In this document: piece after piece, positions 1 to 33,057 of the stretch
Layout: every line of letters starts with the position of its first letter
How positions within the stretch are numbered: the stretch's first letter is position 1
Made by a program: the position numbers and the translations under genes
Assembly (NCBI GenBank): GCA_017559615.1
Contig: JAFYRB010000107.1
Coordinates: forward strand, 1-33,057
Source: Alistipes sp.
Lineage (GTDB): Bacteria > Bacteroidota > Bacteroidia > Bacteroidales > Rikenellaceae
Reading direction: 5' to 3'
Length of the DNA stretch: 33,057 nt
The notes under the pieces: model-generated
The model's input: the letters and a program-made list of their open reading frames with translations, nothing else
The model's database searches: none
What the model was told of the DNA's origin: nothing

Positions 1-792
1 GTAGCACGTCAGTTCATCTTCCGTATGCGCGAGTTCGAGCAGATGGAGATGCAGTTCTTCGTGCAGCCAGGTACAGAGATGGAGTGGTGGAACAAGTGGA
101 AGGAGACTCGTATGGCTTGGCACCGCGCCCTCGGTTTTGGCGATGCTAACTACCGCTTCCACGACCACGATAAGTTGGCGCACTACGCTAACGCTGCTAC
201 CGACGTAGAGTTTAACTTCCCATTCGGTTTCAAGGAGGTTGAGGGTATCCACTCTCGTACCGACTTCGACTTGGGTCGTCATCAGGAGTACTCTGGTAAG
301 AAGATTCAGTACTTCGACCCAGAGCGTGGTGAGAGCTATGTGCCATACGTTGTTGAAACCTCTATCGGTGTTGACCGTATGTTCTTGCAGATTATGTCTG
401 CGGCATACTGCGAGGAGAAGTTGGAGAATGGCGAGGAGCGTGTAGTATTGCGTATCCCTGCGGCTCTTGCTCCTACGAAGGTTGCTGTTATGCCACTTGT
501 TAAGAAGGATGGTCTTCCAGAGGTTGCACGTCAGATTATCGACGACCTCAAGTATGACTACAACGTTGTTTACGACGAGAAGGACTCTATCGGTAAGCGC
601 TACCGCCGTCAGGATGCTATCGGTACTCCATTCTGCGTAACCGTAGACCACGATACTTTGACCGACGGTATGGTTACCGTACGTCACCGCGATACTATGA
701 CTCAGGAGCGTGTTAAGATTGAGGATTTGCGCGCGTTGATTGAGAAGGAGGTATCGTTCCGCGAGTTGTTCAAGAAGATTAAGGAGGCTTAA
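1..792 (+). CDS. glyS: glycyl-tRNA synthetase, C-terminal part (5' end outside window)
   Basis: Class II glycyl-tRNA synthetase of the single-chain (alpha2) type, which charges tRNA-Gly with glycine. The reading frame is open from base 1, so the gene begins upstream; an internal ATG at 25 is not the start. The visible 263 residues begin in class II motif 2 (FIFRMREFEQMEMQFF) and run through the catalytic core (VVETSIGVDRM, class II motif 3) into an anticodon-binding domain (KVAVMPLVKK onward, ending near FKKIKEA). The order motif 2, motif 3, anticodon-binding domain is that of the eukaryote/Bacteroidetes-type GlyRS, not the alpha/beta heterotetramer. The stop codon overlaps the ruvX start by one base (TAATG), suggesting translational coupling. 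Confidence 0.95.
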   Translation, partial: VARQFIFRMREFEQMEMQFFVQPGTEMEWWNKWKETRMAWHRALGFGDANYRFHDHDKLAHYANAATDVEFNFPFGFKEVEGIHSRTDFDLGRHQEYSGKKIQYFDPERGESYVPYVVETSIGVDRMFLQIMSAAYCEEKLENGEERVVLRIPAALAPTKVAVMPLVKKDGLPEVARQIIDDLKYDYNVVYDEKDSIGKRYRRQDAIGTPFCVTVDHDTLTDGMVTVRHRDTMTQERVKIEDLRALIEKEVSFRELFKKIKEA

Positions 793-1208
793 TGGCTCGA
801 CTGATTGCCATAGACTACGGCACCAAGCGCACAGGTTTGGCGGTGACGGACCCTCTGGGTATCATCGCCTCGCCTTTGGAGACCGTCGAGACAAAGCAGT
901 TGGAGCGCTACCTTGCCGACTACTTTGCAAAGGAGGAGGTGTCGACCATCGTTGTGGGACATCCCCGACAGATGAGTGGCGAGCCTTCGGAGACTATGCG
1001 TTATATTCAGCCGCTTATGGGCCGCTTGCGTCACGCCTACCCAGATAAGAAGGTGGTGGCATACGACGAGCGTTTCACGTCGGTCTTGGCACAGCGTACT
1101 ATCCGCGAGAGTGGTATCGGTAAGATGGCACGCCGCGATAAGGCACTTGTGGATAAGGTCTCGGCAGCGATAATCTTACAGGATTATATGGCATCAGTAG
1201 GAATGTAA
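792..1208 (+). CDS. ruvX: RuvX/YqgF family RNase H-fold nuclease (putative pre-16S rRNA nuclease / Holliday junction resolvase)
   Basis: A 138-residue protein of the RuvX/YqgF family, cytoplasmic RNase H-fold nucleases linked to 16S rRNA 5' maturation and, by older annotation, to Holliday junction resolution. The family motifs are all present: DYGTKRTG at residues 8-15 with the first catalytic Asp at 8, VVGHP at 54-58, DERFTS at 92-97, and DKVSAAIILQDY at 121-132 carrying the last acidic residue. Length is normal for the family. Its ATG shares one base with the glyS stop codon and def follows 21 bases later, so the three genes are probably one transcript. The precise biological substrate in this organism is inferred from the family only. 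Confidence 0.93.
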   Translation: MARLIAIDYGTKRTGLAVTDPLGIIASPLETVETKQLERYLADYFAKEEVSTIVVGHPRQMSGEPSETMRYIQPLMGRLRHAYPDKKVVAYDERFTSVLAQRTIRESGIGKMARRDKALVDKVSAAIILQDYMASVGM

Positions 1209-1229
1209 ACTAAAGATAGAAAGAAAGTT

Positions 1230-1778
1230 ATGATTTATCCAATCGTTATATACGGCTCGCAGGTGTTGCGTAACGTATCGGAGAATATCACTCCCGAGTA
1301 CCCTGAGCTAAAGAAGCTCATCGAGGATATGTGGATTACTCTCGGCGAGGCTGAGGGTGTAGGTCTTGCAGCGCCACAGATTGGCAAGAATATCCGCCTC
1401 TTCATCGTTGACTGCACACCTTGGGGTGAGGAGAATCCAGAGTTGGCAGATTTCCGCAAGGTATTCATCAATGCGGAGATTTACGAGAGCTCGGAGGAGA
1501 CAGGACTCTTCGAGGAGGGTTGCCTCTCGTTGCCAGGTTTGCACGAGAATGTGCGCCGTCCGCTCTCAATCCGTATGCGCTACCTCGATGAGAATTTCGT
1601 GGAGCACGATGAGGAGTTTTCGGGTAAGCCAGCGCGTGTTATCCAGCACGAGTATGACCATATCGAGGGTAAGGTCTTTACCGACCACCTTGCACCAATT
1701 CGTAAGAACTTGATTAAGAATAAGTTGCAGAAGATGGCGCGTGGCTCATATCGCGCTGCGTATAAGACCAAGCGATAG
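1230..1778 (+). CDS. def: peptide deformylase
   Basis: Peptide deformylase removes the formyl group from the starting methionine of new proteins, using a metal ion. All three signature motifs are visible in the 182-residue product: GVGLAAPQIG at 43-52, EGCLSLP at 96-102 with metal ligand Cys98, and QHEYDHIEG at 139-147 with ligands His140 and His144 and catalytic Glu141. Length fits the family. It is the last gene of the glyS-ruvX-def run; its TAG stop lies inside the first copy of a 33-bp tandem repeat, and a strong hairpin about 60 bases later probably ends the transcript. Confidence 0.96.
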   Translation: MIYPIVIYGSQVLRNVSENITPEYPELKKLIEDMWITLGEAEGVGLAAPQIGKNIRLFIVDCTPWGEENPELADFRKVFINAEIYESSEETGLFEEGCLSLPGLHENVRRPLSIRMRYLDENFVEHDEEFSGKPARVIQHEYDHIEGKVFTDHLAPIRKNLIKNKLQKMARGSYRAAYKTKR

Positions 1779-1842
1779 GGCCGAGTCTCAATCGCATAGT
1801 TTTATCGTCAGGGCCGAGTGTCGACCGAGTAGTTTTATCGCC
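1777..1842 (+). repeat. 33-bp imperfect tandem repeat, two copies
   Basis: Two adjacent 33-bp units (1777-1809 and 1810-1842) share AGGGCCGAGT at the start and TAGTTTTATCG near the end, with differences only in the middle. The TAGTTTTAT part occurs a third time at 1867-1875 behind the terminator hairpin. The first unit begins inside the def stop codon. Confidence 0.8.
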
Positions 1843-1875
1843 GAGGGGTATTTCGCTCCTCGGCGATAGTTTTAT
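1839..1875 (+). terminator. intrinsic terminator of glyS-ruvX-def
   Basis: A 10-bp stem (CGCCGAGGGG, 1839-1848, pairing with CTCCTCGGCG, 1856-1865, one G-U pair) with loop TATTTCG is followed by a T-rich tract TAGTTTTAT. Confidence 0.75.
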
Positions 1876-1929
1876 ATATATAAGGTATAGTTTTTCTATT
1901 TATAAAATTTATTTTTCTGTTGAAAAAGG

Positions 1930-1960
1930 TTTACCATTTAAAAAAAATATGTTATATTTG
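1930..1960 (+). promoter_or_regulatory. Bacteroidales-type promoter for the outer-membrane protein gene at 2000
   Basis: A perfect -7 box TATATTTG lies at 1953-1960. TTTA (three of four bases of the -33 box TTTG) lies 19 bases upstream at 1930-1933. The predicted transcript has a leader of about 35 bases. Confidence 0.7.
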
Positions 1961-1999
1961 TATTGGAAACAGAAATGTTAAACTTAAAATCTTATTACT

Positions 2000-2470
2000 A
2001 TGAAAAAGTTTTTGCTTGCTATTGTTGCTATGATTTGTGTTGCTGGTGTATCTGCGCAGGACTATAAGAACTCTATCGGTTTGCGTATTGGCTATGGTGC
2101 GGAGCTTCAGTATGAGCGTCATCTTTCTGCAGATAACTATCTTGAGTTTAACCTCGGTTTGAGCGATTTTGATTTGAATGATGCTTTTGTAAATGTTATG
2201 TATAACTGGAACTGCTGCGAGTGGGATTGGACTCCAAACGCAGGTAAGTGGTTCCTCTCTGCAGGTGTCGGTGGTTCACTTGGTTGGTGGAACAAGCCAG
2301 ATGCTAACATTAACTTCAACGTGGGTGTTGCTGGTAACGTTGCTTTCGGTATCCGTTTCAACAAGCCTGTAACTCTTTCACTTGACTACCGCCCAACAAT
2401 CTACTTCTTGAACAACGCTTGGGCTCACGGTTTCACTGGCTTCGCTCTCACTTGCACATACAACTTCTAA
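2000..2470 (+). CDS. small outer-membrane beta-barrel protein, function unknown
   Basis: A 156-residue exported protein. Residues 1-19 are a signal peptide (MKK, hydrophobic core, VSA cleavage site before Gln20). The rest alternates polar and hydrophobic residues with many aromatic residues and glycines, and ends in TCTYNF; a terminal Phe is the usual outer-membrane insertion signal. About eight short strands are likely, as in small OmpA/OmpW-like barrels, but I do not recognise a named family. It is a distant paralogue of the next gene: both share the pattern WDWTP, two to three residues, GxWF, then AGVG, and the same TCTYNF end. Own promoter upstream and a terminator directly after the stop; likely well expressed. 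Confidence 0.85.
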   Translation: MKKFLLAIVAMICVAGVSAQDYKNSIGLRIGYGAELQYERHLSADNYLEFNLGLSDFDLNDAFVNVMYNWNCCEWDWTPNAGKWFLSAGVGGSLGWWNKPDANINFNVGVAGNVAFGIRFNKPVTLSLDYRPTIYFLNNAWAHGFTGFALTCTYNF

Positions 2471-2479
2471 AACACTTAG

Positions 2480-2509
2480 GGCCGTCGCAAGGCGGCCTTA
2501 ATTTTTTTC
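2480..2509 (+). terminator. intrinsic terminator between the two outer-membrane protein genes
   Basis: A 7-bp GC-rich stem GGCCGTC/GGCGGCC (2480-2486 with 2491-2497, one U-G pair) is closed by the stable tetraloop GCAA and followed by TTAATTTTTTT. Confidence 0.9.
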
Positions 2510-2537
2510 TAACACATAAAAATTGTAATAACTAAAG

Positions 2538-3071
2538 ATGAAAAAATTACTTCTTCTCGTAGCAGTGCTTTTTGTTGCCACAACGTCATTTGCCCAGGAT
2601 TGGTCTGTGGGTGGTCGCATAGGTTCAGGTTTCCAGGTTGTGGGACAGTATAAGTACGATGGCTCAAACTATTTCGAGGCTCGCTTCGGTACATCGTGGA
2701 ACAACCCTGTGGTTTACTCTATCTATGAGAACGATACTACCATCAAGGCGCATCAGGGCCGCGTTATGGCGGACTTCACGCTCCTTCACAACTGGCATAT
2801 CCTCGATATGGATTGGACTCCACGTGGCGGTATGTGGTTCTTCGATGCGGGTGTCGGTGTTAACGTAGGTGGTGTTGCTCACTACGCATACGCAGGTATT
2901 GCGGGTATGGCACGTCTTGGCTTTACGTTCAACAATACGCCTATCACTCTTGCCCTCGACTGGACTCCAACGTTTGGCGCAGGCGTACTCTATGTTAAGA
3001 AGTATAACGAAGCCTTCTTCAATGAGTTAGGTTTGGCAAATATCGGCATTAGCTGTACTTACAACTTCTAA
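2538..3071 (+). CDS. small outer-membrane beta-barrel protein, paralogue of the preceding gene
   Basis: A 177-residue exported protein with signal peptide 1-19 (cleavage after SFA, before Gln20) and a beta-barrel-like sequence ending in SCTYNF, again with the terminal aromatic residue used for outer-membrane insertion. It shares with the upstream gene the segment DMDWTP, then GxMWFFDAGVG, and the penultimate strand containing TLALDWTPTF (compare TLSLDYRPTI). No named family is recognised. I see no TAnnTTTG box in the 40 bases after the upstream terminator, so it may depend on read-through or on an atypical promoter. The following hairpin separates it from the convergent regulator gene. Confidence 0.83.
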   Translation: MKKLLLLVAVLFVATTSFAQDWSVGGRIGSGFQVVGQYKYDGSNYFEARFGTSWNNPVVYSIYENDTTIKAHQGRVMADFTLLHNWHILDMDWTPRGGMWFFDAGVGVNVGGVAHYAYAGIAGMARLGFTFNNTPITLALDWTPTFGAGVLYVKKYNEAFFNELGLANIGISCTYNF

Positions 3072-3109
3072 TCTTTTGCCGAAACAGCGCTTCGGCGCGC
3101 TATCGTTAT

Positions 3110-3155
3110 AATGGCGAATGGGAGAGCCCGAGTGGCATCCCATCCGCCATTTTGT
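3110..3155. terminator. bidirectional terminator between convergent genes
   Basis: A long hairpin: AATGGCG (3110-3116) and ATGGGA (3118-3123) pair with TCCCAT (3138-3143) and CGCCATT (3145-3151), one A-C mismatch, followed by TTTGTTT on the plus strand. It lies between convergent genes ending at 3071 and 3159. A smaller GCCGAA/TTCGGC hairpin sits just before it (about 3078-3096). Confidence 0.8.
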
Positions 3156-3158
3156 TTC

Positions 3159-4301
3159 CTATCGCACCTTGCAGTATCGCTCTACGGAGTCGGCGGTAAT
3201 GGTGGTGTCGCTAAGGATTACGAGCCGCTCCACAACGTTGTGCAACTCACGAATATTCCCCGACCACTCCTTCGTTGCGAGGATGTCGATGGCTTCAGGC
3301 TCGATGCTCTTTGTTGGGGTGTTGTGACGCGAGCATATCTCCGTTAGGAAGTGGTCAACCAGAAGCCCTATATCCCCACGTCGCTCGCGGAGAGGTGGTA
3401 CGTCTATCTCGATGACACTCAGGCGGTGGTAGAGGTCCTCGCGGAAGTTACCCTCGCGAATCTCGTTGCGAATATTCTTGTTCGTTGCCGCCACAACACG
3501 CACATCGACGCTTATATCCTTATCGCCTCCCACACGCGTAATCTTATTCTCCTGCAACGCACGCAGTACCTTCGCCTGTGCCGAGAGTGACATATCGCCA
3601 ATTTCGTCCATAAAGAGCGTGCCTCCGTCGGCTAACTCGAACTTTCCCTTGCGCTGCTTTACTGCCGAGGTGAACGAACCCTTTTCGTGACCAAACAGCT
3701 CACTCTCAATAAGTTCAGAAGGTATCGCTGCGCAGTTAACCTCCACAAATGGAGCCTCCGAGCGTGCGCTTTTCAGATGCAACCATCGCGCTACAAGCTC
3801 CTTTCCCGTGCCGTTTTCGCCCAGCACCAATACGCGGGCATCCGAGGGTGCTACGCGTTCGATCATCTGTCGCACCTCGTCAATAGCCTTCGACTCGCCG
3901 ATGATGGGTTGTGTGGCACAGTTCGTGCGTTTACCATTGTGGCGTGTGGCGCGAGGTCGAGGGTACTCCTCGTTTGGTGTCTCGCTCTCGAGGTTACGTA
4001 ACGTGGAGAGTAGGCGGTTCATATCTATAGGTGCGCTGAGGTAGTCGATGGCTCCGCTGCGTAGTGCCTCTACGGCACTCTCGACCTCTGCCTTGCGCAC
4101 TACGACTATCGTCGGAAGTCCAATGCCTCGGATGTCTATCTGGCCGTCGGTTATTGCGGCATCGAAGTGGTCGTTGTGACACATCTCCGTTGCCGAGCTT
4201 AGGCTATCTGTCGAGCAGGTGTCGTAATTCTCGAAGTGGAGACGCTCGCTGAGCGAGTTGAGCATTGTTTTCGATTGCGATAGGAGTAAAATTTTTGCCA
4301 T
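3159..4301 (-). CDS. NtrC-like AAA+ regulator with degenerate receiver domain and no DNA-binding domain
   Basis: A 380-residue protein: receiver-like domain (3-100), linker (100-130), sigma-54-activator AAA+ domain (132-360) with Walker A GENGTGKE 161-168, Walker B GGTLFMDEIG 226-235 and the GNIRELHNVVERL segment 348-360. Three features are unusual. The receiver keeps an Asp at the phosphorylation position (52) but has Ser-Gln-Ser (8-10) where the acidic pocket should be, and Ala90 in place of the conserved Lys, so normal phosphorylation looks unlikely. The sigma-54 contact loop reads GSFTSA (208-213), not GAFTGA. The protein ends about 20 residues after the AAA+ domain, so there is no Fis-type helix-turn-helix. 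It probably remodels sigma-54 polymerase without specific DNA binding, or does something else. No kinase gene is nearby. Confidence 0.88.
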   Translation of the reverse strand: MAKILLLSQSKTMLNSLSERLHFENYDTCSTDSLSSATEMCHNDHFDAAITDGQIDIRGIGLPTIVVVRKAEVESAVEALRSGAIDYLSAPIDMNRLLSTLRNLESETPNEEYPRPRATRHNGKRTNCATQPIIGESKAIDEVRQMIERVAPSDARVLVLGENGTGKELVARWLHLKSARSEAPFVEVNCAAIPSELIESELFGHEKGSFTSAVKQRKGKFELADGGTLFMDEIGDMSLSAQAKVLRALQENKITRVGGDKDISVDVRVVAATNKNIRNEIREGNFREDLYHRLSVIEIDVPPLRERRGDIGLLVDHFLTEICSRHNTPTKSIEPEAIDILATKEWSGNIRELHNVVERLVILSDTTITADSVERYCKVR

Positions 4302-4501
4302 AGTTTGTTTATATAAATTATTTTTAGTTACTTTGTATGGTTAAACTATTGCCATTTGTTCGGGGGGTAAAGATTATATCTTTAAACTTTAGGTGCAATA
4401 GCAACCCTTGGAGTGACATAACTCCAGTATTATAATGGGCCAAAAGGGCTATATTCGATGCCGCGCTCGTTATATTATTTGTATTCAAACATCATTACAC
4501 A
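4302..4501. other. intergenic region between divergent genes
   Basis: About 200 bases of AT-rich DNA separate the divergent regulator and DUF4290 genes. It contains an inverted repeat AAAGAT-TAT-ATCTTT (about 4371-4385) and a short GGAGT/ACTCC hairpin (about 4411-4426). Near 4472-4481 TATTATTTG resembles a -7 box with one extra base. I see no convincing TGGC-N8-TTGC sigma-54 promoter. Confidence 0.4.
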
Positions 4502-5161
4502 ATGAGGAAAAATTATAACTTTACACGTCGTAGACTCTATCTTCCAGAGTATGGCCGCCATATCCATCAGATGGTCGACTCGCTAATGGCGATTGAGGAC
4601 CGCGTGGAGCGTACACGACAGGCAAAGGCTGTCATAGCGGTTATGGGTAACCTCAATCCTACGTTGCGTGATACGGAGGATTTCAAGCATAAACTTTGGG
4701 ACCATCTCTTCATAATGTCCGATTTTCAGTTGGATGTCGATTCGCCATACCCACAACCATCACGCCAGGATTTGACTTTGCGACCTCAAAAACTATCATA
4801 TCCGCAGTCGCGTATTGCGTTTAAGCATTATGGCAAGTACACCCAGCGTTTCGTGTCGCTAATTGCACAGGAGAAGGAGTCGCCAAGAGCCACGCAGGAG
4901 CTTTCGAATATCGCACGATATATGCGTACCAAGAGCTATGAGTTCAACAACGAGCATCCTAACAACGACTCCATCATTCGCGATATACGTATTATGGCGG
5001 GCGAGGGACTGGAGGTCGACCTCTCGGCTATCAGCACAATGCGTAGCGACTACCGTCAGGGTGGCCAGCAGCGTCAGCAGCGACGTGGTAAGCAGCAGCG
5101 CAACAATGGCCGTAAGATGCAGAAGGGGGGCAAAAACCATTCGCGCCATAACAACCATTAG
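4502..5161 (+). CDS. DUF4290 family protein
   Basis: A 219-residue protein matching the Bacteroidetes family DUF4290, whose function is unknown. The family pattern is clear at the N-terminus: LYLPEYGRHIHQMVD near residues 12-26, then a stretch of the form RTRQAKAVIAVMGNLNP, then DFKHKLWDHLFIMSDFQLD. The C-terminal 35 residues are low-complexity and strongly basic (Gln, Arg, Lys, Asn, His), which would suit nucleic-acid or ribosome contact, but that is inference. No signal peptide or membrane segment. It stands 36 bases upstream of the lipoprotein gene and may be co-transcribed with it. Confidence 0.88.
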   Translation: MRKNYNFTRRRLYLPEYGRHIHQMVDSLMAIEDRVERTRQAKAVIAVMGNLNPTLRDTEDFKHKLWDHLFIMSDFQLDVDSPYPQPSRQDLTLRPQKLSYPQSRIAFKHYGKYTQRFVSLIAQEKESPRATQELSNIARYMRTKSYEFNNEHPNNDSIIRDIRIMAGEGLEVDLSAISTMRSDYRQGGQQRQQRRGKQQRNNGRKMQKGGKNHSRHNNH

Positions 5162-5197
5162 AAACTTTTAATAACCCTATATCGAATATCATAAACT

Positions 5198-6334
5198 ATG
5201 AAGAAATATCTTATTGCGGCACTCTCTTTTATGCTATTAATGGTGTCGTGTGGCGGTGAGCAGCGAGGTGTGAATACCACAATCTCGGGACGTTTTGTTG
5301 GCAATGCCGTAGACTCTGTATACTTGGATAAGATTGCTGATGGCGTTGCAGCGCCAGAGCGTATTGCGGGTGTTGCGTTGCAGGATAACGGTGGCTTCGA
5401 GTTCTCGATTGCTGTTGCCGAGGAGTCGCCACGCTTCTATCGCCTTACCTTCTCGGACTCTACACGTCCTGTTACGCTTGTTGTAGCGGCGGGTGATGAG
5501 ATTCGCTTGGAGGCTGCTGGCGACATCTTCCTTAACTACGAGGTTGAGGGTTCCGAGGAGTCTGCACTTATCAGGAAGTTCAACCGCGACTATTTCTCGG
5601 CGTGTGACCGTCTGGCTCTTATTGCCGAGCGTCTTGGAACTGCGACACGCTACTCGGAGGTTGAGGCTTACCGCGCTGCGCAGGAGGCTATTAAGGCGCA
5701 GGTACGCTTCGTAGGTGCTAATCAGGGAAGCCTTGCAGCGTTGTACGCCTTGCGTCACGCCGTTGCCGAGCAGTATATCCCACAACTCGATGGCTTTGGT
5801 GTTACGTTGGCGCACTACACTGCGGTGCTTGAGGGACTTAAGGCAAACTACCCAGAGTCGCCATATATCGCACTTTTGGAGCGCGAGGTGGCTGACCAGC
5901 AGGCGCTTATGGATGTAGTTAATAAGGTGGAGTTGGTGTCGTATCCCGATATCGAACTTAAGGATATGTATCGCAAGAGCCATAGCTTGGCATCGCTTTC
6001 GGGAGGTGTTACGTTGCTCTACTTCTGGATTTCGGAGAGTGCGGTGTGCAACGCTATAAATGCTGATTTGAAGGCACTTTATGAGCGTTACCACGATAAG
6101 GGTTTCGAGGTATATCACATCTCGGCAGATGGTGATGAGGCGGTATGGATTGAGGCTGTACGTCAGCAGGGCCATCCTTGGATTTCGGTATTTGGAGGTC
6201 AGAATGCCGAGGTCTTTACACTCTTCAACGTGGAGACTTTGCCAAAGGCTTATCTCATTGACCGTGAGGGTAATGTGAGCCTTGCATCGTTGAATATATC
6301 GGCTTTGGAGCGTGAGCTTAAGCGCTTGTTGTAG
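5198..6334 (+). CDS. DUF4369/thioredoxin-fold lipoprotein without the CxxC pair
   Basis: A 378-residue exported lipoprotein: signal peptide with lipobox ending VSC, lipidated Cys18. Residues 25-115 fit the DUF4369 beta domain that precedes thioredoxin domains in Bacteroidetes; 120-245 is helical; 250-378 is a TlpA/AhpC-like thioredoxin fold with the cis-proline at ETLPK (Pro349). At the redox site, where TlpA proteins have WCxxC, this protein reads SAVC (281-284): the first Cys is Ser and only Cys284 remains. It therefore cannot do normal dithiol exchange; a structural, binding or single-Cys role is more likely. Located in the periplasm or on the outer membrane. lpxH starts one base after its stop codon. 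Confidence 0.87.
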   Translation: MKKYLIAALSFMLLMVSCGGEQRGVNTTISGRFVGNAVDSVYLDKIADGVAAPERIAGVALQDNGGFEFSIAVAEESPRFYRLTFSDSTRPVTLVVAAGDEIRLEAAGDIFLNYEVEGSEESALIRKFNRDYFSACDRLALIAERLGTATRYSEVEAYRAAQEAIKAQVRFVGANQGSLAALYALRHAVAEQYIPQLDGFGVTLAHYTAVLEGLKANYPESPYIALLEREVADQQALMDVVNKVELVSYPDIELKDMYRKSHSLASLSGGVTLLYFWISESAVCNAINADLKALYERYHDKGFEVYHISADGDEAVWIEAVRQQGHPWISVFGGQNAEVFTLFNVETLPKAYLIDREGNVSLASLNISALERELKRLL

Positions 6335-6335
6335 G

Positions 6336-7106
6336 ATGATATACTTCGTGTCGGATATACACCTTGGAGCGGGCGATAAGGTTCAACAATTGCGTACCGA
6401 GCGTGCCTTTTGCAGATGGCTTGATGCTATCTCGCAGGATGCCTCACGCCTCTACCTATTGGGTGATATCTTCGACTTTTGGTTTGAGTATCGTAGGGTT
6501 GTGCCACAAGGCTTCGTGAGGGTGCTTGGTCGCCTGGCAGATATGTCGGCAAGGGGCGTGGAGATATGCTTTTATGTCGGTAATCACGATATGTGGTGCT
6601 ACGACTATTTGGAGCGTGAGTGTGGCGTGAAGGTCGTTCGCGCACCACGTGTGGAGAGTGTTGGCGGTGTGATGTTGCACCTCGCGCACGGCGATAATAT
6701 GAATATCCACGGCGAGCCTATGCTCAAACTTATGAACACTGCGTTCCGCTCGAATCTGTTGCGTAAGATTGTTAGTTGGATTATCCACCCCGACTTATTT
6801 CTTCGCTTTGGACAGTGGTGGAGTGGTAAGTCGCGTAAGAGCCATAGCGCAGAGAAGATTACCGTCGATAACCTTCGATATTTGATAGATTATGCCCGTG
6901 AGCATCACGCCTCGAACGAGGATGTTAGGGCATATATCTTTGGCCATATGCACCTTGCTCATCGTCATTCGGAAGGTGCGCTCGATGTCCTGTTTATGAG
7001 CGACTGGTCGGGCGATAAGGCGAGCTATGTAACTATGGATGAGAACGATAATCTTGAACTTAAAACTTTTGATATAGATGAGACAGTATCTCGAATTGTT
7101 GGATAA
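6336..7106 (+). CDS. lpxH: LpxH-type UDP-2,3-diacylglucosamine diphosphatase
   Basis: A 256-residue calcineurin-like metallophosphoesterase fitting LpxH, which cleaves UDP-2,3-diacylglucosamine to lipid X and UMP in lipid A synthesis at the inner membrane. Metal-site motifs are complete: SDIHL (Asp7, His9), GDIFDFW 43-49, GNHD 82-85, HGD 118-120, GHMH 203-206. The start at 6336 ([11 protein letters not shown]) is preferred over an in-frame ATG at 6312, because the beta strand with DxH normally begins at the N-terminus and 6336 lies one base after the preceding stop. The 3' end overlaps thyA by 29 bases. lpxK lies in the same window but far away. Confidence 0.9.
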
Positions 7107-7971
7107 GATATGTCGCGATGGCGTTGTGCGTGGCGATAGAACGGGTACGGGAACAAAGGGTATCTTCGGCTATCAGATGCGCTTCGACCTTCGTGAGGGA
7201 TTCCCGCTGGTGACCACAAAGCGCCTCTTCTTGAAGGGCGTGATTTATGAGTTGTTGTGGTTCCTGAAGGGCGATACAAACATCAAGTATTTGGTCGATA
7301 ATGGCGTGCATATCTGGGATAGCGATGCCTATCGCTACTATAACGAGCTATGCGTGCGTCACGGCGTGTTGCCCGTAGATAAGGATACGTTCCTTGCTGC
7401 TGCGGGCGTTGAGTCGCCTATCGAGGGGTATCGCTTTGGTGATTTGAATAATGTCTATGGCTATCAGTGGCGTAGCTGGCCTACGGGTGATGGCGGCGCT
7501 ATCGACCAGATTAAAAAGGTCATCGAAACGATTAAGAGCAACCCTAACTCACGCCGTATGATTGTCTCGGCGTGGAATGTTGCCGATGTAGATAGTATGG
7601 CTCTGCCTCCTTGTCACACGATGTTCCAGTTCTTCGTGGCCGAGGGACGCCTCTCGTGTCAGCTCTATCAGCGTAGTGGCGACACCTTCCTCGGTGTGCC
7701 ATTTAACATCGCGTCGTATGCGCTGCTTACGATGATGATTGCTAAGGAGTGTGGCTTGGAGCCTGGTGAGTTTGTCCACACGTTGGGCGATGCGCATCTC
7801 TATCTCAACCACCTCGAGCAGGCCGAGGAGCAGCTATCGCGTGAGCCACGCCAGCTCCCTACGATGCACCTTAACCCCGAAGTTAAGTCTATCTTCGACT
7901 ACACCTTCGAGGACTTTACGTTGGAGGGCTACGACCCTCACCCAGCAATCAAAGCACCACTTTCGTTTTAA
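7078..7971 (+). CDS. thyA: thymidylate synthase
   Basis: ThyA makes dTMP from dUMP using methylene-tetrahydrofolate as carbon donor and reductant, releasing dihydrofolate. The 297-residue product starts with [10 protein letters not shown], as in typical ThyA, and carries Arg21 in GDRTGTGT (phosphate binding), the catalytic Cys179 in [11 protein letters not shown], and LYQRSGD at 196-202. It is longer than the 264-residue E. coli enzyme because of an insert around residues 85-120, as in the Lactobacillus-type long form. It overlaps the end of lpxH by 29 bases and is followed 10 bases later by folA, the enzyme that recycles the dihydrofolate it makes. Confidence 0.97.
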
Positions 7972-7981
7972 TATTTAGATT

Positions 7982-8464
7982 ATGATAAGCATTATCGTTG
8001 CAATAGCCCAGAATGGCACTATCGGCGACAAGAACTCTCTCTTGTGGCACATTAAGGAGGATATGCGCTTCTTCCGCACCACCACCTCGGGACACCCCGT
8101 GATTATGGGTCGCAAAACTTTCGAGTCACTCGGCTCGAAGCCACTGCCAAAGCGCAAGAATATCGTTATTACACGCTCCGACGTGGAGTTTGAAGGTGCT
8201 TTCGTGGCTCACTCTTTGGAGGAGGCTATCGCACTTGCCGAAGGTGATGAGGAGATTTTCATTATGGGTGGTGCGCAGATTTATAAGCAGGCTCTTGATG
8301 TTGCGGATAGAATGTATATCACACGTGTAGAGCGTGATTATGAGGGAGATACGGCGTTTCCGGAGATAGATTACAGTAAGTGGACTTTGGTTAAGGAGGA
8401 GCGTTTCGAGCGTGGCGAGGAGTACGAATCGCCATTTGCCTTTTTGGTCTACGATAGAAAATAG
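7982..8464 (+). CDS. folA: dihydrofolate reductase
   Basis: FolA reduces dihydrofolate to tetrahydrofolate with NADPH. The 160-residue product shows the family pattern: ISIIVAIAQNGTIG at 2-15, LLWHIKEDMRFF with Trp22 and the catalytic acid Asp27, VIMGRKTFESL near 40-50 for NADPH binding, and FIMGGAQIYKQAL with the conserved Gly-Gly pair. It lies 10 bases after thyA, the standard functional pair, and is followed by a strong terminator. It ends the chain of genes that begins with DUF4290. Confidence 0.97.
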   Translation: MISIIVAIAQNGTIGDKNSLLWHIKEDMRFFRTTTSGHPVIMGRKTFESLGSKPLPKRKNIVITRSDVEFEGAFVAHSLEEAIALAEGDEEIFIMGGAQIYKQALDVADRMYITRVERDYEGDTAFPEIDYSKWTLVKEERFERGEEYESPFAFLVYDRK

Positions 8465-8484
8465 TAGTCATATTAATAATTAGG

Positions 8485-8522
8485 TCGTCTCTTGTGGTTG
8501 TGCAAGGGACGATTTTTTGTTT
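8485..8522 (+). terminator. intrinsic terminator after folA
   Basis: A 10-bp stem TCGTCTCTTG (8485-8494) with CAAGGGACGA (8503-8512), one U-G pair, loop TGGTTGTG, followed by TTTTTTGTTTT. Confidence 0.92.
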
Positions 8523-8958
8523 TATACGAACAATGTCCCTAGGGGTGTTGTCTGATTGGAAAATATTTTTTAATTTTGTGATGCTATTGGATAAATAGCG
8601 ACATATTCGGTGTTTTCGCACTGTCCTTAATCGAAAATGTGGAAGTTTTCAATGCAAGAGGACATAACGAACAGCACTCATTTCTTGTATAGCTATGTGG
8701 CTGTACGCTTATTGCGTACCTACCCCATACTATCCAGGTGTGGGGCATTGTATCGTTTATTCTTGCATAGGTCTTTCCACAGCCTTCGATTAGATAGACG
8801 AAATCAACTCCACACTTTCTGTTTTTATATACCACTATAATGGATATGTGAAATCGAGAATTTAGTGTCAACTTAAAGCGATGTTAAGATAATTATTAAA
8901 TATGGAGTAAGCTGAAAATCCTTAAAAGAGTAAGCGAATAATAAAATATTACACTACT
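8523..8958. other. non-coding AT-rich region with an orphan promoter and two hairpins
   Basis: No convincing gene in about 435 bases. A perfect -7 box TAATTTTG (8571-8578) with GTTG 20 bases upstream points into the region. About 120 bases downstream lie two adjacent hairpins: GTACGC/GCGTAC (8703-8708 with 8714-8719) and CCCCATAC/GTGTGGGG (8723-8730 with 8738-8745, one wobble). A small RNA is possible. The base composition is more AT-rich than the folate genes and marks the start of the accessory patch. Confidence 0.45.
8547..8578 (+). promoter_or_regulatory. orphan Bacteroidales-type promoter
   Basis: GTTG at 8547-8550, 20-base spacer, perfect TAATTTTG at 8571-8578. No gene begins within 350 bases downstream on this strand. 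Confidence 0.5.
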
Positions 8959-9174
8959 ATGGGATATAGTCCAAAGACAAAAGCTGATTGCGACAGATGG
9001 ATTTCTACCGCAGAAAGTAATCTTTTAACAGCTAAAGCTACTTATGAGAGAATTAAGGCAGGTTATCCTGTGAATTATAGTAAGCAGGCTGTAGCGGATG
9101 CAAAAATTAAAGTTGAAAACGCAAAAGCAGAATTAGCAAAATATAAAGCTCTACGCAAGACATTGAAAGAGTAA
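8959..9174 (+). CDS. small coiled-coil protein, unknown function
   Basis: A 71-residue hydrophilic protein, not recognised. It begins MGYSPKTKADCDRW and then is almost all helix-forming, rich in Ala, Lys and Glu, with heptad-like spacing, ending in KALRKTLKE; a short helical hairpin or coiled coil is likely. No signal peptide or membrane segment. The gene is AT-rich compared with the core genes around it. The TAA stop shares its last base with the ATG of the next gene (TAATG), so the pair is probably translated together. I see no perfect TAnnTTTG box immediately upstream. Accessory or phage-related origin is suggested by base composition and by the repressor and terminase genes just downstream. 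Confidence 0.65.
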   Translation: MGYSPKTKADCDRWISTAESNLLTAKATYERIKAGYPVNYSKQAVADAKIKVENAKAELAKYKALRKTLKE

Positions 9175-9689
9175 TGTCTCAAATCGATGCACAATGCGGA
9201 GATGATAAGATAAGATGGGACTACTACAATGGAGAGGAAGTATGTAGTAAATTCACTTTCAGAGAGTGGCATCTAATAGCAAGTGATATTGATACCGATG
9301 AAGAGTGGAAAAACTTTTTGTCCGAATATAATAACTTTGCAGAGTGCTACATATTAAAAACCTCTGCGGATAATTCCAGTATCGGATTTGTCTATCTGTA
9401 TAAAGAGTCTCAAATCAACAAGATTGTCTCTATTCACGGTGGAGGCTGGGGTAGGTCAATGTCTCTATCTCGCCTCTATTTCCGTGGAATGATATTAATG
9501 ATTGAAACTCTACTTGCAAAGGGTTACAAGGTGCGTACTTGTTGCAACATTGATAATAATAATGCTTTTTGTTTTTTGCGTGGAGTTGGATTTGTTAAGT
9601 ATTGCACAACCAATACAAGAAACTATATGTGGATAAATGAAAAGCGGCTTAAAAATAGCAGGATATACAAATATTTAAATCGTTTATAA
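9174..9689 (+). CDS. GNAT-like acetyltransferase, putative
   Basis: A 171-residue protein that looks like a GNAT-fold N-acyltransferase. A central strand SSIGFVYLY is followed after a turn by a helix-rich segment with RSMSLSRLYFRGM, and then by VRTCCNIDNNNAFCFLRGVGF, which resembles the C-terminal GNAT pattern (Asn, Ala, then a helix, then GF). The acetyl-CoA pyrophosphate loop is not a clean Q/RxxGxG/A, although GGGWGRS lies near the right place, so activity is uncertain. Substrate unknown. AT-rich, seven Cys residues, one-base overlap with the coiled-coil gene; likely a two-gene cassette. A strong hairpin 73 bases later separates it from the convergent repressor gene. Confidence 0.6.
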   Translation: MSQIDAQCGDDKIRWDYYNGEEVCSKFTFREWHLIASDIDTDEEWKNFLSEYNNFAECYILKTSADNSSIGFVYLYKESQINKIVSIHGGGWGRSMSLSRLYFRGMILMIETLLAKGYKVRTCCNIDNNNAFCFLRGVGFVKYCTTNTRNYMWINEKRLKNSRIYKYLNRL

Positions 9690-9762
9690 TTTAGACGTCG
9701 TACTTTACCCAATAGAAAGCGCAAGTGAATATGTAGATTTGGTATATCTACGTAACAGAAAT

Positions 9763-9792
9763 AAGGGTGTCCAACTTCTGCTGGACACCCTT
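9763..9792. terminator. perfect 11-bp hairpin between convergent genes
   Basis: AAGGGTGTCCA (9763-9773) pairs perfectly with TGGACACCCTT (9782-9792), loop ACTTCTGC. Flanks are only weakly T-rich on either strand. The same stem, extended to 14 bp, occurs at 32412-32443, so this is a recurring element. Confidence 0.75.
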
Positions 9793-9813
9793 AATCATTA
9801 TATTGCCGATGGG

Positions 9814-10494
9814 TTAACCTATCGTGTGCATTCGTACCGAAGCCTTGATAAGTGCTATCGCGCGGATGCGGCTAATCTCAATATCCTTATCTGCGTGGTG
9901 CTGATTCTGGCTCACAAGGCGCACGTGGCCCTCAAGCTCCGACTTCTGAACATACTTAACTGTGATGTACTCCTCGCCATCCATATCTATCGAGAGCAGG
10001 TACATATCGCCCCAAAAGACATCGCGCACATCACGAAGCTGCTTATAGAGGATGATGTCGCCACTCTTAAGCAGCGGATACATCGAATCACCAACGACAT
10101 ATATCGCGCCATCGCACTTCGGAAGGTTTGGGATGTGGATGTAGTTCACAGGCTCCAACTTCGACTCCTCAGCAAAGAGGGGAGTGAGTCCCGCAGTACC
10201 CTCAATCGAGTAGAGAGGTACGCTCTGGAGTGGCAACGAGCGGTCGGTGCGGTGGGTGTAGGGTGTAAAATCGGGCTCGGCGTTAAACATTTTACCTTTG
10301 CCCTCCTCTATCCACTCTGGGTTTACGTTAAAATCTTGAACAAGGATATTCTTGTTACGTGTCGATAGTCCAGCCTTGCCCGTTTCAATCATCGAAAGTG
10401 CTGCCTTTCCGATGCCAAGATGCTGAGCTAATTGCTCTTGCGTCATATTTAGCTGCTTGCGTATAAGTCTTAATCGCTGTCCAATCGTCTCCAT
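9814..10494 (-). CDS. phage-type CI/LexA-like repressor (XRE helix-turn-helix plus S24 peptidase)
   Basis: A 226-residue repressor. Residues 4-60 are an XRE-type helix-turn-helix (IGQRLRLIRKQLNMTQEQLA, then IGKAALSMIETG). Residues 90-215 are a LexA/CI-type S24 domain with nucleophile Ser137 in GDSM, Lys180 in EYITVKYV as the general base, and a candidate Ala101-Gly102 self-cleavage site in GTAGLTP. Such proteins hold phage genes silent and cut themselves when RecA is activated by DNA damage. It is transcribed divergently from the small gene and terminase at 10644-12386, the usual arrangement for a repressor and the genes it controls; the 149-base gap between them holds palindromes that may be operators. 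The catalytic residues look intact. Confidence 0.9.
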   Translation of the reverse strand: METIGQRLRLIRKQLNMTQEQLAQHLGIGKAALSMIETGKAGLSTRNKNILVQDFNVNPEWIEEGKGKMFNAEPDFTPYTHRTDRSLPLQSVPLYSIEGTAGLTPLFAEESKLEPVNYIHIPNLPKCDGAIYVVGDSMYPLLKSGDIILYKQLRDVRDVFWGDMYLLSIDMDGEEYITVKYVQKSELEGHVRLVSQNQHHADKDIEISRIRAIALIKASVRMHTIG

Positions 10495-10643
10495 ATAAGA
10501 AAATATTATATTAAAAATTTGTACAAAATACTTGACAAGATAAATATTTGAACGTATCTTTGTAGTGCAAAGTTAAGCAATTTATTTTAAAATTGCAAGC
10601 AACGGAGCAAAAAATTTAATTAATAAACCCTAATTAATCAGTT
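10495..10643. promoter_or_regulatory. divergent control region of the repressor and terminase genes
   Basis: CTTG at 10531-10534, 20-base spacer and a perfect -7 box TATCTTTG at 10555-10562 form a promoter for the plus-strand genes. A 10-bp palindrome TTTGTACAAA lies just upstream at 10518-10527, and an inverted repeat GCAATTT/AAATTGC (10577-10583 with 10590-10596) lies just downstream of the expected start. Either could be a repressor operator; the second could also form an RNA hairpin. Confidence 0.6.
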
Positions 10644-10931
10644 ATGTACGAATTTTCAGATGATGTTTACCTTGAGGTTGCCGAGCGCCTGATGCAGGCC
10701 ATCGGGCGCAAAGAGTTCTTCAGTGGGGCGGTGACCTACTACGATGACGAGGTGTGTTGTAGGTTAAAAATTAGTGCGGTGGTGCATCGAACCAAAAGGA
10801 GTGGTGACGAGCCACAGAGCAGTGTCGAGGCAAGAGTTGTACCCGTTTGGTGGGAGATGTCGACAACCATCGGCAATGAGGAGGTCGTGAACGACTTTTC
10901 GTTTCGTGAGATGATGGCTTTAATATCGTAG
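10644..10931 (+). CDS. small conserved-looking protein upstream of terminase, unknown function
   Basis: A 95-residue protein, not assignable to a function. It begins MYEFSDDVYLEVAERLM, has a probable beta sheet in the middle (SGAVTYYD, CRLKISAVVH), then VVPVWWEMSTT and a C-terminal NDFSFREMMALIS. The layout, one helix, four or five strands, one helix, suggests a small compact alpha-beta domain. It sits under the repressor-controlled promoter and only three bases before the terminase gene, so the two are co-transcribed. The position is where a phage small terminase subunit could be, but it shows no helix-turn-helix typical of those, so I do not call it that. Confidence 0.7.
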   Translation: MYEFSDDVYLEVAERLMQAIGRKEFFSGAVTYYDDEVCCRLKISAVVHRTKRSGDEPQSSVEARVVPVWWEMSTTIGNEEVVNDFSFREMMALIS

Positions 10932-10934
10932 CGT

Positions 10935-12386
10935 ATGGAGAGATGTGTTGTTGGAGAGGTGTGTGGCAGGGAGTCGGCCACGCCCTCGTTTGAGGAGTTT
11001 GCATTAGAGGTGTATCCCTTCTTGGATATGACTCCATTTCATCGCACCTATTATGCTGTGCTTCAGGCATATGCCGAGGGGCGTATTCGTAAGTTGATAG
11101 TCTCGATGCCGCCGCAGCACGGCAAGAGTGTAGGTGCTACGACGTTGCTGCCCGCCTATATGCTTGGCCTCGACCCCGATATGCGTATTGCTATTGCCTC
11201 CTACTCGGGAACGCTGGCCTCGAAGTTCAACCGCCGTGTGCAGCGTATCTTGGAGTCAAAGGAGTATGGCGAGATATTCCCCGATACCACGATTAAGTGT
11301 GGCACGAAGCCCTCGGGTTATATCCGCACGTCGGACGAGGTGGAGATTATAGGGCGCAAGGGCGAACTTATCAGCGTTGGCCGTGAGGGCTCGCTGACGG
11401 GAAATCGTGTAGATTGCTTTATCCTCGATGATCTCTATAAGGATGCTATGGAGGCGCAGTCGCCCGTTGTGAGGGAGAACTGCTGGGAGTGGTATACCTC
11501 GGTGGTGCGCACACGTATGCACAACGCCTCGCGTGAGCTGATAGTCTTCACACGCTGGCACGAGGAGGATCTCATCGGCCGACTTTGCCGTACGGAGCCT
11601 TGTCGCGTTATGACCTCGATGGCAGATATTGATGCGGTGGGCAAGGATGAGTGGTTGATATTGAATTTCGAGGCGCTGAAGGCGTCACCACCTACGGAGC
11701 TTGACCCGCGCGCCGAGGGCGAGGCTCTATGGCCCGAGCAGCAGAGTGCAGAGTTGTTGCTCTTGAAGCGTCGCCTCGATGCTGTGCGTTTCGAGACTAT
11801 GTATCAGGGCCGTCCCACAACGCGCGAGGGACTTCTGTATGGCGATGGCTTTAGGGAGTATGCCGAGCTTCCGCGCGATGTTGTCACGCGGGCAAGCTAC
11901 ACCGATACGGCAGATACGGGTAGCGACTACCTCTGCTCGATAGCCTATGTTGTGGATATGGATGGTGTGATATACGTTACAGATGTGGTCTACTCGCAGG
12001 AGGCGATGGAGGTTACGGAGAGGCTTGTGGCGGAGATGTTGGAGCGCTCGGCAACGCGCGTAGCCTATGTTGAGAGTAATAATGGTGGTCGAGGCTTTGC
12101 CCGTGCGCTGCAACGTCTGGTGCCGAGGGTGCGTGTAGAGTGGTTCCACCAGAGTGGTAACAAAGAGGCGCGAATACTCTCGAATTCGGCGACGGTGCTT
12201 CATAATATCCGTATGCCACAGGGGTGGCAGCAGCGATGGCCCGAGTTCTACGAGCATCTTGTCACCTATCGCCGCCTGTTTCGTGCTAACCGCCACGATG
12301 ATGCTGCCGATGCCCTTACGGGAGTTGTCGAGAGAGAGATAACCTCGGCGCAGGGTGGTGGCTGGCAACGTGCGAAGTTTATATAA
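10935..12386 (+). CDS. phage terminase large subunit, apparently complete
   Basis: A 483-residue TerL, the motor and nuclease that packages phage DNA into capsids. ATPase part: Walker A-like PPQHGKS 59-65, Walker B CFILDD 161-166 (the catalytic acid position is Asp), coupling motif FTRWHE 205-210. Nuclease part: Asp324 and Asp327 in YTDTADTG, Glu380 in VAYVESNN, and the acidic cluster HDDAADAL at 454-461. Both halves look functional and the length is normal. There is no portal, capsid, protease or tail gene around it; glycerate kinase follows after 51 bases. The base composition is close to the host, suggesting long residence. It is either the remnant of a prophage or a co-opted cassette under the divergent repressor. 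Confidence 0.88.
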   Translation: MERCVVGEVCGRESATPSFEEFALEVYPFLDMTPFHRTYYAVLQAYAEGRIRKLIVSMPPQHGKSVGATTLLPAYMLGLDPDMRIAIASYSGTLASKFNRRVQRILESKEYGEIFPDTTIKCGTKPSGYIRTSDEVEIIGRKGELISVGREGSLTGNRVDCFILDDLYKDAMEAQSPVVRENCWEWYTSVVRTRMHNASRELIVFTRWHEEDLIGRLCRTEPCRVMTSMADIDAVGKDEWLILNFEALKASPPTELDPRAEGEALWPEQQSAELLLLKRRLDAVRFETMYQGRPTTREGLLYGDGFREYAELPRDVVTRASYTDTADTGSDYLCSIAYVVDMDGVIYVTDVVYSQEAMEVTERLVAEMLERSATRVAYVESNNGGRGFARALQRLVPRVRVEWFHQSGNKEARILSNSATVLHNIRMPQGWQQRWPEFYEHLVTYRRLFRANRHDDAADALTGVVEREITSAQGGGWQRAKFI

Positions 12387-12402
12387 TTCGCTGCGCTTGA
12401 CT

Positions 12403-12433
12403 ATTGATATTTGCCATATTTTTCTTAATTTTG
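12403..12433 (+). promoter_or_regulatory. promoter of glycerate kinase, giving a leaderless or nearly leaderless transcript
   Basis: ATTG at 12403-12406, 19-base spacer, perfect -7 box TAATTTTG at 12426-12433. Only four bases separate the box from the ATG at 12438. Confidence 0.7.
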
Positions 12434-12437
12434 GGGT

Positions 12438-13565
12438 ATGAAAAAGATTGTTGTGGCATTCGACTCGTTCAAAGGCTCGCTGACCTCGCGTGAGGCTGGC
12501 GAGGCCTTCGCTGCGGGCTATCGTGAGGTGGTATCCGATGCCGATATTCGCCTATTCCAAATCTCGGATGGTGGCGAGGGACTCTCGGAGGCTATCCACG
12601 CGGCTCTCGGTGGCGAGATTGTGGAGTGTCGTGTTGCGGACCCTCTGGGTAGAGATATCGTTGCAAGTTACGCCATCGTGGGTGGCGCTACGGCGGTGGT
12701 CTCGCTTGCCGCAGCATCAGGCTTAACGCTTCTCACGCCCGAGGAGCGTAATCCTCTCATTGCTACGACATTTGGAACGGGCGAACTTATCCTCGATGCC
12801 ATCGCTCGCGGATGCAGACGTATTATCGTAGGCCTTGGTGGTAGTGCCACGACGGATGGTGGTGCGGGGATGTTACGCGCTCTGGGTTATCGCTTCTATG
12901 ATGCGGAGGGCGAGGAGCTTACGGAGAGTATAGATATCCTTGAGCGTGCCGTATCGGTGTCGGATAGCGCGGTGAAAGGTGAGGTGCGTGATGTGGAGAT
13001 TGCCGTAGCCGTGGATGTAGATAATCCGCTATATGGCCAGCGTGGTGCCGCCTATGTCTTTGCGCCACAGAAGGGTGCTACGGCGGAGATGGTCGTGCGT
13101 CTTGACGATGCTCTGCGTCACTATGCCAAGTTGGGCGATGGCTATTGCGGTTATGAGGCCTCCGTTTCGGCGGGCGTAGGTGCTGCGGGAGGTGTGGGTT
13201 ATGCCTTTCGTGCCTTTATGGGTAGAGAGCTTACTTCGGGTATAGAGCTTCTCCTTGATATAATAGGCTTTGATGCAGCACTCTTGGATGCTATGTTGGT
13301 CGTTACGGGCGAGGGGCGTGTCGATGCGCAGACGCTGATGGGTAAGGCTCCTTCGGGGGTGCTGCGCCGTGCAACGAAGTATGGTGTAGATTGCATCGCG
13401 GTGGGTGGATGTGTCGAGATGTCGGAGGCGCTTAAGCAGAGCGATTTCAAGGCTATCTATGCCTCGATGCCAGAAACAATGTCTGTTGATGAGGCTATGC
13501 AGCCGTCGGTTGCTCGTGAGAATCTCCGTAGGGTGGGGCGTCTTGTGGCCGAAGGTGTGAAATAA
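12438..13565 (+). CDS. glycerate 2-kinase (GarK/GlxK family)
   Basis: A 375-residue glycerate kinase of the GarK/GlxK family, which phosphorylates D-glycerate to phosphoglycerate with ATP and feeds it into glycolysis. Family motifs: DSFKGSL at 9-15, SDGGEG at 43-48, GLGGSATTDGGAGM at 132-145, PLYGQRGAAYVFAPQKG in the middle, and TGEGRVDAQTLMGKAP near residue 290, the hallmark segment of the family. Length is typical. It has its own promoter placed so close to the ATG that the mRNA is probably leaderless. It converges on dciA with only three bases between stop codons and no visible terminator. The 2-kinase product (2-phosphoglycerate) is the family norm, not proven here. Confidence 0.94.
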   Translation: MKKIVVAFDSFKGSLTSREAGEAFAAGYREVVSDADIRLFQISDGGEGLSEAIHAALGGEIVECRVADPLGRDIVASYAIVGGATAVVSLAAASGLTLLTPEERNPLIATTFGTGELILDAIARGCRRIIVGLGGSATTDGGAGMLRALGYRFYDAEGEELTESIDILERAVSVSDSAVKGEVRDVEIAVAVDVDNPLYGQRGAAYVFAPQKGATAEMVVRLDDALRHYAKLGDGYCGYEASVSAGVGAAGGVGYAFRAFMGRELTSGIELLLDIIGFDAALLDAMLVVTGEGRVDAQTLMGKAPSGVLRRATKYGVDCIAVGGCVEMSEALKQSDFKAIYASMPETMSVDEAMQPSVARENLRRVGRLVAEGVK

Positions 13566-13568
13566 CGG

Positions 13569-13859
13569 CTATCGGATAATTATCGAGTTTACAATCTGCG
13601 CACCTGCGCGCTGGTTTAGGCGCACCATAAGCTCATCGCGGCGAAAGAATATCTCCTGACGTGCCACGCCCGAGGCGATACCTATATATAATATTCCACG
13701 CTCGTAGCGAAACTCCGTTGTTATTGCGGCGATATGCTCGCCCACAATCTCCCTCCAATATTGCGGTAACTTACCCTCGGCAATACGGCGTGCAACGTAG
13801 GGGCGCTCGAAGAACTCCCTCAAAATGTCACCTATAAGTTTTGGCTCGCTGCGTTTCAT
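13569..13859 (-). CDS. dciA: DciA/DUF721 family protein
   Basis: A 96-residue protein of the DUF721 family, which includes DciA, the ancestral loader or partner of the replicative helicase DnaB. The Bacteroidetes short form is recognisable: LIGDILREFFERP at the N-terminus, YWREIVGEHIAAIT in the middle, then alternating strands and a conserved RQEIFFRRDELM followed by the C-terminal segment AQIVNSIIIR. It overlaps the end of recF by four bases (ATGA), so the two are translated together. The recF-DUF721 neighbourhood is common in Bacteroidales. The helicase-loading role is known for relatives, inferred here. Confidence 0.85.
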   Translation of the reverse strand: MKRSEPKLIGDILREFFERPYVARRIAEGKLPQYWREIVGEHIAAITTEFRYERGILYIGIASGVARQEIFFRRDELMVRLNQRAGAQIVNSIIIR

Positions 13860-14947
13860 AGTGTTGTGGCGCTACCTTCGGCAATGTTGAATAGTTTGTA
13901 CTCGGCACCCGCATCGCCCAACGTGCGCTCCAAACGGTGCTTGTTGCAATCGGTGATGAATATCTGTCCGAACATATCCCCACCTACAAGACGTAGCAGA
14001 TGTGCCACGCGACGCATATCAAGCTTATCGAAGAGGTCATCCAATAGTAGTATGGGCTTCTCCTCGCAGTGCTGTGCAAGGAGTGTGTACTCGGCCAGTT
14101 TGAGGGCTATGAGGAAGGACTTCTGCTGTCCCTGTGAGCCGAACTTACGTAGTGGATAGTCTCCAATCGAGAATATGATATCGTCACGATGCGCACCTAC
14201 GGAGGTGTGCTCGTTAACAAAATCTCGCTGTCGTGATTGTAGGAGTAGCTCCATAAGAGGTGTCTCCTGCATCTCCGAGCGATACTCAATGCCAATCTTC
14301 TCGCGCTCCTCGGCAAGGATTCCGTAGTAATGCTCCACAAGTGGCTGCATCGCCGCGATAGTCTCCGTACGGCGTGCTACGATAGTCTCGGCAGCTGCCG
14401 AAAGCATCGAATCATAGATAAGAAGCATATCCTCCGCAGGGTTGGTTTTCAGGAGTTTATTGCGCTCCTGAAGCGTTGTGTTGTAGCGCATAAGGGCGTT
14501 GAGGTAGGTGCGGTCGGTCTGCGAGATAAACCTATTGATATATCTGCGTCGCTCCTCGGCAGAGTCGCTGATAAGTGCTGTATCGCCTGGCGACACAACA
14601 ACAATCGGAATGCCTCCAACGTGGTCCGAGAGCTTCTCATACTCCTTGCCATTGCGCTTTAGAGTCTTGCCACTACGGCGCGTATAGCCACACACAATCT
14701 GCTCCTGACGCTCGTCATCCCTAATGAAACGGCCGTCGATGATAAATCCCTCCTCGCCGTGACGTACGCTCTGCGTATCGGTGAGGGTGTGCATCGAGCG
14801 AGCCATCGAGAGGTAGTGGATGGCATCGAGGATGTTTGTCTTACCCGCGCCATTGTCGCCCACGAAGCAGTTTATGCCTTGCGATAGCGAGAGTTTCTCG
14901 TCGCGTATGTTTTTGAAGTTTATTATCGAAAGCGTATCTAAAATCAT
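13856..14947 (-). CDS. recF: DNA replication and repair protein RecF
   Basis: RecF is an SMC-like ATPase that directs RecA loading at single-strand gaps. The 363-residue product has Walker A GDNGAGKTN (30-38), an SMC-like head split by helical parts, the ABC-type signature region with KFGSQGQQKSFLIALKL, and Walker B ILLLDDLFDKLD followed by the D-loop. The start IINFKNIRDEKLSL matches the usual RecF beginning. It sits in a minus-strand unit: thioredoxin-like lipoprotein, one base gap, recF, four-base overlap, dciA. This tight packing means recF depends on the promoter of the lipoprotein gene. Confidence 0.95.
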   Translation of the reverse strand: MILDTLSIINFKNIRDEKLSLSQGINCFVGDNGAGKTNILDAIHYLSMARSMHTLTDTQSVRHGEEGFIIDGRFIRDDERQEQIVCGYTRRSGKTLKRNGKEYEKLSDHVGGIPIVVVSPGDTALISDSAEERRRYINRFISQTDRTYLNALMRYNTTLQERNKLLKTNPAEDMLLIYDSMLSAAAETIVARRTETIAAMQPLVEHYYGILAEEREKIGIEYRSEMQETPLMELLLQSRQRDFVNEHTSVGAHRDDIIFSIGDYPLRKFGSQGQQKSFLIALKLAEYTLLAQHCEEKPILLLDDLFDKLDMRRVAHLLRLVGGDMFGQIFITDCNKHRLERTLGDAGAEYKLFNIAEGSATTL

Positions 14948-14948
14948 A

Positions 14949-15482
14949 CTATAAAGTGGCGTATTCGTTAACTATTTTTGCAACATCACCAGTGGTGAAT
15001 TCATAGGTCATATATCTTACAACGTGTTGACTATCTATGAGATAGCATCGTGGCACGTACATCGTGGCATATTGATAATATACCGACTTCTCGGCATCCT
15101 CGGCCATATCAATGATGTAACCATTTTTGTTGCGATACTCCCTTAACTCCTCGGCATCGCCCTCGCGAGCTATGGCGATAATCTTTGGCAGCGAAACCCC
15201 GGCATCCAAACTCGCGTGAAGCTCATCTAAAAGTGCCTTGCAGTCGGGGCATAATGGCGAGAAGAGAATCAGTAGCGAAGGTTCCTCGTCGGGTAGTGTC
15301 AGTGTCTGATTATCAATAGATTGAATCTCAAACTGCGGTGCGACATCGCCCACCTTAACTATCGAGGTTTCATCATACGAAGGCAACTCCTCGGAGATGG
15401 TATCACACCCCATAAACCCAATGGCGCAGAGCATAGCAATGCACCATATCACCAACCTTGTATCTCTTACTCGTTCAACCAT
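14949..15482 (-). CDS. thioredoxin-like lipoprotein heading the recF operon
   Basis: A 177-residue TlpA/ResA-like lipoprotein. The signal peptide ends in the lipobox IGFMGC (Cys26). Residues 42-177 are a thioredoxin fold with the active-site pair Cys78-Pro-Asp-Cys81 and a cis-proline region at MYVPRCYLI, so it can act as a periplasmic thiol oxidoreductase; its partner is unknown. A start at 15482 is preferred: the upstream ATG at 15509 would place its codons across a perfect -7 box TATCTTTG (15494-15487 on the minus strand), and only four bases separate that box from the chosen ATG, so the mRNA is probably leaderless. It is followed by recF after one base, an unusual pairing of envelope redox and DNA repair. 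Confidence 0.85.
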   Translation of the reverse strand: MVERVRDTRLVIWCIAMLCAIGFMGCDTISEELPSYDETSIVKVGDVAPQFEIQSIDNQTLTLPDEEPSLLILFSPLCPDCKALLDELHASLDAGVSLPKIIAIAREGDAEELREYRNKNGYIIDMAEDAEKSVYYQYATMYVPRCYLIDSQHVVRYMTYEFTTGDVAKIVNEYATL

Positions 15483-15486
15483 ATTG

Positions 15487-15494
15487 CAAAGATA
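15487..15494 (-). promoter_or_regulatory. -7 box for the lipoprotein-recF-dciA operon
   Basis: A perfect TATCTTTG on the minus strand ends four bases before the ATG at 15482. No clear -33 TTTG is found at the usual distance. Confidence 0.6.
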
Positions 15495-15550
15495 CTTAAA
15501 AAATAGCAAATAAAATCTCTGAATCGCTATGAAATTAGAATATTTTATTG

Positions 15551-15558
15551 TACTTTTG
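15551..15558 (+). promoter_or_regulatory. -7 box for the TPR protein and RibH-like genes
   Basis: A perfect TACTTTTG about 58 bases upstream of the ATG at 15617; no clear -33 box. Confidence 0.55.
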
Positions 15559-15616
15559 CGGGTTGAATATCCGTAACAGAAGGAACAATATAAATAATTA
15601 AATACAAAAACTTATT

Positions 15617-16258
15617 ATGACAAACAAGGTTCAGACCCCAGAGACTGATATTATGGTCGAGACAAAGGGTAAGTTGGAGACATTCTTCGACAACTATGGT
15701 AACAAGGTTCTCAAGACTCTCGTAGCTATCACAATCATTGCAGTTGTTGCATTCGTTGTTGTTGGCTTGATGAAGAACCGCACACAGAAGCAGGAGGAGG
15801 CAGCACAGGCAGCTCTTACTGTTGCTATCACTACAGATGCAGAGGTCGAGGCATTCGTAGCTGTTGCTGACGAGTTCGCTGGCACAAAGGCTGCTAACAC
15901 AGCGGTTTATATGGCTGGTGCAAAGTACCTCGAGGCTGGTGATATGGAGAACGCAAAGGCTTACCTCGCAAAGTATGAGAACGCAGAGGGTGCTGCAGGT
16001 GAGATTATCAACGCTCTTGTATACACACTTCGTGGTGATGTAGCTGTTGAGGAGAACGACTTGCAGAGCGCTGCAGAGCTCTTCACAAAGGCTATGGAGG
16101 CAAGCGATGATATGTACACTGCCGAGAACGCTGCTCACAAGCTCGCGTTGGTTTACGCTGCTATGGGTGACCTTCAGAAGTTCTCTGAGACATACAAGAA
16201 TCTCATTGCTAAGTACCCAGAGCTTACAACTACTTACGCTAAGTTCATCGCAGAGTAA
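15617..16258 (+). CDS. membrane-anchored TPR protein (YfgM-like)
   Basis: A 213-residue protein with a short cytoplasmic N-terminus, one membrane segment at about 32-52, and an alpha-helical rest that reads as tetratricopeptide repeats (for example ANTAVYMAGAKYLEAGDMEN and AAELFTKAMEASDDMYTAEN). This layout is that of YfgM/TPR_21 proteins, which in E. coli associate with the Sec translocon and periplasmic chaperones; the role here is inferred. Codons are strongly biased, as in highly expressed genes. It is followed 24 bases later by the RibH-like gene, as is common for ribH in Bacteroides, and divergent from the lipoprotein-recF unit. Confidence 0.83.
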   Translation: MTNKVQTPETDIMVETKGKLETFFDNYGNKVLKTLVAITIIAVVAFVVVGLMKNRTQKQEEAAQAALTVAITTDAEVEAFVAVADEFAGTKAANTAVYMAGAKYLEAGDMENAKAYLAKYENAEGAAGEIINALVYTLRGDVAVEENDLQSAAELFTKAMEASDDMYTAENAAHKLALVYAAMGDLQKFSETYKNLIAKYPELTTTYAKFIAE

Positions 16259-16282
16259 TTAGCTCATTAAAAGTCCTTTACG

Positions 16283-16696
16283 ATGATTTCACAGCCGGCA
16301 TCGAATATGAAATTTGGCGTTGTTGTAGTCCGCGAATTCGAGGAGTACAACGCCCAGAACTTGATGCCTCTTGTTGATAGTCTGCAGATGTTGGGATGCA
16401 CCGACGATAATATCGTTGTTAAGTTTGTCCCTACGGCACACGATGTGGTTATCGCAACGCAGTTTATGGCGGAGTATACCGACGTAGATGGTGTGATAAT
16501 CCTCGCCCCACAAAACCGTATTATGGGAACTTTATCGGTTATGAACGGCATTGTTCAGATACAGATTCAGTGGAATATGGTTGTGGAGATTGGCGGTGTG
16601 GAGTGTGCCGAGAATATCGTGGATATGATAGTCTTGCAGAACGAGATGGAGATGGAGGCTCCCGAGAACCGAAATCCTCGCCTCAATCTATCGTAA
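16283..16696 (+). CDS. degenerate lumazine synthase (RibH-like) protein lacking the active site
   Basis: A 137-residue protein that aligns over its first two thirds with 6,7-dimethyl-8-ribityllumazine synthase: MKFGVVVVREF, DDNIVVKFVP, VVIATQFMAEYTDVDGVIIL. It occupies the place ribH usually has in Bacteroidales, after the TPR gene and near recF. The catalytic parts are gone. The substrate loop VPGAYE/VPGSFE reads VPTAHD. The region that should give GxxIxGxTxHF, with the catalytic His, reads APQNRIMGTLSVMN without His. The C-terminal RAGxxxGNKG segment is missing and replaced by an acidic tail. The frame is intact and well formed, so it is probably a working protein with another job, not a pseudogene. 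The start at 16283 is the first ATG; residue 9 (16307) is an alternative. Confidence 0.7.
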   Translation: MISQPASNMKFGVVVVREFEEYNAQNLMPLVDSLQMLGCTDDNIVVKFVPTAHDVVIATQFMAEYTDVDGVIILAPQNRIMGTLSVMNGIVQIQIQWNMVVEIGGVECAENIVDMIVLQNEMEMEAPENRNPRLNLS

Positions 16697-16725
16697 TTCG
16701 GAGTGAAGCGACTTTAGAATAAGAT

Positions 16726-16759
16726 ATGCCACCAATGGATAGCCCGTTGGTGGCATTTT
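16726..16759 (+). terminator. terminator after the RibH-like gene
   Basis: A 10-bp stem ATGCCACCAA (16726-16735) with TTGGTGGCAT (16747-16756) followed by TTT. Confidence 0.8.
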
Positions 16760-16799
16760 CGTTGATAAATATACATAGTATATTTTTAGGCGTAATTCG

Positions 16800-16829
16800 T
16801 TTGCGAATCGAGAAATTTTCGTACCTTTG
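16800..16829 (+). promoter_or_regulatory. promoter of the hydrolase-murF-ddl operon, leaderless or nearly so
   Basis: TTTG at 16800-16803, 18-base spacer, perfect TACCTTTG at 16822-16829, then five bases to the ATG at 16835. Confidence 0.75.
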
Positions 16830-16834
16830 CATTT

Positions 16835-17599
16835 ATGGATAAGCGTTATACATATAACTCCGTAGAACTCGCCTATAGTGTTGAGGGTGAGGGCGATGCG
16901 CTGTTGCTGCTTCACGGCTGGGGCTGCGATAGAAATATATGGAAGGCTACGGCAGAGTTTCTGCGCGATCATTTTATGGTTGTTGCGGTAGATTTTGCGG
17001 GCTTCGGTCAGAGCCAGGAACCTTGCGATGTGTGGGGTGTGGAGGAGTATACCCGCTCGGTGGAGGCGCTGGTTAAGGAGCTTGGTATCGAGCGCCCAAC
17101 GCTTGTCGGTCACTCGTTTGGTGGTCGTGTCTCGATTCTCTATGCCTCGCGTAACGAGGTGGCACGTGTGGTGCTTACCGATGCTGCGGGTGTTAAGCCA
17201 CGCCGCACGTTTGGCTACTATCGCAGGGTATATACCTATAAACTCCTGAAGCACGTGCTGCCAATCCTCATTGGAGAGAAGAAGGCGCAGATGCTCCTCG
17301 AGCAGCGCCGTAAGGCCTCGGCATCGTCGGACTACAACCGTGCTACGCCAATTATGCGAGCCATATTGTCGAAGTGTGTGAACGAGGACCTGTGTGAGTA
17401 TATGCCTCGCATCAAGGCTCCTGTATTGCTATTCTGGGGTGATAAGGATACCGCAACACCAATCTCTGATGCTCATAAGATGGAGCGCTTGATGCCTGAT
17501 GCAGGGTTGGTAGTTGCCCAAGGTGCAGGACACTTCGCAATGTTGGAGCAGCCCGAGTTGTGGCGCTTGTCGTTAACATCATTTCTTAAAATAGAGTAA
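16835..17599 (+). CDS. alpha/beta hydrolase
   Basis: A 254-residue alpha/beta hydrolase of the lipase/BioH/RsbQ-like class. Oxyanion-hole segment HGWG at 27-30, nucleophile Ser94 in GHSFGG, acid Asp205 in FWGDKD, base His233 in GAGHFAML: the triad is complete. No signal peptide; cytoplasmic. The substrate cannot be told from sequence. It is the first gene of a run with membrane MurF (three bases later) and Ddl, so a link to cell-wall metabolism is possible but unproven. The promoter box ends only five bases before the ATG. Confidence 0.9.
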   Translation: MDKRYTYNSVELAYSVEGEGDALLLLHGWGCDRNIWKATAEFLRDHFMVVAVDFAGFGQSQEPCDVWGVEEYTRSVEALVKELGIERPTLVGHSFGGRVSILYASRNEVARVVLTDAAGVKPRRTFGYYRRVYTYKLLKHVLPILIGEKKAQMLLEQRRKASASSDYNRATPIMRAILSKCVNEDLCEYMPRIKAPVLLFWGDKDTATPISDAHKMERLMPDAGLVVAQGAGHFAMLEQPELWRLSLTSFLKIE

Positions 17600-17602
17600 C
17601 CA

Positions 17603-19162
17603 ATGGCTGTCATATCGCATATCTTTGTTGTTGTGTGGCTCATCTATTTGTGGGCTACGATGCGCTACTCGGTGCAGATGTTCCAGCAGAACTCCTATCG
17701 TGTGGAGCGCTACAACCGCTGGCTCAAGCAGTCGGGCGAGTGGCACGGCCGTCCATATTTCATTGCTATCCTCTCGGCTATCCTCTTTAAGGAGGCTCCT
17801 CATTGGAGTGTCCTGGCTATCTTTGGGGCGTGGATGTTGGTTATCGCTATCGCGGAGTTCTCCATCAAGTATAAGCTCCCGCTGGTCTATACGATGCGTG
17901 TTAAGCGCCTTATAGCCACCCGATTGTTGATGACGTTTGCTATCGTTGCGCTTGTGCATCTATACGCTGCGGAGTACACCCTTACGGCTATGATGCTCCT
18001 CACGTTCGACTACTGGACTATCATCGCTAATGCCATAAATAAGCCTTTGGAGGCGGCTATCACACGCTGGTACTACAACGATGCCAAGCGCAGGCTGCGT
18101 GCTATGCCTAACCTCAAAATCATAGGTATTACGGGTAGTTTCGGCAAGACCTCTACGAAGCACTTCCTCTATCGTCTGCTCTCGGAGCGCTATAACGTAC
18201 TGATGACTCCTGGTAACTTCAACACTACGCTGGGTGTGGTGCGTACCGTCCGCGAACACCTCAAGCCTCACCACGAGGTCTTTATTGTGGAGATGGGCGC
18301 CAAGCAGCGTGGTGATATTAAGGAGATTTGCGACTTGGTGATGCCACAGATGGGTATCGTAACCTCGGTGGGTGAGATGCACTTGGAGACCTTTGGCTCT
18401 ATCGAGGGCGTGGCACGTACGAAGTTCGAACTTATAGAGGCTCTTCCAGAGGGTGGCGTAGGTGTTGTAAACCTCGATTCGGAGGCGGCACGAAAGTACA
18501 TCGCGGAGAGTGGGCTAAAGGTTACAACCTATGGCGTTGAGAGCGAGGATGCCGATTATCGTGCCGTGGATGTAGCCTACTCGGAGATTGAGACACGCTT
18601 TGCGGTGGAGCATCACGACGCAAAGGATGAGGGCTATGCTACGCATATCTTGGGACGCGGAAATATCCTCAATATCACTGCGGCATTGGCTATTGCCGAG
18701 GCTATGGGCGTGGGCGCTGAGTCACGCCGCCGCGCCGTGCGACAGATTGAGCAGGTGGAGCATCGCCTCAGTATGCGCCGTCAGGGAGGTATCACAATCC
18801 TTGACGATGCCTATAACTCCAACCCTACGGGTGCGAAGATGGCTCTTGAGGTGTTGTCGGGCTTCGAGACCTCGGGTGCGCGCTATGTCGTTACGCCAGG
18901 TTTCGTGGAGATGGGTGCCAAGCAGTATGAGAATAACAGGGCCTTTGGCGTGGATATCGCGCAGTCGAAGGCCGATAGGGTATATGTCGTAAACGAGGTT
19001 AACCGCGCGGCTATCTGCGAAGGTCTTCTTAAGGGTGGCTATTCGGAGGATAGGATAACTGCGGTGGCATCGTTTAGCGAGGCTATGGCAGAGCTTCAGC
19101 CACGTCTTAAGGTGGGCGATGTGGTGTTGTACGAAAACGACCTGCCCGACTCATTTAAGTAA
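17603..19162 (+). CDS. murF: membrane-anchored MurF-like Mur ligase
   Basis: A 519-residue protein with four hydrophobic segments in the first 145 residues (about 4-20, 52-62, 68-86, 107-145) and then a Mur ligase: ATP loop ITGSFGKTST 176-185, FNTTLGVV, EMGAKQRGDIKEI, LDSEAARKY, LDDAYNSNP and a C-terminal ligase domain. The closest Mur ligase is MurF, which adds D-Ala-D-Ala to the UDP-MurNAc-tripeptide; the gene directly downstream, ddl, makes that dipeptide. MurF from E. coli is soluble and about 450 residues; this version carries a membrane part in place of most of the UMP-binding N-domain, so it could instead act on a lipid-linked or other precursor. MurF is the best guess from context. 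Confidence 0.82.
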   Translation: MAVISHIFVVVWLIYLWATMRYSVQMFQQNSYRVERYNRWLKQSGEWHGRPYFIAILSAILFKEAPHWSVLAIFGAWMLVIAIAEFSIKYKLPLVYTMRVKRLIATRLLMTFAIVALVHLYAAEYTLTAMMLLTFDYWTIIANAINKPLEAAITRWYYNDAKRRLRAMPNLKIIGITGSFGKTSTKHFLYRLLSERYNVLMTPGNFNTTLGVVRTVREHLKPHHEVFIVEMGAKQRGDIKEICDLVMPQMGIVTSVGEMHLETFGSIEGVARTKFELIEALPEGGVGVVNLDSEAARKYIAESGLKVTTYGVESEDADYRAVDVAYSEIETRFAVEHHDAKDEGYATHILGRGNILNITAALAIAEAMGVGAESRRRAVRQIEQVEHRLSMRRQGGITILDDAYNSNPTGAKMALEVLSGFETSGARYVVTPGFVEMGAKQYENNRAFGVDIAQSKADRVYVVNEVNRAAICEGLLKGGYSEDRITAVASFSEAMAELQPRLKVGDVVLYENDLPDSFK

Positions 19163-19184
19163 CTATTAAACAAGCTATATAGAG

Positions 19185-20381
19185 ATGAAAATCAACGTAG
19201 GTGTAATTTTCGGAGGTCGCTCCGTAGAGAATGAGATTTCTGTAATCACAGCAGCGCAGACTATGGCGGCTATGAACACAGAGAAGTATAATATCGTACC
19301 TATCTATATTTCGAAGGAGGGACGCTGGTACTCGGGTGATAAGCTCCGCACGACGGATAACTATCGTGATATGAAGGCTCTGTTGGAGAGCGTTGAGGAG
19401 GTTTACTTCCGCCCTGTGTATGGAGATAACAACCTCTACCGTGTGCGTAAGCCACTCTTTGGTAGCAGTGTTCTTACCACTATCGACGTAATCCTTCCAG
19501 CTCTGCACGGCACCTCGGGTGAGGATGGTTCGTTCCAGGGCCTTATCGAGATGACAGGTATTCCTTATGCTTGTCCAAATCCTTTGGCTTCGGCAAATGG
19601 TATGGATAAGATTACTATGAAGATGATTCTCAAGGAGAGTGGCATTCCTGTTGTTGACTACGCTTGGTTCTCGGATAAGGAGTGGTTGTCGGAGCGTGAG
19701 GCGTGTATCGAGCGTGCCGAGAAGCTAAACTACCCACTTATCGTTAAGCCTGCAAACCTCGGCTCGAGTGTCGGTATCAAGGCTGTGCATAACCGCGAGG
19801 AGCTTATCGAGGCTACGGACAACGCTATTAAGTACTCGAAGCGCGTTATCGTGGAGACTCTTATCGAGCGCCTTAAGGAGATTAACTGCTCGGTATTGGG
19901 CGACTACTATGACTGCGAGGCTTCGGTATGTGAGGCACCAGTACGTTCGGGTGAGATTCTCAGCTACGAGGATAAGTATCTCGGTGGCGGTAAGAATAAG
20001 CCTTCGGAGGGTATGCACTCTACCGTTCGTGAGATTCCTGCTCGCTTGCCAGAGGATGTTACGGAGTTTATCCGCACTACGGCGTGCAAGACCTTCCGAG
20101 TGTTGGCTTGCGATGGCGTGTCGCGTATCGACTTTATGATTGACGAGGCTACGGGAGGCATCTACGTGAATGAGATTAACACCATCCCTGGCTCGTTGTC
20201 GTTCTACTTGTGGGAGGCTACGGGTATTAAGTTCGACGAGCTTGTAGACCGCCTTATCGCTATTGCCTTCAAGCGCAAGCGCGACTCGGAGTTCAAGACC
20301 ACAAGCTACTCGGAGAATATCTTTGCTTACCAGGCCAAGCACGGTGCGAAACTTGGTGGAGCAAAGGGTAGCAAAAACTAA
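19185..20381 (+). CDS. ddl: D-alanine--D-alanine ligase
   Basis: Ddl joins two D-alanines with ATP for peptidoglycan synthesis. In the 398-residue product: GGRSVENEIS at 10-19 (first D-Ala), HGTSGEDGSFQG 108-119, ATP-grasp KPANLGSSVGI 188-198, RIDFM 314-318, and metal/ATP site NEINTIPGS 329-337. It is longer than DdlB because of extra residues in the N-terminal domain and a polar C-terminal tail of about 30 residues ending GAKGSKN. It follows the membrane MurF after 22 bases. A relaxed specificity (D-Ala-D-Lac or D-Ser) cannot be judged from the visible motifs; D-Ala-D-Ala is the default reading. Confidence 0.92.
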   Translation: MKINVGVIFGGRSVENEISVITAAQTMAAMNTEKYNIVPIYISKEGRWYSGDKLRTTDNYRDMKALLESVEEVYFRPVYGDNNLYRVRKPLFGSSVLTTIDVILPALHGTSGEDGSFQGLIEMTGIPYACPNPLASANGMDKITMKMILKESGIPVVDYAWFSDKEWLSEREACIERAEKLNYPLIVKPANLGSSVGIKAVHNREELIEATDNAIKYSKRVIVETLIERLKEINCSVLGDYYDCEASVCEAPVRSGEILSYEDKYLGGGKNKPSEGMHSTVREIPARLPEDVTEFIRTTACKTFRVLACDGVSRIDFMIDEATGGIYVNEINTIPGSLSFYLWEATGIKFDELVDRLIAIAFKRKRDSEFKTTSYSENIFAYQAKHGAKLGGAKGSKN

Positions 20382-20398
20382 TTTTAAAGCCTAAAACT

Positions 20399-21169
20399 AT
20401 GACTTCATTATACGATAACATAATCTTTGGCCCTATACGCTCACGCCGCTTGGGTTTGTCGTTGGGTGTCAATCTTTTGCCTATCGAGAGCAAACTATGT
20501 AGCTTCGACTGCATATACTGCGAGTGTGGCTGGAATGCCGACCATCCTGGCAAGCGTCGCTTCAATGCTCGTGAGGATGTGCGTGCAATGCTCGATGAGG
20601 TGCTTCAGAAGATGGTTGGCGTGGGTACGCCTCCCGATGTAATCACCTTTGCGGGTAATGGCGAGCCTACGATGCACCCCGACTTCGAGGCGATTATCGA
20701 TGATACTATCGCACTTCGCGATAAGCACTGCCCAAATGCCAAGGTGTCGGTGTTGTCGAACGCTACGCAGATTCACCGCGAGGATGTTCGCCGTGCGCTC
20801 GGACGTGTCGATAACAATATCCTTAAACTCGACTCGGCTTTCGACGAGACGGTGCAGTTGGTAAATAAACCACAGGGTGCCTACACCGTAGCCCGTACCG
20901 TAGAACTTCTGAAGGCCTTCGATGGCGAGTTTATCTTGCAGACGATGTTCCTTCGTGGCGAGTACCTCGGAAAGCGCGTGGATAACACCACCGAGGAGGA
21001 GGTTACGGCGTGGTTGAAGCTTGTCGAGGAGATGCACCCAAAGCGTGTTATGGTATATTCGTTGGACCGTGACACCCCTTGCCAGACCCTCGAGAAGGTG
21101 GAGCGTGAGGAGTTGCAGCGTATCGCGGAGCGTGTTGCGGCGCTCGGCATAGAGTGTTCAGTAGCGTAA
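20399..21169 (+). CDS. radical SAM protein
   Basis: A 256-residue radical SAM enzyme of the COG0731-like short class. Iron-sulfur cluster cysteines are Cys34, Cys38 and Cys41 in LCSFDCIYCECGW, with Cys43 just after. The SAM-binding Gly-Glu motif is FAGNGEPTMHP, followed by strands VSVLSNAT and NILKLDSAF. There is no obvious second-cluster domain. Substrate unknown; tRNA or protein modification is a possibility for the class. It lies 17 bases after ddl and 24 bases before the DUF3127 gene in the same likely operon. Confidence 0.9.
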   Translation: MTSLYDNIIFGPIRSRRLGLSLGVNLLPIESKLCSFDCIYCECGWNADHPGKRRFNAREDVRAMLDEVLQKMVGVGTPPDVITFAGNGEPTMHPDFEAIIDDTIALRDKHCPNAKVSVLSNATQIHREDVRRALGRVDNNILKLDSAFDETVQLVNKPQGAYTVARTVELLKAFDGEFILQTMFLRGEYLGKRVDNTTEEEVTAWLKLVEEMHPKRVMVYSLDRDTPCQTLEKVEREELQRIAERVAALGIECSVA

Positions 21170-21193
21170 ATAATTAAAACTTAAGAGATAAAT

Positions 21194-21562
21194 ATGGAAT
21201 TTGTAGGTAAGGTATTGGAGATTCTCCCACCCGTAACGGGCCAGTCGGCACGTGGCACGTGGGAGCGTCAGACCGTAGTCTTCGAGCAGGCTAACAAGCA
21301 GTTTGGTAAGGAGATTGCAGTGACGTTTATGAATAAGGGACAGGATGTTGCGATGTTGCGCGTTGGCGAGAGCTACACCGTGTCGTTCGACATCGAGTCA
21401 CGTAAGTATATGGATAAGTGGTACACCGACGTACGTGCTTGGCGTGTGCAGCCACAGCAGGCACAGGCGCAGCCTCCACAGCAGGATATGCCTCCATTTA
21501 TGGAGGAGCCACAGGCCTCGTACTCTGCAGGTGCTGGCGTTGTGGATGATATCCCATTTTAG
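21194..21562 (+). CDS. DUF3127 protein with SSB-like C-terminal tip
   Basis: A 122-residue protein of family DUF3127, found mainly in Bacteroidetes and thought to have an OB-like fold. Residues 1-88 are mostly beta strands (MEFVGKVLEILPP, RQTVVFEQAN, IAVTFMNKGQDV, VGESYTVSFDIESR, WYTDVRAWRV). They are followed by a flexible Gln/Pro-rich linker and an acidic end VDDIPF (117-122). That end is the peptide that single-stranded DNA binding proteins use to recruit repair proteins, and the true SSB in this window ends in a similar DDLPF. A role in single-strand DNA metabolism is a reasonable inference, unproven. Last gene of the hydrolase-murF-ddl run; a perfect terminator follows. Confidence 0.85.
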   Translation: MEFVGKVLEILPPVTGQSARGTWERQTVVFEQANKQFGKEIAVTFMNKGQDVAMLRVGESYTVSFDIESRKYMDKWYTDVRAWRVQPQQAQAQPPQQDMPPFMEEPQASYSAGAGVVDDIPF

Positions 21563-21575
21563 TCGATTAGTACAT

Positions 21576-21619
21576 AATAAAGAAGAGGGCCTATCTACGG
21601 ATAAGCCCTCTTCTTTATT
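21576..21619. terminator. bidirectional terminator, 15-bp perfect stem
   Basis: AATAAAGAAGAGGGC (21576-21590) pairs perfectly with GCCCTCTTCTTTATT (21605-21619), A-rich before and T-rich after. It lies between the convergent DUF3127 and acyl-CoA synthetase genes. Confidence 0.92.
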
Positions 21620-21635
21620 GTCCCTTTCCTCTGAT

Positions 21636-23339
21636 TTAGTTGAGGTTAAGGCGCTCTGCGCTATATAGGTAACGCTTGATACTGCGCTTTGGAGTCTTAA
21701 CAAACTCCTCGCGGTGGATTACGATATTAGAAACCTTCTCGTATGAGGCAACCATATTGTTAAGCTGCTCGAGATTCTTGTTCATAATCTCCTGCAAGTT
21801 GTCGAGGTTGACGCCCTCGGCATTAGCCAACTCATAGTCAGGTACTACCAACGCAGTAAGGCGACCATTATTCTCGATAACCAACGACTCGGCAACCATA
21901 TAGAGGTTGTTCAAGCGCTCCTCAATCTCCTCTGGGTAGATATTCTGTCCCGAGCCAGAGAGAATCATAGTCTTGCAACGACCACGGATGTAGAGCGTAC
22001 CATCCTCCTCCATAGTACACATATCGCCAGTGCGCAACCAGCCATCCTCATCCAACACAGCATTTGTAGCCTCCTCGTTTTTGTAGTAGCCCTTCATAAC
22101 GTGCTCACCACGTACCAACAACTCACCAGGGATGTTCTGTGGGTCGCGCGACATAATCTTCGACTCGAAGAGGTACGATGGAAGAATCTTACCACACGAG
22201 CCGAGTTTGAAGTACTGTGGAAGCTCGAAGCTGATAAGTGGACCACACTCGGTCATACCGTAACCTACCGTAAGTGGGAACTTGATAGTGCGGAGGAACT
22301 CCTCGGTCTCGCCGTTGATGGCAGCACCACCAACGATGAATATCTCTACGCAACCACCAAACTGCTCCATAAGCTTTGCGCGGATAGTAGAGTAGATTGC
22401 GGTATTGATAAGTGGAATACGCATCGCGATACTCATAGGGCCCTTCTCCAACAATGGAAGGATGCTCTTGCGATACACTTTCTCAAGGATAAGAGGCACT
22501 GAGCATACGATGTTAGGACGTGTAGTCTTCATAGCCTCGATAAGAATCTTTGGCGATGGGATACGGCCCAAGAGTGTGATGTGTGCGCCACACGCCAAAG
22601 GTGCGAGGAAGTCGAAGGTACAGCCATAGGCGTGTGCCAATGGTAGGAACGAGAGTGTGCGACCACCCTTACGGAAGTAATGCTCGCCAGTGTCAGGGTT
22701 CTCCATATCCATCGCGAAGCCTACGTTACCTGTAAGGTTGTTTACGGTGAGCATAACACCCTTCGACGAGCCTGTTGTACCCGAAGTGTAGTTGAGCAAG
22801 CATACCTCGTCGTTGCCAATCTCTGGGTACTTAATATCCTCTATGCTAAAGCCACGTGGGTATGCCTCGCGGTAGTGTGAGAGGATGTTCTTCATATATG
22901 AAGTGAGCTTATCGCCCTGCTTCTCGTAGATAACGTGGTAGTCGGTGAGTGAGAATACGGCGTCGATGCCTGGAATCTGATCACCCTCGATATCATCCCA
23001 GAAGTTATCGCCCAAGAACAAAAGCTTACTCTCCGAGTGGTTTACGATGTTGATAACGTCATTAGGGTTGAAATCCTGAAGAATTGGCACGATGATAGCG
23101 CCATAGGTAATAGTTGCAATATAGCTAATACACCAGCGGGTGTTGTTACGGCCAATAAGTGCGATTTTATCACCCTTCTCGATGCCAGCCTCCTTGAACA
23201 TAAGGTGAAGCTTGGCAACCTCCTTTGCTACCTCATAGTATGAGAATGTCTCGCCCTTGAAGTAGTCGGTAAGAGCAGACATCTCGCGGTTGTTGCGAAA
23301 ACTCTGCTCGTAAAGCTTAATTAAGTTTCTCTCTAACAT
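21636..23339 (-). CDS. AMP-forming long-chain acyl-CoA synthetase
   Basis: A 567-residue member of the ANL (AMP-forming) superfamily, best fitting long-chain fatty acid-CoA ligase, which activates fatty acids via an acyl-adenylate. Motifs: P-loop YTSGTTGSSKG 184-194, FLPLAHAYG, VGYGMTECGP (A5), GWLRTGD (A7), GRCKTMILSGSGQNIYPEEIE (hinge region, positions about 455-475) and the catalytic Lys in TPKRSIKRYLY near the C-terminus. Chain length preference is not visible. It has its own TATCTTTG box about 36 bases upstream of the ATG and converges on DUF3127 across a shared terminator. Confidence 0.92.
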   Translation of the reverse strand: MLERNLIKLYEQSFRNNREMSALTDYFKGETFSYYEVAKEVAKLHLMFKEAGIEKGDKIALIGRNNTRWCISYIATITYGAIIVPILQDFNPNDVINIVNHSESKLLFLGDNFWDDIEGDQIPGIDAVFSLTDYHVIYEKQGDKLTSYMKNILSHYREAYPRGFSIEDIKYPEIGNDEVCLLNYTSGTTGSSKGVMLTVNNLTGNVGFAMDMENPDTGEHYFRKGGRTLSFLPLAHAYGCTFDFLAPLACGAHITLLGRIPSPKILIEAMKTTRPNIVCSVPLILEKVYRKSILPLLEKGPMSIAMRIPLINTAIYSTIRAKLMEQFGGCVEIFIVGGAAINGETEEFLRTIKFPLTVGYGMTECGPLISFELPQYFKLGSCGKILPSYLFESKIMSRDPQNIPGELLVRGEHVMKGYYKNEEATNAVLDEDGWLRTGDMCTMEEDGTLYIRGRCKTMILSGSGQNIYPEEIEERLNNLYMVAESLVIENNGRLTALVVPDYELANAEGVNLDNLQEIMNKNLEQLNNMVASYEKVSNIVIHREEFVKTPKRSIKRYLYSAERLNLN

Positions 23340-23658
23340 AATCTATTTCGTTTTGTAACGAGTCACATAATGATGCAAAGATAGGCATTTTTTGTGAGCT
23401 TTAGAAATTTTCAACCGATTTTCTCATCGTCAAAGTGCTTTGAAGGTGCGAGACTATTGTGTAATATGCTGATAATTACCGATGTATGGCGGTTTGCGGA
23501 GATTCTATTTTTGTAGTAAATTTTTCTACAATAGGGTAGGCCTTGAAACGCGAATATTAAAAAAAGATTGAATGGGATATCTTTTTGTGGATAATCATTG
23601 GTAATATTCAAAATAATTCTTATCTTTGTGTTTCCGAATAGTTGTAGGATAGGATTTT
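23340..23658. other. intergenic region between acyl-CoA synthetase and tRNA-Arg
   Basis: About 320 AT-rich bases. On the minus strand a TATCTTTG box (23383-23376, with a GAAA match to the reverse of the -33 box at 23404-23407) serves the synthetase gene. On the plus strand ATTG at 23597-23600 and TATCTTTG at 23621-23628 serve the tRNA. I see no convincing gene in the rest. Confidence 0.6.
23597..23628 (+). promoter_or_regulatory. promoter of tRNA-Arg
   Basis: ATTG at 23597-23600, 20-base spacer, perfect TATCTTTG at 23621-23628, 30 bases upstream of the mature tRNA 5' end. Confidence 0.65.
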
Positions 23659-23730
23659 GGCTCTTTAGTTCAAGGGATAGAACGAAGGTTTCCTAAACCT
23701 TAAATCCGGGTTCGAGTCCCGGAGGGGCTA
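23659..23730 (+). tRNA. tRNA-Arg (anticodon CCT)
   Basis: Full cloverleaf: acceptor GGCTCTT with AGGGGCT (several G-U pairs), D arm GTTC/GAAC, anticodon stem AAGGT/ACCTT with loop TTCCTAA and anticodon CCT at 23692-23694, variable loop of four, T arm CCGGG-TTCGAGT-CCCGG, discriminator A at 23730. The CCA end is not encoded. It reads the rare AGG codon. A terminator hairpin follows within five bases. Confidence 0.95.
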
Positions 23731-23734
23731 CTAA

Positions 23735-23768
23735 AAAAGCATCGGCATTATCGTGTGCCGATGCTTTT
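23735..23768. terminator. bidirectional terminator between tRNA-Arg and ispD
   Basis: A perfect 13-bp stem AAAAGCATCGGCA (23735-23747) with TGCCGATGCTTTT (23756-23768), A-rich on one side and T-rich on the other, serving both convergent units. Confidence 0.92.
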
Positions 23769-23801
23769 CTGTTTTTGTGATAGGATATTACGACTGCGCT
23801 T

Positions 23802-24476
23802 CTACTTCTCCCTTTGAAGCAGCCACTCTGCCCACTCCATATCTTCGGGTGTGGTGAGCTTGAGGTTTGTGCGCTCGCCCTCGATAAGTGTTATCGCAAC
23901 TCCCATACGCTCCACCACCGAGGCATCATCCGTAAACGCAGTGTCGAACTCCTGTCCGTAGGCGCGACGTAGCGTCTCGCTGCGGAATACCTGTGGCGTC
24001 TGCACAATGCGAAGCTCGCTGCGTGGCATAATCTCCGAGCCGCTGTCGGTCACTCTGCGATAGGAGTCTACGACATCCACAACTGGTATCACAGCCTCGT
24101 TCTCATCCACCGCCAATGCCGCGCGGATAATCAGTTTTTTTGAGATAATGGCCCTCACGCCATCGTGAACAAAGATTGATGTAACATCCTCTGATAGAGC
24201 CTCTATGCCCGCCTTAACGGAGTGGAAGCGCTCCTTGCCTCCCGCCACGCACTTATGCACCGCAACATCGAAGCGTGCTGCGAGGTTACGCCATAGGGTG
24301 ATATGCTCCTCGGGGAGTACAACGACAATCTCCGCACCTGGGAGTGCCTCCGCAAAGGTGTTTATCGTACGTGCCACAACCGGCTCACCACCAAGCAACA
24401 AGAACTGCTTTGGAAGTGATGACTGCATACGCTTTCCCGAGCCACCAGCAACTATAATTACTCCTCGCTTTCCCAT
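23802..24476 (-). CDS. ispD: 2-C-methyl-D-erythritol 4-phosphate cytidylyltransferase
   Basis: IspD attaches CMP to methylerythritol phosphate, the third step of the non-mevalonate isoprenoid pathway. The 224-residue product begins VIIVAGGSGKRM (6-17) with PKQF at 22-25, the CTP-binding signature, and contains VHDGVR at 103-108, the QTPQVFR segment, DDASVVE, and a C-terminal RTNLKLTTPEDM, all family hallmarks. Length is typical. It is the last gene of a minus-strand set: M23 peptidase, YhbP-like, ispD. Its start overlaps the end of the YhbP-like gene by 19 bases. Confidence 0.95.
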   Translation of the reverse strand: MGKRGVIIVAGGSGKRMQSSLPKQFLLLGGEPVVARTINTFAEALPGAEIVVVLPEEHITLWRNLAARFDVAVHKCVAGGKERFHSVKAGIEALSEDVTSIFVHDGVRAIISKKLIIRAALAVDENEAVIPVVDVVDSYRRVTDSGSEIMPRSELRIVQTPQVFRSETLRRAYGQEFDTAFTDDASVVERMGVAITLIEGERTNLKLTTPEDMEWAEWLLQREK

Positions 24477-24874
24477 ATCAGTTTTTTGCCAAATCCGAGC
24501 GTGTTATCGGTAAGTTTCATCATCGTAGGACGCACGGCCCAGAGAGTTAGTGGTGCTACGGCCGCATAGGGGAAACGCTTGATGTATGTGGTGCGTGCCT
24601 CCTCGTCGCCCGCCTCCGCGATGCCACAAATCTGTATGCCCTGCACACGTCCTACAACACGTGTCTCTAAAGGAATTGAGAGTGCTACGTGAGGGTTTGC
24701 CACCATATGCGCTCCGTGCTTTGTCGTGGTGTCTGACGTAAAGACAAAGAGGTTGCGAGTGCTATCGTAGGCATAGAAGCAGTTCGCCACATAGGGCATA
24801 CCGCTCTGGTCAACGGTGGCCAGCGTAAGCACGTGGTGCTTCTTAACGAATGATACTATCTTCTTGTCTACCAT
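24458..24874 (-). CDS. YhbP/UPF0306 family protein (FMN-binding split-barrel fold)
   Basis: A 138-residue protein resembling E. coli YhbP (UPF0306), a relative of pyridoxamine-phosphate oxidase split-barrel proteins. The best match is the C-terminal block TDNTLGFGKKLIW at 122-134, nearly the same as in YhbP. HHVLTLATVDQSGMPYVAN at the N-terminus and VVGRVQGIQICG in the middle are usual for the fold. Function and cofactor in this family are not established. Its ATG shares one base with the stop of the peptidase gene (TAATG) and its end overlaps ispD. Confidence 0.85.
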   Translation of the reverse strand: MVDKKIVSFVKKHHVLTLATVDQSGMPYVANCFYAYDSTRNLFVFTSDTTTKHGAHMVANPHVALSIPLETRVVGRVQGIQICGIAEAGDEEARTTYIKRFPYAAVAPLTLWAVRPTMMKLTDNTLGFGKKLIWESEE

Positions 24875-26208
24875 TATTTTACCTCTGTTGTGGCTGTCGC
24901 CGTAGTATCCGCCTCGGTCTTCTTACCGAAGATGTCATCGTCGGTAATCGCACCACCCATAATCTCCTGACCATTAAGCTCCGCAATTACTCTGTCGCGG
25001 ATAGCCTCGAAGCGCTCCTTATGTGCCTCTGCAATAGGCTCCGAAGGCTCCTGTGGCATCTTGAGTGGGTTGATAGGTGTACCATTCTTCTTGATGCGGA
25101 AGTCGAGGTGAGGACCTGTCGAAGCGCCTGTCGAGCCGACATATCCGATAAGCTGTCCCTGCGATACACGAGTACCTACGCGGATGCCCTTCGCAAAGCT
25201 CTTGAGGTGTAGGTAGCCAGTCTCGAGGCTTCCGGCGTGCTTAATCTTAATGGTGTTACCGCCACCACCGCGATCCCAACCCGCAAATGTCACCGTGCCA
25301 TCGGCTACCGAGTGAACAGGAGTGCCACTTGGCGCAGCATAGTCCACACCGTGATGTGGGCGGTAGACCTTATGTACTGGGTGAAGACGCGACTTCGAGA
25401 ACTTCGAGCTGATGCGTGTGTACTTCAATGGCGCCTTGAGGAACTGCTTACGCAATGACTCGCCATTAGCCTCCCAGTAGCGTAGCTTACCCTCCTCCTG
25501 AGCATAAGGAATGGCGTAATACTGTTTGCCATTGTGGTTGAACTCCGCACCCCAGATGCGACCAATACCCACCGACTCGCCATCTACGAACTTCTCGTCA
25601 TAAATTACCGCAAACGAGTCGCCAGCCTGAATGCCGAAGAAGTCCACGGTCCACTGATATATATCCTCAAATTCCGCTGCGAGGGCATAGGGCAAATTCT
25701 GCTCCATAATCACACCCCAGAGCGATGAGTTAATCGTAGCGCGACGGCACTGACGTACCACATCCACAGGTCTTGCACCACACTCCACGCTCACCGAGTC
25801 GCCCACAAAGCCAAAGACCACATAATCAATAGCATTGCGATGGTAGACAACATAGTCCACCACACTGTGGTCGCCCAACGAGTCGGTGTAGTTGCGCGTG
25901 AAGGTCGTGTAGGCATTATCAGCACGAATCTGGCGCAATGGGAATACCTCCTTTGCCACCTTATCAAGACGGTCTACCATTACTGCCGAGATGCCTCTGC
26001 GTCCCAAGATTCCGCCTACGGTCTCACCCATACGTACGGTGTCATTCTCGATGGTATATCCCTCTATGTCAATGCCATAGAGTAGTGTAGGCTCTATGAC
26101 TTCAATCTCCGTATTTCCATTATTGCCCTCGTTCTCGGCGGCGCCACCGCCACACGCCACGCTCAACGAAAGAAGCGCCGCTGTGGTAAATATTTTCGCA
26201 AAATTCAT
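24874..26208 (-). CDS. M23 family peptidase, lipoprotein
   Basis: A 444-residue envelope peptidase of the LytM/M23 family, probably cleaving peptidoglycan cross-bridges or regulating an amidase. The signal peptide ends in a lipobox (SVAC, Cys19). Residues 35-270 are an N-terminal region with LysM-like or Csd3-like parts; the M23 domain is at about 280-385, with the HxxxD motif HHGVDYA (His285, Asp289), His334 in TGYLHL, and GPHLDF (His367, Asp369). The HxH motif reads HxD, which I recall as common in Bacteroidetes members, so activity is possible. The start at 26208 is chosen because the upstream ATG at 26226 lies in the promoter box TACCTTTG (26223-26216). Acidic C-terminal tail. Confidence 0.88.
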   Translation of the reverse strand: MNFAKIFTTAALLSLSVACGGGAAENEGNNGNTEIEVIEPTLLYGIDIEGYTIENDTVRMGETVGGILGRRGISAVMVDRLDKVAKEVFPLRQIRADNAYTTFTRNYTDSLGDHSVVDYVVYHRNAIDYVVFGFVGDSVSVECGARPVDVVRQCRRATINSSLWGVIMEQNLPYALAAEFEDIYQWTVDFFGIQAGDSFAVIYDEKFVDGESVGIGRIWGAEFNHNGKQYYAIPYAQEEGKLRYWEANGESLRKQFLKAPLKYTRISSKFSKSRLHPVHKVYRPHHGVDYAAPSGTPVHSVADGTVTFAGWDRGGGGNTIKIKHAGSLETGYLHLKSFAKGIRVGTRVSQGQLIGYVGSTGASTGPHLDFRIKKNGTPINPLKMPQEPSEPIAEAHKERFEAIRDRVIAELNGQEIMGGAITDDDIFGKKTEADTTATATTEVK

Positions 26209-26215
26209 AGTGCAA

Positions 26216-26223
26216 CAAAGGTA
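26216..26223 (-). promoter_or_regulatory. -7 box of the M23-yhbP-ispD operon
   Basis: A perfect TACCTTTG on the minus strand with only seven bases to the ATG at 26208, so the leader is very short. No clear -33 box. Confidence 0.6.
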
Positions 26224-26275
26224 CAAACTTTTTTTGATTTTTCAGGCAGGAAGGTGTATATATTGAAAAATTTTG

Positions 26276-26283
26276 TATCTTTG
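26276..26283 (+). promoter_or_regulatory. -7 box of the TIR gene
   Basis: A perfect TATCTTTG 22 bases upstream of the ATG at 26306. It excludes the longer frame that would begin with TTG at 26273. No clear -33 box. Confidence 0.6.
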
Positions 26284-26305
26284 TATAAAACTACTACTAC
26301 ACTAT

Positions 26306-27373
26306 ATGCCATACGACGTTTTTATAAGCTACTCGCGTGCTGATTATTGGGATGAGAATAGGTGTGTTATCCCAGGCAATATCGTGCAGCAGATATTGGA
26401 TGTTTTGAATGCTTATAAGGCACGCTATAATATTAACTATTTCTTTGATCGTGAGAGAATTATATCAGCCGATAACTTCTATGATAGGATTCCTGCTGCA
26501 ATTTCGGATAGTCGTGCAGTAATGTTTATTGCGAGTAAGAGTTCTGTTGTGTCGGATATGTGTCGAAGGGAGTTGGAGTATACGTGTGGAGAGCATATCA
26601 CGATTCATCAGTATAAAATCGACGATGCGGTATACCCTCGAAATTTGCAGTTTCTTTTAGGAGGTCAGCATTTCCAGGAATCAAGATACGTCTCTGTTGA
26701 GAATTTCGTTAGAGAGGTCTTGTCAAATGTCTTGCGCCGAGAAATTGCGCCGCTTGCGAGTTTTGCAAATACTAATTCTATCCCTTCGCGAGGTGAGAAA
26801 CTTTATAGCATTGGAGATTACTACGATGATGGCCAGAAGCAAGGAGTAGTATTTGACGTTTGGGATGGTGGTAGACACGGAAAAATCGTGAGCCTTGATC
26901 AGGCAAATAGAGCATATTCGTGGGCGTCGAAAGCGGACTACGGTCATTGGCCAATAGTTCGTATTCCAGCCAAGATGAAAATAGGTGTTGAGGATGAGAA
27001 GAATGGTATGCGTAATATGCGCCGAGTTATGGAGGAGGATAATTGGGAGGAGAAGTATCCTGCGTTTAATTGGTGTAGTAGAGAGGGGGATGATTGGTAC
27101 TTGCCTGCAATCGATGAGTTGATTACGTTGTTATTGAATAACGATGTACGAAACAGAGTTAATAACACACTTCGAGAGTACAGGGCAAAGGAGTTGCTGA
27201 ATAGCCGAGGATTTGGTTGGTATTGGTCATCGACAGAGTATAAGGCGAGTTCGAATGATGAAGATGTGGAGGATGGTATAAAGGCTTGGATTGTCTCTAT
27301 GACTAATGCCTGCCTGCGCGGCTATGATAAATCGCAAGGCTATGGAACGGTTAGAGCCATAGCAGCATTTTAA
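26306..27373 (+). CDS. TIR domain protein with C-terminal DUF1566/Lcl_C-like domain
   Basis: A 355-residue soluble protein. Residues 3-147 are a TIR domain: YDVFISYSRAD (3-13), FFDRERIISADNFYD (46-60), AVMFIASKSS (71-80), then MCRRELEY (85-92), where Glu89 sits at the catalytic position of NAD-cleaving TIR domains. A linker is followed by a domain (165-355) like DUF1566/Lcl_C, thought to have a C-type lectin-like fold: YYDDGQKQGVVFDV, KIVSLDQA, WCSREGDDWYLPAIDEL, YWSSTEY (306-312) and VRAIAAF at the very end. No signal peptide. The gene is AT-richer than its neighbours, has its own promoter and terminator, and is placed between housekeeping operons, as transferred defence genes often are. TIR effectors in anti-phage systems degrade NAD; here the second domain would be the sensor. 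That role is inference. Confidence 0.88.
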   Translation: MPYDVFISYSRADYWDENRCVIPGNIVQQILDVLNAYKARYNINYFFDRERIISADNFYDRIPAAISDSRAVMFIASKSSVVSDMCRRELEYTCGEHITIHQYKIDDAVYPRNLQFLLGGQHFQESRYVSVENFVREVLSNVLRREIAPLASFANTNSIPSRGEKLYSIGDYYDDGQKQGVVFDVWDGGRHGKIVSLDQANRAYSWASKADYGHWPIVRIPAKMKIGVEDEKNGMRNMRRVMEEDNWEEKYPAFNWCSREGDDWYLPAIDELITLLLNNDVRNRVNNTLREYRAKELLNSRGFGWYWSSTEYKASSNDEDVEDGIKAWIVSMTNACLRGYDKSQGYGTVRAIAAF

Positions 27374-27381
27374 TCAATTAG

Positions 27382-27408
27382 GGATGCAGATGATGCATCC
27401 TTTTTTTT
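27382..27408 (+). terminator. terminator of the TIR gene
   Basis: A 7-bp stem GGATGCA (27382-27388) with TGCATCC (27394-27400), loop GATGA, followed by eight T. Confidence 0.93.
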
Positions 27409-27659
27409 GTTCGAAGGAGTGGATAATCTGCCATTGCGCTATGATTTCTAATGGCAAAAAAATGCTCTTTATTTGGAAAAAGAGTAGATAATTTGGCAAA
27501 AACAAAAATAAGTGCTATCTTTGACAAAATTGTGGGGCTATGCCAAGAGTGTCGGGCGAAATTATGGGAGACTCATTGTCTGAAATCTCGCTCGGCAGTG
27601 TCACGTAAAGTGACGGAATATGGCTCTATCGTGATTACAAAACATACAAAATTGAAGTA
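27409..27659 (+). promoter_or_regulatory. promoter and structured leader of lpxK
   Basis: A strong promoter TTTG (27492-27495), 20-base spacer, TATCTTTG (27516-27523). The leader of about 130 bases has a GTCAC/GTGAC hairpin (27600-27604 with 27610-27614) and other short pairings. Upstream are inverted repeats TGCCATT/AATGGCA (27429-27435 with 27450-27456) and CTCTTT/AAAGAG (27465-27470 with 27479-27484). A 69-codon frame (27451-27660) spans promoter and leader and its stop overlaps the lpxK ATG as TAATG. Its ATG lies before the promoter, so only an internal start (for example GTG at 27532) could be used. Confidence 0.55.
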
Positions 27660-28757
27660 ATGACACTTTTGAGAACCATAATATCGTGGATATACACTCT
27701 TGTAGTGGTGATACGTCATCGCCTCTACGATTGGGGTGTGCTTAAAAGTGTCAAGTTCGATATTCCGATTATCTGTGTGGGAAACATCACCGTAGGTGGT
27801 ACGGGTAAGACTCCGACGGTGGAGTATCTGCTCTCGGTGCTTGGCGAAAGGTACAATATTGCGGTGCTCTCGCGAGGCTATGGTCGTCAGACAAAGGGCT
27901 ATCGTGAGGTAATGACAACCGACTCGTATGCCGATGTTGGCGATGAGCCACTTCTTTTGAAGTTGAAATTCCCAGAGCGCCCGATTGTCGTGTGCGAGGA
28001 TAGGGTAGCGGGCATAGAGCGCATCCGTCAGGAGCATCCCGAGGTGACGCTTATAGTGATGGATGATGGATTCCAGCATCGTAGGGTTAAGGCGAAGGTG
28101 AATCTTATACTTATCGACTCGACACGTCCTGTTGAGGGCGACAGTATGTTGCCTTTGGGCCGTCTGCGTGACATCCCATCGCGTCTTAAGAAGGCGCATA
28201 TATTCCTTGTTACGAAGTGCTCTACGACAATGTCGCCTATTGATAGACGATTGTGGACCAATAAGTTGCGCTCGGTGGCTTATCAGAAGATTTTCTTCAC
28301 GCGCTACCAGAGTCCGATGGTCGAGCCTGTCTACTACTTCGAGGAGCGTGAGACGATAGATTATGGCCGTCAGGCAATTCTTATGACGGGTATCGGAAAT
28401 CCACGTCCTTTTGTCCGCGAGGCGGAGACGCGCTTCAGTGTTGTGGAGAAGCTTATTTTCCCTGACCATCACAGCTTTACGGCCGAGGATATGAGACGTG
28501 TGTATGAGCTTATGAATAAGTATCCACGTGCCATTGTGCTTATGACCGAGAAGGATGCTGTGAGGTTGCGCAATGCACGACTTCCAAAGATGCTTATGCG
28601 TGCGATGTACTATCAGCCTATCTCGATGCGATTTATCGAGGGTCCAGATCAGGATTTCGTAAGCAATCTTATCTCCGAGATTGAGTATGGCAAGAAACGT
28701 GATAACGTAAAGGCCGAGGGCGAGGAGTCTGCAACACAAGGCGGCGAGGCAATTTAG
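27660..28757 (+). CDS. lpxK: tetraacyldisaccharide 4'-kinase
   Basis: LpxK phosphorylates the 4' position of the tetraacyldisaccharide to make lipid IVA, at the inner membrane. The 365-residue product has the N-terminal membrane-associated helix (about 3-20), the shifted Walker A GNITVGGTGKTP at 41-52, SRGYGR, GDEPLLL, MDDGFQH with the catalytic Asp, and a C-terminal lobe with FPDHHSFT and MTEKDAVR. Its start overlaps the stop of a short leader frame by one base. The last 20 residues are low-complexity and acidic. ssb follows 52 bases later. Confidence 0.94.
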   Translation: MTLLRTIISWIYTLVVVIRHRLYDWGVLKSVKFDIPIICVGNITVGGTGKTPTVEYLLSVLGERYNIAVLSRGYGRQTKGYREVMTTDSYADVGDEPLLLKLKFPERPIVVCEDRVAGIERIRQEHPEVTLIVMDDGFQHRRVKAKVNLILIDSTRPVEGDSMLPLGRLRDIPSRLKKAHIFLVTKCSTTMSPIDRRLWTNKLRSVAYQKIFFTRYQSPMVEPVYYFEERETIDYGRQAILMTGIGNPRPFVREAETRFSVVEKLIFPDHHSFTAEDMRRVYELMNKYPRAIVLMTEKDAVRLRNARLPKMLMRAMYYQPISMRFIEGPDQDFVSNLISEIEYGKKRDNVKAEGEESATQGGEAI

Positions 28758-28809
28758 TGGATTGAGGCGAGGAGATTTAGAAACGTGAACGAGAAAAATA
28801 TAATTAGGT

Positions 28810-29328
28810 ATGATTAATAAGGTAATATTGTTGGGAAATGTGGGACAGGATCCCGAGGTGCGTACGTTGGAGACAGGTGTGAAGGTGGCGCGTGTGCGTT
28901 TGGCAACGTCGGAGCGAATCTTCAACCGTCAGACTAACGAGACTACGGAGCATACCGAGTGGCATACTATCACCTTGTGGCGCGGCTTGGCAGAGGTGGT
29001 TGATAAGTTTGTGCGTAAGGGCTCGCAGATTTATGTCGAGGGTAGCATCCGCAACCGTGAGTGGGAGAAGGATGGTGTGAAGCACTATGCCGTAGAGATT
29101 GTTGCAGATGATATGAAACTCCTCGGAAAGCGTTCGGATGGCGCGCAGCAGGGTGGCTATCAAGCACCACAGCAGGGTGGTTATCAGCAGTCAGGAGGTT
29201 ATCAAGCTCCACAACAGGGTGGTTACCAGGCGCCACAGCAGGGTGGTTATCAGCAGCAGTATCAGGCTCCGCAGCAGCCACAGGCCCCTGTGATGCCAAA
29301 GGATGATCCAGATGATTTGCCATTCTAA
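28810..29328 (+). CDS. ssb: single-stranded DNA-binding protein
   Basis: SSB coats single-stranded DNA in replication and repair. The 172-residue product has an OB-fold domain (1-106: MINKVILLGNVGQDPEVR, TEHTEWHTITLWRGLAE, GSQIYVEGSIRNREW), a flexible linker and the acidic tip DDPDDLPF that recruits partner proteins. The linker is built of near-identical repeats of Gly-Gly-Tyr-Gln-Ala-Pro-Gln-Gln, coded at about 29145-29285. A terminator follows 50 bases after the stop. Confidence 0.96.
   Translation: MINKVILLGNVGQDPEVRTLETGVKVARVRLATSERIFNRQTNETTEHTEWHTITLWRGLAEVVDKFVRKGSQIYVEGSIRNREWEKDGVKHYAVEIVADDMKLLGKRSDGAQQGGYQAPQQGGYQQSGGYQAPQQGGYQAPQQGGYQQQYQAPQQPQAPVMPKDDPDDLPF
29145..29285 (+). 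repeat. in-frame repeats in the ssb linker
   Basis: Repeated units of 24 to 27 bases coding GGYQAPQQ or GGYQQ variants, four to five copies. Copy number changes here would lengthen or shorten the SSB linker without breaking the frame. Confidence 0.75.
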
Positions 29329-29377
29329 ACCGACGGCGTTGCGCAGTAGAAGGCATATATAAATATAGTATAAAGTT

Positions 29378-29412
29378 CCCCCACTTTGAATTTTGCAAGG
29401 TGGGGGTATTTT
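29378..29412 (+). terminator. terminator after ssb
   Basis: An 11-bp stem CCCCCACTTTG (29378-29388) with CAAGGTGGGGG (29396-29406), one U-G pair, followed by TATTTT. Confidence 0.85.
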
Positions 29413-29461
29413 GTGAATATATCATAAATATGCTAAAAAAATGGTGAGTGTATTGGGTAAA

Positions 29462-29493
29462 TTTGCAATATGACAGAAATATTATTACATTTG
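29462..29493 (+). promoter_or_regulatory. promoter of the large lipoprotein gene
   Basis: TTTG at 29462-29465, 20-base spacer, perfect TACATTTG at 29486-29493. The leader is about 85 bases and AT-rich. Confidence 0.75.
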
Positions 29494-29581
29494 TACGCTT
29501 AACCCTAATGATTAACATACAGAGGGTTGCATATTGTTTTTATCGGTCGATAACAAAAACAACTATTAACAAATAAACACT

Positions 29582-32392
29582 ATGAAAAGATTTTTTATGA
29601 ACATTAAGAGCGCAGTACTCGCAGTGGCTACTGTGGCTTTTATGGCCTCTTCTATGGTGTCGTGTCAGTATGATGATACCGACATCTGGGAGGAGATTGG
29701 CCAGATTAAGCAGGAGTTGGCTGATTTGCGTCAGCAGCTCGAGGATGAGCTTAATGCTATTAAGGACTTGGTGAATGGCCAGGTGACTATCAAGGAGATT
29801 AAGCAGCAGAACGACGGTAGCAAGGTTATCGTGCTCTCGGATGGTACAAAGGTTACGGTTTATCCTAAGGGTGCTGGTGTTCCAGGAAACATCGTTACTG
29901 TGGTATCGGAGAATGGCGTGATGTACTGGGCTATGTACGATGGTCTTGGCAATGCTAATCCTATCTTGGTAAATGGCCAGAAGGTGCCTGTTGCGGAGAT
30001 TGCTCCAAAGACACAGATTGTTGATGGCGCTATTGAGGTGTCGTTCGACGGTGGTGAGACTTGGATTAAGACTGGTTACACAGAGTCTGTTGCTGACAGC
30101 ATCATCGTAGATGTTGAGGTAGTTTACTCTGATTGGCAGACCGACGGCGATGGCAACCCTGTGGCTCTCTACTGCAAGGTAACGTTGGCTGATGGCTCTG
30201 TTGTGAAGGTTGGTATGCAGAATGGTAAGCTCGTATTGCCATACGATATGATGTTCGTGCCTTATGGCTCGGAGATGGTCTTCGCACTCGAGGTTTCGGA
30301 TGTTGCTGACTTTATGACCACTACACCACGTGGCTGGGAGTGTGAGGTTGAGCATAACGCAAAGAACCGCTTTATGGCTCTTAACTTCTTTGCTCCTACA
30401 TACGAGGATGTTGAGGCTGGTAAGGCAGTACGTGAGGGTGTTGCAAAGTTGATGGTTGTATTCAACAACGGCTCATCGGCTATCGCATCTATCAAGCTCT
30501 CTACAAACCCTGCACAGGTATACTTCACACAGGAGGGTGTATATGTTGAGGCTGGTTACGGTACTAACTACTTGCTTTGCGGTATCATCGGCTCTAACAA
30601 CTTCAACCTCGATACTTACGTTACAAACTGTAACAAGGTTCTTGCAGATGGTAGCACACTATCAGGTATCTATCAGCTCGCATTTATGGAGACTCAGTCT
30701 GCATATATTCCATATAGCGATCTTCGTTCAGCAGCACTCAAGGCTGGTGATGAGTACACATTCTGGTACGTAGCACCTCGCACCGACGAGGAGGGTGGCC
30801 TCTATGTTGATGCTCAGGAGTTCGTAATCGAGAAGTATGTTCACAGCTCTGTAACCTTCTCTACTACAAGCACATCGTTCTTCGATGTTGACGTAGCATT
30901 CAAGGTTGTTGGCTCGGAGGGTTATATGCTTGGCTATATGAAGGCTGAGGAGTTCAACGCTGCAGAGATTGCTGCTTACTACACCGAGAACTACGACTAT
31001 CTCAACGCTACACGTGAGGACGTTAACTACACTGGCTCGTTCCTTGAGCTTGTAACATCTTCGGAGAAGCTTAAGAATGGTACAGAGTATGTTCTTTACT
31101 ACATCGCAAAGAACAAGTCGCACGTGATTCTCGAGGATAACGTTATCAGTTGGTCGTTCACTACTGCTGACTTCGTTGAGGGCGGTGAGCTTGAGGTGGA
31201 TATCGTAGGTGAGCCTGTTGTAGAGTATAAGGATATCTATCTCGACCTCAACTCTAACGGCGACCACATTATGATTATCTACAACGCAATGCCTTCGTAT
31301 ATGGCAACTGCATATCCTGATGACTCATACATCGTGAATATGCTCCTTAACGAGGGTGTTCGCACAATCACCGATGGTGTTGTTTCGGCACACTACAAGG
31401 GTACAGAGCCAGGTGAGGCTGTAACACTCTTCGCCGTAGCTATCGACCAGGAGGGTAAGATTGGTACTCCTTTGAAGCGCGAGTTCAAGACTAAGGATTT
31501 CGTTTATAACGACCTTACTGTAACGCTCTCGCTTGTAGACTATAAGATTGACAATACGCTTATCAACGTAGCTTGCGAGGGTTCATCACACTTCAAGTAT
31601 ATCTACTGCTCGCTCAGCGATAGCAAGTGGAAAGATGTGTATGGCGGTACTGCAAAGAAGGCTGGTGAGTATATGATTATGCATCCTAATGCTTCGGATG
31701 TTTACGATACTGATGTAGACCCTCTTACCGAGGATGGCAACATCTTCCTTAAGGGTCTTAACACCGATACGGAGTATGTTTTGGTTTGCGTAGCTGTGGA
31801 TGAGGATGGCGTGGTTTCAAAGCCTGCTACTTGCTACTTCGAGCCTATCGCAAACATCGGTAATATGGTTAAGCGCACTGATGCTAACTGGGCAGAGGGC
31901 AAGCCAGTAATCACTCTTGGTGACACTGTCGAGGTTGAGTTCTTCAACTTCTCTTGGTATACAACACCACAGAAGGGCTACGTAGCATACTCTATGGCTG
32001 ACCACCCAGATAACCTTGAGAATGATTATTATGGTACTAATGTAAACACTCCAGAGAAGCTTATCGCATATATCGTTGCTGGTTGCGACAATGGCCAGCG
32101 TGAGTGCGGTCACAAGTGTGTTTACTCGGAGGATGGTTACTCATACGTATGGCAGGAGATGGAGGACCTCAATGGTGACGGTCGCATCGAGTTTGACGAG
32201 TGGGTAGAGAAGCGCATCGATGGTCTTCCAGGTGTTTACAACTCATACTTCTATGGTACAAAGGGTGAGCACCGCATCTATGTTACTTGGGTAGGTGAGG
32301 ATGGCAACTTCCACGAGCCATTTGTTTACAACCCAACAACAGATCAGGAGGAGGAGCTTAACGCTGATAACTTCCCTGCATACTTCGAGTAA
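29582..32392 (+). CDS. large surface lipoprotein with DUF4988-like N-terminus and an EF-hand-like loop
   Basis: A 936-residue exported lipoprotein: signal peptide with lipobox SMVSC (Cys28), a short coiled coil (about 33-64, IGQIKQELADLRQQLEDEL), then a DUF4988-like beta region (KVIVLSDGTKVTVYPKGAG, SFDGGETWIKTG), as in many Bacteroidetes surface proteins. The rest is several Ig/fibronectin-like beta modules; recurring ends read NGTEYVLYYIAKN and DTEYVLVCVAVDEDG. Near the C-terminus, residues 862-873 (DLNGDGRIEFDE) fit the calcium-binding EF-hand/dockerin loop. No enzyme motif or SusD-like pattern is seen, so a surface-binding or adhesive role is only a guess. Strong promoter, long leader and biased codons suggest high expression. 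No TonB-dependent partner gene is adjacent. Confidence 0.85.
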   Translation: MKRFFMNIKSAVLAVATVAFMASSMVSCQYDDTDIWEEIGQIKQELADLRQQLEDELNAIKDLVNGQVTIKEIKQQNDGSKVIVLSDGTKVTVYPKGAGVPGNIVTVVSENGVMYWAMYDGLGNANPILVNGQKVPVAEIAPKTQIVDGAIEVSFDGGETWIKTGYTESVADSIIVDVEVVYSDWQTDGDGNPVALYCKVTLADGSVVKVGMQNGKLVLPYDMMFVPYGSEMVFALEVSDVADFMTTTPRGWECEVEHNAKNRFMALNFFAPTYEDVEAGKAVREGVAKLMVVFNNGSSAIASIKLSTNPAQVYFTQEGVYVEAGYGTNYLLCGIIGSNNFNLDTYVTNCNKVLADGSTLSGIYQLAFMETQSAYIPYSDLRSAALKAGDEYTFWYVAPRTDEEGGLYVDAQEFVIEKYVHSSVTFSTTSTSFFDVDVAFKVVGSEGYMLGYMKAEEFNAAEIAAYYTENYDYLNATREDVNYTGSFLELVTSSEKLKNGTEYVLYYIAKNKSHVILEDNVISWSFTTADFVEGGELEVDIVGEPVVEYKDIYLDLNSNGDHIMIIYNAMPSYMATAYPDDSYIVNMLLNEGVRTITDGVVSAHYKGTEPGEAVTLFAVAIDQEGKIGTPLKREFKTKDFVYNDLTVTLSLVDYKIDNTLINVACEGSSHFKYIYCSLSDSKWKDVYGGTAKKAGEYMIMHPNASDVYDTDVDPLTEDGNIFLKGLNTDTEYVLVCVAVDEDGVVSKPATCYFEPIANIGNMVKRTDANWAEGKPVITLGDTVEVEFFNFSWYTTPQKGYVAYSMADHPDNLENDYYGTNVNTPEKLIAYIVAGCDNGQRECGHKCVYSEDGYSYVWQEMEDLNGDGRIEFDEWVEKRIDGLPGVYNSYFYGTKGEHRIYVTWVGEDGNFHEPFVYNPTTDQEEELNADNFPAYFE

Positions 32393-32411
32393 TTTTGCTC
32401 GATAGAGGCAT

Positions 32412-32450
32412 AAGGGTGTCCAACCACACGGTTGGACACCCTTTGTTGTT
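32412..32450. terminator. terminator after the lipoprotein, sharing the stem of the 9763 hairpin
   Basis: A perfect 14-bp stem AAGGGTGTCCAACC (32412-32425) with GGTTGGACACCCTT (32430-32443), loop ACAC, then TGTTGTT. Confidence 0.85.
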
Positions 32451-32545
32451 TCTACGTGCTTTGTTTGTAGTAAGTTTAGATGTGTTGCAAAACAAATGAT
32501 AGGGAGTACTTTATTGGTCGTCAGTTAGGCTATGTAAAAACAAAA

Positions 32546-32578
32546 CGAGAGGTTCAACCATAAAGGCTAAACCTCTCG
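32546..32578 (-). terminator. minus-strand terminator behind the short tRNA-end copy
   Basis: CGAGAGGTT (32546-32554) pairs with AACCTCTCG (32570-32578). On the minus strand it is followed by TTTTGTTTTT, the expected place for the terminator of a tRNA whose 3' end is at 32583. Confidence 0.65.
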
Positions 32579-32582
32579 CTTC

Positions 32583-32602
32583 GAGCTGTTGATCAGGCTT
32601 GA
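32583..32602 (-). repeat. 20-bp direct repeat, copy 1 (tRNA 3' end)
   Basis: Identical to 32765-32784. On the minus strand it reads as the T loop, half of the T stem and acceptor strand of a tRNA, and diverges from the second copy right after. Confidence 0.75.
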
Positions 32603-32687
32603 CTTCGCTATGCTCGTCTTGCCTGTCCGCTGCCGCGGGGGCGCTATCAATATATCGTCAAGCCCTGCGATGCAGTTCGTTTGTTTA

Positions 32688-32725
32688 TTTATGGGAGTAT
32701 TTATGCAAGCATAAACTCCCATAAA
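32688..32725. other. long AT-rich hairpin
   Basis: TTTATGGGAG and TTTATG (32688-32697, 32700-32705) pair with CATAAA and CTCCCATAAA (32710-32715, 32716-32725), a two-base bulge and loop CAAG. Flanked by the minus-strand terminator CACCACC/GGTGGTG. Confidence 0.7.
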
Positions 32726-32765
32726 CAACAAACACCACCATAAGGTGGTGCTTGACTTAATATTG

Positions 32766-32807
32766 AGCTGTTGATCAGGCTTGAACTGACGACCTCTTCC
32801 TTACCAA
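32766..32807 (-). pseudogene. 3' half of tRNA-Thr(GGT), probable attachment site
   Basis: On the minus strand, 42 bases from 32807 to 32766 give anticodon loop TTGGTAA (anticodon GGT), 3' anticodon stem GGAAG, variable loop AGGTC, T stem GTCAG/CTGAT with loop TTCAAGC, acceptor strand CAACAGC and discriminator T. The 5' half is missing: the bases before the anticodon loop do not pair with GGAAG. This is the footprint left when an element integrates at the anticodon loop of a tRNA gene. A terminator follows on the minus strand. Confidence 0.75.
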
Positions 32808-32870
32808 AGCAAACAATTCTTTTAATATATAACTAATTAAATATAAATTATATACAATGGTTATTAAAAA

Positions 32871-32894
32871 TCATTTACTCCGTCATTTACTCTG
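32871..32894 (+). repeat. tandem 12-mer pair next to the attachment site
   Basis: TCATTTACTCCG (32871-32882) is followed directly by TCATTTACTCTG (32883-32894), 11 of 12 bases the same. Direct repeats beside an att core are often integrase arm sites. Confidence 0.6.
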
Positions 32895-32987
32895 TTTTCT
32901 TAAGTAATCTATGGATTAGATTTTAGTTAAGATTTATCTTATATATTATATTGATTATCAGGATTATAAATCTATTTTAATGGCTCT

Positions 32988-33014
32988 GACAGGTACATTG
33001 GTTATATACCTGTC
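32988..33014. repeat. inverted repeat near the right edge
   Basis: GACAGGTA (32988-32995) and TACCTGTC (33007-33014) are perfect inverted repeats with an 11-base spacer; a further CCTGTC occurs at about 33042-33047. Confidence 0.6.
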
Positions 33015-33057
33015 GCCACCTCAACGAGTGATATGTGTTCCCCTGTCTGCCTATCAC

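Follow-up and report, generated by a model that had tools for sequence, protein, structure and literature searches.

A TIR–lectin gene of Alistipes is a probably quiet member of a Bacteroidales family in which many lectin tips carry a DGR signature

The gene at positions 26306–27373 (+) of the window (the whole 33,057-nt stretch of Alistipes sp. DNA that we analyzed) encodes an N-terminal TIR domain joined to a C-terminal Lcl_C/DUF1566 C-type-lectin-like domain. We find that it appears to be a quiet member of a TIR–Lcl_C family, that the lectin tips of many relatives bear the signature of DGR mutagenesis, and that a template repeat matching these tips sits on phage-like contigs. We think it fairly probable that the product is a one-protein receptor–effector from a DGR-diversified Bacteroidales lectin family and that the window copy is fixed and retired. 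The features of the gene and its surroundings are as follows.

26306–27373 (+): TIR–Lcl_C gene, 355 aa plus stop
26306–26740 (+): TIR domain, aa 1–145 (Pfam TIR_2/TIR; structural matches)
26570–26572 (+): codon of Glu89, candidate catalytic glutamate in CRREL (alignment to flax L7; family conservation)
26741–26800 (+): short linker, aa 146–165 (hydropathy, pLDDT)
26801–27370 (+): Lcl_C/DUF1566 C-type-lectin-like domain, aa 166–355
27287–27370 (+): segment equivalent to the relatives' DGR variable repeat, eroded in the window copy (comparison with the phage template)
26276–26283 (+): TATCTTTG, promoter element read from the sequence, which we take to be a Bacteroidales -7-like element
27382–27408 (+): terminator-like hairpin GGATGCA-GATGA-TGCATCC, then T8 (read from the sequence)
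24874–26208 (−): M23 peptidase gene, flanking
27660–28757 (+): lpxK, flanking

The window protein scores above the curated Pfam cut-offs for both TIR_2 (34.7 bits vs 28) and TIR (23.8 bits vs 21.3), and the structural matches of its TIR half are RUN1, AbTir, SARM1, SPARTA, and ThsB. Glu89 lines up with the Glu of WCLMEL in flax L7 and is conserved at 90% or more in a 35-sequence family alignment. A first-pass annotation had proposed a TIR domain in which Glu89 stands where NAD-cleaving TIR domains carry their glutamate; the profiles, fold matches, and L7 alignment bear this out. The protein shares its fold with NADase TIR domains (AbTir, plant RUN1/L7, SARM1) and with ThsB, and by alignment its glutamate stands at the position equivalent to that of L7, but it is joined to a lectin in place of APAZ, SAVED, or LRR. 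We would expect the window TIR to cleave NAD+. By sequence profile, the protein falls in no named defence family: it scores 12.1 bits (E 0.018) with the Thoeris ThsB profile, below the family threshold, 14 bits with type III ThcB4 (NF058526; threshold 220), and 16.5 bits with the TIR retron RT fusion (NF042941; cut-off 600).

The same annotation had called the C-terminal half DUF1566/Lcl_C lectin-like, and the tools identify a lectin-type domain there, with the profile score below the curated Lcl_C (PF07603) cut-off. No transmembrane helix is found in the linker (hydropathy maximum 0.48), and the pLDDT of the predicted structure falls below 50 at residues 156–163. At E ≤ 1e-3 the protein has 1163 relatives, not all with TIR. 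In a set made of the best 120 of these plus the window protein, 98 of 121 members start with a TIR-type motif, 87 of those 98 keeping C..E[LM], and in 39 of the 86 with a locatable Lcl start a transmembrane-like segment separates TIR from Lcl_C (for example P0003, P0015, P0034, and P0086), as judged by hydropathy, a crude test by which a few segments are marginal. This order of TIR, membrane helix, and lectin is Toll-like receptor topology read from the opposite end. The fusion of TIR to a lectin, which had first been thought unusual, turns out to be common in Rikenellaceae/Alistipes MAGs.

The gene stands alone between housekeeping genes, as first noted, with M23 peptidase on one side and lpxK on the other; neither a Thoeris partner nor any other known defence partner is adjacent, and its GC3 of 0.42, against 0.56 for lpxK and 0.59 for M23, agrees with the initial description of it as AT-richer than its neighbors. 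In the closest genomes available for comparison (LpxK identity 82–83%), all eight near relatives compared (L174–L181) keep the order ispD, PPOX-like, M23, lpxK, ssb, the first two being presumptive names. The M23–lpxK gap in these relatives is ∼157–306 bp. Because the site is empty of a TIR–Lcl_C match in all eight, the simplest reading is that the window gene was gained on its own, between housekeeping genes. Elsewhere, the window contains a DUF805b RNA motif at 8902–8936 (+) (RF02914, 40.6 bits vs a gathering score of 35.6) and, at 29582–32392 (+), a gene for a 936-aa protein with a DUF4988 domain and a lipoprotein-like signal read from the sequence.

The C-termini of the best 120 relatives share a constant frame, WSSTE ... 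AW.V.M..G.T....K....YVRAVSAF, whose dotted residues are highly variable. At the DNA level, the variable codons of 35 tips from seven genomes read NNT or NNC, each position mostly keeping one third base across genomes, and in many Bacteroidales relatives the first two bases of ∼13 codons per tip are scrambled; a minority of the 35 (e.g., L032 and L041) lie outside the frame. This codon pattern is the signature that DGR mutagenesis leaves when its template is AAY. We compared 63 tips (of 69 motif matches, six being dropped as duplicates or out of frame) with the phage template described below and found differences at 1015 of 2016 A positions and 561 of 2709 non-A positions; the tips were gathered by amino-acid motifs, which favors those that keep the frame. 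Among the 30 closest gene pairs, which are not mutually independent, the first two codon positions of the tip changed more than the third in 26 (the exceptions being L007/L014, L038/L050, L070/L072, and L076/L078), while the flanks of all 30 changed most at position 3. For L028/L052, change per codon position was 0.52/0.43/0.00 in the tip and 0.22/0.16/0.52 in the flank.

TIR-fused tips share the bias. All 22 that we tested lie in ORFs confirmed as TIR by HMM, and 12 show A-bias against the phage template at p < 0.01, among them L073 (17/32 A vs 1/43 non-A), L006 (13/32 vs 1/43), and L037 (14/32 vs 2/43). The other 10 fall short, some apparently misaligned by inserted codons and others fixed, such as L020, L023, and L025. 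Outside this test are the TIR ORFs L030, L038, and L067 and five more without a frame-fitting tip. Two TIR ORFs with a transmembrane-like segment, L038 (17/32 A vs 2/43 non-A) and L073, have near-template tips. Across all 268 family genomes, a variable-repeat pattern with N at the variable bases (≤3 mismatches) matched 38, with up to 14 copies in one, and a reversed-pattern control matched none; since G096 is matched only at the template, and G090 only at the template and at the target belonging to the phage itself, 36 genomes carry other variable repeats. An element, TTTAGGCTT, occurs within 60 bases past the stop (≤1 mismatch) of 30/35 good tips (non-A differences ≤6), 4/6 intermediate tips, and 4/16 poor tips. 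It thus accompanies intact variable repeats downstream of Lcl_C tip genes (L052 and L063 are examples) and is possibly a DGR homing cis-element.

We wrote the AAY template as a DNA pattern from the relatives' protein C-termini. With ≤3 mismatches allowed, it matched none of the first 36 genomes, those carrying the fetched family loci, a result that spoke against a DGR until the family-wide search, which recovered it without a mismatch in 2 of 268 genomes (G090 and G096); a shorter form occurs in two viral contigs. All four finds lie in phage-like loci. As read from ORFs, the order in L097, L095, and L096 is Lcl_C target, Avd, template, RT, and L098 starts at the template, at a contig end. Profile scanning of L097 (Pfam/PHROG) also identified RVT_1, bAvd/'Avd protein of DGR', Lcl_C, and a baseplate hub, and ATTAGGCTTT, similar to TTTAGGCTT, follows its phage target. 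Besides RT and Avd, the G090 locus holds an Lcl_C target and a baseplate-hub gene, and the G096 locus has the same RT and neighbors. A contig with an RT of the same lineage (L099) carries a Mom protein. The viral contig L185, with a variable repeat of its own, has a transposase by PHROG and a Mu-type Pfam match just under the cut-off; no tail gene was recognized on its 6.2 kb. A small variable-repeat ORF lies at 2380–2760 of L185, upstream of the phage transposase gene. From their gene content, we interpret these loci as Mu or hankyphage-like phages.

Relatives of the phage RT occur in 45 of 268 genomes, only three being of the same lineage (100, 100, and 95% identity) and the others 49% identical or less. 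An RVT_1 search of the 36 genomes gave matches in 10, and the motif IGNLTSQ, which we take to be that of DGR RTs, was present only in L087 and L092. A scan of the viral contigs yielded no confirmed match for the window protein and, with the family alignment, one weak distant locus. Among the genomes searched (the first 36 and the 268), no case combines the exact template with a host TIR tip. G009 has the same RT lineage (95%), A-biased TIR tips (L010 and L071), and a contig-edge template with different framework codons. MAG contigs of G096 and G009 stop at or near the template, so that assembly or binning could hide co-residence. In the repeat-rich genomes G033 (14 copies) and G013 (7), which are incomplete metagenome assemblies, the searches detected no template and no relative of the phage RT. 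Because the template frame is identical and these repeat-rich genomes carry copies without template or RT, the comparison suggests that a phage-borne element may act on host genes.

The lectin tip is joined to several outputs. An HMM of the family TIR half detects TIR in 29 of 64 tip-bearing ORFs, and Pfam, run on 41 chosen from the 64, finds TIR_2 (17), protein kinase (5), PEGA (12), and FGE-sulfatase (3), so that different outputs share one tip. The five Ser/Thr kinases with the same DGR-type Lcl_C tip (L062, L039, L050, L064, and L076, from Alistipes/Rikenellaceae MAGs) were also checked individually. The tip is dispersed over genomes and occurs on TIR proteins (a transmembrane helix being present in some), Ser/Thr kinases, and apparently secreted proteins. 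The proposal of the first-pass annotation that the lectin-like domain is the trigger sensor gains support, since hypermutation is expected of a recognition module and, in many relatives, it marks the C-terminal segment of this domain.

Homologues do not clearly lie beside defence genes. Eight of nine neighbors of TIR–Lcl_C genes belong to ordinary Pfam families (RNase III, peptidase S51, radical-SAM rRNA methyltransferase, ClpC-type AAA, gyrA, TPR protein, BrkB/DUF2520 ORF, and HAD phosphatase), and the ninth has no match. Among 107 neighbors of 29 TIR ORFs, PADLOC (E ≤ 1e-10) matched 11 families, DolB, mad2, mad3, mad8, pVip, and AriA among them, with one member each and possibly one protein counted more than once. 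Because each family matched one neighbor only, there is no recurring defence partner in this set, and we do not accept the matches as a defence association. Immediately upstream of each of the TIR–Lcl_C genes L020, L023, and L025 stand a 571-aa and a 179-aa ORF; those of L020 scan as BrkB/DUF2520 and HAD phosphatase.

In the window copy, the segment W328–F355 keeps the frame loosely, retaining W.V.M at its start and K......VRA(I) near its end. Compared over 19 codons with the phage template, which is not a template from its own genome, it has changes at 14 of 23 A positions and 13 of 34 others. With p = 0.079 this A-bias is not significant, and TTTAGGCTT is absent after the stop (3 mismatches). 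Because the tip no longer matches the template significantly, the window copy is probably a retired or fixed family member with a frozen specificity.

We propose that the C-terminal Lcl_C domain would bind a ligand that probably comes from a phage or from the envelope, that binding would bring N-terminal TIR domains together, and that the assembled domains would then cleave NAD+ and stop the cell, an arrangement that would make the protein antiphage. Across the dispersed Bacteroidales family, many Lcl_C tips presumably serve, or once served, as DGR variable repeats, in which cDNA copied mutagenically from an AAY-rich template would rewrite ∼13 codons to give each copy its own recognition, and this diversification could keep the sensor matched to changing phages. 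The matching template sits with RT, and with Avd where the contig reaches, on what we read as Mu/hankyphage-like phages, and the window copy retains the Glu at the catalytic position and the lectin fold, with its tip off-template. We put forward tentatively, as possible rather than probable, a bolder reading in which the template and RT of a temperate Mu/hankyphage-like phage rewrite host TIR, kinase, and surface lectin tips, so that a virus would diversify the immune-receptor repertoire of its lysogen; genes of the window type would be specificities frozen after loss of the element, and TIR–helix–lectin members would amount to bacterial Toll-like receptors whose ectodomain a retroelement has diversified.

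These proposals have to be weighed against other sources of tip diversity and other functions. Gene conversion among paralogues would need no retroelement, and with many paralogues per genome the donors are present; we nevertheless consider it highly improbable, because shuffled tips would not give A-specific change, and the changes cluster at A positions of a template that was found independently while third codon bases stay largely constant. We rejected it as the source of tip diversity on these codon-position grounds, 4 of the 30 pairs excepted. A more serious, if doubtful, alternative is that the proteins are regulators of signaling or adhesion and not of defence, with Lcl_C sensing glycans or envelope state and TIR producing a signal molecule. 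The sharing of one tip with Ser/Thr kinases and PEGA-type, apparently secreted proteins, the mostly ordinary genes among the scanned neighbors, and the transmembrane-like helix of some TIR members are all consistent with such a role. Against it, bacterial TIR domains of known function act mostly in phage defence, and hypermutated recognition would seem to suit an evolving antagonist better than a fixed self-ligand.

For the window gene itself, it is unlikely, in our judgment, that we are dealing with a plain TIR enzyme with a fixed lectin, to which the DGR link of its relatives, arising later and separately, has nothing to say. The missing signature in the window tip and the nearly identical fixed tips of the TIR–Lcl_C genes L020, L023, and L025, from three genomes, fit that account, but the conserved residues at both ends of the window tip do not. 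Phylogeny bears on both sides: a midpoint-rooted FastTree built from 127 TIR–Lcl_C bodies without their tips places the window protein in a clade of 10 with support 0.977, the next deeper node having support 0.16 and branches being long; 8 of the 10 lack the strict frame, but this supported clade also holds P0024 and P0044, which have it intact. Less likely again is that the gene is a live DGR target served by a different, unsampled template repeat in its own genome. Related DGRs do have other template frames (L104, NLNWNNGNL...; L110, NTNNGNVNNNNM...), but where tips are live, close relatives disagree at many of the variable codons, whereas P0002, a near-identical homologue that represents a cluster of 22 member sequences, differs from the window protein at five residues of which only one (337) is in the tip; moreover, the window tip codons CTG, TCG, CAA, and GGA are foreign to the known template frame and not expected from it.

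If the receptor–effector reading is correct, gut Bacteroidales would join those bacteria that couple hypermutable, antibody-like sensors to immune effectors, and would do so very compactly, with effector and sensor in one gene of ∼1 kb, and the DUF1566 domain on many Bacteroidales TIR proteins would have an explanation. It also raises the question of whether a phage-borne retroelement diversifies host genes in trans, for which the template and target sequences are now explicit and testable. Judged by titles and passages, the open-licence literature yielded no paper on TIR–DUF1566 fusions as Bacteroidales DGR targets; DUF1566 and TIR came together only in a Legionella Lcl paper (PMC11162425), where Tir appears once as 'integrin/Tir binding', and word searches gave no match for TIR in PMC8144416 and PMC10053308 or in the main texts of PMC4159848 and PMC6642488. 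Legionella Lcl is described in PMC11162425 as a trimer, and the Lcl_C half of the window protein may be trimeric too. Within that open-licence literature we found no account of the compact Bacteroidales TIR/kinase–Lcl_C repertoire, of a Toll-like version with a membrane segment, or of any phage template that matches effector genes of the host. Already published, as far as those passages go, are DGR lectin-effectors (kinases and some TIR), dispersed targets, DUF1566 targets, and Bacteroidetes phage DGRs.

Passages of PMC7517822 describe cyanobacterial DGR variable proteins in which a C-terminal C-type lectin with a variable region is carried on Ser/Thr kinases, peptidases, and, less often, TIR-like domains, with many dispersed remote targets tied to a DGR in the same genome. 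The lectin–effector architecture and the dispersed targets are alike in our family, but ours is from Bacteroidales, uses an Lcl_C lectin, and has its exact template on phage-like contigs, whereas theirs is cyanobacterial with the DGR in the same genome. For multicellular bacteria, the DGR-diversified conflict systems described from Thiohalocapsa and its relatives (PMC10907252) and the VMAP/FGS ternary systems (PMC7159879) have hypervariable CLec sensors tied, in the parts consulted, to immune effectors including TIR; those targets carry STAND or CHAT modules or belong to multi-gene MoxR systems, and a DGR is nearby or in the genome, while the window gene is a single short one with no NTPase and no RT alongside. 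DUF1566 is reported from human gut metagenomes and other genomes as a common DGR target domain with the variable repeat at the protein C-terminus (passages of PMC4159848 and PMC6642488), a placement that the present family shares. The Bacteroidetes phage DGRs of hankyphage, for which Avd is named, and of Quimbyviridae comprise an RT, a template repeat, and a hypervariable target, the Quimbyviridae targets being nested among defence-related genes (passages of PMC12135933 and PMC8008677); the targets described there are phage genes, whereas those considered here are bacterial TIR genes.
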